Positions 1-64,000 of a stretch of 64,000 nt of DNA are shown here, piece by piece. Source of the stretch: Bacteroidia bacterium (GTDB lineage: Bacteria; Bacteroidota; Bacteroidia; Flavobacteriales; Flavobacteriaceae). Within the stretch, counting starts at the first letter, position 1; the number at the start of each line of letters is the position of its first letter. The stretch is from NCBI GenBank assembly GCA_030432635.1, contig JAUIMB010000005.1, positions 1 through 64,000 on the forward strand, written 5' to 3'. The translations under genes were made by a program, and so were the position numbers. The notes under the pieces are model-generated. The model had not been told where the DNA came from. It did no database searches and saw only the letters and a list, made by a program, of their open reading frames with translations.

Positions 1-449
1 ACATCACAATTACAGATGATGATCGTTCATATGGTGATATCGCTGGTGGTACTATTGATGACAGTCCTGATTTTGACATTCTGGTATCTCCTGATGCACC
101 AACAATGAGTGTTGAATTTACATTAACTATAACCTCAGACCAAGGCACATTCACTGATACATTTGTGATTCAGGTTTATCAATCGACATTAAGTTTAAAT
201 GACTTGAGCATAAGTGAGAGTATTATATTATACCCGAACCCCACTTCAAGCCTAGTTAATATTACTAATCAGAATACAAGTTTAACATTATCTAAAATAG
301 AAGTATATGATATGATCGGTAAGAAAGTTCTAGAACAAAAATCCTACCATAGTTCAATTAATTTAGGTAATCTAGAATCAGGACCATACTTAATCAAAAT
401 TTATGATGATGAAAACCGTACCGGAATTTTTAGAATAATTAAACAGTAG
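1..449 (+). CDS. C-terminal part of a secreted protein with T9SS type A sorting domain (5' end outside window)
   Basis: The reading frame (codons beginning at base 3) is open from the window edge to the TAG at 447-449, so only the C-terminus is present. The visible part starts with an Asp/Gly-rich segment and a beta-rich stretch (SVEFTLTITSDQGTFTD), then ends in a typical type IX secretion sorting signal: an IILYPNPTSS-like motif, a VYDMIGKKV strand and a terminal GxYLIKI segment. T9SS cargo of this kind is exported across the outer membrane and released or surface-anchored. The catalytic or binding part lies upstream and cannot be identified; the Asp-rich linker would suit a secreted peptidase or adhesin, but that is a guess. 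Confidence 0.85.
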   Translation, partial: ITITDDDRSYGDIAGGTIDDSPDFDILVSPDAPTMSVEFTLTITSDQGTFTDTFVIQVYQSTLSLNDLSISESIILYPNPTSSLVNITNQNTSLTLSKIEVYDMIGKKVLEQKSYHSSINLGNLESGPYLIKIYDDENRTGIFRIIKQ

Positions 450-460
450 TAAGGATAAAA

Positions 461-490
461 AAACCCTTGACTTAAAAGTCAAGGGTTTTT
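461..490 (+). terminator. Rho-independent terminator after the T9SS gene
   Basis: An 11-bp perfect inverted repeat (AAACCCTTGAC, then GTCAAGGGTTT) around a TTAAAA loop is followed by a T run. It lies 11 bases after the stop codon of the T9SS protein. Confidence 0.9.
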
Positions 491-864
491 TATTATCACC
501 AAACTTTCAAATTAATAGATACGAAACTATACCACCTTAATTATTACTGAATATCGTACATTGAATTATTCTGTACATTAGTCTCTTGATTTCTCCATTC
601 TCGTTCGCCAGAAACCACAATCTTAATTCCATAAAATCCAAAAGCATCTTTTCATCACTATTTTGAAATTGCTAGATATTAAGCCATATTCTTACAGAAT
701 TTTAAAATTATAGTCGTAAATTATTAGCTCAAATACTTATTATCGGTTTGAAAAAATCCACTCCTCATATATTTAGAAAAATGACAGCTTAAATAACGAA
801 GAGGATTAGAACAATAAACCAGATACGACTAATTTCTTTAAATTGTATTAAATAAAAACTTTTA
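491..864. other. Intergenic region between T9SS gene and GIY-YIG gene
   Basis: About 370 bases without a supportable gene. It is AT-rich and has stops in all frames. I looked for a direct repeat matching the DNA next to the integrase (around 24,770) that could mark the left border of the mobile element, and saw none. The promoter of the GIY-YIG gene should be in its last 100 bases, but no strong -7/-33 pair stands out. Confidence 0.5.
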
Positions 865-1428
865 ATGACAGATATTGTATCATTCTTAAAAAAATTTGAA
901 AAACTTTGGGCAGAAACGAAAATTATTATTGATAATAATCATACGACGAAGTGTATCCAGAACCATTTCCAAAACCATCAACTTCCGATAAGCAACTTTA
1001 GATATGAAAGTCTAAAAAATAAATATGGGATTTATATTTTTTATATAAAACCATCTAAAGTTTATACATATGAAAGTCTTTGTGAAGATTGGATACAATT
1101 TAACTATGACAAATATCCAAAGGTTATAAAAAGAAGATTCAATCACTATATTCCGATTGATAAGGAAAGGTGGTATCCTTTTTACATTGGAAAATCTGAA
1201 AACTTAGGAAAGCGACTAAATGAGCATATTAATCATAATGACAAAATTTCAACCTACAGTCTAAAACTAAATGGAAGAAAAAAATTCAACCCCAACAACA
1301 TTAAATACTCCTATTGGAATCTTCCCGATGAAGTTAAATCATGTCCTAAAGAAATAAAACAGTTTCTTTTAACTCAGCTGGAGCATCAATTGCGTCAGGA
1401 ATTAAAACCATGGGTAGGAAGACAGTAA
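865..1428 (+). CDS. GIY-YIG nuclease-like protein
   Basis: 187 residues. The GIY-YIG nuclease signature is visible: G55-I-Y57 in one strand and Y107-I-G109 in the next, followed by KSENLGKRLNEH with R117 in the position of the catalytic Arg, and E173 in the C-terminal helix in the position of the metal-binding Glu. The domain thus looks catalytically complete, with a longer than usual insertion (residues 60-102) between the GIY and YIG strands. Families with this fold cut DNA in restriction enzymes, homing endonucleases and repair nucleases. It converges on the DUF262 gene (4-base gap) at the end of the restriction island, so a defence role is likely but inferred. Confidence 0.7.
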   Translation: MTDIVSFLKKFEKLWAETKIIIDNNHTTKCIQNHFQNHQLPISNFRYESLKNKYGIYIFYIKPSKVYTYESLCEDWIQFNYDKYPKVIKRRFNHYIPIDKERWYPFYIGKSENLGKRLNEHINHNDKISTYSLKLNGRKKFNPNNIKYSYWNLPDEVKSCPKEIKQFLLTQLEHQLRQELKPWVGRQ

Positions 1429-1432
1429 AAAT

Positions 1433-3373
1433 TTATGCAAGACAATAGTGCTGTTTTATTAATGTAACCATTTCATTTTTGTGCACTTCTATTTCAGTTT
1501 CAGTCCATGATTCACCATATTCATTAAAAATGTAATATGATTTTAAAGAATCATATGTGTTTTTTCCCTTAAACCTACTTCTTTTTTCATCAACGGATTT
1601 ATTACTATACTCTGAATTTTGAGCAACACTTAATAGAACCAAATTACCAAATGAATGCAAGTATTCATGTTCTATTACCGGGTTCTTTATAATATTTTCA
1701 GGGTTTTGAGGATAAATATGTTCTATTGAATTTCTTGAGGTAATTCTGTAACTTTTAAACTCATCGGTCTCATCAAATTTCCAATTTTTCCACAAAATAT
1801 ATTCCAATTTTTGAAACCAGTAATGCTTATATTTTGTACCATTTGGCTTGTTTAAATAGGTAAAAATGTCGAAATCAACATTCAAATCATTGGATAATAA
1901 TTCTAACGAAGCCTCCTTATCAGTTATTTTTGTGCACAACGATAGTTGATTATCATAGTTCTCTAATACTTCAAGACAATGTTTGGAATTTCCATCGAAG
2001 TCGTGCTCGCTATCTATTAAGTACCCTAGATAAGGTGTTAACCAAAATTGCCTCAAATAATCTCCTGTAAAATATAATACAGATTGCAGCATAAGCATTT
2101 CAGAACTTTCATACTTAGTTCTAGTATAATAATTATCAGAATTTTTATTGATATTCATTAATTCTAAATGCTCTATTTTAGTATCAACGTCAGTAATCCA
2201 TTTAATAATGTGTTTATCAAAAGTTAATCTCACTTCCCATAGCAATAAAAAGAATCGTTCAATCTCTTTTGTGTCTTCGACATTTTCTAGAGTTTCAAAC
2301 ACCTCAATTAAACGATTAACATGAAAAGTACCTTCAAAATCAGTTTTACCTTCATACCTCAAATGCAGCCTATAAGTATGTAATAATAATTGCCCAAAGT
2401 TTATAATAGATCGACAATATACTTCTTCTGAAACTCTATCCTCTTTAAAGGTATCCTTTTTACTCTCTTGATATTCCCCATCACAAATCTTATCAATATC
2501 ATCAATACTAAATATGATTTCTTCACCATCCGTGGTATGGCTTAAATCTTCGTATAAAAACACATCTTCATCGAATTCTGTGTAATTTTTCAGATTAACC
2601 GACTTCCAATCAGTATTAGGAAATGAGCTTCGAACATTTCGTTCAAAAAAATTATTCATATTCTCACAAGCCTCCCATATCTTACCGTACATTACCTTTT
2701 TATCTATTCTCTTCAGTAAGTTTGCTTTTATAATATCGGTTTGTTCCAATTGAATACCAGCACTGTTTATAGTTGAAAACAACTTATTAAGATCAATCTT
2801 TGATGGGGTTGCATTTTTTATAAACTGAACCTTTCGGTAGATATAATCGCCAAAGCCCAATAGATCTTGCTCATCTATAGATTCAATGATACCATTAATT
2901 GTAACTAATGCATTTGCAATATTTTTTAAATAAGGGAATTTTACGATAATGTCACTTTCAATTACGTTTCTCTTACTCCCTTCATCTTCCTTCAATAAAC
3001 TATCAAAATAATCATGAACTTCTGTTCTTATTTCAAAATCTAATTTTAAAAACCCTTTTTCATTAGTCAAAAAATTTTCAATAACCGAATTGCTCTTTTT
3101 TATCGAAAATACGAAAGCTGTCAACCATAAAGTCGTAAATCGTTGCTGACCGTCAATCAATTCAGCTACCGATCCGTTTTCTTTAGTTAATATAGTTCCT
3201 ACAAAATAATTACTTTCTCTATCATGTAAAAACGACTTATAAAAATCCCAAAGTAGCTTGTTTAATTGTTCATCTCCCCAAACATAAGGTCTCTGATATG
3301 TTGGAACAACAAACTGATATGACTGAAGCTTTTCTAGATTAACAACAGAAGTATGAAACCTTTTATTATTCAT
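1433..3373 (-). CDS. DUF262-DUF1524 protein, GmrSD-type restriction nuclease-like
   Basis: 646 residues. The N-terminus has the DUF262 (ParB/Srx-like NTPase) signature: VPTYQRPYVW around residues 23-32 and D74-G-Q-Q-R78. The C-terminus carries a DUF1524 HNH-like nuclease: IEHIYPQNP with H552, then N577 in the SFGNLVLLS segment and N586. This is the full GmrS-GmrD arrangement in one chain. Members of this family include type IV restriction enzymes against glucosylated phage DNA, SspE and BrxU. It overlaps the start of the upstream DUF262 gene by 8 bases, so the two are translated together. Neighbouring type I restriction genes support an anti-phage role; the modification it senses cannot be read from the sequence. 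Confidence 0.85.
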   Translation of the reverse strand: MNNKRFHTSVVNLEKLQSYQFVVPTYQRPYVWGDEQLNKLLWDFYKSFLHDRESNYFVGTILTKENGSVAELIDGQQRFTTLWLTAFVFSIKKSNSVIENFLTNEKGFLKLDFEIRTEVHDYFDSLLKEDEGSKRNVIESDIIVKFPYLKNIANALVTINGIIESIDEQDLLGFGDYIYRKVQFIKNATPSKIDLNKLFSTINSAGIQLEQTDIIKANLLKRIDKKVMYGKIWEACENMNNFFERNVRSSFPNTDWKSVNLKNYTEFDEDVFLYEDLSHTTDGEEIIFSIDDIDKICDGEYQESKKDTFKEDRVSEEVYCRSIINFGQLLLHTYRLHLRYEGKTDFEGTFHVNRLIEVFETLENVEDTKEIERFFLLLWEVRLTFDKHIIKWITDVDTKIEHLELMNINKNSDNYYTRTKYESSEMLMLQSVLYFTGDYLRQFWLTPYLGYLIDSEHDFDGNSKHCLEVLENYDNQLSLCTKITDKEASLELLSNDLNVDFDIFTYLNKPNGTKYKHYWFQKLEYILWKNWKFDETDEFKSYRITSRNSIEHIYPQNPENIIKNPVIEHEYLHSFGNLVLLSVAQNSEYSNKSVDEKRSRFKGKNTYDSLKSYYIFNEYGESWTETEIEVHKNEMVTLIKQHYCLA

Positions 3374-4805
3374 AATAATGTCCTTCTTTTAGTTTTAGTA
3401 CTATAGCACTTATCAATGTTTTATCGAAATCTTTGGGATTCTCTTCATAATAACCTATACCTTCAAAAGTATTAAAGTACTGTTTTAGGGTACAAAGATG
3501 TTTATCCTTAGATTGGCCAATTCCTGTATTTTCAGTATTAAATTGGTATTTAAATTTCTTTAAAAAGAATAACAATTCGTCAACCGTATATACCTCTAAG
3601 ATATTATCAATTAACTGATTCTCATAAACAAACTTAAATATACTGTCTTCCCTAACATTGCGACCAAAAGAGACTCTTAATGAGTAAATGAACCTATACA
3701 TCCAAAGGCTGGATTCATAAAGTCTAAAAAATCCAAATCTGCTGACATAGGCAACTATACAAATCTCTAGTAATTCCTTTAAGAACAAAGTTCCATTTTG
3801 ACCATGCATAAGCTCATCATTAAACTTATAAAATGCATCACTCACCCTGTGATCTTTTTCTGTTTTACTAAACAATACTTGGTGCAGATTTACATAATCA
3901 CTGATGTAATCTAAGGTATTATTACCGTCAGACAAAGGTTGTTTTAATTGTTTTATATGGCTTTCATGCATTTGCATCAACCTATCACCCTTATTAATTA
4001 CTGCGCTATAGTAAAATGAAATATCATCACCATGGGATTTAGTCCTCTCAGTAAATTCCTCTATTAAAACCTCTTTTATGCCTTTTGAATCACGATAAAA
4101 TGGAAATAGCCTCCAATTTCTATTGTCCCAAAAGCGGATTTTTGTTAAATTTTGAACTATTTCTTCAATAATCTTATTCTCTATACCTTCCCATTTCCTT
4201 GCCTGGTAATCAATAATTTTTTTTGAACTAATAGCCCTTAAATGATGAGCCTTTATAATATCCGATCCACTCAGTCTAACTCCTCCTGTGTTTTGAGTTT
4301 CAAAAAAAGTATATGCGAGATCTTCTGTGCTGGTAACCACCAATGTAATATTAACAGAATTTAAATCAATTTCATTAAGAATGTTAGAGTCAGCATACTT
4401 AAAGATGTCCTTTGATTTAACACTCTTTAAATAGCTGTAGTTTCTTTTTATATTTTTAATACTAACGGGGGAAGTATATTTTACTCCTGTGTTTAACTCT
4501 TCATTAATTAAGGCCTGAATTAACAACATGGTAGTAATTCGTTGTTGCCCATCAATTATATTTAACTTATCTTTTTTTTGATGTATAATAATACTACCTA
4601 AGTAGAATAGCGCCTTATCAATGTCTTTTGATTCATTATACTCGATAAAATCATCCAGAAGCCTATCTATTTGTTTTTCTGACCAAACATAAGGTCTCTG
4701 GTATTCTGGAATACATAATTGTCCGCAAATATCTGAACTTGGAATATTATCGTGACAAGTATTTAATAATTCTTGAAACGTACAACTTATAACTTTTACA
4801 TTCAT
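3366..4805 (-). CDS. DUF262 protein without nuclease domain, partner of the downstream DUF262-DUF1524 protein
   Basis: 479 residues. It has the DUF262 motifs CIPEYQRPYVW (about 31-41) and D85-G-Q-Q-R89, but I see no HIYPQ-type DUF1524 HNH motif in its C-terminal half, so it is probably a sensing or NTPase subunit with no nuclease of its own. Its stop codon overlaps the start of the larger DUF262-DUF1524 gene. The two proteins share motif layout but are clearly diverged, so this looks like an old paralogous pair rather than a recent duplication. It is separated from the hsdR-proximal small ORF by about 125 bases and may have its own promoter. Confidence 0.8.
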   Translation of the reverse strand: MNVKVISCTFQELLNTCHDNIPSSDICGQLCIPEYQRPYVWSEKQIDRLLDDFIEYNESKDIDKALFYLGSIIIHQKKDKLNIIDGQQRITTMLLIQALINEELNTGVKYTSPVSIKNIKRNYSYLKSVKSKDIFKYADSNILNEIDLNSVNITLVVTSTEDLAYTFFETQNTGGVRLSGSDIIKAHHLRAISSKKIIDYQARKWEGIENKIIEEIVQNLTKIRFWDNRNWRLFPFYRDSKGIKEVLIEEFTERTKSHGDDISFYYSAVINKGDRLMQMHESHIKQLKQPLSDGNNTLDYISDYVNLHQVLFSKTEKDHRVSDAFYKFNDELMHGQNGTLFLKELLEICIVAYVSRFGFFRLYESSLWMYRFIYSLRVSFGRNVREDSIFKFVYENQLIDNILEVYTVDELLFFLKKFKYQFNTENTGIGQSKDKHLCTLKQYFNTFEGIGYYEENPKDFDKTLISAIVLKLKEGHYYE

Positions 4806-4930
4806 TTTTTATATATCGTCTTTGCCACAAACAACTTCAACATTTGTTTAGTATTATAAGAAGGCTCTATTCCGAAGCTATAAAGTTGGCAGTTCTTTTA
4901 ATAATTAAGCTCAACGAATTAAAGAACCTA

Positions 4931-5110
4931 TCATAATGAAATATTAAAGACATGTTTTAAGAGATAACTGTCAATTTCATTTTCAGAAATTGGCTTTTTT
5001 TTCTTTACCTCCTCATTTGTTTCAATATGTTTTTTAAGCATTTTTAATAATAGAAATTGTTCGTTTTTACCCAAGGCCATTACAATTTCAAAAACATTCT
5101 TTGCATTCAT
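4931..5110 (-). CDS. Small uncharacterised protein downstream of hsdR
   Basis: 59 residues from the ATG at 5110 (an in-frame ATG at 5131 would overlap hsdR; 5110 starts 10 bases after the hsdR stop and is preferred). The sequence begins MNAKNVFEIVMALGKNEQ, is rich in Lys, Glu and Leu, and is probably all helical. I do not recognise it. Its size, charge and amphipathic N-terminus are like antitoxins or small subunits that end an operon, but no toxin gene lies next to it. It is co-directional with the hsd genes and probably co-transcribed. Confidence 0.5.
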   Translation of the reverse strand: MNAKNVFEIVMALGKNEQFLLLKMLKKHIETNEEVKKKKPISENEIDSYLLKHVFNISL

Positions 5111-5120
5111 AATTATTATT

Positions 5121-8102
5121 CTACTTACCAATACCCCTTACTTCCCGATCATAAAACTCTTTAAACATCATCGATTTAAAAAGCGTATTTGCCTTTTCAT
5201 CAGTCATTTTGTTATAAAAATCTAGCTTCGTATTTATAAAGTTTAAAAATTCACTATCAACAACTTCATCAAACTTATCTCTAATGTTATTTTTAGAGTT
5301 TTGCTTATTAAAATAAGCCATCAATTCCTCGTTATCATAAAGATTCTTCTTTACTCTATTAAAATCAACTTTATCTTCATCTGTAAGCTCCAACCCAAAT
5401 GTATCATTAAGAACTTTGATAATTTTTGTTAAGAAATCCAATTCATCTTCCTTTAGTTGACCTGATCCTCCTGGCTTCATTCCTTCGACTTCGCTATCAC
5501 CAGATTCTAACTCCAAATCGGCAGTAAATTTATGTTGTATTTTATAACTGTCTAACTCAATATCATTAACAACATCTAGTGGCAAATTACTTTGCACGTA
5601 AGGTAGTTTCTTCAACAAGGCTGTTAGAAAAACATACTTTTTCTCTAGTTCAACATCTGTAAATGTTATGATTTGACTTAAAAATCGATATATTTTGGTG
5701 AATGATTTCACAGCATTTTTAAAGACTAACTTATCTTCCTCTTCAAGCTCTTCATCAAATCTGGTTGATATAGTATTTAAAATCGGTTGTAGTTTTTCAA
5801 AGTCATCCTTCTTTGAGAAAAATATTTTCGCAAAATCTTCTACTTCACTATCATAATACATATTTTGCCCTTCTATTATGTTCAGGACGTCATATAAACT
5901 ATTTGGATCTGTTTCATTCTCTTCATCCATAAAGTTCTTACCATAGAAATGCTGAAAATCTGCTCGCACTTTATCTGGATCATTCACAAAATCTAAAACC
6001 ATAGTAGAATCCTTACCTCTACGATTTCTATTTAATCGCGATAAGGTTTGTACCGTATTTGCTCCACCTAAACTTTTGTCAACAAACATGGTGTGCAATA
6101 GAGGCTCATCAAAACCTGTCTGATATTTGTTAGCCACAATTAATATTCGATTTTCAGGTAATTTAAGAGCTTCTGGAATACTTACTCTACCTCCAAGCTC
6201 ATTCATACTGGATTCTGTATAATCCTGACCAGTTTCTTCATCGTGAACTGTACCTGAGAATGCGACTAATGCTTTATAAGGCAATTTCATTTCACTCATT
6301 ATTTCATCAAACTTACGTTTAAAACGTACTGCATGCAATCGCGATTTAGTCACTAGCATTGCCCTTGCCTGACCCTGAATTTCGTTTTGTGTTTGACTTG
6401 CAAAATGTTCTATCATTATGCGTGCTTTCTTTTCAATAGCATGGTCCTGTAGATCCACATAATTCCCTAAAACACGGACTGTTTTTTTCTTTTCGTACTC
6501 TTTATCTTCTATTTCTGTGCGTTTTACCAGTTTGTAGTAACGTTTAAAAGACATATAGTTTTTAAGAACATCCTTGATGAAGCCTTCTTTAATAGCCTCC
6601 TCCATGGTGTACTCGTCAAAAGGCTCAATATTACCATTAATTTTAGTACCGAATAGCTCTAAGGTCTTAGGTTTTGGTGTTGCCGTAAACGCAAACTGTG
6701 AAATATTGGGTTGCTGACCTTTTTTTGAAATCTCATCTGCAATAATTTCATCAACTGTTTTAACATCTTCTTCTTCCTCTGCTGCCTTTTCTAAACTTAG
6801 TGCTTTTCTCATATGCCTTGATGATTCACCAGATTGAGAACTGTGCGCCTCATCTATTAAAACCGCATAATTCCTGTCTGCATAATGACCTACAACGTCT
6901 GATATTATTGGAAATTTCTGTATAGTCGTTATTATAATTCGCTTTTTAGCTTCAATGGCATCTTTTAAATCTTGGGACGTAGTTTTCTCATCTAAATAAG
7001 CTACTACACCTGGTGTATTATCTAATTGACGAATATTGTTTTGTATTTGTTTATTTAATACGCGTCTATCCGTAACTACGATTATAGAGTCATATAACGC
7101 TTTAGAATCTGTATAATTCTGATAAAAATTTGCCAATCGATAGGCTAACCAAGTTATGGTATTTGATTTACCAGATCCAGCAGAATGTTGTATCAAATAG
7201 TTCTTACCTGTTCCGTCAGTTTTTAAGGCATTTAAAATACGATGTACGGCTCTTCTTTGATGAAAACGAGGAAACAATAACTTAGTAGACTTTTTCTCTT
7301 CTAATTTTCTGGTTTTTGGATTATATACTTTCTCTTTATCCGTTTGAACACTTATAAAGTTTTGAACCAAATCCATCAAGGAATTCTTTCTCCAGACATC
7401 TTCCCAAAGATATGCCACTGCAAATCCGTTTGGGTTTTCATTTATTAAACCTTTATTAAAAGGCAAGAAGTATGTCGATTTACCTTTTAGTTCAGTGGTC
7501 ATAAATACTTTCTCTGTGCCAACAGCAAAATGAACTAAGCATCGCTTAAACTCCAAGAACGGTTCTCCCTTAGGATTTCGATCTTGCATATATTGCTTTA
7601 TAGCATTATGATGCCTTTGATTTGTTAATGTGTTTTTTAATTCTGCTGTAACTACAGGAATACCATTAATGAATAGTACAATATCAATCTCATTGTTATT
7701 TCTATTAGAATATTTTAATTGACGTACAATGGTTAAACGGTTTTTAGCATATGCTTCTTCGTGCTCTGGTGTTTTATTGTTCGCAGGCTTAAAATAAACT
7801 AAACCTAGTTTTTGACCTCTATCCTTTATACCATTACGAAGTACGTCGAGTGTTTTATTCTTAGTAATATTTTTAGAAACATTTTCAACTATTTTAGTAT
7901 CTAATGCCTCTCCATATTGCTTTTTTAAGGCCTCATATTTCTTAGGTTGAGTTGCCTTTATAAAAGCAATAACATCGGTTGGTATAACGCATAAATCTTT
8001 GTTATACAAATCTGGTGATACTACATGATATTCATTAACCTTATTAACTAGGTAATTCTCTATATGTTCTTCGAAATGTAATTCTTTAGTGCCTGATGCC
8101 AT
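5121..8102 (-). CDS. hsdR: Type I restriction endonuclease, R subunit
   Basis: 993 residues, normal length. The N-terminal nuclease has the PD-(D/E)xK pattern with D140 and E154-L-K156 (VTAELKN). The translocase follows: Walker A HSAGSGKS (306-313), motif II DEAH (417-420), a TATPK motif III, and a motif VI-like segment with QTLSRLNRNRRGK. The protein pumps DNA towards the bound MS complex and cuts when translocation stalls. It starts just after the HExxH peptidase gene (2-base gap), so the hsdM-hsdS-peptidase-hsdR unit looks like one operon. All motifs appear intact. Confidence 0.95.
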   Translation of the reverse strand: MASGTKELHFEEHIENYLVNKVNEYHVVSPDLYNKDLCVIPTDVIAFIKATQPKKYEALKKQYGEALDTKIVENVSKNITKNKTLDVLRNGIKDRGQKLGLVYFKPANNKTPEHEEAYAKNRLTIVRQLKYSNRNNNEIDIVLFINGIPVVTAELKNTLTNQRHHNAIKQYMQDRNPKGEPFLEFKRCLVHFAVGTEKVFMTTELKGKSTYFLPFNKGLINENPNGFAVAYLWEDVWRKNSLMDLVQNFISVQTDKEKVYNPKTRKLEEKKSTKLLFPRFHQRRAVHRILNALKTDGTGKNYLIQHSAGSGKSNTITWLAYRLANFYQNYTDSKALYDSIIVVTDRRVLNKQIQNNIRQLDNTPGVVAYLDEKTTSQDLKDAIEAKKRIIITTIQKFPIISDVVGHYADRNYAVLIDEAHSSQSGESSRHMRKALSLEKAAEEEEDVKTVDEIIADEISKKGQQPNISQFAFTATPKPKTLELFGTKINGNIEPFDEYTMEEAIKEGFIKDVLKNYMSFKRYYKLVKRTEIEDKEYEKKKTVRVLGNYVDLQDHAIEKKARIMIEHFASQTQNEIQGQARAMLVTKSRLHAVRFKRKFDEIMSEMKLPYKALVAFSGTVHDEETGQDYTESSMNELGGRVSIPEALKLPENRILIVANKYQTGFDEPLLHTMFVDKSLGGANTVQTLSRLNRNRRGKDSTMVLDFVNDPDKVRADFQHFYGKNFMDEENETDPNSLYDVLNIIEGQNMYYDSEVEDFAKIFFSKKDDFEKLQPILNTISTRFDEELEEEDKLVFKNAVKSFTKIYRFLSQIITFTDVELEKKYVFLTALLKKLPYVQSNLPLDVVNDIELDSYKIQHKFTADLELESGDSEVEGMKPGGSGQLKEDELDFLTKIIKVLNDTFGLELTDEDKVDFNRVKKNLYDNEELMAYFNKQNSKNNIRDKFDEVVDSEFLNFINTKLDFYNKMTDEKANTLFKSMMFKEFYDREVRGIGK

Positions 8103-8104
8103 AA

Positions 8105-8953
8105 CTAATTCTTTGTTATTGAAGATTCTAAAATTTCCTTATACCCTATTATACATTCATAAAAATTCTCGAACTTTTTTGTTGGTTGCTTAATTCCTCT
8201 TTCAGTTAAATGAAGTGCAAATAGTGCAACAACAAATCCCCATATTTTATCATTTTCTGGTCCAAAAATCAATGATAAATTATCAATGATTCTATTATAA
8301 GTAAAAGGGTGTTTATAACCATCAAAATCATCACTATGAATACCATATACATTTAACAACATTAAACCTAACGCAACACCTTTTGCTTTTAGTAAATAAT
8401 CATTATCACTAAATGAGTTCATTAAGAACAACGTTGCATCAAAATCACATTGTCTTTCCTCTTCAATTGGTTGTTCGAACTTCCCATTATTTACAGAATG
8501 AAAGAGTTCATGTGAAACAAAAAACAACAGAGAATATTTAAAAGCATCAACAAACTCAGAAGTTTCAATTTCTCTTTTGCAAATCGGTAACTCTGTAAAA
8601 GTACTTTGTTTAAGATTGTCAGTGGCCCAAGTCAACATTGTTTTTGAATCATCCCATTTTGAATCCTTTAATTCAATGTTCTGTCCTTCAGGATTAACGC
8701 CTTTGCAATAAATATCATAAAAGGATAAATGAGCAATACTTAAAGCCCTTATAATATCAATTGTTTTTTGACTAATTCGTATAAGCTGATTAAAAATAAT
8801 TTCACACAAAAAATCATCATCGGAAGTAATACAAATAGTTATATCATCAAATCTATTTGAGCCTTGCACTTTTATATCATCTAACAAACTAATCGCAGAA
8901 TTAACTGATTTCTTGATATCTTCTCTAACATTTTCTTTAAACTCAATTTTCAT
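8105..8953 (-). CDS. HExxH zinc peptidase-like protein (Lit/peptidase U49-like) inside the hsd operon
   Basis: 282 residues. A clear zincin motif H148-E-L-F-H152 lies in a hydrophobic helix (FFVSHELFHSV), followed about 14 residues later by E166-R-Q-C-D170-F-D-A, which matches the ExxxD third-ligand helix of gluzincins. The rest is helical with no signal peptide, so it should be cytoplasmic. The pattern resembles the phage-exclusion protease Lit (peptidase U49), which cleaves EF-Tu on phage infection; I infer this from motif layout only. It sits between hsdS and hsdR with 0- and 2-base gaps, an unusual place for a protease, and suggests a back-up abortive response linked to restriction. A non-defence zincin is possible. 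Confidence 0.6.
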   Translation of the reverse strand: MKIEFKENVREDIKKSVNSAISLLDDIKVQGSNRFDDITICITSDDDFLCEIIFNQLIRISQKTIDIIRALSIAHLSFYDIYCKGVNPEGQNIELKDSKWDDSKTMLTWATDNLKQSTFTELPICKREIETSEFVDAFKYSLLFFVSHELFHSVNNGKFEQPIEEERQCDFDATLFLMNSFSDNDYLLKAKGVALGLMLLNVYGIHSDDFDGYKHPFTYNRIIDNLSLIFGPENDKIWGFVVALFALHLTERGIKQPTKKFENFYECIIGYKEILESSITKN

Positions 8954-10270
8954 TTAATTAGTTTTAGGTTCCCAATCCCTAACATCTATTTTACCGGTCA
9001 CTGCTTCACTAATTAAAGACTGACGATACGCTTTGAGTTTTTGGATAGAAGTTTGAATTTTTTCTATGCTAATTTCAATTTTTAAAGCAGAATTTTTAAT
9101 AAATGAAATAGTGTTTTGTTGCTCTGCAACTGATGGATAAGAAATTTTTAAATTAGATAAAACGCCCATACCAATATTCTGTTGCGTTCCGAAACTCCAA
9201 TTTAACTCCACTTGATATTTGAATAAACTTGATTGTAAGTAATAAAATAAATACTCATAAAAAACTTTTTCACCCTTTGCCCTAAAAACAGCTAAAGGTG
9301 ACCATATAGTAAACTTTTCTTCTGTTTTAACAATACCAATATTTCCTGTTGTCGCTCCAGATTTAACCATATAAATGTCATTAATTTTTGGAGTATATTT
9401 TTTGGAAAACAATTCATAATCTTCTTCAGAAATATAACCCCTCTTTCTATTAAAATCAATTTCATTATTTCTTATAGATTCAGCTGAAATAAAAGGAATA
9501 CCTTCGTCATATAACTTTGGTGTCGTATGAGGTCCATCTGTAATAGGAATATCTAAAATATTTTTTATTGAAGTAACCTCCCAATGCTCTGGAATGTTAC
9601 CCAACCACTCAATACCACTGTCTTTTAAGGCTACATTTTTGTTTAATCCTTTGGTTACCGCTTCATTAATAATGGCTTGTCGTTGCTCTTGTAGTTTTTG
9701 TATAAGGCTTTCTTTTTTGCTAATTAAGGTGTCTATTAACTGGGTATGGTAATCGAGATAAGCGGCTATTTGGGTTTGTTCTTGTTTTGGTGGCAATAAC
9801 ATTTTTAAGCCTTTTAAAACATCACCACTAACGTGAGGAATACCCATACCAATTGTATTCTCTTGAATATGTTTTTCACCTAGTTGTAATAAATAATTAA
9901 GATAAGTTGACTCAAAATCAGAATCTGTTAAGTCAATTTTTGCCATAGTTGATGAAAGTGCACCTTTTTTAGCTTTCACAATTTCACCTGCTTTAGAACC
10001 ATCCCATAATATGAGAATATCCCCATCATCTACAAACACTAATCCTTTTTCATCTATTGATGCATAAGTAGGGTTTGAAGTTTTATTTCTTAAAAATTCC
10101 ATTGACAAATATGGCAATAGATTTTCACAACTTTCATCATAATCAACTTTAGGTTTTCTTCCTTTAGTAATATTGCTAATCCACTTTAAACTGACGCTCT
10201 TCCAACTCTCAGGAATTTTACCAATCCATTCTACTCCACTATCCTTATATGTCTCGTATGCTTTTTCCAT
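8954..10270 (-). CDS. hsdS: Type I restriction-modification specificity subunit
   Basis: 438 residues with the two-fold pattern of HsdS. Each half begins with a DSGxEWxGxIPExW segment (residues about 10-23 and 218-231), followed by a variable target-recognition domain and a coiled-coil conserved region (QAAYLDYHTQLIDTLI-like in the first half; a helical SFIKNSALKIEISIEKIQ region in the second). It sets the bipartite DNA target of both methylation and cleavage. The start ATG overlaps the hsdM stop by one base (TAATG), so translation is coupled. I see no inverted repeats around it that would indicate phase-variable hsdS shuffling. Confidence 0.93.
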   Translation of the reverse strand: MEKAYETYKDSGVEWIGKIPESWKSVSLKWISNITKGRKPKVDYDESCENLLPYLSMEFLRNKTSNPTYASIDEKGLVFVDDGDILILWDGSKAGEIVKAKKGALSSTMAKIDLTDSDFESTYLNYLLQLGEKHIQENTIGMGIPHVSGDVLKGLKMLLPPKQEQTQIAAYLDYHTQLIDTLISKKESLIQKLQEQRQAIINEAVTKGLNKNVALKDSGIEWLGNIPEHWEVTSIKNILDIPITDGPHTTPKLYDEGIPFISAESIRNNEIDFNRKRGYISEEDYELFSKKYTPKINDIYMVKSGATTGNIGIVKTEEKFTIWSPLAVFRAKGEKVFYEYLFYYLQSSLFKYQVELNWSFGTQQNIGMGVLSNLKISYPSVAEQQNTISFIKNSALKIEISIEKIQTSIQKLKAYRQSLISEAVTGKIDVRDWEPKTN

Positions 10271-12054
10271 TAGCTAATCAATTTTTTTAATAGGTTAGCA
10301 ATGTCATTCTCTAAGGTTATAATCTCGGTTTTAATTTCGCTTGCAGGTCGTAAAGGTGTATAGTTGTAGAAATACTTGGTAAAGTTAATTTCGTAGCCAA
10401 TACGCGTTTTATCGTAATTAATCCAGGCATCTGGTACGTGTGGCAAGACTTCGTTATCAAAATAGGTTTCTATATCCTGGCTTAAAGGTATATTTTCTTT
10501 ATCACGTTTCTTTGTGTCTGGCTTGGGATTGCCCTTGCTCATTACCATTTTACCATCCTTATACAATGGTTGCTCTACCGTAATTTGGAAGTAGCCAAAA
10601 TCGTCGTTATCAAAGATTTTGCAATGCTCGTTTTCTTCAAAATTGGTGTACAATTCTAATAAGGCCTCAATATGAGCTTCGGTAAGTTCGTTACGTTTGT
10701 TCCCTAGACTTTTTTTATTAGAGCGAGCAAAAATATGCTCGGTTTCTTCCTTGCCTTTGGCATTGGTGCCAACAACTTCAGTGGCATTTCCATTAATTAG
10801 TTGTACTTTCCCTTTGCGGTTTTCGGCCTTTTTATTAGTTAAAAACCAGATGTAGGTATTAATACCTGTGTTGTAAAACAAATCTTTTGGTAAAGCGATG
10901 ATGCATTCTAGCCAATCGTTTTCTATAATCCATTTGCGTATGTCGCTTTCACCACTACCTGCATCTCCCGTAAATAGTGGTGAACCATTGGTAACAACAC
11001 CTATACGAGAACCATTAGTTTTATCCATTTTAGAAATCATATGTTGTAAGAACAACAATTGCCCATCACTTGTCCGTGGTGTACCTGCGTAAAAACGACC
11101 TGCTGGATTTAAAGCTTCATTTTCTATAAAGTTTTTGTCTTTTTTCCAGGTAACTCCATATGGTGGATTGGCCATCATATAGTGAAAATGACTGCCTTGA
11201 AATTGGTCATCCGTAAACGAGTTACCGTGTTTTACATCGCGTGGGTTTTCACCTGAAATCAGTGCCTCTGATTTTGCAATGGCACAAGATTGCTCGTTTA
11301 ACTCTTGGCCATAGGTTAGTATGGTTGGTTTGTGATTACTGTCTCTACAGAGCTCATCTAAAATATAGTTTTTTCCAAGATTTACCATGCCACCTGTACC
11401 ACAAGCAGGATCGAAAATTGTACGGATAATACCTGGTTTACATAGCTCATCCTTTTCTGGTGTAAAGATGATGGTATTCATTAATGCAATCACATCTCGA
11501 GGTGTAAAGTGCTCTCCTGCTGTTTCGTTAGATTGCTCGTTAGAGATACGGATTAACTCTTCAAAGACATAACCCATAGAGTGATTATCTATCTTATCTT
11601 GATGCAAGTCTATTTTGCATATGGCATCAATCATTTCGTAAAGCAAACGGTTTTTAACGAGTCTAGCTATAATCTTATCAAACTGAAAGCTCTCTAAAAT
11701 ATCACGCACTTCTGGGTTAAACCCATTGAGGTAATTATTAAAGTTAATCTCAATGTATTGCGGTTCGTCTTTAAGTGAATTTAGCGTGTGCTTTGAGGTG
11801 TTGTAGTAGGTTAAACCACCAGAGGCTTTTTTTAAGATAGGATCTAGCTTGTCTTCGCTTACTTTGACTTTAAAATCGTTGTAGCTTTTCCTTACTTTAT
11901 CGTTGACGTCTTCTAGCATACAATCTAGCCTGCGGATGACCACAAAAGGTAATAGTACGTCGCCTATTTCATTTTTCTTAAAGGCATCTCGCAAGACATC
12001 ATCTGTGATACGCCATATAAAACCTACGTCTACTTTGTTAATAATGTTGCTCAT
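10270..12054 (-). CDS. hsdM: Type I restriction-modification DNA N6-adenine methyltransferase subunit
   Basis: 594 residues. The N-terminal HsdM helical domain is followed by the methylase core: GEHFTPRDVIALM, the SAM-binding motif FDPACGTGGM, and the catalytic NPPYG of the N6-adenine (NPPY) class. It methylates the HsdS target and protects the host. It is the first gene of the hsd operon; a TAnnTTTG-type -7 box and a palindrome lie directly upstream. The C-terminus is somewhat longer than minimal HsdM. All key motifs are present. Confidence 0.95.
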   Translation of the reverse strand: MSNIINKVDVGFIWRITDDVLRDAFKKNEIGDVLLPFVVIRRLDCMLEDVNDKVRKSYNDFKVKVSEDKLDPILKKASGGLTYYNTSKHTLNSLKDEPQYIEINFNNYLNGFNPEVRDILESFQFDKIIARLVKNRLLYEMIDAICKIDLHQDKIDNHSMGYVFEELIRISNEQSNETAGEHFTPRDVIALMNTIIFTPEKDELCKPGIIRTIFDPACGTGGMVNLGKNYILDELCRDSNHKPTILTYGQELNEQSCAIAKSEALISGENPRDVKHGNSFTDDQFQGSHFHYMMANPPYGVTWKKDKNFIENEALNPAGRFYAGTPRTSDGQLLFLQHMISKMDKTNGSRIGVVTNGSPLFTGDAGSGESDIRKWIIENDWLECIIALPKDLFYNTGINTYIWFLTNKKAENRKGKVQLINGNATEVVGTNAKGKEETEHIFARSNKKSLGNKRNELTEAHIEALLELYTNFEENEHCKIFDNDDFGYFQITVEQPLYKDGKMVMSKGNPKPDTKKRDKENIPLSQDIETYFDNEVLPHVPDAWINYDKTRIGYEINFTKYFYNYTPLRPASEIKTEIITLENDIANLLKKLIS

Positions 12055-12078
12055 TTAGTGTTTTCTTTTTGTATAATA

Positions 12079-12109
12079 CAAATCTATGATTGATGTGTGC
12101 ACTGCACAC
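12079..12109 (-). promoter_or_regulatory. hsdM promoter with palindromic putative operator
   Basis: On the minus strand a TAGATTTG -7 box (12079-12086) lies 25-32 bases before the hsdM start. Upstream of it is the palindrome GTGTGCA-C-TGCACAC (12095-12109). The minus-strand 11-mer AGTGCACACAT (12093-12103) stands exactly 6 bases before the -7 box, in the spacer where a repressor would block the polymerase. The same 11-mer at the same spacing occurs at the WYL gene promoter. Confidence 0.65.
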
Positions 12110-12115
12110 GCACAC

Positions 12116-13099
12116 TTAATTAAAGTTTAAAAAATTAGACACTTTATCTCCTTCTATACCGTTATCATTCACCTTAAAAAAGTCTATATGCTTTTGTAAA
12201 TCTCGAATTAACTCTCTAGACAAATTAAAATTGTCATAGCTAGCTAAACTTGAAAAACTCAATTCTCTTCCTTTAGTAATCATATTTCCTGTACTATCAT
12301 AATAATTTAATGTATCACCAGAGTAAATTCTGTAATAATTCATTAATACTGTACGATCATGCTCTGCTTTACTATCCTGACCGCGTTGATCTCTGTAAGT
12401 AACCAAAGTGAATTTAGGTTTTACTCCTGTTACTTCCTTTATTGCCTTCCTCACCACCGGACTAATCTGATCGTAAGAAACGCATTGAGCTCTATTTGTG
12501 TAAATAACAACATTAACCTTTGAGTTTGATTTTAAGGCTAAGGTTTTTAAAACCATTACTAAATTACTTGAAAACAAACTCGCGTCTGATGCTATATAAG
12601 GATCTACGATTATTATATCTGTTAGAGGCAAGGCGTAAAGTTCTAAATCTGTCCAATTCTTAAATGCAGGCCCATTGATTCTTAGTTTCTTTTCAAACCC
12701 ATAATCATTTTGCCCAACAAATAACTTATTAAATACCTCGATTTCTTCTCCCACCTCACCAACAATCACACAACCCGAATTTTTAAATTTTGCTGTTTCT
12801 TCATCTTCCAGTAAATACACTGCTGATAATTTTTTTTCGCAAAACCCAATGGAAGAATTTGACTTTAGTGGTCTTTTTGGTTCTTTATAGTCAAATTCAA
12901 TGACTGTATCTGGATTACAGCCCTGACTGAGCGTTGTGACCCACTGCATTAATAATTTACTACTCTTTAATTCTTCCTTAGGAAAATTAAAAAAAACATT
13001 TAGTTGTTTTTTGAGTAATTTATTGCAATCCTCGAAGAGCGGATTGTCCTTGCTTTTAATAAAGGAAAGTAAATTAGCTTTATCAATGTAAATATCCAT
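12116..13099 (-). CDS. Uncharacterised protein, possible degenerate PLD-like fold, partner of the DUF3696 ATPase
   Basis: 327 residues from the ATG at 13099, one base past the ATPase stop; a TTG at 13114 would add five residues and overlap the ATPase. I do not recognise it with certainty. A strand DIIIVDPYI (about 161-169), a following VNVVIYTNR strand and an H247-D-R249 motif with a downstream GD-LNYYDSTG turn resemble the single-HDR pattern of degenerate phospholipase D-like domains (for example the MITD1 C-terminal domain). The DPYI/HDR combination is shared with several defence-associated proteins of unknown action. Gene order WYL-ATPase-this gene suggests it is the effector or target-binding partner of the ATPase. 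Confidence 0.5.
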   Translation of the reverse strand: MDIYIDKANLLSFIKSKDNPLFEDCNKLLKKQLNVFFNFPKEELKSSKLLMQWVTTLSQGCNPDTVIEFDYKEPKRPLKSNSSIGFCEKKLSAVYLLEDEETAKFKNSGCVIVGEVGEEIEVFNKLFVGQNDYGFEKKLRINGPAFKNWTDLELYALPLTDIIIVDPYIASDASLFSSNLVMVLKTLALKSNSKVNVVIYTNRAQCVSYDQISPVVRKAIKEVTGVKPKFTLVTYRDQRGQDSKAEHDRTVLMNYYRIYSGDTLNYYDSTGNMITKGRELSFSSLASYDNFNLSRELIRDLQKHIDFFKVNDNGIEGDKVSNFLNFN

Positions 13100-13100
13100 A

Positions 13101-14963
13101 CTATAAAATATCAAAAGCTAGATTAGCACTTACATCAAAAAAACCTGGACCAAACTCATTTGAAAACTTGCCATCTTGATTATACTCCATAGAATAAGGC
13201 AAATCATCTTTTTCAAAATAGTAAGCTATGAAAGGTATGTCCGATGAATCCAATGCTTTTTCATTATGCTCTTTCACAAGAACTTGAGATTGTCTCAACA
13301 AATATTCTGAATGTGTTTCTACAATAAATTTTATACCAAATTCTTTGAAGGTGTAAAGAAATAAATTTGCCAATCTAACCTGTAATGCTGGATGCAGATT
13401 TGCCTCAGGCTCTTCAATTAGAATTGTATGCATAAATTCTTCAAAACCCACATGTCTCAAACCTTTTTTTTCTTTCCTAACATCATCCACTTTTAGGTCA
13501 ATAATTAGAGCAATTTTAAAAAGAATCGTAAATATTTGCCCTGCACCAAATCCCTTATCTGCAAGGTTAACTTTGAGTCCATTATCTGTTAACTCTATTT
13601 GAGTTGCAACGCCTTCAATTTGTTTGATCTTAAAATCTTGACCAATATCAAATTCTCTCATCCATTTCTTTAAAAACTTACCAGCCTTAGAAGTTTTAGA
13701 AAACGGGTTTATTGAATGATCTCTTATGACTTCATTGATATCTGAAGACATATTGTTATTGATATATAAGCGCGTTTGTGTATTACGATGCGGACTTAAA
13801 TGATCGACCGAAAAACGCATGATATTTCTAATTTTCTCACCAAATTTATATGCCTTCTCAATCTCAATTGATTCATCTGTTTTCCCGAACAAAGATTGCT
13901 CCTCCACAAGGTACTTAGGTAATATGTTTCTAATTACAGATTCTATAGTTAAATAATCATTATGAAAGTCAGTAAGCGAGAATTCTGGCATTAAAACAAC
14001 TTTGTCTTTCTTTAGAGTTTGATCTAGTTTAAGTTTTTTGTTTAATTCAGAAATTCTCTTTTTAGCATCATTGATGCTTTTAGTTAAATCAATAATATTT
14101 TTATTAAGATTTTTTAAGCGATCTATCAGATTATCTTCGTTCAATTCATGAGAAGTATTTTTTCTCTTCGAATCTAACATGAACTCTTTCCTAAGTAATT
14201 CGTAGATATCATTTCCTATTTTAGCCGATATTTTTTTTTCAATCACCACTCCCTTAGAATCAAGAAAATCTATGGCTCTATCAAAAGATATGTTTAACTC
14301 CCTGAGGACTTTATTTAACCTAATACCTGACTCATCCTTCCCATTATCTTTTGCTTTTTTTGAATTAATCTCTCTAAGATGTCCTTTAATCCTGTCACTC
14401 TCCTTCTTAACTTTATCTAATTCAAGAATGTCTAATTCGAGCAGATTTTTCTGCGTTTGAATCAATACCAGCTCTTCCAATTCCATTTTCTCAGAGTCCT
14501 TAATAGGTTCTGACAAAAAATCTAAATCTAATTTTAACACATAATCATCGGCTGCAGTATTCTCAATAATTAGTTTATTCTTCTTATCAATCTCTGAAAT
14601 TTCAATAAGTTTTAATTTCCCTTTAGATATAATACCTTCATCAATATCTTTTGGCTTAAATATTAGGCAAATATTATGACCATTATTATAATATTCTAGC
14701 TTAATATCTAAATCTAGATTATTTCTATTATTTCGATTTACTGCATTTGAATACGAATCAATTTTATATTTTCTTTGATTACCTCCATTAAAATCTAATT
14801 GAAAATGATTATTAGACTTTATAAAATCTTCTAGAAGTAACATGGATTTAAATATTGTAGATTTCCCTGAATTGTTAGTTCCAGTAAAAAACGTAATGGG
14901 TGCTAGAGCTAATTGCCATGAATTTTTTATTTTCCTAAAATTTGAAACTTTAATATTCTCCAT
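13101..14963 (-). CDS. AAA/ABC-type ATPase with DUF3696 C-terminus (OLD/SMC-like)
   Basis: 620 residues. Walker A is G28-TNNSGKST36; Walker B is the ILIEEPEANLHP segment (about 514-525), followed by an ETHSEY switch His near 551. Residues about 150-330 are rich in Lys, Glu and Leu and look like an SMC-type coiled coil. The C-terminus GPGFFD is typical of DUF3696. Such ATPases act as sensors or motors in several anti-phage systems (Septu, PARIS, retron Eco8-like, Gabija relatives). No TOPRIM domain is visible, so the nuclease, if any, must be the downstream partner. Its start directly follows the WYL stop (no gap), so the trio is one operon. Confidence 0.8.
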   Translation of the reverse strand: MENIKVSNFRKIKNSWQLALAPITFFTGTNNSGKSTIFKSMLLLEDFIKSNNHFQLDFNGGNQRKYKIDSYSNAVNRNNRNNLDLDIKLEYYNNGHNICLIFKPKDIDEGIISKGKLKLIEISEIDKKNKLIIENTAADDYVLKLDLDFLSEPIKDSEKMELEELVLIQTQKNLLELDILELDKVKKESDRIKGHLREINSKKAKDNGKDESGIRLNKVLRELNISFDRAIDFLDSKGVVIEKKISAKIGNDIYELLRKEFMLDSKRKNTSHELNEDNLIDRLKNLNKNIIDLTKSINDAKKRISELNKKLKLDQTLKKDKVVLMPEFSLTDFHNDYLTIESVIRNILPKYLVEEQSLFGKTDESIEIEKAYKFGEKIRNIMRFSVDHLSPHRNTQTRLYINNNMSSDINEVIRDHSINPFSKTSKAGKFLKKWMREFDIGQDFKIKQIEGVATQIELTDNGLKVNLADKGFGAGQIFTILFKIALIIDLKVDDVRKEKKGLRHVGFEEFMHTILIEEPEANLHPALQVRLANLFLYTFKEFGIKFIVETHSEYLLRQSQVLVKEHNEKALDSSDIPFIAYYFEKDDLPYSMEYNQDGKFSNEFGPGFFDVSANLAFDIL

Positions 14964-15989
14964 TTATTTCTGATACTTTTTTGATGCCTTTAATAATCTA
15001 GATGCAATTTTACCACTTAAATCTTTAGGTTCTAGGACCTCAATTTTATCACCGTGTTCTAAAATTTTTGTCTCTAATTCATAATTAGGAATTACTAAAA
15101 TAGAAATATCAATGCAACCTGCTTTAAGGGATTCCGTATTTTTTATATCACCACTTGACTGTGTTGGGTGAAATGGTTTTGTTTTAATGTAAGGCCATAA
15201 ATCTTTGTCTATTCTTAATACAACTTTAACTGGATCTTGATTGTTTACGGTTACACCAATAACGTCATCAAAGTATTCGTCAAAATTAATTTTAGCCTCT
15301 AAAAATTCAGTACCAGAATATTCAATACTCTCAATACGATCTATTGCTTTTTTATATAGCTTCTTTGACTCTAAATTAAGCCCAAAAAGAAACCATCGAT
15401 TATTGTATTGTTTTAGATAATATGGACATACTTCAAAAGTTTCAGATGTTTTTTTACTGAAACTTTTACTTTTTATGTTAAGTGTCTTTTTATAGACAAT
15501 GGCCTTGTATAGCTCCGACAAAAAATCTAATCCTTCCAAATAAGGGTTATTTTCAAAATCAATAACACTTTCTGATTCTGACAACAAACCAAAACTAAAC
15601 TCTAAACGTGTGGTAATATCATTAACCCACTCAAATTGAGGCATGCCCTTAAATCGATTTAATGTCAAGAGTGTTTCTCTCAGCTGGTTGGCTTCAAACT
15701 CGTTGATTGGTTGTTTGTTAATGGTGAAATTTAGATCGGAATATCGTCGATATACTCTTTTACCATCTTTAAATTCTTCGATTGGAGCTTCATATCCTTT
15801 CGAATCTTTCATAAAGAGTATATCATCATAAACTTGACGTTTCCGTATTCCAGAATTATCTCCATCATAGTCCATCAAGGCTTCATTACAGGCTTCAACT
15901 AAGTCATCAATATAATATTTTCTACCAGGGTTTCTAAAACATTTATCTAATGCCTGATACCTAATAATTGCATTTTTATTTGTCGCCAT
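14964..15989 (-). CDS. WYL-domain transcriptional regulator (BrxR/CapW-like)
   Basis: 341 residues. An N-terminal winged helix (RYQALDKCFRNPGRKYYIDDLVEAC; RKRQVYDDILFM) is followed by a WYL domain with YLKQYNNRWFLFGL and YKKAIDRIESI segments, and a C-terminal WCX-like region. WYL proteins of this shape (BrxR, CapW) repress defence operons and are thought to respond to nucleic-acid ligands during infection. It is the first gene of the WYL-ATPase-PLD-like operon. Its promoter carries the same operator-like 11-mer as the hsdM promoter, so I infer that it represses both its own operon and the restriction operon. Confidence 0.8.
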   Translation of the reverse strand: MATNKNAIIRYQALDKCFRNPGRKYYIDDLVEACNEALMDYDGDNSGIRKRQVYDDILFMKDSKGYEAPIEEFKDGKRVYRRYSDLNFTINKQPINEFEANQLRETLLTLNRFKGMPQFEWVNDITTRLEFSFGLLSESESVIDFENNPYLEGLDFLSELYKAIVYKKTLNIKSKSFSKKTSETFEVCPYYLKQYNNRWFLFGLNLESKKLYKKAIDRIESIEYSGTEFLEAKINFDEYFDDVIGVTVNNQDPVKVVLRIDKDLWPYIKTKPFHPTQSSGDIKNTESLKAGCIDISILVIPNYELETKILEHGDKIEVLEPKDLSGKIASRLLKASKKYQK

Positions 15990-16011
15990 GGTTATGAATA
16001 ATTTATAGGTG

Positions 16012-16036
16012 CAAACTAAACATATATGTGTGCACT
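16012..16036 (-). promoter_or_regulatory. WYL-operon promoter with the shared putative operator
   Basis: On the minus strand a TTAGTTTG box (16012-16019, one mismatch to TAnnTTTG) is preceded at exactly 6 bases by AGTGCACACAT (16026-16036), identical to the site at hsdM. A related AGTGCACATA lies at 16111-16120 on the plus strand upstream of the divergent 125-residue gene. Confidence 0.6.
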
Positions 16037-16151
16037 ATACCTGCACTAAAGATGACAAAAATAAATCAAGACCGCAAGGTAATTGTAAGAAATTTCTATT
16101 GAGCACAATCAGTGCACATAAGCCTTTTATTCTTACAGGAAACAAAAAGGA

Positions 16152-16529
16152 ATGACTACTTTAAAAGACTTTGAATCGGTCAGGAAAAATGATGACTTTG
16201 TAAACATTTTTATAGCTGTTATGCATATGAATACCAGCAGACTCTATGAATTATTTGATAATGACATAGACTATGCAGATGTGGGTAAGAACAAGTTCAT
16301 TGATATGTTAAATGAGACGTTTCGCAAGCATAAAATCTGTGGTGACTCAGAATTTTACTTGGATCTAGATTATTGTTTAGGCTGTAATTGTAATCTGCAT
16401 GTTTGTAAATTTATTGGTAACAATTCAAACTTACATTTTACAGTATTTTTTGCTATGAGTAATGGCGAAATCACAGATATTTACCTCTGCAAATGGTATG
16501 GTGATCATGGTTTTTCTAATCCGTTTTAG
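16152..16529 (+). CDS. Uncharacterised small Cys-rich protein, possibly NTF2/SnoaL-like
   Basis: 125 residues, divergent from the WYL gene. The helix-rich N-terminus (residues 1-60) and beta-rich C-terminus with a FFAMSNGEITDIYLCKWY ending are like small NTF2/SnoaL-fold proteins, but this is a weak visual match. A striking feature is the cluster CLGCNCNLHVC (about residues 74-84), four Cys and a His that could bind metal. It lies between the WYL operon and the retron RNA; a half-site of the shared operator stands upstream. Function unknown. Confidence 0.5.
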   Translation: MTTLKDFESVRKNDDFVNIFIAVMHMNTSRLYELFDNDIDYADVGKNKFIDMLNETFRKHKICGDSEFYLDLDYCLGCNCNLHVCKFIGNNSNLHFTVFFAMSNGEITDIYLCKWYGDHGFSNPF

Positions 16530-16587
16530 TAGTTTATATTTATGAGCGCAAATAGAGTGCATTATTACCTGTAATATTTGCAGAGTT

Positions 16588-16842
16588 CTTTGAAACAACC
16601 GAAATTAAAATATTGATCCGCCTATTCTTCGGGATAGGTAGTCTGCTGTATTCGGCAGATAGTTGTAGTTCGCTACAACAAAATGTTTAAGGTGTAATTT
16701 GTAGAAACCTATAAGTAACCACATTAAATGAAGTTTTTAGAATTATGATCAAATATTTATTTTATTATAATTATTAAATTTTAAAAGCTACAATTTTATC
16801 ATACATAAAGAAAGAGTATACAATTTCGGTTGTTTTTCAAAG
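16588..16842 (+). ncRNA. Retron msr-msd non-coding RNA
   Basis: The RNA is bounded by long complementary ends: a1 at 16588-16606 (CTTTGAAACAACCGAAATT) pairs with a2 at 16822-16842 as 11 bp plus 8 bp with a two-T bulge. Just inside a1 come three hairpins: 16621-16638 (7 bp, TTCG loop), 16642-16659 (7 bp, TATT loop) and 16662-16679 (7 perfect bp, TTCG loop), as expected for msr. The rest (about 16690-16821), AT-rich, is bounded by TTGTAG (16699-16704) and CTACAA (16788-16793) and would be the msd template. A TAATATTTG (16572-16580) just upstream could be the -7 box. The branching G is not certain; G615 (ATTGATCC) is one candidate. The reverse transcriptase starts 12 bases after a2. Confidence 0.88.
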
Positions 16843-16853
16843 TATAATTACCT

Positions 16854-18170
16854 ATGAAAACAAACCAAATCCAAAAAAAAGAAATCAAAAAGCTATTCAA
16901 TAACATGGATAGCAAACCTGATTTTTTAAGCCTGCTTAATTATACTAAATCGGTTATCTATGGGGATAAAGCTTTTCCTTTTACAGAAAAGCAACTCAAT
17001 TTCTACATTAACATAAATAAAATCAAAAAAACTCGAGAAAAAGAAGTTTACAAGACCTTTGAGGTCAAAAAAAAATCTGGCAAAACCAGAACCATTCATG
17101 CTCCTATTAAAGGTCTTAAAGAGTTTCAAAAATGTCTAAATGTTATTTTGAGTACAATTTATGAACCTCATAAAAATGCTTTTGGTTTTGTTATTGATAA
17201 ATCAATTGTTGATAATGCCAAAAATCATATAGGCAAAAACTATGTTTATAACATAGATTTAAAAGACTTCTTTCCAAGTATTGATGCAAAAAGAATTTGG
17301 GGAAGACTTACAGCAAAACCATTTAATTTAGGTACTACTCAAAACAGAAAACATATTGCAAATATGATCAAAGGGGTCTGTTGTACTCCAAGGCAGGTTG
17401 AAAGGCTTATAGACGATAAATGGACCACTCAATCCATTTCTGTTCTACCACAAGGCGCAGCTACATCTCCTATATTAACTAATGCGATTTGTGAACGATT
17501 AGATATTCAATTAACGGGTTTATCAAAACGTTTTGGTTTGGTATACTCTAGATATGCTGATGACATTACGTTCAGTAGTATGCACAACACCTATACAACA
17601 GACAAAGGAGAACGTGAAGCTATTTTTGAAAGTGATAGTACTTTTGATCAGGAATTGAGACGTATTATTAAATCACAAAACTTTCATATTAATGAAAAAA
17701 AGATTCGTCTTCAAAAAAGAGGCTATAAACAAGAGGTCACTGGTTTAATAGTTAACGATAAGGTAAATACACCGAATTATTACATAAAAGAACTAAGACA
17801 TTGGATCTACTTTTTGGAATCTAAAGATTATGATACGGCATATAAACTGTTTTTAAAAAAATACATTAAGAACAAAGGTGAGATGAATAAATCTAAGCCA
17901 AATATGCTTATGGTAATCGAGGGCAAATTACTTTATTTAAAAATGATAAAAGGGGAGACGAACACGACCTATTTAAAATTAAAAACGCGTTTTGATAGAT
18001 TGACTGAGGCGTCGACATTAAAATTAAGTTACACTGTAGAAGACTTTATTTCACCTACTATAGCTGAAGAAAACAGAAACGATTATAACAAAGATATTAA
18101 TGTTATTATAGAAACAATTTTTACTGAAGGCCTGGAGAAGGCTATGAACTTATACACAGCTGAAAAATGA
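16854..18170 (+). CDS. Retron reverse transcriptase
   Basis: 438 residues. Retron hallmarks are all present: NAKNH at 121-125 (the NAxxH motif), the first catalytic Asp in YNIDLKDFFPS (D135), LPQGAATSP (198-206), the YADD active site (234-237) and EVTGLIV with VTG at 295-297. It reverse-transcribes part of the upstream RNA into multicopy single-stranded DNA joined to the RNA by a 2'-5' bond. It is longer than minimal retron RTs; the C-terminal about 120 residues are helical and have no catalytic motif that I recognise. Its last 4 bases overlap the start of the HEPN-like gene (ATGA), so the two are translationally coupled. Confidence 0.93.
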   Translation: MKTNQIQKKEIKKLFNNMDSKPDFLSLLNYTKSVIYGDKAFPFTEKQLNFYININKIKKTREKEVYKTFEVKKKSGKTRTIHAPIKGLKEFQKCLNVILSTIYEPHKNAFGFVIDKSIVDNAKNHIGKNYVYNIDLKDFFPSIDAKRIWGRLTAKPFNLGTTQNRKHIANMIKGVCCTPRQVERLIDDKWTTQSISVLPQGAATSPILTNAICERLDIQLTGLSKRFGLVYSRYADDITFSSMHNTYTTDKGEREAIFESDSTFDQELRRIIKSQNFHINEKKIRLQKRGYKQEVTGLIVNDKVNTPNYYIKELRHWIYFLESKDYDTAYKLFLKKYIKNKGEMNKSKPNMLMVIEGKLLYLKMIKGETNTTYLKLKTRFDRLTEASTLKLSYTVEDFISPTIAEENRNDYNKDINVIIETIFTEGLEKAMNLYTAEK

Positions 18171-18865
18171 GTAAAACGAATAAAGAATCCTTAGAAAAAT
18201 TACTTGTTTTTATCTCTGATATATGTGAACGAGAGGAAAATAAATGGTTTAAAAGAGCCCTAATACAAAAGCTGACATCCGACAACGGGTTCGAAAATTT
18301 TCCAGAATTTGTAAAATATCAAAAGAAACAGTTTAAATTAAAAGGCAATATTTTTTATAGTGATATCACTGATAAAAAATTAAAAAAACAACTAGCAGAC
18401 GATTACATCGAAATGTGCTGGTACCAGAGCATAAATCGAATTGATCGGTTTTTACTGTTTGCATTTTATCAAATGGAAAATCTCTTGAATTATTATGCTA
18501 GAACAACAAATGCTCACGATAAAATAGAAAAAAACAACAAGAAATATACTCATGAATATGCCCCGAAATTTATAGTTACAACGCATACTAGTTTTTTTCA
18601 AAAAGGTAAAAGGAATCCAATCGAAAAGGTAAACATATGGGCAAAGGTAACATATTGGATGATTGAAACAGGTTTTGTGATATGGGAAAAATCGAATCAC
18701 TCAGCGATAAGTAATTTAATAAATGTAAGAAACAACGAAAGCCATAGAGATTCGCAAAAAAACAGTAAATACGTTGATTCTGTTTTATTATTCCACAAGA
18801 AATCCGATTTCTCAGCATTAGGTTTCTATACAGGTGTAATTAAAAAAATAGCTGAAACAGTTTAA
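18167..18865 (+). CDS. HEPN-like protein, probable retron effector
   Basis: 232 residues, mostly helical with no signal peptide. Near the C-terminus it has INVRNNESHRD, giving R188-N-x3-H193, the RxxxxH ribonuclease motif of HEPN domains, on the helix following a hydrophobic stretch (VTYWMIETGFVIWEK). An upstream helix (INRIDRFLLFAFYQMENLLNYYAR) would complete a HEPN four-helix bundle. HEPN proteins often cleave RNA in abortive infection. Overlap with the reverse transcriptase by 4 bases marks it as the retron effector by position. The HEPN call rests on this motif and helical content and could not be tested by profile search. Confidence 0.6.
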   Translation: MSKTNKESLEKLLVFISDICEREENKWFKRALIQKLTSDNGFENFPEFVKYQKKQFKLKGNIFYSDITDKKLKKQLADDYIEMCWYQSINRIDRFLLFAFYQMENLLNYYARTTNAHDKIEKNNKKYTHEYAPKFIVTTHTSFFQKGKRNPIEKVNIWAKVTYWMIETGFVIWEKSNHSAISNLINVRNNESHRDSQKNSKYVDSVLLFHKKSDFSALGFYTGVIKKIAETV

Positions 18866-18933
18866 ATGTGTGTGGATATGTTGCACAAATAGGATCTTTA
18901 TTTGCATTGTTAAATCATTAAAAGCAATGCAAT

Positions 18934-20283
18934 ATGAAGAATCCAATAACTATATTAGACCATTTACAGTTTGATTGTCCAACTTCCGAACAAAAGGCTG
19001 CCTTACTTGGTATGTCGGACTTTGTAAAGCAAGAAAACAAAGATGACTTCTTTATTTTATGTGGTGCAGCAGGCACAGGAAAAACCTCTATCACCACAGC
19101 ACTAATTGGTTACTTAAATACAAAATCTATTGCTTACAATATTGCCGCTCCGACTGGAAGAGCTGCCAGAATTTTAGGCAGAAAATCTAAAACGGTAAAC
19201 AGTACAATTCATTCACTTATTTATAACGTTAAATCCAACCCTAACACGGGTCAAGTCAACTTTGTTTTAAAACAAAATGACGTTAAAGACTTTAATATAT
19301 TTATTATCGATGAGGCTTCAATGATTGCCTCAAAAACTCTACAAGATAAAGACAGTTTATTCCAGTCTAAAAACGCACTATTGACGGACTTGATTATGTT
19401 CGTGAAAAGTGGTAATCAAAGCAATAAAATTATATTTTTGGGTGATAACAATCAACTCCCTCCAATAAATGAAAAGGAATCTTTAGCACTTTCAAAAGAA
19501 CATCTAATAAATCATTTCAATTTAAAAGGTGATGCAAAAATTTTAACTGAAGTTAAGCGACAAGAAGACGGTAGCTATGTACTAAAAAATGCGAACTCGC
19601 TTAGAAAAGGTATTGCAAATAACCAGAAGTTTATTCAATATGAAAGCATAAAAAAGCAATCTGTTGAAGATGCCACTCGGGATTATGTTCTGGATTATTT
19701 GGCCAATGGCGAAGATTCAATTATATCTATTGGCACAACTCATAATATGAATAAAATGTTTAACAATAATGTGAGAACAAAAATATATGGTATAAATGCC
19801 AATATTATTGAGAATGACGATTTGTTATTAGTTACTCAAACATGGAAACGAAATGGGTTTACACTTTACAGTGGCGATCATGTCAGAGTAAAAAATATTG
19901 ATCTTAGTACAACTGAAATTGTTGCAAATTTAAGATTTGCACCCATTCAAATAATTTCAAAGAACCTAAAAGGAGAAGAAGAAATAATGGATGACTATGT
20001 TCTTTTAGATACTGTTTCTAATCCTGCAGGTTTAACCGCAAAGCAGGAGAATCATTTACGCCATGAGCGGTTCAAAAAAAATAAAGTGTATCGAGAAAGC
20101 TTAAGGCCCTGGGATGACAGATATGTTGGCGCTATCAGAATGACTTATGGACATTCAATAACATGTAACAAAGCACAAGGTGGTGAATGGGACAAAGTTC
20201 TTATCAATTCCTTTTTTATGCCTTCATTGAGATTTCAATATACTGCAATAACACGAGCCAAAGAGAATGTTAGTTTCTATTAA
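18934..20283 (+). CDS. RecD-like SF1 helicase/ATPase
   Basis: 449 residues. Walker A is G44-AAGTGKT51, then a PTGRAARIL motif Ia, Walker B IIDEASM (D126-E127), a GDNNQLPPI motif III and, at the C-terminus, TYGHSITCNKAQGGEWDKVLI and YTAITRAKENV (UvrD_C_2-type motifs V and VI). It is a compact SF1 DNA helicase of the RecD2/Dda type. It starts 68 bases after the HEPN-like gene on the same strand, so it may be a third retron gene or a separate gene of the element's replication module. It converges with the zinc-ribbon gene (3-base gap). Confidence 0.85.
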   Translation: MKNPITILDHLQFDCPTSEQKAALLGMSDFVKQENKDDFFILCGAAGTGKTSITTALIGYLNTKSIAYNIAAPTGRAARILGRKSKTVNSTIHSLIYNVKSNPNTGQVNFVLKQNDVKDFNIFIIDEASMIASKTLQDKDSLFQSKNALLTDLIMFVKSGNQSNKIIFLGDNNQLPPINEKESLALSKEHLINHFNLKGDAKILTEVKRQEDGSYVLKNANSLRKGIANNQKFIQYESIKKQSVEDATRDYVLDYLANGEDSIISIGTTHNMNKMFNNNVRTKIYGINANIIENDDLLLVTQTWKRNGFTLYSGDHVRVKNIDLSTTEIVANLRFAPIQIISKNLKGEEEIMDDYVLLDTVSNPAGLTAKQENHLRHERFKKNKVYRESLRPWDDRYVGAIRMTYGHSITCNKAQGGEWDKVLINSFFMPSLRFQYTAITRAKENVSFY

Positions 20284-20286
20284 TTT

Positions 20287-20715
20287 TCACAACTTCATAT
20301 TTAACAAGATTTTTAAATTATTTATCTCTTGTTTTAATTCCATGAGATCACCTCTTGTAGCGGGTAATGACTTTGGTGCCAACAAACTTTTAATCGCATA
20401 CACACTTGCATCAGCTGCCATAGTTCCCAGTGCAGCGTCTTTTACTGAATTTGCTCCAATACCTTTATGATTACCAAATTGCTCTATGCGTCTTTCTAAT
20501 GATTGAACCGCCGATACTATTTCGTCATTTTTTGCTATTGAAGGTAAGTTTAAAGCCTTTAACTGTTCTCTTTTTTCATAATGTCCAGAAACGTATTTGT
20601 AGTTATTACGTTTATAGCTAGCTTTTGTCCTGCAGCTAGGACTACAATACAAATGGTTGCTTCGGCTCTGAACAAATTGTTGTTGACAATGCTTACAAAA
20701 ACATGTTTCACCCAT
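20287..20715 (-). CDS. Small zinc-ribbon protein of the mobile element
   Basis: 142 residues. An N-terminal zinc finger C7-x2-C10 ... C24-x3-C28 (CKHCQQQF; YCSPSCRTKASYKR) is followed by a basic stretch, a helical middle and a C-terminal amphipathic helix (RGDLMELKQEINNLKILL) that may dimerise. Proteins of this shape are frequent in flavobacterial integrative elements; their job is not known. It is the last gene of the minus-strand element block, 52 bases downstream of the DnaC-like gene. Confidence 0.6.
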   Translation of the reverse strand: MGETCFCKHCQQQFVQSRSNHLYCSPSCRTKASYKRNNYKYVSGHYEKREQLKALNLPSIAKNDEIVSAVQSLERRIEQFGNHKGIGANSVKDAALGTMAADASVYAIKSLLAPKSLPATRGDLMELKQEINNLKILLNMKL

Positions 20716-20767
20716 AATTATTGATAGTTTATACTCTAATCTGTTAAATAAAGTTTTATTTAACGTT

Positions 20768-21499
20768 TTATACTCTTTTACTTTTTCCTCTAATTGTTAT
20801 ATAATTACACATCTCAAAAAGCCTATCCGCAATTCGAGCATCGTAAAAATCTTGTAATTGCAAAAGATTTTGCAAAGGTGACTCTTCTAAACCTGGAAAT
20901 GGATTCATGGTAAAATGTGTTTTACATCCATTATTGTGTCTTCGAAAAATTATCTCCTTCATTACGTTGACCTTTCCAAAATTGTTTGCTATCCGTTCTG
21001 AATTTAAATCGTCAAATAGTAAAGTGCCTTGACTATATCGTTTGTAAAAGTCTTGTTTACATTTTGGGGTTTTTAATGACTCATACTCCTCAACTACACT
21101 ATACGTTTCTATGATTTTAAAGCTGTTTGGTTTATATTTATGAAAGAGCTTCTCGAAAACTTGCATAATATGTGTTTTGCCCAAACCAACTTTGCCTACA
21201 ATCATCAAGCCTTTATTGAAATTGGGAGCCAACTTATGTTTATATAAATTTGGACAATTAAAAAAGGATTTGTCATTAAGAAAATACTTAAAAACTGCAG
21301 CGTAATTCGTATGCATATATTCTTTCGTATATTGAAATGGTTTGCTATGAATTTCATTAAAACAACACAAAAACCACTTCCATAATTGTTCTTTACTGTA
21401 AGGATGTTCAATTATATTTGACTTCAATTGATTCATTGCGTTTTTCCTAATCTTCTCTAGAATAAGATCACATTCCAGTTTACCTTTTAATTTTTCCAT
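20768..21499 (-). CDS. DnaC/IstB-like ATP-binding protein, probable helicase loader
   Basis: 243 residues. P-loop GKVGLGKT and the Walker B-like LLFDDLNSE are those of DnaC/IstB AAA+ ATPases, with a following FRRHNNGCKTHFTMN sensor region. With the adjacent winged-helix protein it forms a phage- or element-type replication initiation pair: initiator plus helicase loader. It starts 2 bases after the winged-helix gene. Confidence 0.8.
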   Translation of the reverse strand: MEKLKGKLECDLILEKIRKNAMNQLKSNIIEHPYSKEQLWKWFLCCFNEIHSKPFQYTKEYMHTNYAAVFKYFLNDKSFFNCPNLYKHKLAPNFNKGLMIVGKVGLGKTHIMQVFEKLFHKYKPNSFKIIETYSVVEEYESLKTPKCKQDFYKRYSQGTLLFDDLNSERIANNFGKVNVMKEIIFRRHNNGCKTHFTMNPFPGLEESPLQNLLQLQDFYDARIADRLFEMCNYITIRGKSKRV

Positions 21500-21501
21500 T
21501 C

Positions 21502-22161
21502 TTATCTATTTGATTCAGTAAAGTTTCCTCCACCTTTGACATTTTTGACTCTTTCGTTTGCGCCCCATCTTTCCAATCTTTTTTGCACATTAAAAAACCC
21601 ATCCTTTTCACATCGCATTTTTGATTTGTTGCTATTGAATTCGCTCCAATAATTATAAAAACTATTTAATATTTTTAAATCATATTGAGAGTTTTCAAAA
21701 ACTTGTTTTTTGAAATTTTCACGTCTCTCCTCTATTTTTTCCTTATTAACCTTATTTACTTTATCCCTTTCCTTAGTTGTTGTTAGTTGTTTGTTATTTG
21801 ATTGTTGGCGACTTGTTAATTGAGTGCTGTTGTTTTTGTTACTCTTAGATGTGAAAGTTTGAAGATTATCATAATTAACAAGGGATATGAGCGTATATCT
21901 GTTTGTTGGTCTCAAAATTATGTAACCACTACTTTCGAGTTTGGAAAGTGCTGTTCTAATTGACTGATTAGTAATCATCAATTCTGAGGATAAATGACCA
22001 ATTGAGGTAATTAGTTCACCACGCTTTATTACTTGCCCTTGCCACTTCTTAGGTTTGAAATTGGCTTTTAATAGTAGATGAATATAAAGTCTAAATACGT
22101 TAGGACTATGATACCATTCCCATTCTATTATATCCCTAGATAGCATAATATATCCAATCAT
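21502..22161 (-). CDS. Winged-helix replication protein (DnaD/initiator-like) of the mobile element
   Basis: 219 residues. The N-terminal ordered segment SRDIIEWEWYHSPNVFRLYIHLLLKAN and the winged helix LSSELMITNQSIRTALSKLESSGYIILRPTNRYTLI are typical of phage and ICE replication proteins in Bacteroidota. The middle is a Ser/Thr/Asn/Lys-rich linker, then a helical region (ILNSFYNYWSEFN). Stop and start with the neighbours are nearly abutting, so it is co-transcribed with the DnaC-like ATPase and the HTH gene. Confidence 0.75.
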   Translation of the reverse strand: MIGYIMLSRDIIEWEWYHSPNVFRLYIHLLLKANFKPKKWQGQVIKRGELITSIGHLSSELMITNQSIRTALSKLESSGYIILRPTNRYTLISLVNYDNLQTFTSKSNKNNSTQLTSRQQSNNKQLTTTKERDKVNKVNKEKIEERRENFKKQVFENSQYDLKILNSFYNYWSEFNSNKSKMRCEKDGFFNVQKRLERWGANERVKNVKGGGNFTESNR

Positions 22162-22162
22162 T

Positions 22163-22447
22163 TTAAACTTGCTTAACTAGTTTATTGAAAATGTCACTTT
22201 TCTTGTAATAGACACGGTTACCAAGACGGTAAGATGGAAGGATTCCGTTTTTACGCCAATTCCACAAGGCTTGTTTTGAGCATTTTAAGAGTTTAAGAGT
22301 TTCTTCAACTGTCAAAAGTTCTTCTGTAAATGGAAGTTTCCCTGAGCTCTTTTTCTGTTGAGGCATCAACTCTTTAAGAATGGAACAAACACTCTCCTTG
22401 AACTCATCGGGCGATAAATTATATATTCTTATTTCTTTTGATTCCAT
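22163..22447 (-). CDS. HTH protein, excisionase/AlpA-like
   Basis: 94 residues. The C-terminal half LTVEETLKLLKCSKQALWNWRKNGILPSYRLGNRVYYKKSDI is a MerR/excisionase-type helix-turn-helix (HTH_17). In integrative elements of Bacteroidota such proteins act as excisionases or regulators of excision and replication. It lies between the integrase block and the replication genes, and abuts the winged-helix gene. Confidence 0.8.
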   Translation of the reverse strand: MESKEIRIYNLSPDEFKESVCSILKELMPQQKKSSGKLPFTEELLTVEETLKLLKCSKQALWNWRKNGILPSYRLGNRVYYKKSDIFNKLVKQV

Positions 22448-22553
22448 GATGCTCTATTTGATTAATAAACATCACAAATCTATAGTAACTGTAAATAAAA
22501 CATCTGATTTTAGAGTATACACGAGTATATATACTTTACTAATCTAGTTCGTC
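22448..22553. promoter_or_regulatory. Probable promoter region of the element replication block
   Basis: A 106-base AT-rich gap separates the HTH gene from the RteC-like gene. It holds an alternating TATACACGAGTATATATAC stretch (about 22515-22533) that can form a dyad, a candidate regulator or Xis site. Functional assignment is inference. Confidence 0.3.
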
Positions 22554-23303
22554 CTATTTGTTATAGGGAAAAAGTGTAAAAGGAAAGTTCTCTTTTGCCT
22601 GTTTATGTTTTCGGCTTGCTGGATTAACATATGTTTGCAAAGAACTTAAAGCAACATTTTCATCACAATTAAAAACTCTTATTAATTCCGTTGCCAATTG
22701 CCTATTATTAACCTCTCCTCTATTCTTTGGTGCATCCAAGTAACCCTTCGTAATCAACTCCTCTATTATCACTCCTAATTCTGAAGGACCTGCTAGCCAT
22801 TTTAATGAAGAAACTTTTGGAGGGGCTTTATAGTCTTCAATAAATCTCTTTAGTAATTCTAATTTCTTTTGTAACTCTTGTTTTTTGTTTGTGGCCGCTG
22901 TAAAATGTTTAAAATAATTGTTCTCGAACTTATGTTTTTTTATCAGACCTTCTGTATGAACAAAGTCATCTTCAAGAGGTATTTCATTATAATAGCTCAT
23001 ACCCAATTGCAAAAGTTGACAGTCTTCAATTACATTTTCTACTGTCGGAACAACTTTTAATTCTAGAGCTGTATAGTATTTTTCAAAATCATCACAGTAG
23101 TCAAAATGATGTTCTAAAAAATCTTTAGTACATAACACATCAACTTCCAAAATAAACTTAGATAAAAAATATTTAAGATTGAAGTTGTCATCAAGCCTAA
23201 GTTTTGTGTCATTATATTTATCAACTAAATAACTATAATCAACAAGCGAAAACTCACTTTGATTTTTTTCATCTCTGAATGCAAAAACATCTTTATAATT
23301 CAT
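22554..23303 (-). CDS. RteC-like protein of the mobile element
   Basis: 249 residues. The C-terminal region (SSLKWLAGPSELGVIIEELITKGYLD; LIRVFNCDENVALSSLQTYVNPASRKHKQA) follows the layout of the RteC C-terminal domain, which controls excision of Bacteroides conjugative transposons. The N-terminus is acidic and helical (FKYFLSKFILEVDVLCTKDFLEHH). It lies 5 bases downstream of the integrase gene and is probably co-transcribed with it. The RteC link is by pattern only. Confidence 0.55.
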   Translation of the reverse strand: MNYKDVFAFRDEKNQSEFSLVDYSYLVDKYNDTKLRLDDNFNLKYFLSKFILEVDVLCTKDFLEHHFDYCDDFEKYYTALELKVVPTVENVIEDCQLLQLGMSYYNEIPLEDDFVHTEGLIKKHKFENNYFKHFTAATNKKQELQKKLELLKRFIEDYKAPPKVSSLKWLAGPSELGVIIEELITKGYLDAPKNRGEVNNRQLATELIRVFNCDENVALSSLQTYVNPASRKHKQAKENFPFTLFPYNK

Positions 23304-23308
23304 GTGAT

Positions 23309-24601
23309 TTATCTGAAAAATTTACTTTCTGCAATTTTTACAGCTCTTTCTTGAGGTGTAACCTTAATATACTTATAGAATTCCCGCTCGGTTGAATGAC
23401 CACTTATTGCCATAATATCAATTACAGGCATCTTAGACAAGTATGCATTAGTACAAAATGATCTTCTTGCCGTGTGAGATTGTATAAGAATATATTTAGG
23501 CACTAGGTCCATTACTATTTTGCCATTTTGCTGTTTTTCTATTGAAATCAAGTCATCAATTTTAGCCTTCCTACCAACCTCTTTTATAAATTCATTGATG
23601 TCAGGTGCATTTAATTCTGGTGGTGGGTTACCATCATAACGCTCTTTAAAAATTTTCTTCAATTTTGGATGTAGCGGAACAAATAGCTTTTTTCCTGTTT
23701 TTCTCTGTCTAAATTCAATAACCTCAGTACCTTGAAACTTTTTAATTTGTTCTTTTTCTAGGGGATTATAATCCGAAACTCGTTGTCCTGTATAATAGCC
23801 TACTAAAAATATATCTCTAGCCAATTCCCAATCTTTTGCTTTTGATAAATCTACATTATAAATGGCTTCTATTTCGTCTTCGGTCAAATATATGGAAACC
23901 GACTCCTTTGAAACCGCCTTAAAATCTCTGTGTTTATATTTCAAATTTGTATTATACCCATCTTCAGTAGCCGCATTTAAAATAGTTTTTAGATTTTTTA
24001 TATGCTTACCTATGGTATTAGTAGAATAATTACCTTTCTCCAAATACTGAACAAACGTGTAGTAAAATTTAAGATCAATTGTATTAAAGTCGACACCGAA
24101 TTTAGAATCAGAATCAAAGTCTTTTATTCGATTTACTGTTTGCTTATAAGATCGTACCGTAATTGGACTCAACTTTACATTACTGAGATTTTTTGATTGA
24201 CTTTCTTTATGGTAAATAAAATCATCTGCAAATTGGAAAAACGTCTTTATATCTACACTTGTATTCCCTTCTCCCCTAATAATTTTTTGCAAAAGTGATT
24301 TGAGTATCTCCCTTTCACTTTTTTGTTCCTCTTCAAGTTCAGAAATTGCTTTTGTAAACTCAGAGGAAAAATGCATTAAATCACTATTGACTTTCTCTCT
24401 ATTCTTTATTGTCGAAACAGCTCTTATTCTCTGATTGGTTTTGTCCCAATTTTTGGGGTTCACTTTATATCCCGTTGAAAATTTAATTCGATTATTTCTA
24501 CCAAAACTGTAATCTAACAAAATTGACGTCTCATTTTGGGTATTGGTATCTTTCAATCTATATTTAATTGTACCAGAGGTTGAATTTATTACTTTAGTCA
24601 T
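23309..24601 (-). CDS. Tyrosine site-specific integrase
   Basis: 430 residues. An Arm/AP2-like DNA-binding N-terminus (KFSTGYKVNPKNWDK), a SAM-like core-binding domain and a catalytic domain with YYTGQRVSDYN (Arg I), H376-x2-R379 in HTARRSF, H402 in ISGHSTE and Y411 in the FYKYI ending. All tyrosine-recombinase residues are present, so it should be active. It is the outermost gene of the element, and the right attachment site should be in the 180 bases upstream of it. Confidence 0.95.
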   Translation of the reverse strand: MTKVINSTSGTIKYRLKDTNTQNETSILLDYSFGRNNRIKFSTGYKVNPKNWDKTNQRIRAVSTIKNREKVNSDLMHFSSEFTKAISELEEEQKSEREILKSLLQKIIRGEGNTSVDIKTFFQFADDFIYHKESQSKNLSNVKLSPITVRSYKQTVNRIKDFDSDSKFGVDFNTIDLKFYYTFVQYLEKGNYSTNTIGKHIKNLKTILNAATEDGYNTNLKYKHRDFKAVSKESVSIYLTEDEIEAIYNVDLSKAKDWELARDIFLVGYYTGQRVSDYNPLEKEQIKKFQGTEVIEFRQRKTGKKLFVPLHPKLKKIFKERYDGNPPPELNAPDINEFIKEVGRKAKIDDLISIEKQQNGKIVMDLVPKYILIQSHTARRSFCTNAYLSKMPVIDIMAISGHSTEREFYKYIKVTPQERAVKIAESKFFR

Positions 24602-24787
24602 TAAGTTTCAAAAATTAAAAAGGGACAACAAAGGGGACAACATAATGTTTATTTGCTGTTATTTCAAAAGTAGATAAATTATTTAATTAACCAAATTAAT
24701 TCAATTATAACAAGAGATACAGACTTATCGAGTTCAAATAAGTCAACATAGCTTAAAGTAAAAAATAGTACTGGAGGCACCACCATC
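24602..24787. other. Probable right junction (attachment region) of the integrative element
   Basis: The region before the integrase start contains short repeats (AGGGACAAC / GGGGACAAC at about 24620-24642) and ends with CTGGAGGCACCACC followed directly by a terminator. A terminator standing with no gene before it suggests that the 3' end of a plus-strand chromosomal gene or RNA was the insertion target. No tRNA T-arm is present. Confidence 0.35.
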
Positions 24788-24818
24788 AAAAACCCGATTT
24801 CTAGGAATCGGGTTTTTT
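24788..24818. terminator. Bidirectional terminator next to mtfA
   Basis: Perfect 12-bp inverted repeat AAAAACCCGATT / AATCGGGTTTTT around a TCTAGG loop, with a T run on one side and an A run on the other. It ends the minus-strand mtfA gene and whatever is transcribed towards it. Confidence 0.85.
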
Positions 24819-24840
24819 GGTTTTATTCTTATCTATCTTA

Positions 24841-25608
24841 TTAAATCTTAAGCCGAAAACATGCTGACATCATTTTATATAATTCTGGATGCTTACGTTT
24901 CATTAGTTTCGGTTCTTCGAAAAAGTATTCTGCAGCAACGGCAAAAAACTCCGATTGTTTTGTTCCTCCATAAGATCGTATATCTGATTTATCCTTATTG
25001 ATCTTTTCCATGTTATCATGTACCAATTTTAGCCAAGGGATCGTGAATGAGTTTTGCATCAAAATTTCAGGGATACCATCAATACTATCATCCATTTTAT
25101 CAATTAGGTGAACGAATTCGTGAATCGCTGTGTTGCGTTTGTCATTATTATTTTTAAATCCATGGTGAAGCGCTTTTTTAGACAGTATCATTTTGCCTTC
25201 TAGACGACCCGTTCCAACAACTCCAGCAATGCGCCTATTTTGGCTTTGGGTTGAAAACTGAAATTCTTCATCGAAATTATCTGGATATAAGATTATACCC
25301 GTAACCGTAGTATAATGCCATTCTTCAAAAGCGAACACAGGAATAACTGCGCTTGATGCTATGAGCATTTGGTCGAGCTCGGTGATTTCAACATCAACAC
25401 CATCGATATACACTTCATTTAAAAACTGCATGATACGTTTTTGAAAACGGAGTTGCTCTTTCATTTCAAGGTTTCTGTAAAATTCAACTTCCTTAAGCAA
25501 CATAGGGTGCCAATGTGCAGGAAAAGGCTTTGCTTTCTTGGCATTTCGTTTATAAAACACATAGCCCACAAAACCCAACAGAGCAAAAAACAAGATAAAA
25601 TACACCAT
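24841..25608 (-). CDS. mtfA: MtfA-like zinc peptidase (M90)
   Basis: 255 residues. An N-terminal membrane helix (VYFILFFALLGFVGYVFY) anchors the protein. The zinc motif is HEFVHLIDKMDD, followed by a SYGGTKQSEFFAVAAEYFFEEP segment that carries the third ligand region of M90 peptidases. E. coli MtfA is a peptidase that interacts with the Mlc glucose regulator; in Bacteroidota the target is unknown. Unlike E. coli MtfA this one has a membrane anchor. Confidence 0.85.
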   Translation of the reverse strand: MVYFILFFALLGFVGYVFYKRNAKKAKPFPAHWHPMLLKEVEFYRNLEMKEQLRFQKRIMQFLNEVYIDGVDVEITELDQMLIASSAVIPVFAFEEWHYTTVTGIILYPDNFDEEFQFSTQSQNRRIAGVVGTGRLEGKMILSKKALHHGFKNNNDKRNTAIHEFVHLIDKMDDSIDGIPEILMQNSFTIPWLKLVHDNMEKINKDKSDIRSYGGTKQSEFFAVAAEYFFEEPKLMKRKHPELYKMMSACFRLKI

Positions 25609-25735
25609 GTCAACATTATGATAATGAGTGTTCTAAACTACATCTTTTAGAATAAATTACTATTAAATCTGCAAAAAAATGAATACCTTAATAGCATTAT
25701 ATAAGCTATTAATCATATTCACAAAATACTATATT

Positions 25736-27190
25736 ATGGGAAGTTCATACATTGATCTACACTGTCATCCCTCATTAAAACCCTATGGAAAAAGCTTTAA
25801 ATACAATCCTCAAAAATTAAACAACCTCAACAGTGGTCGCAAAAACTCCATATGGCATTATAGTCCACCCAATTTTCTAGAACGCCAGGTCAATCGAGTA
25901 TTAACACTGACGAAATTTACCCAAACTGATATGACAGCCTTGGCGAGAACCGATTGCAAGGTAGTTGTGATCTCATTGTATCCATTTGAAAAACACTTCC
26001 TTAAAGACAAAATACTCGGACTAAAAGGTATATCCGATCTTTTGGTAAACCTAGCCGCTGGAGTAAGCCAAAAACGAATCGACAACCTTAGAAATCACAA
26101 AAGCTATTTCCAGGATCTAAATGATGAATACGACTATTATATGCAACTGCACAATTATGCACAGGTTATAAAAGGTGTGACCTTTACCTATCGCATGGTT
26201 AGAAATTATACAGACATTACCAATAACATCGAGAGCTCGACCTCAGATCGAAGAATCATCAGTCTTGTACCTACAATTGAAGGTGCTCATGCTTTCGAAA
26301 CAGGTCTAGACAAAGATAAGGACATGGCTAACGAGGAAACCGTATTGCACAACATTGATACCGTAAAAAATTGGGAACACAAACCTCTTTTTATTACTCT
26401 AGCACATCATTTTTATAATGAAATTTGTGGGCATGCCAGGAGCATCAATATTGGTGCAATTAAGGATAACCAAAATAGAGGCCTCGATACAGGAGTGACC
26501 GAATTGGGCTTCAAGGTAATCCATAAATTGCTGGACAACTCCAACAACAAACGTATCCTCATAGACATCAAACATATGAGTAGAGCGTCAAGAACCACAT
26601 TTTACGAACTTCTAGACTCAACTTATGCCACAGAAAACATTCCAATTGTAGTTAGTCATGGTGCTGCCAATGGTAGAATGTCAATCGAAGATCCCGATAC
26701 ATCGAGTGGAGAACAGTCTCAATATTTTAGGGAGGATGACATCAATTTTTACGATTCTGAAATTCTCCGCATAGCCAAATCCAAAGGCATTTTTGGTTTG
26801 CAATTAGACGAAAGGCGTATCGCCAACAAAAGCGCCATCAGAAGTTCAAGAATCTACTGGCCAAGCCGAAAACGGCTTTACAGAAATAAGTCGGATTTGA
26901 TCTGGAGGCAAATTCGCCATGTTGCGGAATTATTGGACAAGCATGGCCTCTTTTGCTGGGAAACCATGGCAATAGGTTCAGATTTTGATGGTATCGTAAA
27001 CCCGATTAAAGGGTTATGGACAGCCGAAAATCTCGAAGACATAAAACCATTCCTCATTGAAAAAGCCGAAACATATCTCAGTGTACACAAATCACAATAT
27101 CAAGCTCAAAACCAAATATCTGCCAATGAGATAATCGACAGAGTACTCTACATAAATGCAAATGAATTTTTAAAACGGAATTTCATTTAA
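25736..27190 (+). CDS. M19 membrane-dipeptidase family protein
   Basis: 484 residues from the ATG at 25736, chosen because the amidohydrolase strand SYIDLHCHP begins there; an upstream in-frame ATG at 25679 would add a hydrophobic stretch. Motifs in order: DLHCH metal motif, PTIEGAHAF (bridging Glu), LAHHFYN, VVSHGAANG, and GSDFDGIVNP near the C-terminus. The family hydrolyses dipeptides, often D-amino acid containing. The protein is longer than renal-dipeptidase-like enzymes, with an inserted region around residues 90-150. Confidence 0.8.
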   Translation: MGSSYIDLHCHPSLKPYGKSFKYNPQKLNNLNSGRKNSIWHYSPPNFLERQVNRVLTLTKFTQTDMTALARTDCKVVVISLYPFEKHFLKDKILGLKGISDLLVNLAAGVSQKRIDNLRNHKSYFQDLNDEYDYYMQLHNYAQVIKGVTFTYRMVRNYTDITNNIESSTSDRRIISLVPTIEGAHAFETGLDKDKDMANEETVLHNIDTVKNWEHKPLFITLAHHFYNEICGHARSINIGAIKDNQNRGLDTGVTELGFKVIHKLLDNSNNKRILIDIKHMSRASRTTFYELLDSTYATENIPIVVSHGAANGRMSIEDPDTSSGEQSQYFREDDINFYDSEILRIAKSKGIFGLQLDERRIANKSAIRSSRIYWPSRKRLYRNKSDLIWRQIRHVAELLDKHGLFCWETMAIGSDFDGIVNPIKGLWTAENLEDIKPFLIEKAETYLSVHKSQYQAQNQISANEIIDRVLYINANEFLKRNFI

Positions 27191-27312
27191 AATACTCGTC
27201 CTGAAGATTTACCTAAACTAAAACCTAAGTAAGCTTTGCCTCAAAGGATGTATTAGATTGACATTAAAAAATGACTACTTTTGAAGCGTTAATCTTAAAG
27301 CCAATTATATCA

Positions 27313-27786
27313 ATGAACGACAAAGAATATTTTATGAAAGAAGCAGTGGATGCTGCTTTGAGAGGGATGAACAATAATGAAGGAGGTCCTTTTGGATGCG
27401 TTGTAGTTAAAGATGGAAAAATTGTTGGCCGAGGCAATAATAAGGTCACTTCAACCAACGATCCAACAGCACATGCAGAAGTCACTGCCATTCGAGATGC
27501 TTGCAAAAACTTAGATTCATTTCAATTGGATGGTTGTGAAATTTACACCTCCTGCGAACCCTGTCCAATGTGTTTGGGTGCCATTTATTGGGCTCGACCA
27601 GATAAAGTTTACTATGGGAGCAACCAAGTTGATGCTGCTAATATTGGGTTCGATGATGCCTTTATCTACAAGGAAATCCCTTTACCTTATGATAAGCGTA
27701 GTATTCCATTTGAGCAATTAGCGCGTGAAATTGCCATAACACCTTTTCAGGAGTGGACAAAAAAAGAAGATAAAACAGAATATTGA
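27313..27786 (+). CDS. guaD: Guanine deaminase (nucleoside deaminase family)
   Basis: 157 residues from the ATG at 27313, which matches the family length; the ATG at 27271 adds 14 residues with no homology pattern. Zinc motifs HAEVTAI and SCEPCPMCLGA are those of cytidine-deaminase-fold guanine deaminases such as B. subtilis GuaD, as is the C-terminal region. It converts guanine to xanthine. It precedes the arsenosugar cluster, separated by about 120 bases. Confidence 0.85.
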   Translation: MNDKEYFMKEAVDAALRGMNNNEGGPFGCVVVKDGKIVGRGNNKVTSTNDPTAHAEVTAIRDACKNLDSFQLDGCEIYTSCEPCPMCLGAIYWARPDKVYYGSNQVDAANIGFDDAFIYKEIPLPYDKRSIPFEQLAREIAITPFQEWTKKEDKTEY

Positions 27787-27788
27787 GT

Positions 27789-27805
27789 CGTTCTATCTTG
27801 ATATT
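27789..27805 (+). promoter_or_regulatory. CGTTCTATCTT-type repeat upstream of the AhpD-like gene
   Basis: CGTTCTATCTTGATATT at this place and CGTTCTATCTTAACATT at 31435-31451 (before arsM) are identical over 11 bases and match as R-Y-ATT beyond. The repeat may be a promoter or regulator site of the arsenosugar cluster. Confidence 0.35.
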
Positions 27806-27906
27806 TATGTTACTTCAAGAACTTTTGAAATTTTCTGTAATCATTGGGAATTAACTTCGACAAAAAATATTATATTTCTTTTCTTACAAATCCTAAAACC
27901 CAATAT

Positions 27907-28242
27907 ATGTCTAAAACATATTACGATCCTACAGATCTCAGAAAGTTTGGAAACATCACAGAATGGAGTGAAGAACTTGGCAACAAATTTTTTGAATACT
28001 ACGGAAAAGTGTTCGAGGAAGGTGCCCTTTCTGCTCGTGAAAAAGCACTTATCGCTTTAGCCGTAGCCCATACCGAACAATGTCCATATTGTATTGATGC
28101 GTACACAAAAGATACCCTTCAACGTGGTGTGACCAAGGAAGAAATGATGGAAGCCATTCATGTTGGTGCTGCTATAAAAAGTGGTGCAACACTGGTACAT
28201 GGTGTGCAAATGATGAACAAGGTGAACAAACTTGATGGTTAA
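27907..28242 (+). CDS. Arsenosugar-cluster AhpD-like peroxidase-family protein
   Basis: 111 residues from the ATG at 27907, chosen to match the family start MSKTYY. A carboxymuconolactone decarboxylase/AhpD fold with EQCPYCIDAYTKD, the CxxC redox pair, and a conserved downstream His (MEAIHVGAAIKSG). It matches the small peroxidase-like protein known to accompany ArsS. The gene is the first of the cluster and is followed at 59 bases by arsS. Confidence 0.85.
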   Translation: MSKTYYDPTDLRKFGNITEWSEELGNKFFEYYGKVFEEGALSAREKALIALAVAHTEQCPYCIDAYTKDTLQRGVTKEEMMEAIHVGAAIKSGATLVHGVQMMNKVNKLDG

Positions 28243-28301
28243 AACAAAACCAATACGCGAGTTATCACGTAAGTAAGATTGACAAACACAGAGCACGATT
28301 A

Positions 28302-29357
28302 ATGGCAACAAAGTCCCTAAAAAAAAGACATAGCGATTTAGCAAATAGCAATCGACAACTAGATATCTTATCCAATGGTATTTTTCAAAGTGGAGCATTA
28401 CCAAAGTTTAAAGATAAGATTGCCGAGACCAACCAATTCCCGATTAAAGCTAAAACGCTGGAAATCTTACAGATAAATGTTGGCTATATGTGCAATCAAG
28501 TGTGTGATCACTGCCATGTAGATGCTGGTCCAGACCGTCAGGAAATCATGACAAAAAAAACCATGCAACAGTGTTTGGATGTCATTAAGACCACTGGAGC
28601 TCACACCTTGGATTTAACTGGTGGTGCACCAGAAATGAATCCGAACTTCAGGTGGTTTGTCGAAGAAGCTTCCAAAGCTGGTATCAAGGATTTTATTGTG
28701 AGGTCCAACCTCACCATCATACGTGCCAATAAAAAATATCATGATTTACCTGAATTCTTTAAAAAACATAAGGTTCATGTGGTAAGTTCAATGCCACATT
28801 GGACAAAAGGCAAAACCGACAAACAACGTGGCAATGGTGTTTTTGACAAGTCCATCACAGCTTTACAAGAACTCAACGCTGTTGGCTATGGTATGCCTGA
28901 TAGTGATCTTTGCCTGGATTTGGTCTATAATCCCTCAGGTGCTTTTTTACCTAGTGACCAAACTGCAATGGAAAAAGATTTTAAAAACGCATTACTGGAT
29001 GATTTCGGTATTCATTTCCATAATTTGTTTGCCATTACCAATCTACCAATTAGTCGTTTTTTGGATTACCTGATTGCTTCAGAAAATTATGAAGATTACA
29101 TGTATCAATTGGTAGAGGCCTATAATCCTTCAGCAGTAGCCAATGTGATGTGCACCAATACGCTTTCGGTAAGTTGGGATGGTTATTTATTCGATTGTGA
29201 TTTTAACCAAATGCTTGAACTTCCTGTCAATGGTAAAGTAAAACATATTTCAGACTACAATGAAGCGCTTCTCAAAGGAAGGAATATTGTTATCTCCCAA
29301 CATTGCTATGGTTGTACAGCTGGTGCTGGCAGTAGCTGTCAAGGCACAGTAGCTTGA
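28302..29357 (+). CDS. arsS: Arsenosugar biosynthesis radical SAM protein ArsS
   Basis: 351 residues. The radical SAM motif is C64-x3-C68-x2-C71 (CNQVCDHC), followed by LDLTGGAPEMNP (glycine-rich SAM-binding). The C-terminal DUF3641 region includes the Cys-rich ending HCYGCTAGAGSSCQG, as in ArsS. ArsS is thought to transfer the SAM-derived 5'-deoxyadenosyl group to dimethylarsenite on the way to arsenosugars. All Cys motifs are present. Confidence 0.93.
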   Translation: MATKSLKKRHSDLANSNRQLDILSNGIFQSGALPKFKDKIAETNQFPIKAKTLEILQINVGYMCNQVCDHCHVDAGPDRQEIMTKKTMQQCLDVIKTTGAHTLDLTGGAPEMNPNFRWFVEEASKAGIKDFIVRSNLTIIRANKKYHDLPEFFKKHKVHVVSSMPHWTKGKTDKQRGNGVFDKSITALQELNAVGYGMPDSDLCLDLVYNPSGAFLPSDQTAMEKDFKNALLDDFGIHFHNLFAITNLPISRFLDYLIASENYEDYMYQLVEAYNPSAVANVMCTNTLSVSWDGYLFDCDFNQMLELPVNGKVKHISDYNEALLKGRNIVISQHCYGCTAGAGSSCQGTVA

Positions 29358-29376
29358 TAAATATCTCAAATGCCCA

Positions 29377-29964
29377 ATGCTAAGCCATAAAATGAAAATA
29401 GCGTCTCCAATACTTCGATTGCTTGTCTTTCAAACAAACTTGAAAAAGGGTAAGTCCTATGTGAACTTCTTCAGAAATCTTACCATTTTTATGTGTTTGT
29501 CAATATTTCAGTTTTCGTATGGACAAGAAACCATTACTGAGCTTTTGAGCAAACATAATTCGATGAGTGTTCCTTATATATCGGTTCAGGAATTGGCGAT
29601 GCCAAAAACAGAAGCTATTATTTTGGATGCTCGAGAACAAAATGAGTACAATGTAAGTCATATCAAGGATGCCATTTATATTGGCTATTCAGATTTCAAT
29701 ATTGAAAACATAAAAGAAACCATTCCTGATACATCTGTCAAATTGGTCGTGTATTGTTCGTTGGGTATTCGATCTGAAGCTATCGGCGAACAACTAAAAA
29801 AATTAGGATATACGAATGTTTATAATTTGTATGGTGGTATTTTTGAATGGAAAAACAAGGGTTTCACGGTTTATGATGCTAATGGACAACCTACCGAAAA
29901 TGTTCATGCCTATTCAGAAGAATGGAGTCCATGGCTATTAAATGGTACTAAAATTTATGACTGA
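29377..29964 (+). CDS. Rhodanese-like protein with signal peptide, arsenosugar cluster
   Basis: Up to 195 residues. The rhodanese domain runs from EAIILDAREQNEYN to GGIFEWKNKGF with active-site loop YCSLGIRS. The N-terminus has a hydrophobic stretch FLTIFMCLSIFQFSYGQ-like that ends in a signal peptidase site; a GTG at 29461 would begin a clean signal peptide (MNFFRN...), so the true start may be there rather than at the ATG at 29377. It probably acts in the periplasm as a sulfur or arsenic-species thiol carrier. It is encoded between arsS and the DUF2064 gene, which it overlaps. Confidence 0.75.
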   Translation: MLSHKMKIASPILRLLVFQTNLKKGKSYVNFFRNLTIFMCLSIFQFSYGQETITELLSKHNSMSVPYISVQELAMPKTEAIILDAREQNEYNVSHIKDAIYIGYSDFNIENIKETIPDTSVKLVVYCSLGIRSEAIGEQLKKLGYTNVYNLYGGIFEWKNKGFTVYDANGQPTENVHAYSEEWSPWLLNGTKIYD

Positions 29965-30586
29965 AGCACTAGTAATTGTCTTTGTAAAAAATATCAAACT
30001 CGGAACCGTCAAAACGCGATTAGCAAAAACCATTGGCAATGTTGGAGCCTTTGAGGTCTACTCCGAATTGGTAAAAATCACCGAAAATGCTACTGAACAA
30101 TTAGATATTGACAAGCACATTTATTTTTCAGATGCAGTTGTTCAAAGCAAATGGAAAAACGATTATAAAACAGTTCAGTGTGGTAAAGATTTAGGCGAGC
30201 GTATGCAAAATGCATTCAAAGATGGGTTTGAAGCTGGCTACAAGAAGATTGTTCTTATTGGCTCAGATTTACCAGATATTACAGCAAATCACATTCTACA
30301 AGGCATTGAAGCCTTAAATCACAACAACATTGTATTCGGTCCTGCTGAAGATGGTGGCTACTACCTCATTGGTATGTCTAACCTTAATACCATGTTGTTT
30401 GAGAATAAGCCTTGGAGTCAACCCAGTTTACTGAATATTACACTCAACGAACTTAAACAGCACAGTATCAAGCATCACCTTTTGGAAACACTAAATGACA
30501 TTGACACCTTCGAGGACTTGACTACCTCGAACTTTTACAAATCAAACAAAAAACTACAAGAAAAAATACAGCAATTGAATGATTAA
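29957..30586 (+). CDS. TIGR04282-type (DUF2064) arsenosugar glycosyltransferase
   Basis: 209 residues from the ATG at 29957, overlapping the rhodanese stop; an upstream ATG at 29942 is also in frame. GT-A-like fold with VFVKNIKLGTVKTRLAKTIG, the VLIGSDLPD metal strand and FGPAEDGGYYLIG. This family is linked to arsenosugar clusters by gene context. It ends 8 bases inside the purine nucleoside phosphorylase gene. Confidence 0.85.
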   Translation: MTEALVIVFVKNIKLGTVKTRLAKTIGNVGAFEVYSELVKITENATEQLDIDKHIYFSDAVVQSKWKNDYKTVQCGKDLGERMQNAFKDGFEAGYKKIVLIGSDLPDITANHILQGIEALNHNNIVFGPAEDGGYYLIGMSNLNTMLFENKPWSQPSLLNITLNELKQHSIKHHLLETLNDIDTFEDLTTSNFYKSNKKLQEKIQQLND

Positions 30587-31391
30587 ATTTATTAAAGAAA
30601 CAGCAAAATACCTGAAATCCAAAGGCTTTGACAATCCTGAAATTGGCATTATCCTAGGCACAGGTCTTGGACAACTTATTGAACAATTGGAAATCATCAA
30701 GGAAGTGAGTTATAACCACATTCCCAATTTTCCAACAGCTACGGTCGAATTCCATAAGGGTAAATTGATTTATGGTGTTTTGGAAGGCAAGAAGGTTATT
30801 GTCATGCAAGGTCGTTTTCACATTTACGAGGGTTACACATTACAAGACGTCACCTATCCTGTGCGTGTGATGAAGCAATTAGGGATTTCAACATTATTGG
30901 TATCTAATGCTGCTGGTGCCATTAACCTCAACTTCAAAAAGGGAGAACTTATGTTAATTGATGATCATATCAATTTACAAGGAAGTTCACCTCTAGCTTT
31001 TAAGGGTGTTGGAAAGTTAGGTGAACGATTTACCGATATGAGTGCGCCTTATGATGCCAATATCAATGCTACTTTTGAGGCTATTGCCAAAACCAATGGC
31101 ATAACGTTGCACAAAGGTGTATATGCTTCAGTTGTAGGTCCTCAACTTGAAACTAGGGCTGAATACAGAATGTTGAAAATCATTGGAGCCGATGCTGTAG
31201 GTATGAGTACTGTTCCTGAAATAATTGTTGCCAATCATTTAAATTTGAAAGTGGCTGCGATATCAGTTCTTACAGATGAATGTGATCCAAATGACCTCAA
31301 ACCAGTAAATATTACTGACATCATGGCTATGGCTGCAAAAGCCGAACCTGATATGATTACATTATTTACAGAGTTGATAAAGCGTCTATAG
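30579..31391 (+). CDS. Purine nucleoside phosphorylase
   Basis: 270 residues, trimeric PNP type. Motifs: GIILGTGLGQL, MQGRFHIYEGYT, LLVSNAAGAIN, GVYASVVGPQLETRAEYRM and DAVGMSTVPE. In arsenosugar clusters the PNP is proposed to remove adenine from the arsenic-adenosyl intermediate by phosphorolysis, leaving the sugar phosphate for the transferases. Confidence 0.92.
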   Translation: MIKFIKETAKYLKSKGFDNPEIGIILGTGLGQLIEQLEIIKEVSYNHIPNFPTATVEFHKGKLIYGVLEGKKVIVMQGRFHIYEGYTLQDVTYPVRVMKQLGISTLLVSNAAGAINLNFKKGELMLIDDHINLQGSSPLAFKGVGKLGERFTDMSAPYDANINATFEAIAKTNGITLHKGVYASVVGPQLETRAEYRMLKIIGADAVGMSTVPEIIVANHLNLKVAAISVLTDECDPNDLKPVNITDIMAMAAKAEPDMITLFTELIKRL

Positions 31392-31434
31392 CAAACGTTC
31401 ACTCATATAAAATCTTAACTCGAAAGTCGCAGGA

Positions 31435-31451
31435 CGTTCTATCTTAACATT
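31435..31451 (+). promoter_or_regulatory. CGTTCTATCTT-type repeat upstream of arsM
   Basis: Second copy of the repeat at 27789-27805, in the 75-base gap before arsM, 16-32 bases before its start. See that entry. Confidence 0.35.
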
Positions 31452-31466
31452 AAACCAAACAAAAAA

Positions 31467-32435
31467 ATGAGTTACTTGGATACCACATACAACGTTTATA
31501 AGGAGGCTGCATTAACTCCAGATGTTGGACTTTGCTGCACAACCAATCCCATTTGGGAACTTCCTGGTTTAAAAATACCAAGAATTATGCAAGAGATGAA
31601 TTACGGCTGTGGCTCCACGGTTCATGCTCGTGATTTGACCAATAATCCGAAGACACTCTATGTTGGTGTTGGTGGTGGCATGGAACTATTGCAATTCGCT
31701 TATTTTAATCGCCAAAAAGGAGGTGTCGTTGGTATTGATATGGTAGATGAAATGCTGGAAGCCTCTCGCAAAAACTTTAAGGAAGCTGAAGCACAAAACG
31801 ATTGGTTCAAATCTGAATTTGTAGAACTCAAAAAGGGAGACGCACTACATCTTCCTCTTGAGGACAACAGTATTGATGTGGCTGCGCAAAATTGCTTATT
31901 CAATATTTTTAAGGCTGAGGATTTAAAAAAGGCCATTGCTGAAATGTACCGTGTCTTAAAACCACATGGTCGATTGGTCATGAGTGATCCAACTTGTGAG
32001 CAACCTATGAATAATAAATTACGTAACGACGACCGCTTGAGAGCATTGTGCTTGAGTGGCAGTTTACCAATTGCTGAATATGTAAAGGCACTAACAGATG
32101 CTGGATTTGGGACCATTGAAATCAGAGCTCGAAAACCCTATCGTATTTTAGATCCTAAACACTATCCAACTGACGAGATCATTTATATAGAATCTATTGA
32201 AGTAGCAGCCATCAAAGATCCTATGCCAGCAGATGGACCTTGCGTGTTTACAGGAAAAGCTGCCATATATTTTGGTAGTGATGATTATTTTGATGATAAC
32301 GCTGGCCATGTGCTCCTAAAGAATCAACCACTGGCCATTTGTGATAAAACTGCAAAAGCGCTTCAAGATTTGGATAGAGATGATATTTTCATCAGCGAAT
32401 CGACTTTTCATTATGATGGTGGAGGCTGCTGCTAA
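31467..32435 (+). CDS. arsM: Arsenosugar biosynthesis arsenite methyltransferase ArsM
   Basis: 322 residues. The SAM-binding motif is YVGVGGGMELL, with FNIFKAEDLKKAIAEMYRVLKP as the post-I region. Several Cys positions typical of ArsM are seen: GLCCTTNP near the start, a DPTCEQP segment and a terminal GGGCC. It methylates arsenite, the first step towards dimethylarsenite used by ArsS. The variant with the GGGCC tail is the one in arsenosugar clusters. Confidence 0.9.
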   Translation: MSYLDTTYNVYKEAALTPDVGLCCTTNPIWELPGLKIPRIMQEMNYGCGSTVHARDLTNNPKTLYVGVGGGMELLQFAYFNRQKGGVVGIDMVDEMLEASRKNFKEAEAQNDWFKSEFVELKKGDALHLPLEDNSIDVAAQNCLFNIFKAEDLKKAIAEMYRVLKPHGRLVMSDPTCEQPMNNKLRNDDRLRALCLSGSLPIAEYVKALTDAGFGTIEIRARKPYRILDPKHYPTDEIIYIESIEVAAIKDPMPADGPCVFTGKAAIYFGSDDYFDDNAGHVLLKNQPLAICDKTAKALQDLDRDDIFISESTFHYDGGGCC

Positions 32436-32553
32436 AGTTCGATCAATACTTATCGGTAAGTCAAGCTAGTTCTGCCATAAATGTTCAGTGCACAAATCGG
32501 CAATGTAAGTTATAAGGTTCATAAGGGACTAATCCTAAATAACAATCAAAGGA

Positions 32554-33507
32554 ATGAAATACCTTTTACTACTCATGGTCATCTTTTTTTCCAGCTCATG
32601 TTGCGGAACCAAACAAGTTGTTGAATCGAACAAGCAAAAAAAAGAACTAGCAATGGTTTCTGAACACCCTGTTTCGGTGGAAAGCAATTATGAAAAAGAC
32701 ACTAAAGACCAAGAGCAAAAAGTTGATGAGATTGTTGGTTCTGAAGCCGAAGCAACTATAAACACTGGAAATCATGAACAAGAACACTCATTACCTTCAA
32801 CTCATGGCACGCAACAGGAAGCGTTTACCCAAACTGTGACACAACGCACTTTGACAGAGCATCAATTATGGGATGAACTATTAGAGAAGCATGTCTCGAA
32901 TGATGGAAAAGTTGATTATTTAGGGTTTAAGAAAGACCACAGAGAACTCCTAGGATATGTACGGATTCTTCAAATGACATATGAAAAACTGAACCAAACA
33001 GGAAACAGGACACCACACGAATTATTGGCCTTTTGGATTAATGCGTACAATGCACTAACCGTCGATTTGATTCTTAGAAGCCATCCCTTAGAAAGTATAA
33101 AGGACATCAAGGATCCATGGGATCAACGTTTGTGGAAATTTGGCGACAAATGGTTAAGCCTAAATCATATTGAGCATCAAATTCTACGTAAAATGAATGA
33201 ACCCAGAATTCATTTTGCAATAGTTTGCGCATCGGTATCTTGCCCAAAACTTCAAAACAAAGCGTTTACTGCAGAAGGTCTAGACGAACAATTGACACAA
33301 GCAACAAAAGCATTTTTATCTGATGGCTCAAAAAACCAACTCTCTGAAGACAGCATCAAGATTTCAAAGATTTTCAAGTGGTTCGGTAAGGACTTCAAAA
33401 CAAAGGATAGCAATTTGATTGATTTTCTGAATCAATATTCAGATGTTAAAATTTCCGACAAGGCAAACAAAAGCTACTTGGACTACAACTGGGATTTGAA
33501 TGATTAA
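32554..33507 (+). CDS. DUF547 lipoprotein, arsenosugar cluster
   Basis: 317 residues. A lipoprotein signal peptide (MKYLLLLMVIFFSSSC) is followed by an acidic low-complexity linker (residues about 25-105) and a DUF547 domain with LLAFWINAYNALTVDLILR, HFAIVCASVSCPKL and a C-terminal FKWFGKDF. DUF547 proteins are common in arsenosugar and redox gene clusters; their reaction is unknown. Mature protein should sit in the inner leaflet of the outer membrane or the periplasm. Confidence 0.8.
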   Translation: MKYLLLLMVIFFSSSCCGTKQVVESNKQKKELAMVSEHPVSVESNYEKDTKDQEQKVDEIVGSEAEATINTGNHEQEHSLPSTHGTQQEAFTQTVTQRTLTEHQLWDELLEKHVSNDGKVDYLGFKKDHRELLGYVRILQMTYEKLNQTGNRTPHELLAFWINAYNALTVDLILRSHPLESIKDIKDPWDQRLWKFGDKWLSLNHIEHQILRKMNEPRIHFAIVCASVSCPKLQNKAFTAEGLDEQLTQATKAFLSDGSKNQLSEDSIKISKIFKWFGKDFKTKDSNLIDFLNQYSDVKISDKANKSYLDYNWDLND

Positions 33508-33540
33508 AACTGTGCACTTAGATATACCGTAAATAGTGAT

Positions 33541-34239
33541 ATGATTAGTGTAATTATACCTGTTTTAAATGAAGTTGGCACGATTGGCAATCTGATAGCA
33601 CATCTCATTGAGCATTCCAACCCAGACAACCTTACGGAAATTATTATCGTTGATGGTGGAAGTACTGATGGAACGACTGACCTGGTCATGAACATGAGTT
33701 CTAACCTACCTGGCGTCAACCTTTTAAACTCTAATAAAGGCAGAGCTAAACAAATGAACCTTGGTGCAACCCAAGCGAAGGGAGCTATTCTTTATTTTTT
33801 GCATGCAGACTCGTTTCCTCCAAAGCACTTTGATTCGTATATTATTTCTGAAGTGAAACAAGGGCACAAAGCAGGATGCTTTAGATTACAGTTTGACAGT
33901 GATCATTGGTGGTTGCGATTGGCCAGTTGGTTGACACAGTTTTCATGGCGTGCTTGTCGAGGTGGAGATCAAAGTCAGTTTATAACGCGTGCACTATTTG
34001 ATGAAATTGGTGGTTACGATGAAGATTATATCATATACGAAGACAATATCCTTATCAACGAACTCTACGCCAGAAAGCAATTTGTCGTCATCAACAAAAA
34101 GATAAGAACTTCAGCGCGATTGTACCGAAAACACGGTATTTGGAAACTACAATATCATTTTTGGGCCATTTATGTCAAACGATGGTTTGGAGCAACAGCC
34201 GATGAAATGCTCGCCTACTACAACAAGCACATTTCTTAG
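33541..34239 (+). CDS. TIGR04283-type arsenosugar glycosyltransferase (GT2)
   Basis: 232 residues. GT2 fold: SVIIPVLNEVGTIG, IIIVDGGSTDGT, LYFLHADSFPP and GGDQSQFITRALFDEIGGYDEDYIIYEDNIL. Together with the DUF2064 protein it makes the transferase pair of arsenosugar clusters, likely to attach a sugar or glycerol aglycone to the arsenoriboside. It is the last gene of the cluster in this strand. Confidence 0.88.
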   Translation: MISVIIPVLNEVGTIGNLIAHLIEHSNPDNLTEIIIVDGGSTDGTTDLVMNMSSNLPGVNLLNSNKGRAKQMNLGATQAKGAILYFLHADSFPPKHFDSYIISEVKQGHKAGCFRLQFDSDHWWLRLASWLTQFSWRACRGGDQSQFITRALFDEIGGYDEDYIIYEDNILINELYARKQFVVINKKIRTSARLYRKHGIWKLQYHFWAIYVKRWFGATADEMLAYYNKHIS

Positions 34240-34247
34240 CGCACAAA

Positions 34248-34273
34248 AAAAGCCACCAATTTTGGCAGCTTTT
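34248..34273. terminator. Bidirectional terminator between the arsenosugar cluster and the lipoprotein gene
   Basis: AAAAGC ... GCTTTT stem with an inner CCA/TGG pair and an ATTT loop, with A run before and T run after. It lies between two converging genes. Confidence 0.6.
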
Positions 34274-34295
34274 CTTTAAGATTGTAAATACGATT

Positions 34296-34829
34296 TTACA
34301 TTTTTACCAGACGATATTCTGCAGTTTCACTAACGTCATTGTCATTCTCATCGGTGTAATTGTCTGTAGTTCTAATGCTCAAATTAGTACCGTCAAAATA
34401 TATAACTTCAGTTAAATTTCCATCAAAACTGATAGTTCGACCTTCAGTATTAACAACATAGTCTCCAGAATCAATGATAGTAATAATTTCAGACTCTGTC
34501 ATAGGATCTTGTCCCATAACATTAGTTGTAGTTGTAATCCTAAAGCTACCTGAATTTTCATAAGTCCCATCAGAGTTAAACATTGTCCTTGCATTCGTAA
34601 ATGTATCACCAAAATAGGTGGTCGTTGCCAAGGTCACAGTATTTCCTTGAACAGTACCTGTGGTTTCAGTCATCCCTTCATAATAGGTAAATTCAAAAGT
34701 ACCCGTTAGGTTATCAATGGTTAACGCAACTTGAACTGGTCCACCATTATCATCATCACTACTACAAGCAGATAGCGTAAATATTGTCGCTACAAACAAA
34801 AAGAATTTTAAAGTTTTCATGTTCATCAT
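34296..34829 (-). CDS. Small lipocalin-like lipoprotein
   Basis: 177 residues. A lipoprotein signal peptide ends SACSSDDDNGG, a usual flavobacterial outer-membrane lipoprotein export signal (acidic residues after the Cys). The mature part is beta-rich with repeated short strands (TGTFEFTYYEG, NTVTLATTTYFG, AEYRLVKM) as in lipocalin-like DUFs. No ligand can be guessed. Three in-frame ATGs lie at the start; MKTLKFF is the natural signal-peptide start (34820). Confidence 0.75.
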   Translation of the reverse strand: MMNMKTLKFFLFVATIFTLSACSSDDDNGGPVQVALTIDNLTGTFEFTYYEGMTETTGTVQGNTVTLATTTYFGDTFTNARTMFNSDGTYENSGSFRITTTTNVMGQDPMTESEIITIIDSGDYVVNTEGRTISFDGNLTEVIYFDGTNLSIRTTDNYTDENDNDVSETAEYRLVKM

Positions 34830-34844
34830 TTAAAAATTAAGTGG

Positions 34845-34852
34845 CAAATATA
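34845..34852 (-). promoter_or_regulatory. -7 box of the lipoprotein gene
   Basis: TATATTTG on the minus strand, a perfect Bacteroidota -7 element (TAnnTTTG), 16-23 bases before the ATG at 34829. No clear -33 TTG is seen. Confidence 0.5.
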
Positions 34853-34925
34853 TAAAAACTAGGCCATTGACGTTTATTGATATGATAAATTGTTCGATTG
34901 ATTTAAAAACAACGATACAGATCGG

Positions 34926-35654
34926 CTATTTATTGCGTCCTATTTCGTTTGGATATAAAGTCATGACCTGATCGCTCTGAAACACTTCCTTTGTATCTAG
35001 ATCTATGGCAGATAACTTACCTGTAAAAGCAGCTCCTGTATCTATATTCCATACATTAACAGCTTGCATGGGCTGTACCTTATCATAATACAAGGTTGGA
35101 GTATGACCAATATAGACCTCTTTGTAATGTTTGAGACGTTCAGGAAATTGATCTGGGTGTTCTTTTAGAAATTTGCTCGCTGTCAAAGCCATGTCCCACA
35201 ATGTCCGATCAAAATAAAAATTTTGTATTTGATGTTCACCTTCAACACCTTGGGCAGACGTAAATCCAGCATGTACAAATAATCGGTTTTGATTATCAAT
35301 ATGATACATGTGCATGGCTTCAAAGAAGTTAAGGTGCGCTTTCTTATCTTCTTCAGAAACGCTTTTATAGCTCTCTATAGTTTCCTTACCACCATGATGT
35401 AGCCACGCTTGACTGTCAACTCCAAATGCCAACCAATCTTCACACCAAGCATCATGATTCCCTTTGATAAACACACAATTGTGAGTCTTTGAAAGTGCTA
35501 TTAAATATTGAATCACTTGAGCAGATTCACTCCAACCATCAACATAATCGCCTAAAAAGATAAGCGTATCTTCCTTGGTCAACTGAAGGCGTTCAATAAG
35601 CTGCTTCAAAGCCTTTAGTCCGCCATGTATGTCTCCAATTGCTAGTGTTCTCAT
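34926..35654 (-). CDS. Metallophosphoesterase (serine/threonine phosphatase-like, PrpE/ApaH-like)
   Basis: 242 residues. The phosphoesterase signature is complete: GDIHGG, GDYVDGW, GNHDAW, and IGHTPT near the C-terminus. Such small cytosolic enzymes include bis(5'-nucleosyl)-tetraphosphatases and protein phosphatases; the family is wide and the substrate is unknown here. Monocistronic, with a divergent gap of 122 bases to the outer membrane protein gene. Confidence 0.88.
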   Translation of the reverse strand: MRTLAIGDIHGGLKALKQLIERLQLTKEDTLIFLGDYVDGWSESAQVIQYLIALSKTHNCVFIKGNHDAWCEDWLAFGVDSQAWLHHGGKETIESYKSVSEEDKKAHLNFFEAMHMYHIDNQNRLFVHAGFTSAQGVEGEHQIQNFYFDRTLWDMALTASKFLKEHPDQFPERLKHYKEVYIGHTPTLYYDKVQPMQAVNVWNIDTGAAFTGKLSAIDLDTKEVFQSDQVMTLYPNEIGRNK

Positions 35655-35776
35655 AAAAGATGTGTATTCATTTGCTACAAATGTAAAAGTTAGCTAAAAG
35701 ATTGGATGCGTATATGGTTTAAGATTTTGTTAAACCTTAAGTGCTGTGCGATTTAAAATGCTTGAAATAAAAGGTT

Positions 35777-37054
35777 TCAGAAATATTGTCCAATTCCGAA
35801 TACAATTCCACTATTGGCTTTTTTACCTAAACTTAGTCCATAATCAATCCGAAATACAGCGTTAAAAATACGTTTGTGGATTAACCTTAAGCCCAACCCT
35901 GAAAATAAAGTTGCATTTTTTCCTGATATCAAATCGCCTAAATCGCCTCCTGGATCCTGCCATGTTCCTGCATCCACAAAGACATTCGATTGCATGGCAA
36001 ACCATCCTATTTCGAGCCATGTGTGACGATACTCCATATTTAATACCACTGAAGCCGTTCCTCTATCTATCGTATTGCCAACACCGCGTATGTTGAGTTG
36101 ATTGTCCAAGGCAAATGGTGCGAAAGGTGTCGTGTCGTTAGTGGCATAACCTAAACGTAACCTATTGGCCCAATTCCCTTTTTTGCCAACACGCTTAAAA
36201 TATTCAAAGTCATTCCTTCCGATAAAAAAATTGCGCAGCAAATCATTATCTCCTTCCGACATCAAGGTAAAGCTTGAAGTAAAAACACTTCTAAAACCAT
36301 CCACATATTGAAATTCATTAGTTATGTTATTGTATTCATATTCGGCAGTTATAGATGTTCTATTTACGCTAAGCTCTTGAGGAAAATCTTCAGGCAATTC
36401 ACCCTCGAGATAGCTATAATCTTCATCAGCTATGGTAAACCCTAATTCAAATCTATTATTGAAATTGTGTTCATACATAAAACGCAACGCCATAGCTCTA
36501 CTATTGTATTTATAATTGACATCTCTTTTGTCAGCAAAAAAAATAGGTTCTTGCAACACATTGTTCTGATAATCGGCACCTATACCAATTTTTCGTGTGA
36601 TGAGATTGGGTGCTTCCCAAATAAAACCATAGGAATCAAAAACATCCTTACTGTAAAAAGCACCTATGATTTGATTTTGTCCAAGAAAATTAAAATCAAA
36701 TACAGACAGTCTGTAAGCAAAACCATCATTGTTATCTTGTGACACTTTAAGTCCTGGGATAATCGCAAAATTCTCAACAACCGTGTAGATAAGCATGTAG
36801 TTGTCATCCTGATCTTTTTTGAGTTCATAAGAAGCACTTGCAACCGAAGGCAATAGTTTAAAGCGCCTTACGTCTGATGCAATCCTAGATGAATCTAGAG
36901 AGCTTCCTTCCTTTACATAGGCCAATCGCTTTAAAAATTTAGCTTTTGTACGTTTATTTCCGTTTATGATGACTTCGGAGATTTTTGTCTCTTGAGCAAA
37001 ACCAGAGGCTCCCAAACAAAATAAAATTACAATAAGAACCGATAAAAGCTTCAT
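35777..37054 (-). CDS. BamA/TamA-family outer membrane protein (Omp85)
   Basis: 425 residues. A signal peptide (ending GFAQ) is followed by one POTRA domain (TKISEVIINGNKRTKAKFLKRLA; RRFKLLPSVASASYEL) and a 16-strand-type barrel ending in GIVFGIGQYF with the C-terminal aromatic. Single-POTRA Omp85 proteins with this size may insert or export specific substrates rather than act as the essential BamA. Confidence 0.85.
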   Translation of the reverse strand: MKLLSVLIVILFCLGASGFAQETKISEVIINGNKRTKAKFLKRLAYVKEGSSLDSSRIASDVRRFKLLPSVASASYELKKDQDDNYMLIYTVVENFAIIPGLKVSQDNNDGFAYRLSVFDFNFLGQNQIIGAFYSKDVFDSYGFIWEAPNLITRKIGIGADYQNNVLQEPIFFADKRDVNYKYNSRAMALRFMYEHNFNNRFELGFTIADEDYSYLEGELPEDFPQELSVNRTSITAEYEYNNITNEFQYVDGFRSVFTSSFTLMSEGDNDLLRNFFIGRNDFEYFKRVGKKGNWANRLRLGYATNDTTPFAPFALDNQLNIRGVGNTIDRGTASVVLNMEYRHTWLEIGWFAMQSNVFVDAGTWQDPGGDLGDLISGKNATLFSGLGLRLIHKRIFNAVFRIDYGLSLGKKANSGIVFGIGQYF

Positions 37055-37162
37055 GTCACAGGTTTCAGTTTTGATAATGTCAATGAAAGCTTAGACGAAA
37101 GCATGTTTAAAACATTACGTCAAGACATATAATCTCGAGGAAACTGAATTAGTCATTACAGC

Positions 37163-38170
37163 TCAATTTTGACTGTAAACTGTCTTTATGATGTGCTCTA
37201 CTGGTTTATTCTGAGGTGTAAATTGATTGTCATTTAAACCGCCAACTTGATCATGAGCGTGAAACCATTTCCAAATAAATCCGCCTGCAAACCATTCTTC
37301 TTTCCAAAACTCATCAAAAAGGGCTTGAGTAGCATTGCTTTGTCCTTCAAAGTTTAGAGACTCGATAGTGTGATCACTTTCCCAAGGCTCTTTAGCTGCG
37401 TAATCCATACTTCGGTAACCATACTCTGTAAATAAAATCGGTTTGTTATAGGTGTCGGAAATTGATTTTAAAATAACTTTATGCTTTTGCCAGCCAGCTT
37501 TACAATCTTCAACAGTAGGTGTTTTCTCTTCACTAACAGGAAAGTAAGCGTCAACACCAATGTAATCGAGTTCGTCCCAAAAAGGAGTTCGTTTGAATTC
37601 GTCCCAGTTAGCCGCATAGGTTAATTTGCCTTTATAAACCAACTTGATGTCTTGGATTAGTTTATCCCAAAATTTAGGTCTATGGGTTATAAAACTTTCA
37701 AGCTCTGTTCCGATGCAAAACAGGTCTGCATTAGTCTCTTGGGCAAGTTCTGCATATTCGAGAATGAAACTGGAATAGGAATTTTCGAGGGTTTTCCAAT
37801 CTTCTTCCGAATCCATTTCAATAAAACCAGTAAAATAACCATGCCAAACCCAAATTTGAGGTTTTATCATGATTTTGATATGCTTTTTATGGAGTTCCGT
37901 AATGTTCTGTTCTGCGCCTGCTCGTGTTTCACCATACCATTGGCGATCTGTATTATGGATGATCTCAGGATGTGATAAATCACGAATAAAGCCAAAAGGC
38001 ATTATGGCACAATAGTTTGCACCAACAGCTACAACAGGTTTTGTGTGGGTCTCCTCGATAGCATCAGGTGAAGCCACAAAGCTCAAACCGTTGATCTTCT
38101 CCTGCTCTGGTGTTGTTGCAAAGCAACCGATTAAAAACAATGACCATAGGCTTATTCGGAGGTATCTCAT
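37163..38170 (-). CDS. GH113-like glycoside hydrolase lipoprotein
   Basis: 335 residues. A lipoprotein signal (LFLIGCFAT) precedes a TIM-barrel glycosidase. The acid/base Glu lies in IGTELESF and the nucleophile Glu in LFTEYGYRS, the two-Glu layout of clan GH-A, and GH113 beta-mannanase-like proteins have the same order; DYIGVDAYFPVS and GGFIWKWF strands also fit. It probably acts on a glycan outside the cell. It is monocistronic. Confidence 0.75.
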   Translation of the reverse strand: MRYLRISLWSLFLIGCFATTPEQEKINGLSFVASPDAIEETHTKPVVAVGANYCAIMPFGFIRDLSHPEIIHNTDRQWYGETRAGAEQNITELHKKHIKIMIKPQIWVWHGYFTGFIEMDSEEDWKTLENSYSSFILEYAELAQETNADLFCIGTELESFITHRPKFWDKLIQDIKLVYKGKLTYAANWDEFKRTPFWDELDYIGVDAYFPVSEEKTPTVEDCKAGWQKHKVILKSISDTYNKPILFTEYGYRSMDYAAKEPWESDHTIESLNFEGQSNATQALFDEFWKEEWFAGGFIWKWFHAHDQVGGLNDNQFTPQNKPVEHIIKTVYSQN

Positions 38171-38288
38171 GACATAAATATTGCTTAAATTTAAGGAAAT
38201 TCAGATTTGGTCTATAAGGATTTAACAAAACCTTCGACCTAAGTATTCAATACTAACTAAAATCAACCTTTACACGTTTGGAATACGT

Positions 38289-39605
38289 ATGGAACACATC
38301 GTCATCATAGGAAACGGCATTTCTGGTGTGACCCTTGCAAGGCATATTAGAAAACGCTCCGAAAAACAAATCACCATAATTTCGGCAGAAACCGAATACT
38401 TTTTCTCTCGCACAGCATTGATGTATGTGTATATGGGACATATGACATTTGATCATACCCAACCATACGAGAATTGGTTTTGGAAGAAAAATCGCATCAA
38501 TTTGAAAAAAGCTTTTGTTGATGCAATCGACACGAGTACCAAAACGTTGCATTTTAAAGAAGGTGAAACAATGCGATATGACAAGCTGGTTGTTGCCTCT
38601 GGAAGCAAGCCCAATAAGTTTGGGTGGCCAGGACAAGATCTTGAAGGTGTTATGGGTTTGTACCACAAACAGGATTTAGAAAATCTTGAAAAGTATGCTC
38701 CAAATAACAAGGTCTGCAAACGTGCGGTTATTGTTGGAGGTGGATTGATAGGCATCGAATTAGCCGAAATGCTGAGTTCTAGGAGTATTCCTGTGACTTT
38801 TTTGGTTCGAGAATCTAGTTTTTGGAATGGTGTACTACCTGAAGGAGAAAGTGCCATGATCAATAGACATATCAAAAAACACCATATCGATTTGCGTTTA
38901 TCGAGCAATTTGAAGGCCATCACATCAGATGAAAACGGCAAAGTCAAATCGGTCATTATTGAAGAAACCGATGAAGATATTGCTTGTGATCTTGTCGGTT
39001 TAACCGCTGGAGTATCACCAAATATTGCTTTTCTAGAAGGTTCTGGAATTGAAACCGAAAGAGGTGTCATGGTTAATCGCTATTTGGAAACAAGTGTTCC
39101 TGATGTTTATGCTATTGGTGATTGTGCTGAACAACGCGAAACCATTGGCAATCGCAGACCTATTGAAGCAGTTTGGTATACAGGCAGAATGATGGGTGAA
39201 ACCTTGGCACAAACCATTTGTGGAAATCGGATTCCGTACAAACCAGGACATTGGTTCAACTCAGCTAAATTTTTTGATATTGAATATCAAACGTATGGAT
39301 GGGTTCACGGAAAAAAAGGACGTCCCGATTACGAGGCACATTTCCATTGGAAACACAACGACGACACCAAATGCATCACCATTGCATACCATAAAGAGAC
39401 CAAAACCTTCTTAGGCATTAACACCTTTGGGATTAGAATGCGACATGAGGTTTTTGATCGATGGCTAACCGAACAACGCCAAGTGGATTATGTCATTCAG
39501 CATTTATCTGAAGCCAATTTTGACCCTGAGCTATACACACATCATGAACAAGTCATCCTAAACGCATACAAGAACCAACTACAATCCTTTTTACATGAGC
39601 AATAA
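38289..39605 (+). CDS. NAD(P)/FAD-dependent oxidoreductase (pyridine nucleotide-disulfide type)
   Basis: 438 residues. FAD-binding VIIGNGISGVTLA at the N-terminus, NAD(P)-binding IVGGGLIGIELAEML near residue 150 and the second FAD motif DVYAIGDCAE. The domain order is that of nitrite reductase NirB N-terminal domain and ferredoxin reductase-like enzymes. Its stop overlaps the start of a membrane 4Fe-4S protein, so I infer that it passes electrons from NAD(P)H to that protein. Confidence 0.85.
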   Translation: MEHIVIIGNGISGVTLARHIRKRSEKQITIISAETEYFFSRTALMYVYMGHMTFDHTQPYENWFWKKNRINLKKAFVDAIDTSTKTLHFKEGETMRYDKLVVASGSKPNKFGWPGQDLEGVMGLYHKQDLENLEKYAPNNKVCKRAVIVGGGLIGIELAEMLSSRSIPVTFLVRESSFWNGVLPEGESAMINRHIKKHHIDLRLSSNLKAITSDENGKVKSVIIEETDEDIACDLVGLTAGVSPNIAFLEGSGIETERGVMVNRYLETSVPDVYAIGDCAEQRETIGNRRPIEAVWYTGRMMGETLAQTICGNRIPYKPGHWFNSAKFFDIEYQTYGWVHGKKGRPDYEAHFHWKHNDDTKCITIAYHKETKTFLGINTFGIRMRHEVFDRWLTEQRQVDYVIQHLSEANFDPELYTHHEQVILNAYKNQLQSFLHEQ

Positions 39606-41184
39606 ATTAAATCCTAGCATGTCTTTAGCCAAACCTGATGCTTTAGATATATCCATCAAACAAAAAACAGCTATAGGTTTGGGTGTTGTCGGACTCCTCA
39701 TCCTAATATTGGCACTTTTTAATCTGCAATTTCCAAATGTATCGGTATGGTTAGGTTTGTCTTTAACACTCATTGTCCTAGGAACTATCATTTTTTCCCA
39801 TGATGCCTATCTTACCAAGGAAAAAGGCATAAAAAACCATGGTGTTTGGTTCAAATCTATATCATCAAGAGGTGTTTTAGGCTGGATTACGGGAGTTGCT
39901 CTTACGGCCTTTTATATCGTGTTATACTTTTATGAAGGCCTATTAGGTGCTGGAACGGATGGCGCAGAGAACACAGGCTTGATTGCCTTATTTGACCCTT
40001 TAAGTCAGTGGTTAAGTGGAAGACCTGCAAGTCAATGGTTTGTTTATGGTACCTTATACACAGTGGCTATTCTTGTTTTTGGCTATAAGTTTTTATTAAA
40101 ATACCGTCACAATCGCTACGAGCAAATCAGGACGGTTTCAGTGATGTTTTTTCAATTGGCTTTTGCCTTTTTGATTCCAGAGTTTATGTATGTGATGAAC
40201 TCCGACTTACCTTATTACGACTTAAAAAACATCTGGCCTTTAAACTACTACAACTTTGAGCAATATCGTATTGATGCATTTATTAATGCTGGAAGTATTG
40301 GTATGGCCATGCTTGTTTTTGGCATCTTATCTGTGTTTGTCATAACGCCAATTTTAACCTACAAATATGGAAAACGTTGGTACTGCTCTTGGGTTTGTGG
40401 ATGTGGTGGCTTAGCTGAAACTGCAGGTGATCCTTTTAGGCATTTAAGTGATAAAAGTCAGTTTGCCTGGAAAGTGGAGCGTTGGGTAATCCATAGTGTT
40501 TTGGTGTTTGTTGTATTGATGACCACTGCTGTTATCTATACCTATTTGGGCTACGATCCTGAAAAATATTGGTTAACCAGAGAGGTGTTTTTGATATTGA
40601 TTGTTGGTTTCTTGACACTGATTTTTGCACTAACCATGCTATTCAAACGTCATGAATTGGGCAAAGATGCAACCTATGGTGCCATTGGATATTTTGTGAT
40701 TATATTAATCCTTATTGGGATGCACTTGTTCAGTTCTGAAACCAAATTATTCCTATTCGAGGCTGAAACCTTGCGCGTCACTTACGGGTTTCTTATTGGA
40801 GCCGTATTTTCAGGAGTTATCGGAACGGGTTTCTATCCTATTTTTGGAAATCGCGTATGGTGTCGTTTTGGGTGTCCAATGGCTGCCATTTTAGGTTTTC
40901 AGCAACGACTATTTTCAAAATTCAGAATAACCACAAATGGTGGCCAATGTATTTCCTGCGGAAACTGTTCGACCTATTGTGAAATGGGAATCGATGTTCG
41001 CGCATATGCTCAAAAAGGAGAAAATATCGTACGCTCAAGTTGTGTTGGGTGTGGGATTTGTTCGGCAGTGTGCCCTAGAGGTGTTTTAAAACTAGAAAAC
41101 GACCGTATGAAAGGACGTATCAATCCAACTGAAATATTATTAGGAAATGATGTGGACTTAATGGATTTAGTCAATCAGAAATAA
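39595..41184 (+). CDS. Membrane 4Fe-4S protein (NapH/MauN/RnfB-like)
   Basis: 529 residues with about eight membrane helices. Cys-rich sequences: CSWVCGCGGL, CRFGCPMA and two ferredoxin clusters CISCGNCSTYC and CVGCGICSAVCPRG. This is the NapH-type arrangement used to feed electrons from a membrane pool to a periplasmic partner. The start overlaps the oxidoreductase by 11 bases. It may serve a membrane-linked redox step; the partner enzyme is not in the window. Confidence 0.85.
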   Translation: MSNKLNPSMSLAKPDALDISIKQKTAIGLGVVGLLILILALFNLQFPNVSVWLGLSLTLIVLGTIIFSHDAYLTKEKGIKNHGVWFKSISSRGVLGWITGVALTAFYIVLYFYEGLLGAGTDGAENTGLIALFDPLSQWLSGRPASQWFVYGTLYTVAILVFGYKFLLKYRHNRYEQIRTVSVMFFQLAFAFLIPEFMYVMNSDLPYYDLKNIWPLNYYNFEQYRIDAFINAGSIGMAMLVFGILSVFVITPILTYKYGKRWYCSWVCGCGGLAETAGDPFRHLSDKSQFAWKVERWVIHSVLVFVVLMTTAVIYTYLGYDPEKYWLTREVFLILIVGFLTLIFALTMLFKRHELGKDATYGAIGYFVIILILIGMHLFSSETKLFLFEAETLRVTYGFLIGAVFSGVIGTGFYPIFGNRVWCRFGCPMAAILGFQQRLFSKFRITTNGGQCISCGNCSTYCEMGIDVRAYAQKGENIVRSSCVGCGICSAVCPRGVLKLENDRMKGRINPTEILLGNDVDLMDLVNQK

Positions 41185-41222
41185 TCTAAACACGTACTTT
41201 TGTTTCTAGAATCCAACTATAA

Positions 41223-41921
41223 ATGCCAATCATAAAAGTTATCATTCCAGCCTTTAACGAAGCATCCTCTATTGCGCATGTCATAAATGATATTCCTTCA
41301 ATAGTTGATGAAATAATTGTGGTAAGCAATAACTCTACCGACAATACCGAAACCAACGCCAAAAATGCTGGTGCAACCGTTTTGGTAGAACCTAGAAAAG
41401 GCTATGGCCATGCTTGTTTAAAAGGGATGGACTATATCGCTCGTTTAGACCACACTCAGCAACCTGACATCATTGTATTTCTTGATGGTGATTACAGTGA
41501 TTATCCTGAAGAACTGATCAAAATTGTACAACCGATTATTCAGGATGATATTGACTTTGTAGTTGGTGCTAGGGTAAAATCCTTACGTGAAAAAGGTGCG
41601 ATGACCATACCTCAAATTTTCGGAAATTGGCTTGCCACGACACTAATGACCTCGTTTTTTAAAGCAAAGTTTACAGACTTAGGACCGTTTAGAGCTATCA
41701 AATACCATAAGCTTCTGCAACTCGATATGGAAGACAAAACCTACGGTTGGACCATTGAAATGCAGCTTAAAGCCCTAAAACAAAAGCTCAGCTATACCGA
41801 AATTCCTGTGAATTATCGTAATAGGATCGGAACCTCAAAAGTTTCAGGTACCGTAAAAGGTGCTATCTTTGCTGGCGTTAAAATCTTAGGTTGGATTTTC
41901 AAATATAGTTTTAAAGCATGA
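41223..41921 (+). CDS. Polyprenyl-phosphate glycosyltransferase (GT2, DPM1-like)
   Basis: 232 residues. KVIIPAFNEASSI, IIVVSNNSTDNT, and IIVFLDGDYSDYPEEL carry the GT-A DxD-type metal site (DGD), and DLGPFRAIKYHKL with a terminal region lacking long membrane helices matches the DPM1-like group. It probably makes a polyprenyl-phosphate sugar. It overlaps the next transferase gene by 4 bases. Confidence 0.85.
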   Translation: MPIIKVIIPAFNEASSIAHVINDIPSIVDEIIVVSNNSTDNTETNAKNAGATVLVEPRKGYGHACLKGMDYIARLDHTQQPDIIVFLDGDYSDYPEELIKIVQPIIQDDIDFVVGARVKSLREKGAMTIPQIFGNWLATTLMTSFFKAKFTDLGPFRAIKYHKLLQLDMEDKTYGWTIEMQLKALKQKLSYTEIPVNYRNRIGTSKVSGTVKGAIFAGVKILGWIFKYSFKA

Positions 41922-43408
41922 TTCTTGAAACAATCATCATCGTCATCTACACTGTTGCCATATTGCTGATTTTCTTATACGCTTTGGCACAATTGAATCT
42001 GCTTTACAACTACTTATCCTCTAAAAAAAACCGTTCTGATTGCGACACTTTTGACTTAACAAATCCAAATGAGGTGCCTCAAGTGACGATTCAGTTGCCA
42101 GTATTCAATGAGATGTATGTCATGGATCGCTTACTCGATAATATTGCACTTATCGATTATCCAAACGACAAACTTGAAATACAAGTACTCGATGATTCCA
42201 CTGATGAAACCGTCGCAACGACAAAAGCGCATATTGAGCAATTAGCTGCCACAGGTCTTGATATCAAACATATTACCAGAACAAACCGAACGGGTTTTAA
42301 GGCAGGTGCGCTCAAGGAAGGTCTAAAACATGCCAAAGGCGAGTTTATTGCAATTTTTGATGCCGATTTCCTTCCGAAGAAAAACTGGTTAAAACGTACC
42401 ATTCCGTATTTTAAAGATGCAGAAATTGGTGTGGTCCAAACCCGTTGGAGCCATATTAACCGTAATTATTCCATTCTTACCAAAATCCAAGCCTTTGCAC
42501 TCGACGCGCATTTTACGCTAGAACAGGTAGGCAGAAATTCGAAAGGTCATTTTATAAATTTCAACGGAACAGCTGGTGTTTGGCGAAAGGAATGTATTCT
42601 CGACGCTGGCAATTGGGAAGGTGATACACTTACCGAAGACTTGGATCTCAGTTATCGTGCACAGTTGAAAAACTGGAAGTTCAAATACCTTGAAGATGTC
42701 GAAACTCCTGCCGAATTGCCAGTAGTCATTAGTGCGGCACGTTCACAACAATTTCGTTGGAACAAAGGTGGTGCCGAGAATTTCAGAAAGATGCTTTGGC
42801 GTGTTATAAAATCTAAAAATATATCGACCAAGACTAAAATCCATGGTCTCTTGCATTTACTCAATAGTACGATGTTCTTGAATGTGTTCATTGTTGCTGT
42901 TTTGAGCATCCCAATGCTGTACATTAAAAATGAATATGCGCATTTGAGATTCTATTTTTACTTTATGAGCTTTTTTGTCATGAGTACGGTTATTTTCTTT
43001 GTGTGCTATTGGTTTATGTACCGACAGATTTATGGTAGTGGTTTTAAAAAATTCTTTGGGTACATCGGTATGTTTTTCACCTTCTTTTCAGTAGCCATGG
43101 GCTTTTCCTTACATAATTCCATTGCAGTTCTCGAAGGCCATATCGGCAAACGAAGTGAATTTATACGTACGCCAAAATTCAACATCAATACGATTAGAGA
43201 TTCCTGGAAAGACAATAAATACCTTCGTAAAAGCCTATCGCCTCATGTTATTCTCGAAGGGTTACTCATGTTATATTTTGGTTTTGGTTTGTATAGTGCA
43301 TTCATTGTTGGTGACCAAGGTGGTGATTTTGGATTGTTTCCGTTTCATTTGATGCTATTTCTCGGATTTGGCTATGTGTTTTTCAAATCACTCTCATCTA
43401 AGGTATAA
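41918..43408 (+). CDS. Cellulose synthase-like GT2 (CslA-like) membrane glycosyltransferase
   Basis: 496 residues. N-terminal helix, then the catalytic core with LDDSTDET, FDADF (DxD), TEDLDLSYRA (TED) and QQFRWNKGG (QxxRW), all signature residues of processive beta-glycan synthases. Four or more membrane helices follow from about residue 305. In plants CslA makes glucomannan; flavobacterial relatives are assumed to make a beta-linked glycan or a glycosylated carrier. Its end abuts the next gene (TAATG). Confidence 0.85.
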   Translation: MILETIIIVIYTVAILLIFLYALAQLNLLYNYLSSKKNRSDCDTFDLTNPNEVPQVTIQLPVFNEMYVMDRLLDNIALIDYPNDKLEIQVLDDSTDETVATTKAHIEQLAATGLDIKHITRTNRTGFKAGALKEGLKHAKGEFIAIFDADFLPKKNWLKRTIPYFKDAEIGVVQTRWSHINRNYSILTKIQAFALDAHFTLEQVGRNSKGHFINFNGTAGVWRKECILDAGNWEGDTLTEDLDLSYRAQLKNWKFKYLEDVETPAELPVVISAARSQQFRWNKGGAENFRKMLWRVIKSKNISTKTKIHGLLHLLNSTMFLNVFIVAVLSIPMLYIKNEYAHLRFYFYFMSFFVMSTVIFFVCYWFMYRQIYGSGFKKFFGYIGMFFTFFSVAMGFSLHNSIAVLEGHIGKRSEFIRTPKFNINTIRDSWKDNKYLRKSLSPHVILEGLLMLYFGFGLYSAFIVGDQGGDFGLFPFHLMLFLGFGYVFFKSLSSKV

Positions 43409-44817
43409 TGCAATTCTGGAAACTTTATAAAGTTCCTTTAGTGCTTACATTAGTAAGCTCAGTTCTCTATTGGTGTTTTGCTTATGACTTAGTGAGAACT
43501 GACTATACGAAACTCATTATACTTTACACCTTGTTGTGGTTGGTGTTTTTGTTATTCCTGAAATTTTCGAAAGGCAACCTAAAATTCCTGACCATGATTG
43601 CTTTCGGATTTAGAGCCCTATTTATTCTGGCAATACCAAATTTATCCCAGGACTTCTATCGCTTCATTTGGGATGGACGTATGATTTGGGAAGGTTTTAA
43701 CCCATACTTGTACACTCCAGAAGCCTTTATCAATACAGGTCATTTTCCCGTATCTCAGGCACAAGAACTCTATATTGGAATGGGCACACTTAACGGAAGT
43801 CACTTTACCAATTATCCTCCTATCAACCAGTTGTGCTTCATGATAGCTGGTCTCTTTGCTGGCAAAAGTATTTTAGGCTCGGCTGTAGCTTTACGTTTGT
43901 TGATTATAGCAGCCGATTTTGGGACTTTGCACTTCGGAAGAAAAGTGCTTAAACAATTTCAAATTCCTGAAAAACGCATCTTTTGGTACATTCTCAATCC
44001 GTTTATTATCATAGAACTCACAGGCAATCTTCATTTTGAAGGTGTGATGATTTTCTTTATGGTTTGGAGTTTATACCTGCTTCAAAAAGGGCTATGGAAA
44101 TGGGCTGCCTTAACATTTGCCTTATCAATTTCCGTGAAATTAATGCCACTATTGTTTTTACCATTGTTCTTCCAATATTTCAGAAAACCAAATGATCTCG
44201 TAGATTCCAAACGCACGACTCGAATTGACTTCAAAGCACTTCTCAAATTTTATATGATTGTAGGGCTCACTACACTTTTACTTTTCTTACCTTTTTTCTC
44301 CAATGATTTTATAACTAACTATACTGAAACCGTAGCACTATGGTTCAACAATTTTGAGTTCAATGCCAGCGTGTATTATTTAATACGTGAAATTGGATAC
44401 TGGATTACAGGTTATAACGAAATTGAAGTCATTGGCAAAACTTTGGCTTTTATCATCTTTTCATATGTGGTTTGCTTGGCATTATTCCGAATACCATTGC
44501 ACACAAAATCGTTAGTTAGCAATATGCTTCTTGTGTTTTCGGTGTATTTGTTTTTAAGTACAACTGTACATCCTTGGTATATTGCCACATTACTAATATT
44601 AGGTGTGTTCAGTAATTATAAATACCCTTTGGTTTGGAGTTTCGTGGTCATCTTGAGTTACTTGGCATATATACATGTAGATCGTGCAGATAAATCTGAA
44701 AACCTATGGATTATTGCTATTGAATATCTTGTGGTTTTCTCAGTGTTTATTTGGGAGATTTTCCTATCACCTAAAAAAAAAAAGACTATCAGAAAAGTGT
44801 CTTTCAGAATGAAATGA
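43408..44817 (+). CDS. GT-C membrane glycosyltransferase (mannosyltransferase-like)
   Basis: 469 residues, about ten membrane helices. After the first loop it has NLSQDFYRFIWDGRMIWEGFNPY, which fits the DxD-containing first extracytoplasmic loop of GT-C transferases that use polyprenyl-phosphate sugars. The neighbouring DPM1-like gene would make the donor. Its last residues (KKKKTIRKVSF) are basic and cytoplasmic. Confidence 0.8.
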   Translation: MQFWKLYKVPLVLTLVSSVLYWCFAYDLVRTDYTKLIILYTLLWLVFLLFLKFSKGNLKFLTMIAFGFRALFILAIPNLSQDFYRFIWDGRMIWEGFNPYLYTPEAFINTGHFPVSQAQELYIGMGTLNGSHFTNYPPINQLCFMIAGLFAGKSILGSAVALRLLIIAADFGTLHFGRKVLKQFQIPEKRIFWYILNPFIIIELTGNLHFEGVMIFFMVWSLYLLQKGLWKWAALTFALSISVKLMPLLFLPLFFQYFRKPNDLVDSKRTTRIDFKALLKFYMIVGLTTLLLFLPFFSNDFITNYTETVALWFNNFEFNASVYYLIREIGYWITGYNEIEVIGKTLAFIIFSYVVCLALFRIPLHTKSLVSNMLLVFSVYLFLSTTVHPWYIATLLILGVFSNYKYPLVWSFVVILSYLAYIHVDRADKSENLWIIAIEYLVVFSVFIWEIFLSPKKKKTIRKVSFRMK

Positions 44818-44939
44818 AGCATCCATAAAAAATGTAACATATTCATTTTAAGATTCACCGCCTCGCCTACGCTGAAGCTTTGGTGAACCAGACGCTCAGA
44901 ATGACAAAACCATCACTTTCCCGACAGCCCTTTTATAAT
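44818..44939. repeat. Intergenic short palindrome with CGCTCAG-type dispersed repeat
   Basis: A TTCACC ... GGTGAA inverted repeat (44855-44888) is followed by GACGCTCAGAATGACA. A related GACGCTTCGAATACGCTCAGCGTGAC lies at about 56812-56838. Such CGCTCAG-GTGAC-type repeats are probably dispersed intergenic repeats of the genome; no function is shown. Confidence 0.4.
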
Positions 44940-45290
44940 TTACTTCTTTTGCTTTAACGCAATGATTGTATAGGATTCGATGTCTTCTTCGTATCCATCT
45001 TCGTCGATTTCAGTTTCAATCTCTATGGTGTAATCAACTACAAACGACTTGCCTATGAATTCATCAGATTGTAAGTCGTAAGATTTCAGAAGGGCAGGTT
45101 TGATATTTTGGAACGTCATTGTATACTCATCACCTTCTTCATCTACACCTATAAAATTATAACCGTAGTCTTCCTTTCCGTCAAAAACACCTTCAAAGGT
45201 TTCTGCCTCACTTTGATAGAATAACGAGGTCAGTATAAATATTGGTATTACAAAAAACGTTAGGGTTGCTATAACTACTATTGATTTCAT
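44940..45290 (-). CDS. Small secreted or membrane-anchored protein of unknown function
   Basis: 116 residues. One N-terminal hydrophobic helix (IVVIATLTFFVIPIFILTSLFY) and an acidic beta-rich part follow. I do not recognise a domain. It may be anchored by the N-terminal helix. It converges with the GT-C gene. Confidence 0.6.
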   Translation of the reverse strand: MKSIVVIATLTFFVIPIFILTSLFYQSEAETFEGVFDGKEDYGYNFIGVDEEGDEYTMTFQNIKPALLKSYDLQSDEFIGKSFVVDYTIEIETEIDEDGYEEDIESYTIIALKQKK

Positions 45291-45435
45291 CTTGCACTTA
45301 TATTAAAGATTAATTTTTGTTTGGTCTTCGGAAGTTAGCCACCTCAAGTCCGTAAGCGCTTTTAGTATAAACTTTATCAGTTATAACCGTGGAAAAAATA
45401 TGTTGTTGCTATTGAAAGGTTTTATCACAATTTGT

Positions 45436-45849
45436 TTAAGATTTAAATACATTTTTAGCGTTTTTGAAACACTTAAATTCTAACATATAATCATTAGGGT
45501 CTTTTACAAAAAAGGACTTGTGCTCTCCTGACTTATCCTTTAAGAATACGGTCTTGTCTACAAGATTAAGTTCCTCTTTCTCCAATTTTTTATAGATCTC
45601 TTTCCAAGGTTTTTCCTCTAGAATGATTCCAAAATGGAAAGACGGTAAAATTTTACCCTCAAAAACATAACTAGGGTTTGTGAAATTAAATTTCTTTGCT
45701 CTAATGAAAGTGAGCTGATTACCGAACAAATCGATATCAACCCAACTATCAGCTGTTCTACCTAAAGATGCGCCAACGATCTGATGGTAAAAATGCTTCG
45801 TCTCTTTTACACTGATACAAGGCAGTGAGATATGAAATGCTGCTTCCAT
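45436..45849 (-). CDS. VOC-family protein (glyoxalase/bleomycin resistance)
   Basis: 137 residues from the ATG at 45849, chosen because the VOC strand AAFHISLPCISV begins there; an ATG at 45885 would add 12 residues. FYHQIVGASLGRTADSWVDIDLFGNQLTF and the C-terminal FVKDPNDYMLEFK are typical of the VOC fold (betaalphabetabetabeta). Metal ligands are His/Glu positions common to the family. The substrate cannot be named. Confidence 0.8.
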   Translation of the reverse strand: MEAAFHISLPCISVKETKHFYHQIVGASLGRTADSWVDIDLFGNQLTFIRAKKFNFTNPSYVFEGKILPSFHFGIILEEKPWKEIYKKLEKEELNLVDKTVFLKDKSGEHKSFFVKDPNDYMLEFKCFKNAKNVFKS

Positions 45850-45885
45850 GGTATTTAATTTAAAGTTAAACGTTTTTTTGATCAC

Positions 45886-46077
45886 ATCATTATCTAACCT
45901 AAGGTCACTGTTTTACTCCTAAGACTCTAGAACTGTGACATCTTGAAGCCATATTGACCTCTATTAAAGATACGATATTATCTCAAGTTAAATGATAAAA
46001 ATTTTTCTATTTTGAGTTTACAAGTATCTGATTTCAAAGTAGATATTGAGTCTGCCTTGACTTTTGCCGTTATCCAA
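45886..46077. other. Gap without a gene
   Basis: 192 bases between the VOC gene and the RMD1 gene. Nothing beyond a possible promoter for the VOC gene is seen. Confidence 0.4.
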
Positions 46078-46851
46078 TTACAAGAGCTTTAAAATGAACA
46101 TATCGACAACTTCAACCAAAATGAGGATAATGATAATCCATTCCAGTTTACTACTTTCCTTATGATCCATGATGTCCTTGAACAGTTCTAGGTTTTCCTT
46201 TATGATATCGATACGGTCATGAATGTGATGATAGCGATCCTTAAGGTCGAAGGTTTGCTTTAAATCTGAATTCAATTTATTGAGCAACTCGTCATCCCAA
46301 GTAATATCAGGAGCATCAAAAATGTATAGGTTTTCCGAAATCTTGTTCTTGATGTTCAAGGCTTTTCCGATAAAGCGTTTCAGTTTCGTTCCAGAAATGT
46401 CCAATTTCCCCTTTCTTTCCAAATATTTGGTATGCTCATTCGTTTCAAAAAGCAATGCTTCAGTAATTTCAGAATACCTTGTCAATGCCACCGATTGCGA
46501 TGCGTTTAGCATCACTAAGCGAATCATTTCAGCATTAATTTCAGAAAGTACGATTTTATCAAACTCTACCTTAACGACATCTTCAATGCTGACATTGACT
46601 TCTTCTGAAAGTTTTTCAGCCAAATAGGCATTACAAAAAGGTTTGAGCTTGTCTAATATATGATGGATTTCTTCAGAAGTCGCATTGAAGAAACTCACCA
46701 TTCCGTATTGAAAAAGGTAAATATATTTATGCGTATCATACGCATAGAACAACTCGTCACTGTCTTGAAATAAGAGTGTCCAATCCAGTTGTTGCTTCGC
46801 ATCCTTAACCTTGATAGCGTCAGCAACTTGATAAGCAAGTACCTTGTACAT
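46078..46851 (-). CDS. RMD1/DUF155-family protein
   Basis: 257 residues. DUF155 signature LFQDSDELFYAYDTHKYIYLFQYGMVSFFNATSEE at the N-terminus and a C-terminal hydrophobic segment (WIIIILILVEVVDMFILKLL) that is a membrane anchor. Yeast Rmd1 and mitochondrial relatives are of unclear function; YagE is the bacterial homologue. It is the last gene of a minus-strand group whose first genes make polyamines, with a TAATG-like start overlap to the small acidic gene. Confidence 0.8.
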   Translation of the reverse strand: MYKVLAYQVADAIKVKDAKQQLDWTLLFQDSDELFYAYDTHKYIYLFQYGMVSFFNATSEEIHHILDKLKPFCNAYLAEKLSEEVNVSIEDVVKVEFDKIVLSEINAEMIRLVMLNASQSVALTRYSEITEALLFETNEHTKYLERKGKLDISGTKLKRFIGKALNIKNKISENLYIFDAPDITWDDELLNKLNSDLKQTFDLKDRYHHIHDRIDIIKENLELFKDIMDHKESSKLEWIIIILILVEVVDMFILKLL

Positions 46852-47171
46852 TAGTCACTATCAGACATCTCGTCTGGATCTAAATCTGGATCTTGAACAG
46901 CTTCTGGGTCATCATTATCAAAATCCTCATAATCGTCTTCATCATAATTCTCCATGGTCACTGCAAGCTTGGTACTGACCTTCACCAAATATTTTGTGTC
47001 CTCTGTGGTTACCTCAACAGCTTCAACAATTTCATTGTTGGCATTTCTGAAGGAAATCACATGGCCATCATCGTATCCATGAGGATACTTTTCGACCAAT
47101 AAAGCCAAAATTTCTGGTGTTAACTTTTTAAAATCAACAATAACACGTTTCAAGTTGTCTTTTTTATTCAT
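46851..47171 (-). CDS. Small acidic protein of unknown function
   Basis: 106 residues, ending in a run of Asp and Glu (residues about 80-106). The N-terminal 60 residues have a regular helix-strand order (FKKLTPEILALLVEKYPHGYDDGHVISF). The gene lies between the deoxyhypusine-synthase-like gene (3 bases) and RMD1 (overlap). I do not recognise it, but the tight spacing in the operon shows that it is translated. Confidence 0.7.
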   Translation of the reverse strand: MNKKDNLKRVIVDFKKLTPEILALLVEKYPHGYDDGHVISFRNANNEIVEAVEVTTEDTKYLVKVSTKLAVTMENYDEDDYEDFDNDDPEAVQDPDLDPDEMSDSD

Positions 47172-47173
47172 AG

Positions 47174-48154
47174 TTACAGGTCTAAAAGATAAGCAAAAAT
47201 GAGAGGCGCAACAATTGTAGCATCACTTTCTATTATAAATTTAGGTGTATTAATATCCAATTTTCCCCAAGTAATCTTTTCGTTTGGTACAGCTCCAGAG
47301 TAGGATCCATAACTTGTTGTCGAATCACTTATCTGACAAAAGTAACTCCAAAATGGTGTATCTGTACGTTCCATATCCTGATATAACATTGGCACCACAC
47401 ATATTGGAAAATCACCAGCAATACCTCCTCCTATTTGGAAAAAGCCAATCCCATTTTCAGAGTTTTCGGTATACCAATCGGCCAAAAATGTCATATATTC
47501 AATTCCAGATTTCACAGTGCTCGCTTTTAATTCGCCTTTGAGCACATAGCTGGCAAAAATATTTCCCATGGTACTGTCTTCCCAACCTGGGCAAACGATT
47601 GGCAGGTTTTTTTCTGCTGCTGCATACATCCAAGAATCCTTCACATCAATTTCATAGTAATCTTCAAGCACACCAGAAAGCAACAATTTGTACATGTATT
47701 CATGTGGCAAATAGCGCTCACCATTCGCTTCGGCATCCTTCCATATTTTTACAATGTGCTCTTGTATTCTTCTGAAGGCTTCTTCCTCAGGAATGCAAGT
47801 ATCCGTAACACGATTCAATCCTTTCTCCAGCAAATTCCATTCATCCTGAGCTGTCAAATCTCGATAGTTTGGAACACGTTTATAATGGGAATGTGCCACA
47901 AGATTCATAATATCCTCCTCAAGGTTTGCACCTGTACAAGATACAATATGCACTTTATCCTGACGAATCATTTCAGCAAAAATCTTTCCTAATTCTGCAG
48001 TACTCATTGCTCCAGCCAAAGACACGAGCATTTTTGCTCCGCTATTTAATTGGTCTTCATAGCCTTTTGCGGCATCTACCAAAGCTGCTGCATTGAAATG
48101 TAAATAATACTTTTCAACAAACTGTGATATTGGTCCTTTAGATATCATCGTCAT
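47174..48154 (-). CDS. Deoxyhypusine synthase-family protein
   Basis: 326 residues. Deoxyhypusine-synthase signatures: LVSLAGAMSTAELGKIFAEMI, CTGANLEEDI, PIVCPGWEDSTMG, FQIGGGIAGDFPICV and DSTTSYGSYSGAV. In eukaryotes the enzyme modifies eIF5A with the aminobutyl of spermidine; bacterial forms act on polyamines (homospermidine or related). The gene overlaps agmatinase by 17 bases, so a polyamine role is very likely here. Confidence 0.9.
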   Translation of the reverse strand: MTMISKGPISQFVEKYYLHFNAAALVDAAKGYEDQLNSGAKMLVSLAGAMSTAELGKIFAEMIRQDKVHIVSCTGANLEEDIMNLVAHSHYKRVPNYRDLTAQDEWNLLEKGLNRVTDTCIPEEEAFRRIQEHIVKIWKDAEANGERYLPHEYMYKLLLSGVLEDYYEIDVKDSWMYAAAEKNLPIVCPGWEDSTMGNIFASYVLKGELKASTVKSGIEYMTFLADWYTENSENGIGFFQIGGGIAGDFPICVVPMLYQDMERTDTPFWSYFCQISDSTTSYGSYSGAVPNEKITWGKLDINTPKFIIESDATIVAPLIFAYLLDL

Positions 48155-49088
48155 CCTCGAATTTAGAAAATTTATGAATACTTGATGTCATCGCATTGAA
48201 ATTACTTTCAAAATCTTCATCAGCATCTTCATTTAAAAACTTATAAGTTAGCAATTTGTAGTATAATTTTGCGGCAAGAAAATCAGATGCCTTTGCGTAC
48301 TCGTTTGGACATAATTCTACAATATCAAAACCAACGACATTCTTTTCCTCAAAAACCTGACGTAAAAAGTCTAGGGTTTCGTACCAAAGCAGACCTCCTG
48401 GCTCTGGAGTTCCTGTTGACGGACAAATTGAAGGATCAAACACATCTAAATCTATGGTGATGTACACATTATCTGTCATTTGATCGATGGCATTGTCCAT
48501 CCAGCTATCATCATCGGCCATTTCATGGGCAAAGTACGTTTTATCCTCGTCCATTACTGTTGTCTCAATAGCATCCATACTGCGTATTCCCACTTGAATT
48601 AAATTAGTGGTTTGGCTTGCCTCATAAAGCGCACAAGCATGATTACATGCGCTACCTTGATACGATTTTCGCAAATCGGCATGCGCATCAAGTTGTAAAA
48701 CCGTAATGTTGTCGAAACTTTCGTTAAAGGCTCTAATCGTACCTATTGAAATGGAATGTTCTCCTCCAAATGTGGTCACAAACTTGTTTTTCTTGATGTA
48801 GCTCTTTACCGTTTTATGAACTGCTTCAACCATGGCTTCGGGTGAAGAACTTTCGGTTATTGGATCGGCTAAAAACACACCTTGTTTGTAAACTTCTGTT
48901 TCGGTTTCGATATCGTATAATTCCATATTTTCAGAAGCTTCCAAAAACGCTTTCGGACCTTTATCAGCTCCTTTTTGCCAAGTACTAGTGCCATCATAAG
49001 GCACTGGGATCAATACTATTTTTGCGTTATCAAGTTTAGCGTATTGATCGTCTATTCCTGCGTAATTTTTTTTATTCATGGTTGTCAT
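48138..49088 (-). CDS. speB: Agmatinase
   Basis: 316 residues, arginase/agmatinase fold. Manganese motifs FGGEHS, LDAHADLR and DLDVFDPS, and GTPEPGGLLW. It hydrolyses agmatine to putrescine and urea. Its start overlaps the stop of arginine decarboxylase at one base. Confidence 0.93.
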   Translation of the reverse strand: MTTMNKKNYAGIDDQYAKLDNAKIVLIPVPYDGTSTWQKGADKGPKAFLEASENMELYDIETETEVYKQGVFLADPITESSSPEAMVEAVHKTVKSYIKKNKFVTTFGGEHSISIGTIRAFNESFDNITVLQLDAHADLRKSYQGSACNHACALYEASQTTNLIQVGIRSMDAIETTVMDEDKTYFAHEMADDDSWMDNAIDQMTDNVYITIDLDVFDPSICPSTGTPEPGGLLWYETLDFLRQVFEEKNVVGFDIVELCPNEYAKASDFLAAKLYYKLLTYKFLNEDADEDFESNFNAMTSSIHKFSKFEDDDDI

Positions 49089-50536
49089 TATTGTAGTGAT
49101 ATTTCTAATTTGTCCTTTGTCGATTCTAATTTTTCCGATGTTTTAGAATATCCTAAAATGTTAAGTAAGTCTTCACTTTTTTGTTGTTCACTAAATGTTG
49201 TTGTTGTTACATTTCCGTCGTCATCCTTATCAATCAATATGTGCTTTGGAGAAGGAATCAAGCAGTGCTGCAACCCTCCAAATCCACCAATTGTTTCTTG
49301 ATATGCTCCTGTGTTGAAAAACCCAATGTATAATGGTTTCTCTTTGTTATACTTCGGAAGATAAATGGCATTCATGTGCTGTTCGCTGTTGTAATAGTCA
49401 TCACTATCACATGTTAAACCACCTAATAAGACACGTTCATAACTATCATGCCATCGGTTGATTGGCAACATGATAAAACGTTTATTGATGGCCCAAGTAT
49501 CTGGAAGTGTTGTGATAAACGACGAGTTAATCATATTCCATTTTTCACGGTCGTTTTGTTGCTTCTGGTACAATACTTCATAAATTGCTCCTCCACTTTC
49601 ACCTACGGTAAAGCTTCCAAATTCAGTGAAAATATTTGGGACATCAACGTCCTCCTCCTCACAAACCAATTTGATTTGGTTGACAATTTCGTCAACCATG
49701 TATTCATAATCAAAATCAAAGGCCAAGGAATTTTTTATAGGAAAACCTCCTCCAATATTCAAACTATCCAACGACGGACAAATCTTTTTGAGGTTGGTAT
49801 ATACCTTTAGACATTTGGTCAACTCGTTCCAATAATAGGCATTGTCACGAATCCCAGTATTGATGAAAAAGTGAAGCATTTTCAGTTCGACCTTTTCATT
49901 TTTTTGGATTTGACTTTTGTAAAATGGGACAATGTTTTTATAGCCAATTCCCAATCGCGATGTATAAAATTCGAACTTTGGTTCTTCTTCAGAAGCAATT
50001 CGAATACCAATATTGAATTTGCCTTCGATTTCATCTGATAACAAATCGATTTCCTCATAGTTATCGATTATCGGAATCGCATTTTTATGTCCATTGTTGA
50101 TCAATCTCGCAATATTGGTGATGTATTGCGCACGTTTAAATCCGTTACTGATGACATAAGTATCATTGGTGATTTTTCCTTCGGCCTTTAAAGCCTCAAC
50201 GATATCGATATCAAAGGCAGAAGACGTTTCAATATGGATATTATTTTTGAGCGCCTCGTCTAAAACATGTTTAAAATGAGAGCTTTTGGTACAATAGCAG
50301 TAGTGGTATTTGCCATTATAATCATGCTTTTCAATGGCTTTGGCGAACCAATGCTTTGCACGATTGATATTATTAGAAATTTGTGGCAAATACGTAAACT
50401 TCAAAGGTGCTCCGTATTGCTCAACCAATTGCATCAGGTTGATGTTGTGAAACTCCAAAGTTTTTTGTTTGAGCTCAAACTCAGGTTGAGGAAAATCAAA
50501 GGTTTGATTAACCAAATCGATATATTTTGTGTTCAT
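49088..50536 (-). CDS. speA: Arginine decarboxylase (PLP-dependent)
   Basis: 482 residues, fold-III PLP decarboxylase. PLP Lys K84 in YCYCTKSSH; glycine loop NIGGGFP; substrate region GGLTCDSDDYY and FFNTGAYQ near the C-terminus. It makes agmatine from arginine for the downstream agmatinase. It is shorter than E. coli SpeA and lacks its N-terminal region, as usual for Bacteroidota. Confidence 0.9.
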   Translation of the reverse strand: MNTKYIDLVNQTFDFPQPEFELKQKTLEFHNINLMQLVEQYGAPLKFTYLPQISNNINRAKHWFAKAIEKHDYNGKYHYCYCTKSSHFKHVLDEALKNNIHIETSSAFDIDIVEALKAEGKITNDTYVISNGFKRAQYITNIARLINNGHKNAIPIIDNYEEIDLLSDEIEGKFNIGIRIASEEEPKFEFYTSRLGIGYKNIVPFYKSQIQKNEKVELKMLHFFINTGIRDNAYYWNELTKCLKVYTNLKKICPSLDSLNIGGGFPIKNSLAFDFDYEYMVDEIVNQIKLVCEEEDVDVPNIFTEFGSFTVGESGGAIYEVLYQKQQNDREKWNMINSSFITTLPDTWAINKRFIMLPINRWHDSYERVLLGGLTCDSDDYYNSEQHMNAIYLPKYNKEKPLYIGFFNTGAYQETIGGFGGLQHCLIPSPKHILIDKDDDGNVTTTTFSEQQKSEDLLNILGYSKTSEKLESTKDKLEISLQ

Positions 50537-51089
50537 TATTGTGTTTAAAAATTAAATGTAATTGGTGATGGTTAACAAATGGTTAAGCCAACAAGAATTA
50601 AATATCAATAGTAATGCTTATCAAATACTAGATATTAGACGAAAAATTAAACACAATATCTCAAACCTGTATTTGAGGTTGAGTGGTCGGGATAAAGCCA
50701 AACAAATGTTGGCTCATTAAGATGTAGTAAGCGGAAGTTAGCTCTAAAATTCGGTTGCTTAATCTATAAGCGGCTTTTGAATATGACTTCCTAATCTTCA
50801 AAAACCCGAACGTAAAAACACGTTTCAATTTGTTCAGCTAAATGGCTTCTTGACAATGTTTCCCAAAAAGCGAGACAAATGTAGTCTATTTTTTGATTCG
50901 CAAAACATTTTTGTACTTTTTTTGAAATTAATTTTAACGAAATATATAAGCCGAATTATTTTTTAATATTTAATTTTATAATTCACTCATTAAAACGACT
51001 GTTTTACCTTGCAAAATAGCCGTATAACTCAACATGGGTTTGATAACTTTAAAACAACGTATACATTTGATATTACAAAATATAGAATT
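50537..51089. other. Intergenic region between the polyamine operon and the CarboxypepD_reg-like gene
   Basis: About 550 bases. Divergent promoters are expected at both ends. An AT-rich stretch around 50890-50990 may hold the plus-strand promoter, but no exact TAnnTTTG with a -33 was found. The section between about 50640 and 50880 has no obvious gene or structure; an untranslated leader of the polyamine operon is possible. Confidence 0.4.
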
Positions 51090-51515
51090 ATGAAAACAAT
51101 AACTACAAATCGTATTGCCAAGGTTTTAGGCAGTTTAATTATCGTAATGTTGGTAGGTCTTAATAGCAACATGACCTATGCACAGAACACGCAGAATGAC
51201 ATGACAAGTTCTGCAGACCAGAAATTAACGGTTAAGGGTAAGGTTAGTGATGATGAAGGCCCTTTACCTGGTGTGAATATCGTGCTAAAAGGCAGTAAAG
51301 TTGGAGCAGTTACCGATGAAAACGGGATGTTTACTTTTCCGCAGGCTCTGAGTTCAGGAGACGTATTGGTGTTCAGTTTTTTAGGTTTTGAAAATCAAGA
51401 AATCAAAGTAACTCCTAAAAACACATTTATCAATTTGATGATGACATCAGAATTTGTTGAAATGATGGGAGCTCCTAATTCTGACAAACCATACAGGTCA
51501 AAACGTTCCAATTAA
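51090..51515 (+). CDS. Secreted CarboxypepD_reg-like domain protein
   Basis: 141 residues from the ATG at 51090, chosen because a signal peptide (MKTITTNRIAKVLGSLIIVMLVGLNSNMTYAQ) begins there; the ATG at 51009 would put 27 more residues in front. The domain LTVKGKVSDDEGPLPGVNIVLKGSKVGAVTDENGMFTF is a TonB-receptor-type carboxypeptidase regulatory repeat (beta-sandwich). The protein is one domain only, so it may be a small periplasmic partner of an outer-membrane transporter. Confidence 0.75.
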   Translation: MKTITTNRIAKVLGSLIIVMLVGLNSNMTYAQNTQNDMTSSADQKLTVKGKVSDDEGPLPGVNIVLKGSKVGAVTDENGMFTFPQALSSGDVLVFSFLGFENQEIKVTPKNTFINLMMTSEFVEMMGAPNSDKPYRSKRSN

Positions 51516-51547
51516 GCTGTCTTTTCAACCTTACGGAAATTGTATCT

Positions 51548-52549
51548 ATGAGATACATCTTGCTCTTTATTGTGGCAGTGCAAGGTTATGCACAGCAATC
51601 AGATTTTGATCATGTCGATTTTGAAAAAGCCGATAGTATTGCCTTGTCCTGCAACAATGAAGGTCTTGATAATTTACCACAACTTGCCTTTAAGCTCACT
51701 CAAGATCTAGATACTGATGTTGAACGATTTCGAGCTATTTACAAATGGGTATGCACGAATATCGCCAATGACTATGATCTATACAGCAGAAACAAAAGAA
51801 AACGGGTTAAGTTCAAAAACGATAGCCTACAACTTAAACTGTGGAACGATCGGTTCAAAACCAAAATATTCGACAAGCTTTTGAAAAAAAAGCGCACCAT
51901 TTGTACGGGTTATGCTTACCTAGTTCAAGAATTGTCAAAACTCGCAAATCTCGATTGTAGGATGGTTCATGGATACGGAAAAACAAGCATGACCACTATT
52001 GAAGCCGAAGATCCTCCCAACCATACTTGGAATGCCATTAAACTCAATGGAAAATGGTACTTGTGTGATCCTACTTGGGCAAGTGGAATTCCAGATCCAG
52101 ACACCAATATCTTCACCTTTAATTATAATGACGGTTACTTTTTGGCACATCCTGAGTTGTTCGCCATTAACCACTTTCCGTTGGAATCAAGATGGTCGCT
52201 TACCGACACTGAGACATCCTTTGAAGCCTTTTTGGATACGCCTATTTTGTATGGCAACGCTTATACAAACCTAAATTTGCATTTGGCTCCCGAACACTTT
52301 AGCAACAACATTAATACATCACAGCACATTAAGTTTCAATATGAGCTTTTATATCAAGTGACTCCAGGTGAAGTCCGATTGGATATCGACAATGGATTTC
52401 ATAGTAGACGTGTTGCCATTGACAATATTGTGATTGAAAACAAGCGACTCTCCTTTACCCATCGGTTTGAGCATAGTGGGTTTTACGATGTTCATTTTTA
52501 TCTCAATGACAGATTGATATCTACTTACACTTTTGATGTGTCACGTTAG
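51548..52549 (+). CDS. Transglutaminase-like secreted protein
   Basis: 333 residues. Signal peptide MRYILLFIVAVQGYAQ. The transglutaminase-like fold has TICTGYAYL (Cys), NHTWNAIKLNG (His) and LCDPTWASG (Asp). The C-terminal beta region (YDVHFYLNDRLISTYTF) is unassigned. It lies 33 bases after the CarboxypepD gene, so the two may be one operon. Confidence 0.8.
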   Translation: MRYILLFIVAVQGYAQQSDFDHVDFEKADSIALSCNNEGLDNLPQLAFKLTQDLDTDVERFRAIYKWVCTNIANDYDLYSRNKRKRVKFKNDSLQLKLWNDRFKTKIFDKLLKKKRTICTGYAYLVQELSKLANLDCRMVHGYGKTSMTTIEAEDPPNHTWNAIKLNGKWYLCDPTWASGIPDPDTNIFTFNYNDGYFLAHPELFAINHFPLESRWSLTDTETSFEAFLDTPILYGNAYTNLNLHLAPEHFSNNINTSQHIKFQYELLYQVTPGEVRLDIDNGFHSRRVAIDNIVIENKRLSFTHRFEHSGFYDVHFYLNDRLISTYTFDVSR

Positions 52550-52658
52550 TTTTGAGGAACATGTTAAGAATTCAGTTAAAATTTCCTATTTTGCATTAAC
52601 AACTTATCCTAATCACATTGAATAATTTCAATAAAGTTAAAGTCTAGTTTACCATCCT

Positions 52659-54941
52659 ATGAAGAATTTATTACTCTTAATCCTATTGCTAACAGTGGCT
52701 TCAATTAATGCTCAAATTGTGAGTATTCCCGATCCGAATTTTAAGAATGCACTATTGAATTATAATCCACCAATCGATCTGAATAATGATAATGAAATTC
52801 AAGTTTCCGAAGCTGAAAATGTAACAACATTATTGTCTTTAAGTTTTGAAAACATTAGTGATTTAACAGGTATTGAAGCCTTTGTGAATTTGACACAAAT
52901 TAGGATGCAGAGCAATCCTATCACTTCTGTAGACTTGAGTGCAAACACGCTTCTTACAAGTTTTGATGCCTGGAATTGTCCGTTAAATAGTATAAATGTT
53001 AGTAACAACACCTTGTTAGAAACTTTGGTTTTTACAAATGGGACAGTTGACAATATTGACTTATCTAACAACAATGCCTTGATTATACTACGATGTGACA
53101 ATAATGATCTGTCAGAATTGGATGTCAGTAACATGCCATCGTTAAGTACACTAGGTTGTTCAGGAAATAATATAACAACACTAGATGTAACTAATAACAC
53201 TCAACTTATGAGTTTAGATTGCTCAAGCAATAATATCATGATGTTTGATTTTAGCAATAACTCAAACATAGAAACATTAAGAATCGGCAACAATCCCATC
53301 ACAGAAATAGACCTAAGCAACAATGATAATATATTTGAATTACATTGTGATAATACATTAATTTCTGAGCTTGATCTTAGCAATATGTCTAGTTTGGGTT
53401 GGATGGTAAGCTACAACAACCCTAATTTAACCTATATCAACCTTCAGAATGGTAATAATGATAATTATATAGTTGGAGAAGGTCCATTAGAAGATTTACC
53501 GAATTTACAATTGGTTTGTATCGATGATTTGACAACTACTTTTGCTGAAGACATTAACCAAACAGGGCATCCAGTTACTTTTACTGATGATTGCCCTTTA
53601 ACACTAAATAACATTAATGCAATAACAGGTAATATTCGTTTTGACCTCATGAATGATGGTTGTGATCCGAATGATGTGGCGGATATAGCTGTTGGCAATA
53701 CCATGATTATTAGCAACAATGAGAGTGGTAATTACCAAACTTTTACACAAAATGACGGTTCATATACACTATACGTAGGAGAAGGTGATTTTTCAACGAG
53801 TGTTACGACAAACTTACCTGATTATTTTGATGTAAGTCCTGAATCTGAAGTCACTAGTTTCACAGGTTTTGGCAATACAGATACCACAGATTTCTGCGTA
53901 TCATCTTCGCAAACCATAAATGATCTATATGTGACTCTTATCCCAGTTACAGCCGCGAGACCAGGTTTTATGGCTGAATATCAAGTACTCATTAAAAATA
54001 AAGGCACGACTATTTTAAGTGGTGGTGTAGAAATTGAATTTGATAATGATAAGCTTCAAGTCACCAATTTACCAACCTCTGGCAATACGATTCTATTTCA
54101 ATTCTTCAATCTTGCGCCTTTCTCAACATTAACTGCCACCATTGAGTGTAACGTTTTTGCACCACCAACCGTTAACATTGGAGATGTTTTGAATTTTACA
54201 ACTACTGTTACTCCTATTGAAGGTGACCATACGGTTGAAGACAACACTTTCAATCTTGAACAAACGGTTCGAGGTTCTTTCGATCCAAATGACATTACTG
54301 TATTAGAAGGTGATGAAATCTTATATGAAGATATAGATAAGTACCTACATTATGTTATAAGGTTCCAGAATACAGGAACTGATTTTGCTGAAAATGTTGT
54401 TGTGAATAATGTACTAGATAGTAATTTAGACTGGAACACTATTGAACTTCTCAACATGAGTCATTTTGGTCGTGTAGAAATAACAAACGATAATAACATC
54501 GATTTCATTTTTGAAGATATAAACCTACCTGCAGAATCCCAAAACGAAGCATTGTCAAATGGATTTATAGCCTATAAAATTAAGCCTAGAGGTGATATCA
54601 ATATAGGAGATATCATGAACAATGTTGTGGATATTTATTTTGATTTTAATGAGCCCATTCAAACCAATACGGTTTCAACAGAAGTGGTAGATGCGCTTTC
54701 ATTGAATGAGTATCATCAAGACTTATTTTCACTATTTCCAAACCCTACTTCGGATATCATCTATATAGAATCCCAATTTGAAATTTCAACAATAGATATT
54801 TATAATAGCCTTGGACAATTGGTACTATCAAAAAGCCATGAAAACCGAATTGATATTTCGAATTTTAGCAACGGTTTTTACTTAGTACAAATCACAGCCG
54901 TTGATGGTCAAATATCCATTCAAAACGTTCTAAAAAAATAA
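52659..54941 (+). CDS. Leucine-rich-repeat surface protein with DUF7619 and T9SS sorting domain
   Basis: 760 residues. A signal peptide (ending SINAQ), about eight leucine-rich repeats of an Asn-rich type (residues about 40-300), a CarboxypepD-like and beta region, the DUF7619-type domain (FDPNDITVLEGD; YVIRFQNTGTDFAENVVV), and a C-terminal T9SS type A signal (LFSLFPNPTSD; VYLVQI-like strand). It is likely a surface adhesin or binding protein; the ligand is unknown. Confidence 0.88.
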   Translation: MKNLLLLILLLTVASINAQIVSIPDPNFKNALLNYNPPIDLNNDNEIQVSEAENVTTLLSLSFENISDLTGIEAFVNLTQIRMQSNPITSVDLSANTLLTSFDAWNCPLNSINVSNNTLLETLVFTNGTVDNIDLSNNNALIILRCDNNDLSELDVSNMPSLSTLGCSGNNITTLDVTNNTQLMSLDCSSNNIMMFDFSNNSNIETLRIGNNPITEIDLSNNDNIFELHCDNTLISELDLSNMSSLGWMVSYNNPNLTYINLQNGNNDNYIVGEGPLEDLPNLQLVCIDDLTTTFAEDINQTGHPVTFTDDCPLTLNNINAITGNIRFDLMNDGCDPNDVADIAVGNTMIISNNESGNYQTFTQNDGSYTLYVGEGDFSTSVTTNLPDYFDVSPESEVTSFTGFGNTDTTDFCVSSSQTINDLYVTLIPVTAARPGFMAEYQVLIKNKGTTILSGGVEIEFDNDKLQVTNLPTSGNTILFQFFNLAPFSTLTATIECNVFAPPTVNIGDVLNFTTTVTPIEGDHTVEDNTFNLEQTVRGSFDPNDITVLEGDEILYEDIDKYLHYVIRFQNTGTDFAENVVVNNVLDSNLDWNTIELLNMSHFGRVEITNDNNIDFIFEDINLPAESQNEALSNGFIAYKIKPRGDINIGDIMNNVVDIYFDFNEPIQTNTVSTEVVDALSLNEYHQDLFSLFPNPTSDIIYIESQFEISTIDIYNSLGQLVLSKSHENRIDISNFSNGFYLVQITAVDGQISIQNVLKK

Positions 54942-54962
54942 CATTGCTGTTATCTAGTAGAA

Positions 54963-55781
54963 CTAAAGCATCATCAAGGTATTGATTTCTTGTTGTGTTA
55001 GGTGTTTCCAATGACCACGAGGTAAATCTTTTTTGGTTAAATGTGCAATTTGAACACAATCTATACGAACGATTTCATATTTTAAATGGTCAAATATGGT
55101 ATGTAAAATTGAATTTCCTGTGTTTTTGATCTTGAGTCCGATCTTATGTTTTGGTTCACCATCGATATAGCTGATGTCTTCAACAGCAACCAGCTTTCCT
55201 TGAATTTTTAAACCTTCCTGAATTTTTTTGAAATCCTCATGTTTTAAGGTTTTATCCAATTCAATTTCAAACAGTCGTACAACACCATTCTTACTGTTCG
55301 TGAATTTTTTCACCACCTTATCATCATTTGTAAACAATAATAACCCAAGAGAATTTCTTCCCAAACGACCAATTGGCTTAATACGAACATTGGTGGCATT
55401 GGCTACCAAATCCATAACCGTTCTGCCTTTGCTTTCACTGGTAGTCGTAGCAAAGCCTTTGGGTTTGTTCAGCAGCACATAAGTTTTCCTTTCCGGATTG
55501 ATTCGAGCACCATCAAAACGCACCTCATCATCAAGCTTCACCCTGTATCCCATTTCTGTCACCACCTTTCCGTTAACGGTCACGCTACCTATGGAAATAT
55601 GCATATCTGCTTCCCTTCGTGAACATACGCCAGAGTTTGCTATATATTTATTGAGTCGTATCTCATCTGAATTTGATGACTTCGAAGTTGATGCTTTTGT
55701 TTTTGGAACGGACTTTCCTTTAGCGTAGTTTTTCCTTGCTGGTGATTTTCCTTTTTCCCCTCGTCCTTGTTGTCTTCCCAT
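54963..55781 (-). CDS. Pseudouridine synthase-family protein (RsuA/RluB-like), catalytic Asp missing
   Basis: 272 residues. A basic N-terminal extension (residues 1-40), an S4 RNA-binding domain (IRLNKYIANSGVCSRREADMHI), and an RsuA/RluB-like catalytic fold follow. The catalytic motif, normally GRLDxxTxGLLL, reads GRLGRNSLGLLL: the essential Asp is Gly (codon GGA, confirmed from the DNA). The rest of the core is conserved, so the protein may bind rRNA without modifying it, or act as a chaperone. A frameshift or break is not seen. Confidence 0.85.
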   Translation of the reverse strand: MGRQQGRGEKGKSPARKNYAKGKSVPKTKASTSKSSNSDEIRLNKYIANSGVCSRREADMHISIGSVTVNGKVVTEMGYRVKLDDEVRFDGARINPERKTYVLLNKPKGFATTTSESKGRTVMDLVANATNVRIKPIGRLGRNSLGLLLFTNDDKVVKKFTNSKNGVVRLFEIELDKTLKHEDFKKIQEGLKIQGKLVAVEDISYIDGEPKHKIGLKIKNTGNSILHTIFDHLKYEIVRIDCVQIAHLTKKDLPRGHWKHLTQQEINTLMML

Positions 55782-55891
55782 GCTTGTGGTCTTTAGTCAT
55801 TGATACCATGACGTTTTCTGCTGCAAAGTTAGCAATATCGTCGAATTAATTAACAAATGATGTTGCAATTGTCACACAAGTTGGCGTTGCT

Positions 55892-56800
55892 TCAAATTCG
55901 GTTTAATACGACATTCACATTAATCAAAACAATACTGAAGACACCTGCTAGAATTATGAATTTTAAAATATTATGCAGGATCAAATAATGGGTTTTGGTC
56001 TTTGATCTCCACAAAAAAACCAAAAACACAAGTAATAGTCCTATCGACAAATAAAAAAACCAATACATATGACCAATGTTGAAATAATTGAGCAAAAGAT
56101 ATACAGGAATTCCAGTTAAGACAATTAAGGATGTTAGCATGACCTTAGAGGCCTTTTCACCATAAATTACAGGAATCGTTTTATAATTAAGCAATAGGTC
56201 GCCTTGCATGTTCTCAAGGTCCTTTGTTAATTCTCGCATCGATATGATTAAAAACAAAAATATGGCATGAACAAAAATGACCGTTTCAAAATTCTTGTAG
56301 TACAGAAAAATGGCAAAGAATGGCGTGATGGTTAATATTGCCGAAGTCAAATTCCCAATAAACGGCATCTTCTTTAGCTTGTGTGAATAAAACCATATCC
56401 CAAAAATATAGACTGAAAAGAACAATACAGCATTGAATGATACGTAGCTCGCAAAAATCACTGCCAAGAAGTTGAGCACAAAATAAAATGACAATTTGGT
56501 ATTTTGACTCACCAAGCGATCCAGCTTGGATTTATTGGGTCGATTGATCAAATCCTTTTCCGAATCATAAAAATTATTTATGATATATCCAGCTGCTATG
56601 GTTGCAGCAGAAGCCAATACCAACATCAAAAGATTGACATCGAACAAGACATGTTTAAGGGGTTTGTCATGGGCCAAAATATAAACCGAAGTAAGATATT
56701 GGGCAACAACGACAACCAAGATGTTATACCCTCGAACAACAGAAAACATACTAAAGAATTTTAGTAAGATGTGTTTTTGTCTTCGGGTCAACATACTCAT
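55892..56800 (-). CDS. UbiA-family prenyltransferase
   Basis: 302 residues with about eight membrane helices. The first Asp-rich motif is NNFYDSEKDLINRP and the second is ELTKDLENMQGD, as in UbiA-type prenyltransferases. It attaches a prenyl chain to an acceptor such as a glycerol phosphate or a quinone ring; which one cannot be told. It lies 48 bases after mevalonate kinase and may use its pathway's product. Confidence 0.85.
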   Translation of the reverse strand: MSMLTRRQKHILLKFFSMFSVVRGYNILVVVVAQYLTSVYILAHDKPLKHVLFDVNLLMLVLASAATIAAGYIINNFYDSEKDLINRPNKSKLDRLVSQNTKLSFYFVLNFLAVIFASYVSFNAVLFFSVYIFGIWFYSHKLKKMPFIGNLTSAILTITPFFAIFLYYKNFETVIFVHAIFLFLIISMRELTKDLENMQGDLLLNYKTIPVIYGEKASKVMLTSLIVLTGIPVYLLLNYFNIGHMYWFFYLSIGLLLVFLVFLWRSKTKTHYLILHNILKFIILAGVFSIVLINVNVVLNRI

Positions 56801-56848
56801 GTATTGAAATGAGACGCTTCGAATACGCTCAGCGTGACGTGTAGATTA

Positions 56849-57778
56849 CTAGAAATTATAAACCACTTCCAGTTTATAATCCTTGAGTGATTGTTTTGCT
56901 TTATCGATATCCTCAGTAAATCCAAGGATATATCCTCCACCTCCTGAACCACATAATTTCAAATAATAGTCATTAGTTTCGATGCCTTTCTTCCAAAGCT
57001 CATGAAATTGCTTTGGTATCATTGGTTTGAAATGACTTAGGACAACTTTGGAAAGTTGTTTTGTGTTTCTGAAAAGTGATTTGATGTCTCCCTTGAGAAA
57101 ATCATCCACACAAGCATCGGTATGTTTAATAAACTGATCCTTCAGCATGCTTCTAAAGCCTTCCTGCTTCATGTTTTCCATAAAAATACGTACCATTGGC
57201 GCTGTTTCACCAATGATTCCAGAATCCAAGAGAAACACAGCACCTTTACCTTCGGTTTGCTGAGCAGGTATTCCTGTAGCTTCAATGTTATCTTTTGAAT
57301 TGATAAGAATGGGAATACTCAAATAGGAATTCAATGGGTCAAGTCCTGAAGATTTTCCATGGAAAAACGATTCCATCTCAGAAAAGATAGCTTTAAGTTT
57401 CAACAACTTTTCACGAGTTAAATTCTCAAGAACCGTAATTTTATCATGGGCATATTTATCGTAAATCGCAGCGACCAAAGCACCACTACTACCCACACCA
57501 TATCCTTGAGGAATCGAGGAATCAAAATACATTCCTGCATTTACATCATCTTCCAAAGTTTCCATATCAAAGGTCACCAAGGCTTTATCTATGTCTTTCA
57601 AATACTCCACAAATCCCTTCAGACTTTGATTGGATCTTATCGCATCTTGAGACGCATTGTCATCCGATTTAAGTGCGCCATTATAAAAATTATACGGAAT
57701 AGATAATCCTTTAGAATCTTTGATGATTCCATACTCACCAAAGAGTAAAATTTTCGAATAAAAAAGTGGTCCTTTCAT
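56849..57778 (-). CDS. mvk: Mevalonate kinase (GHMP kinase)
   Basis: 309 residues. KILLFGEYGIIKDSKGLSIP at the N-terminus, the ATP loop PQGYGVGSSGALVAAI, and LCGSGGGGYILGF near the C-terminus. It phosphorylates mevalonate. The gene is between mvaD (35 bases) and the UbiA gene. Confidence 0.88.
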   Translation of the reverse strand: MKGPLFYSKILLFGEYGIIKDSKGLSIPYNFYNGALKSDDNASQDAIRSNQSLKGFVEYLKDIDKALVTFDMETLEDDVNAGMYFDSSIPQGYGVGSSGALVAAIYDKYAHDKITVLENLTREKLLKLKAIFSEMESFFHGKSSGLDPLNSYLSIPILINSKDNIEATGIPAQQTEGKGAVFLLDSGIIGETAPMVRIFMENMKQEGFRSMLKDQFIKHTDACVDDFLKGDIKSLFRNTKQLSKVVLSHFKPMIPKQFHELWKKGIETNDYYLKLCGSGGGGYILGFTEDIDKAKQSLKDYKLEVVYNF

Positions 57779-57813
57779 TGATAAATAGCCATTTGCTTTA
57801 ACAAATATACGTA

Positions 57814-58920
57814 TTAATCTTCTATTTGGTTTGCGCCGAAACCAATTTGGTCACAAATATAATGTCCGTGTTGACAATGTACAATCAATTCTCTTTGAAT
57901 AAATTGCAACACTTGATGTTTTTCATTTTCTGGATACAGTACATGCACATTGGCACCTGCATCTAAAGTAAAACACACCTTGGAATTGGTTTTTTTTCTG
58001 TAAATCCAAATCTTATTGATAATCTCCAAGGTATTAGGTCTCATCAAAATAAAATACGGCATACTGGTCATCATCATTGCATGCAGCGTCAATGCTTCGC
58101 TTTCTACAATGGAAATAAAACCATCTAGATCTCCAGTCTTAAAAACGGTCATTAATTTTTCCATATGTTCATGCGCTTGCAAAAATCGTTTTTTCGCAAA
58201 AGGATGTCCATGCATCAGGTTATGTCCGACAGTACTGCTCACTTGCTTTTCTCCTTTATCAACGAGTAAAATAGTGTCTTGATAATTTCTGAAACTTTGA
58301 TGTACTTCATATGGATATTTCACACCAAACAAATCTGAACTTCCTGCAATTTTATCATGCTTACCCCAAACCACCAAATCACCTTCTAGGCTTCGGCATG
58401 CACTACCCGAACCCAAACGCGCCAAAAAGGAGGCTTTTTGGTTAAAATAGTCATCAGAAAAATGAGACTTATCGACTGCGCTCGAAGTGAAAAATTGTTT
58501 TTCAACACTCATTAAACACAAGGCCAAGGCACTCATTCCAGATGCTGAGGATGCAATTCCTGAGCTATGCGGAAAGGAATTAGAGGTTTCTATTTTAAAA
58601 TGATAATCTCTTAAAAAAGGTAAATAGGGTTCTACTCGCTTAAAGAACGTCTCAATTTTAGGTTTGAAATCGTCTTTTTTGTCGCCATCCAAATAGACTT
58701 CAAAGGAATATTCGTTACGATCTTCTTTCCCTGAAAAATACAGTGTTGTAATCGTTTTACAATAATCGAGAGTAAAACTGATTGATGGGTTTTCAGGGAT
58801 TTGATCTTTACGTTTTCCCCAATATTTTACGAGAGCGATATTACTTGGAGAAGACCAAGTGACGCTTCCGCTATCTAACTTTTTAGTGTATGGTTTTGGG
58901 ATAAAGTCTTGTGCAGTCAT
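57814..58920 (-). CDS. mvaD: Diphosphomevalonate decarboxylase
   Basis: 368 residues. SSPSNIALVKYWGKR at the N-terminus, SSGIASSASGMSALALC in the phosphate-binding loop, and CFTLDAGANVHVLY near the C-terminus, all typical of MvaD. It makes isopentenyl diphosphate. Phosphomevalonate kinase is not in this window. Confidence 0.93.
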   Translation of the reverse strand: MTAQDFIPKPYTKKLDSGSVTWSSPSNIALVKYWGKRKDQIPENPSISFTLDYCKTITTLYFSGKEDRNEYSFEVYLDGDKKDDFKPKIETFFKRVEPYLPFLRDYHFKIETSNSFPHSSGIASSASGMSALALCLMSVEKQFFTSSAVDKSHFSDDYFNQKASFLARLGSGSACRSLEGDLVVWGKHDKIAGSSDLFGVKYPYEVHQSFRNYQDTILLVDKGEKQVSSTVGHNLMHGHPFAKKRFLQAHEHMEKLMTVFKTGDLDGFISIVESEALTLHAMMMTSMPYFILMRPNTLEIINKIWIYRKKTNSKVCFTLDAGANVHVLYPENEKHQVLQFIQRELIVHCQHGHYICDQIGFGANQIED

Positions 58921-58950
58921 GATTTGAATTCTTCAGCAAAAATAAGTAAT

Positions 58951-59490
58951 TCATTGGTCTTCTGAAGACATTGACAATAACTTTACCATGGTCTTATAAT
59001 TTCGAGTTGTAGCCTTAACTTGAAGTTTCCTTTCAAAGGCATTCATATTGAATTTTGATTTTCCATAACCCATTGATGTAAAAAAATACAAACAATCCTT
59101 AACAATGTGATATTCTTCATTTTCATAAGAAATGGACGCTCGTACTTCTTCAACCAAATCCTTACTTGGCACATCATTTAAGAGTACGAAATAACTATTT
59201 TCCTTTTTGTCATCGGAAAATGGGCAATCCTGAAAGTTATTCAACAAATGTGGTCTTGTTCTCGCAATTACTGGAACTTCAAATCCGAAATGTGACCTAA
59301 TGGCATCCCTAACCCGATCTTCTACAAAAGCATTTGTTTTAGGAGACTGAAGCACAATGTTTCCACTTTGAATGTAGGTCTTAACATTATTAAATCCAGA
59401 TTTGGACAGCAATTCACGTAATGTTGCCATCGGTATTTTTTTATGTCCTCCAACATTAATTCCTCTAAGTAAAACAATATACGTATTCAT
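58951..59490 (-). CDS. DUF1697 protein
   Basis: 179 residues from the ATG at 59490, which overlaps the stop of the next flavoprotein gene (ATGA). DUF1697 motif MNTYIVLLRGINVGGHKKIPMATLRELL then VKTYIQSGNIVLQS. The family has no known function; its genes are often near metabolic genes. The gene abuts the flavoprotein gene, so translation is coupled. Confidence 0.85.
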   Translation of the reverse strand: MNTYIVLLRGINVGGHKKIPMATLRELLSKSGFNNVKTYIQSGNIVLQSPKTNAFVEDRVRDAIRSHFGFEVPVIARTRPHLLNNFQDCPFSDDKKENSYFVLLNDVPSKDLVEEVRASISYENEEYHIVKDCLYFFTSMGYGKSKFNMNAFERKLQVKATTRNYKTMVKLLSMSSEDQ

Positions 59491-60746
59491 TTTTGTACTA
59501 TAGAAGTTGCAGCAATATAAGCACTTGTCCAAGCATTCTGAAAGTTAAATCCACCTGTAACGGCATCAACATTCAACACTTCTCCAGCAAAAAACAGATG
59601 TTTACAAACCTTGCTTTCAAAGGTCTTAAAGTTAAGCTCTTTTAAATTAACACCTCCTGCAGTGACAAATTCCTCCTTAAAGGTACTCTTTCCAGTAACC
59701 TTAAAATTAGCCTTGGTCAATTGATTGGAGAGCGCTTCCAATTGTATTTTATTGACATCTGCCCAACGCGTTTCATTTGTTATACCAGAAGCTACAACCA
59801 ATTGTTGCCATAAACGCTTGGGCAAATCAAATTGTGCAGATTTGCCCACGGTTTTCTTGGCAAAATCCTGTTTATTTTGTTTTAATTGCAACAAACAATC
59901 ATCAAAGTTGTGTTTGATAAAATTGATTTCAATTTCAAAATTATAGTCGCATGCTGCCAGTTCAATCGCACCAAAAGCAGACAGCTTAAGTATTGATGGC
60001 GCACTCATTCCCACATGTGTAATGAGCAGAGGACCATCAGACATGAGATTGGAACCAATAACATGTATTTCAACATCCTTTACTACGACACCTGGAATAT
60101 CCTTAATGCGATTATCATTAATATCGAAGGTAAACAATGATGGTACAGGCTTGACAATTGAATGACCAAGACCTTCCAACAGCGCCCAAATTTTTGGGTT
60201 ACTTCCTGTGGCTACAAGCAATTTTTCTGTAGTGAATTCGCCTTGATTGGTTACCAATTGAAAATTTGTATGAGCATGTGGTGCTTCGGCTGTGCTCACC
60301 CTAACACCTTTTCCTTTAGCTACACGTATCGATTTTACGGCATGGTTATATAAAACTTCAATCTCGTGCTTTTTGGTTTCCTTTAGAAAACAATCTATGA
60401 TGGTTTGGGAGGTATTTGATATAGGAAACATTCTACCATCATCTTCAATCTTCAATTCGACACCTCGTTGTTCGAACCATGCAATAGTGTCTCCTGTCAT
60501 AAACTTATGAAATGGTCCCAACAATTCCTTTTCTCCTCTCGGATAATTCTGCACCAATTGCGAAGGAACAAATTCAGCATGAGTGACATTGCATCGTCCA
60601 CCTCCAGAAATCTTAACTTTTTGAAGGCCTTCCTTGCCTCGTTCAAGAATTGTAATACTCAATTTTGGATTTAATTCAGCAATATTTATGGCAGCAAAAA
60701 AACCTGCAGCTCCACCGCCAACAATTATGACATCATACGATTTCAT
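59487..60746 (-). CDS. BaiN/HI0933-family FAD-dependent protein
   Basis: 419 residues. FAD motif VIIVGGGAAGFFAAI, the family's KISGGGRCNVTHAE motif and a C-terminal FFAGEVLNVDAVTGGFNFQNAWTSA. The family is linked to reduction of double bonds (BaiN) or RNA dihydrouridine reactions (RdsA), depending on the clade; which fits here cannot be decided. The gene overlaps its neighbour in both directions. Confidence 0.9.
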   Translation of the reverse strand: MKSYDVIIVGGGAAGFFAAINIAELNPKLSITILERGKEGLQKVKISGGGRCNVTHAEFVPSQLVQNYPRGEKELLGPFHKFMTGDTIAWFEQRGVELKIEDDGRMFPISNTSQTIIDCFLKETKKHEIEVLYNHAVKSIRVAKGKGVRVSTAEAPHAHTNFQLVTNQGEFTTEKLLVATGSNPKIWALLEGLGHSIVKPVPSLFTFDINDNRIKDIPGVVVKDVEIHVIGSNLMSDGPLLITHVGMSAPSILKLSAFGAIELAACDYNFEIEINFIKHNFDDCLLQLKQNKQDFAKKTVGKSAQFDLPKRLWQQLVVASGITNETRWADVNKIQLEALSNQLTKANFKVTGKSTFKEEFVTAGGVNLKELNFKTFESKVCKHLFFAGEVLNVDAVTGGFNFQNAWTSAYIAATSIVQK

Positions 60747-61429
60747 AATCGATCTGGAATATCGGAAATAATGCCATCCACACCATACTGCTTCATGCGC
60801 GCAATGGTATCATCATCATTAACAGTCCATGTAATGACCTTAAAACCTTGTTCTTGCGCTAATTTAACATTGGCATGAGTTAATAAAGCCACATTTGGAT
60901 GTATGGCATAGGCATTTATGGTTTTGGCAAACGCTACAGCATCTGTGACATTGGCTTTGGTTAAAACCGCGAGCTTAAGATTGGGATTAATTTTGAAAAC
61001 AGCTTCAAGCTCGTGATGTTGGAAACTTGAGAGAATGAAACTATCGCTCGACCAACCTCTATTCTCAACATATTCGTTGATGACTTTACAGGCCTCTTTT
61101 GCTGTATCCTTACCCTTTAGCTCAATATTCACGATGCACTTTTGATCTACAAAATCCAGCACTTCCTGCAGCGTCGGAATTTCAAATCGGTTGCGAACCT
61201 TCAATAATTTAAGATCAAACAACAAATGTTTTGAAACTTCCCCTGTACCATCAGTCATGCGATCTAACGTAAAATCGTGGAATACCACCAACTCTCCGGA
61301 AGCACATTTATGAACATCGATTTCTATAGCATCGACATCTAATTCGAGCGCCTTTTCAATTGATGCAATGGTATTTTCAGGAACATATTCCATTGCACCT
61401 CGATGTCCAATTTTGAGTGGTGTTTTCAT
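60743..61429 (-). CDS. Glycerophosphodiester phosphodiesterase
   Basis: 228 residues from the ATG at 61429, chosen because the domain begins KIGHRGAMEYVPENT; a start at 61453 would add eight residues. Active-site motifs GHRG, EIDVHKC and FHDFTLDRMTDGTG are present, as is the C-terminal TWTVND. It frees glycerol-3-phosphate from phosphodiesters. No signal peptide, so cytoplasmic. Confidence 0.9.
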   Translation of the reverse strand: MKTPLKIGHRGAMEYVPENTIASIEKALELDVDAIEIDVHKCASGELVVFHDFTLDRMTDGTGEVSKHLLFDLKLLKVRNRFEIPTLQEVLDFVDQKCIVNIELKGKDTAKEACKVINEYVENRGWSSDSFILSSFQHHELEAVFKINPNLKLAVLTKANVTDAVAFAKTINAYAIHPNVALLTHANVKLAQEQGFKVITWTVNDDDTIARMKQYGVDGIISDIPDRL

Positions 61430-61550
61430 AACTATAAAAATATTAAAATTCAATTTAGAACGTTTATTAAATTGAGTTTTATAAAATCTTTAAGACAATA
61501 GATTTTTAATTTTGAAGAAAAATTATAGCTTGTTTATAGAAGTCAACATT

Positions 61551-62360
61551 ATGCACATACATTTTAAACTCCTTATTCTGGCTGTACTTTTAACAAGTTC
61601 ATGCCAAACTGGTAAACTTACGGTCATTGCCGATCTACCATCAAGTCTAAAAGAAACATCAGCCATTGAGACCACTTCAAACTCAAAATTATTGTGGGTT
61701 ATTGAAGATGCTGGCAACAAAAACAACCTTTATGGATTGAACACCAATGGAGACATTATCATAGATTTGGACATTGATAATATTCAAAATATCGATTGGG
61801 AGGATTTAACTTCAGATTCCGAAGGGAATATCTATATTGGTGATTTTGGAAACAATACTAAGAAGCGTAAAAACTTCACCATATATAAAGTATCACAACC
61901 TGACAAAGCCGATGAATCCACCACTGCACAAGTGATAAGTTTCAAGTTGCCCGACACGATGAAATCTGAAGATTTCGAATCGTTTTTCCTCTACAATGAA
62001 GCTTTCTATATCTTTAGTAAGGATCACAAAAAATGTGAATTGATCAAGGTTCCAAATGAAATTGGAAATCACGAAGCCGTTTATATTTCAGAAATCAAGT
62101 TAAAAGGAAAACATACCAAAGTGACTTCAGCCGACATTAGTGACGATGGTAAACTTGTCGTTCTGCTTAACCATGATAAACTTTGGAAACTCAGCGGTTA
62201 TACTGGTGATGATTTTTTTAACGGAACCCTTGAGCGCATTGATTTTGAACATGACAGTCAAAAAGAAGGCATTAATATCATTGGTAAAAATGAAGTCTTA
62301 ATCACGGATGAAAAGACAAAACATGAAGGTGGAAACATATATCGTTTTGACTTAAAATAA
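61551..62360 (+). CDS. Lipoprotein, SdiA-regulated/NHL-like
   Basis: 269 residues from the ATG at 61551 (MHIHFKLLILAVLLTSSC), which gives a clean lipoprotein signal; the ATG at 61512 would put residues before it. The mature part has repeated beta-propeller-like strands (LYGLNTNGDIIIDLDI; NIYIGDFGNNTKKRKNF; GGNIYRFDL). No function can be assigned. Confidence 0.75.
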   Translation: MHIHFKLLILAVLLTSSCQTGKLTVIADLPSSLKETSAIETTSNSKLLWVIEDAGNKNNLYGLNTNGDIIIDLDIDNIQNIDWEDLTSDSEGNIYIGDFGNNTKKRKNFTIYKVSQPDKADESTTAQVISFKLPDTMKSEDFESFFLYNEAFYIFSKDHKKCELIKVPNEIGNHEAVYISEIKLKGKHTKVTSADISDDGKLVVLLNHDKLWKLSGYTGDDFFNGTLERIDFEHDSQKEGINIIGKNEVLITDEKTKHEGGNIYRFDLK

Positions 62361-62387
62361 CCTACACGATAATTATCCACATTCCCA

Positions 62388-64000
62388 TTAGAACCCAAAT
62401 CCCAATTTAAAGGCCAATCGCAAGCCGTCATCACTATTAAATGCTGAGACATTGCCAGTGATCAAATTGGCTGCGTTAATAAAAACACCACCTCCAAACG
62501 AATTGTTCCACTTATTGGAGTCATCATTGCTCAACCATACCCTTCCGTAATCGGCTCCACCGTAAACACCTAAATACACTGGAATCAATCCTGTTTTAAC
62601 TTGCGTTAAATTTAATCGTAAATCTGTCGACTGTACAAACGCTCTTTTTCCAGTAAAGCGTTGATTACGATAGCCACGAAGCCCATTATTTGCTCCAAGC
62701 GTAGCAGCTTGATAGAATTCAAAATCATTTCCCATATTGAAATGGCCTCTAAAGTTGGTAGCCAAAACCAAATTACCGCTAGGAATCAACTTATAATCGA
62801 ATCCTAATTCTGGAATGATATAGGTATAGCCTTTTTCGGTAGAGACATTATTCTTGTATCCAGCTTGCATTTTTATTTTGAATCCCAACGTTGGAAATGC
62901 TTCCCTGTCCTTATTTATAAAACTATACTTCACATCGATACCCCAAAAATCTTGATGGTCAAATACTGCATCATCAGGAGCTAAAAGTTCAATAAACCGA
63001 TTCTCTGTTCGTTCTACTTCGTTCGATTCATAAGATAGTCCCAAAATAACTTCTGATCCTGAAAAACCTCGCCATACTAATGATGGTGTCGCTCTAAATG
63101 TTCTAATCTTTACACGATTATAATCTAAGTCGGTATCAAAACCATCATCCTCATCAGCCTCAAAATTTGGTGTCTCATTTCCAAAGCCAAAAAAGTTGGT
63201 CGCATAATTTGGGCTATTGAACTGGAGGTCAATCGCAAAATTCACATTTTGAAAAAAGACATTAGCAAACTCACCATTATAGTTCATGTCAAATCCATTT
63301 GTCGCAAAGTAGTATTCAGCTTTTAAACTATGACGCGAAGAAAAAGGATTTCGCTCAAAATTAAAATCGGTTCTTGTTACTGCTGCTCCAATTCTAAATC
63401 CGTCATCAGGATTAGCACCAATACTTGGTAGAATTTGTGTGACGCCATTTTTGAGTTTTTTGTAGTTATAGACGTTAGTTTCATAATTATTTGTCAATCT
63501 ATGGCTTCCCTTGTTGGTCGTGAAAGTATTCGGTTTTGACCTATAGTCATAATATTTTATCCGACTTCCATTTTCAATATTATAGGTGTCATTATTTTGC
63601 CCACCAAGTAAAAGAATCTTGATATAGTTAGTTCCTTCACCAAAAACATGAAATACATCATCATCATCCAAGGCATAAATCCAAATTTCCTTGGTTTCAG
63701 ATTTATTATAGGTTCGATTGATGAATACGTCTGCTTTTTCACCTCCTTTGATGCGGTATCCGGTTACTTTAGTTTGTCCGTTAGGTAAGCGCTCAATATC
63801 AAACCAATCATCTTTATCGGTGCCTTTAATTACAGCAAGTCTATTAATGAGTTGATAATAACGGTCAGAAATTTTTTGAAGATTCCCACGTCTCGCCCTT
63901 AATTTGCGTTTGATTTCCTCAACAGTCTCATCTCTAACTTCCTCTGGCATATTTAGAAATGCCTTCTCTATAACTTCGTCGGTAGTACCTTCCTGAATTA
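62388..64000 (-). CDS. C-terminal part of a large outer-membrane protein (BamA-like barrel; 5' end outside window)
   Basis: The frame stays open to the window edge, so the start is outside. The visible part has a helical segment with RARRGNLQKISDRYY, then WFDIERLPNGQTKV, YALDDDDVFHVFG and a repeat-rich domain. It ends as a beta-barrel (strands at GFRIGAAVTRTDF, YLGVYGGADYGRVW, and a final LRLAFKLGFGF). In Flavobacteriia this combination occurs at the end of large proteins with a calcineurin-like phosphoesterase head; the head is not seen here. Confidence 0.75.
   Translation of the reverse strand, partial: IQEGTTDEVIEKAFLNMPEEVRDETVEEIKRKLRARRGNLQKISDRYYQLINRLAVIKGTDKDDWFDIERLPNGQTKVTGYRIKGGEKADVFINRTYNKSETKEIWIYALDDDDVFHVFGEGTNYIKILLLGGQNNDTYNIENGSRIKYYDYRSKPNTFTTNKGSHRLTNNYETNVYNYKKLKNGVTQILPSIGANPDDGFRIGAAVTRTDFNFERNPFSSRHSLKAEYYFATNGFDMNYNGEFANVFFQNVNFAIDLQFNSPNYATNFFGFGNETPNFEADEDDGFDTDLDYNRVKIRTFRATPSLVWRGFSGSEVILGLSYESNEVERTENRFIELLAPDDAVFDHQDFWGIDVKYSFINKDREAFPTLGFKIKMQAGYKNNVSTEKGYTYIIPELGFDYKLIPSGNLVLATNFRGHFNMGNDFEFYQAATLGANNGLRGYRNQRFTGKRAFVQSTDLRLNLTQVKTGLIPVYLGVYGGADYGRVWLSNDDSNKWNNSFGGGVFINAANLITGNVSAFNSDDGLRLAFKLGFGF

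Follow-up and report, generated by a model that had tools for sequence, protein, structure and literature searches.

What does a peptidase contribute to a type I restriction system when its gene lies between those of the specificity and the restriction subunits? The question is raised by a 64,000-nucleotide stretch of a Flavobacteriaceae genome (assembly GCA_030432635.1, contig JAUIMB010000005.1, positions 1 to 64,000), referred to here as the window, in which a gene for an HExxH protein occupies the junction of hsdS and hsdR. The best-known relative of this protein is Lit of Escherichia coli, which is encoded by prophage e14, is responsible for the Gol–Lit exclusion of T4, and cleaves EF-Tu with a Gol-like peptide bound. 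PrrC and Lit are the two textbook T4 excluders that stop translation; PrrC is known from the position between hsdS and hsdR, and a Lit relative is now found there as well.

The peptidase gene and its product

The operon is part of a run of genes on the minus strand that reads WYL regulator, AAA_15/AriA-like ATPase, X332 (a conserved operon protein), hsdM, hsdS, protease, hsdR, and then two GmrSD-type genes. The product of hsdM (10270–12054, 594 aa) matches N6_Mtase (2.9e-55) and HsdM_N in Pfam, and the assembly contains one further N6_Mtase match, a weak one (2.6e-7). HsdS (8954–10270, 438 aa) is recognized by Methylase_S in Pfam (6.5e-30) and by Specificity_I in PADLOC (7.4e-110). HsdR (5121–8102, 993 aa) harbors the Pfam domains HSDR_N, SWI2_SNF2, and ResIII and matches TIGR00348 at 5.4e-57, below the cut-off of that model. 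The junctions are tight: hsdM and hsdS overlap by one base, the hsdS stop codon abuts the protease start (TAA ATG, 0 bases between), and the protease stop is followed after 2 bases by the hsdR start (TAG TT ATG). The distance from hsdR to the first GmrSD-type gene is 315 bases. The original prediction had placed the protease at 8105–8953 on the minus strand, in the order hsdM–hsdS–protease–hsdR with gaps of 0 and 2 bases, and it is correct in each of these particulars.

The protease gene (8105–8953, minus strand) encodes a predicted Lit-family (U49-like) zinc metallopeptidase of 282 aa, an assignment that draws on PADLOC, NCBIfam, Pfam, BLASTP, and conserved alignment columns. The PADLOC Lit profile, which carries no curated cut-off, matches residues 35–268 of the protein to positions 32–278 of 290 with an E value of 3.3e-20. 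The NCBIfam Lit equivalog is matched at 4.4e-12, with a score of 45.8 bits against a cut-off of 274; because of this gap, the protein is filed only as a diverged relative. The Pfam family U49 (PF10463) is matched at 8.9e-5 with 22.7 bits, 1.2 bits short of the gathering score of 23.9. In a Pfam search at E ≤ 1, a range in which the HMMER filters discard most matches above 0.1, U49 is the only family found, with no M78, helix-turn-helix, NTPase, or anticodon-nuclease domain. Pairwise BLASTP against E. coli K-12 Lit, a single comparison, gives an E value of 2e-8, and the same comparison with the Lit relatives of Gluconobacter and P2-EC46 is not significant (0.96 and 3.7, respectively).

The zinc site HELFH comprises residues 148–152, and E166 and D170 form an ExxxD pair. 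Across 13 aligned Lit-family sequences, H148, E149, H152, E166, D170, P216, and R221 are invariant, and H215, the first residue of the motif H215-P216-x4-R221, is kept in 12 of the 13. Judged by this conservation, the metal site and the catalytic glutamate are intact, and E166 is the putative third zinc ligand by analogy with HExxH…E peptidases in general. Given the Lit profile and BLASTP matches, the HExxH sequence is evidently more than a chance occurrence. The HELFH motif and the ExxxD pair on which the original prediction relied are thus present, in columns that are invariant or nearly so, and its description of the protein as a Lit-like HExxH protease within a type I operon is borne out at the level of sequence for a remote relative that scores below both curated cut-offs. 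By these sequence criteria, the window protein is not Lit itself but a diverged relative whose active site is intact. It resembles E. coli Lit in the profile match, in the arrangement of HExxH, E, D, and HP-x4-R, and in length (282 versus 297 aa), but it is only about 20–23% identical, falls under the curated cut-offs, and resides in a type I operon rather than in a prophage.

The structure predicted from the single sequence has a mean pLDDT of 41.1. Prediction from a four-sequence alignment gives a mean pLDDT of 51.7 and a pTM of 0.55, too weak for a fold claim, with block means of 70–82 over residues 141–200. Foldseek finds no match for this weak model (pLDDT 51.7) among solved and viral structures at E ≤ 0.001. 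VIA-align pairs it with the M48-type BepA (6ait, Z 7.2; 6sar, Z 6.0) and with a putative Zn peptidase (3c37, Z 6.5). Since no row reaches Z 8 and helical proteins of no relation score just as high (up to 7.8), the zinc-peptidase rows are not counted as evidence. Sequence searches of solved structures with the window protein and with the Lit profile likewise return no match.

Relatives of the protein are rare. At E ≤ 0.001, the own genome alone matches among 395 genomes of the order (0 of 394 others), and no match is found in the plasmids, phages, and viral contigs searched with the window protein. In samples of 395 genomes each, the PADLOC Lit profile matches 4 genomes from the phylum and 7 from the class; the own genome is included in both samples, which may overlap. 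Besides the own genome, G599, G1032, G914, and G906 are counted as carrying real Lit relatives. Five further profile matches (G720, G523, G765, G992, and G1044) are weak and were left out of the Lit count; the frames of G720 and G523 were read and rejected as Lit, as they encode different HExxH proteins. A scan of genome contigs with a three-sequence Lit alignment returned 63 stretches, none of them confirmed, and this absence carries little weight because the scan relied on just two short patterns.

The rarity of the protein, which extends to the sibling operons described below, would be consistent with a recently acquired passenger that is decaying or non-functional here. The GC content of the gene (0.284) is also the lowest of the nine genes measured. 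However, the gap to its neighbors is small (0.295–0.373 from hsdR to the WYL gene), the open frame is full length, and all catalytic columns are kept, and a mere passenger is considered very unlikely.

The hsdS–hsdR slot in sibling operons

Sibling operons were chosen through the similarity of their HsdR to that of the window. At E ≤ 1e-80, HsdR relatives are present in 19 of 395 genomes of the order, the own genome included, which provides 19 other stretches from 18 genomes. With 80 loci from named genomes, the best 80 of at least 588 HsdR relatives, the total is 99 sibling loci, of which 80 are readable; the remaining 19 were dropped because hsdR is not preceded by a same-strand hsdS that could be identified. 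Slot contents were counted automatically from same-strand ORFs, with opposite-strand ORFs left out, and a slot is termed empty if it is under 200 bases and contains no ORF of 60 aa.

Among the 80 readable slots of these 99 loci, which include the best 80 of at least 588 named-genome relatives, 26 are empty, at least 46 carry a same-strand ORF of 100 aa or more, 8 are intermediate (not empty, yet without a counted ORF of that size), and none holds a Lit-like protein. The figure of 46 is a lower bound because two of the intermediate loci (L122 and L126) have ORFs of 322 and 375 aa that start inside hsdS and are missed by the count. Five pairs of loci have HsdR proteins that are 94–98% identical, and removal of one member of each leaves 77 readable slots, with 25 empty and 44 filled.

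The original prediction also suggested that the protease could trim HsdR to limit self-damage, comparable to the relief of restriction by ClpXP. The place of the gene just before hsdR is the one feature that speaks for such a role. The sibling slots lend it no support, with 26 of 80 empty and 46 of 80 occupied by other ORFs, none of them Lit-like; for this reason, HsdR of the sibling family needs no protease from the slot. One of the empty-slot operons (L074, from an uncultured Cellulophaga) encodes an HsdR that matches residues 1–993 of the window HsdR and is 72% identical to it in the best segment. Trimming or degradation of HsdR is therefore regarded as highly improbable.

The cargo of the filled slots is diverse, and the 81 slot ORFs fall into 51 similarity clusters. 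The slot ORFs match 65 Pfam families and 273 PADLOC families, of which the 25 most frequent in each case are listed; the Pfam matches among them are GmrSD_N (7), AAA_15/AAA_21 (6), the Schlafen domain AlbA_2 (4), M78 peptidase (4), DUF4411 (3), RmuC (3), and NOV_C (3), together with single DarT, Abi_2, ApeA, and other matches; Fic is also found in slots. Among the PADLOC matches listed, six slot ORFs are assigned to the Septu PtuA, HEC-01A, and AriA models, which overlap. The window protein matches the slot ORFs at best with an E value of 0.15, and the three best matches of the Lit profile to them are all weak and all M78 proteins.

The M78 (ImmA-like) peptidases lie in the slots of L048 (7915–9634), L092 (8359–10004), L103 (8302–9456), and L117 (7853–9555). 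Of the three DUF4411 proteins among the 81 slot ORFs, the only one individually located is beside the M78 peptidase of L048. A slot that accepts other protease logics, and a sequence distance from Lit that leaves room for a new substrate, are compatible with a protease whose substrate is not a host translation factor but, for example, a phage protein or a repressor, as in an ImmA-like switch. The window protein nevertheless has no M78 or helix-turn-helix match in Pfam at E ≤ 1, and the profile that it does match is that of Lit. Such a substrate is thus viewed as quite unlikely.

Three pairs of loci with near-identical HsdR proteins (94–98%) have both slots readable (L053/L054, L057/L074, and L108/L114), and the slot content differs in all three. 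These pairs constitute good material for dating cargo exchange. The two siblings nearest to the window, L074 and L057, make the exchange visible at the resolution of single bases. In L074, the slot is empty and hsdS and hsdR are six bases apart, whereas L057 (Ichthyenterobacterium magnum) carries a 489-aa RmuC-family gene with two bases on either side, at exactly the junction that the Lit-like gene occupies in the window. The two HsdR proteins are each 72% identical to that of the window in the best segment and 98.4% identical to each other, and the gain or loss in this slot is therefore recent. The WYL and AAA genes upstream are kept in both operons. RmuC-family genes occur in the slots of three close siblings (L057, 8529–9998; L059, 7294–8700; and L061, 3664–5295, the last assigned by cluster); RmuC is usually regarded as recombination-limiting.

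The hsdS–hsdR slot is exchangeable and rich in defence families, and the placement of the Lit-like gene reads as cargo. The original prediction had named an insertion unique to this genome as an outcome that would speak against it. Within this survey, uniqueness holds for Lit in the slot, as none of the 80 slots contains it and none of the 394 other genomes of the order matches the protein; it fails for the use of the slot, which is filled in at least 46 of the 80.

Comparison with PrrC and the settings of other Lit relatives

The logic of the slot is already known, and a Lit relative exactly where PrrC sits is a single occurrence. PrrC is encoded in the order hsdM–hsdS–prrC–hsdR, is silenced by the Hsd complex, and is freed by the T4 protein Stp (PMC3014915, PMC3874165). 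As a latent translation stopper paired with a type I enzyme, PrrC (EcoprrI) shares its exact gene position with the window protein (PMC3014915). The two differ in that PrrC combines anticodon nuclease activity with an ABC-type NTPase domain, whereas the window protein is a predicted metallopeptidase with no such Pfam match. PrrC and PARIS are referred to as guardian systems in a further paper (PMC12707154).

Other defence genes have been described in this slot. According to one report, DarTG2 lies between hsdS and hsdR in EPEC, at a site termed a potential recombination hotspot (PMC12255303). This RRDM island resembles the window in having foreign defence genes in the slot and a zinc peptidase in the same island; in contrast to the window, the EPEC peptidase is M48-like and follows the operon, and it is DarTG2 that fills the slot. 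TgvAB in VPI-2 of Vibrio cholerae and RloF of Campylobacter jejuni are likewise embedded in type I operons (PMC11411939). They are GmrSD-type nucleases, whereas in the window the GmrSD pair sits after hsdR. Among the papers listed in searches of the open literature, which does not extend to subscription papers and preprints, none describes a type I operon that carries a Lit relative.

The gene order shared with prrC suggests a guard, in which the Hsd complex would keep the protease silent and an anti-restriction protein would free it, such that loss of restriction triggers translation arrest. The idea of the original prediction that the protease could act when restriction fails fits this published precedent (PMC3014915). 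The junctions of 0 and 2 bases favor matched synthesis, and since the flush neighbors are hsdS and hsdR, no antitoxin-like gene lies directly beside the protease. Makarova et al. (2012) treat PrrC and Lit as two parallel routes to translation arrest and propose that toxins of this sort are kept in check by immune complexes, which would act as antitoxins (PMC3506569). On the other hand, no lasting association of Lit with the Hsd family of the window is seen among the 80 readable sibling slots, and DarTG2 and TgvAB, which occupy the slot in other bacteria, are systems in their own right (PMC12255303, PMC11411939).

The settings of Lit relatives elsewhere bear on the same point. Fourteen other Lit loci were read, comprising e14, P2-EC46, eight plasmids, and four genomes; hsd genes are nearby in one of them (G599), and the other 13 have no hsd gene in the stretch read. 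The latter figure applies to stretches that are in part short (6.0 and 3.2 kb for e14 and P2-EC46, respectively), to plasmid gene tables that are incomplete, and to loci (L144–L146 and L147) in which hsd genes were sought only with the Hsd proteins of the window. The plasmids are 8 of 13 records (H4, H5, H11, H15, and H16 were left out, and H10 is the same record as H1), and the viral contigs L137, L155, and L156 were left out of the count. The settings of Lit relatives are varied, and in most of the stretches read no hsd gene is seen. These loci weigh against a guard, which is considered rather unlikely.

The G599 locus (L056, 9827–16948) reads hsdS (cut by the contig end), SIR2, HerA, hsdM, a 280-aa protein, Lit, and Fic. 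Lit thus occurs near a type I system for a second time, although the genes are arranged differently and no hsdR was found on the contig.

The idea that Lit loci share a partner or antitoxin gene was rejected. Twelve neighbor genes, from 12 of the 14 loci (e14 and Gluconobacter were left out, and the L016 gene is downstream and convergent), are unrelated except for one pair from two Agrobacterium plasmids. The members of this pair are predicted pPIWI-associating nucleases, whose genes overlap either the beginning of the Lit frame or the preceding gene (L149, 5105–6828; L150, 5168–6825); the match to Lit in L149 extends over two annotated genes. Hachiman genes also lie near Lit in two Agrobacterium plasmids.

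Because Lit relatives elsewhere are found in many settings without a common partner, the trigger is probably the protease's own and not the restriction complex. The explanation preferred here, with moderate confidence, is that the Lit-like gene is defence cargo encoding a latent, autonomous abortive-infection protease, which would be co-expressed with restriction and triggered on its own. From the flush junctions, cotranscription and translational coupling are inferred, such that the protease and the restriction subunits would be translated from one mRNA. It would stay idle until a phage component meets either the protease or its substrate and would then cut an essential host protein, plausibly one that serves translation, by analogy with the cleavage of EF-Tu by E. 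coli Lit. A phage that escapes restriction would still be aborted.

The EF-Tu of the host genome has the RGITI site, the target of Lit cleavage, in which Gly is residue 60 when the first Met of the frame is counted as 1. To our knowledge, this site is near-universal and found in most bacteria, and its presence here is not discriminating. With about 20% identity and scores under both curated cut-offs, the substrate and trigger of the window protein may differ altogether from those of Lit. As none of the 80 sibling slots holds Lit, there is no recurrent association of Lit with the slot to argue from.

A stricter version of the guard would make the protein the protease counterpart of PrrC, silenced by Hsd, freed when a phage inactivates the type I enzyme, and cutting EF-Tu or another essential protein. 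It is judged unlikely; if it were true, two classic logics of T4 exclusion would be joined in one operon. If the guard in general were true, this would suggest that the slot favors translation stoppers wired to restriction over defence genes at large. Even acting alone, as in the preferred explanation, the protein extends the known cargo of type I operons by a Lit-type peptidase and provides a testable case outside E. coli.

Flanking genes

The run begins with the WYL-domain regulator (14964–15989, minus strand, 341 aa), which matches WYL (1.3e-8) and WCX (5e-6) in Pfam. It is followed by the AAA_15/AriA-like ATPase (13101–14963, minus strand, 620 aa), with matches to AAA_15 in Pfam (8.8e-21) and to NsnB (1.8e-34) and AriA (1.8e-24) in PADLOC. 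All seven near siblings (L057, L059, L063, L065, L066, L067, and L074) have such an ATPase upstream of hsdM, and five of the seven (L057, L059, L065, L067, and L074) have the WYL regulator upstream.

The third gene encodes X332 (12116–13114, minus strand, 332 aa), which has no Pfam family at E 0.1. Clear relatives are detected by phmmer in L063, L066, and L074, and a fragment is present in L058. When eight candidate partner proteins are aligned, four of which are only 16–18% identical, H252, R254, and N259 are invariant and form an H-x-R…N motif. If these genes encode a PARIS-like pair associated with the type I system, that pair would itself be a candidate restriction guard.

The place after hsdR varies as well. 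In the window, it is occupied by two GmrSD-type genes (1433–4805, minus strand), the first encoding a GmrSD_N and DUF7834 protein (3366–4805) and the second a GmrSD_N and GmrSD_C protein typical of type IV restriction (1433–3373), both by Pfam. In L074, the same place holds an AAA_5 and McrBC pair (13002–16071). After hsdR, the window and L074 therefore carry two different kinds of type IV restriction. The interval that separates hsdR from the GmrSD genes (window positions 4806–5120) contains a short frame that begins with ATG and is about 60 codons long, as counted by eye.
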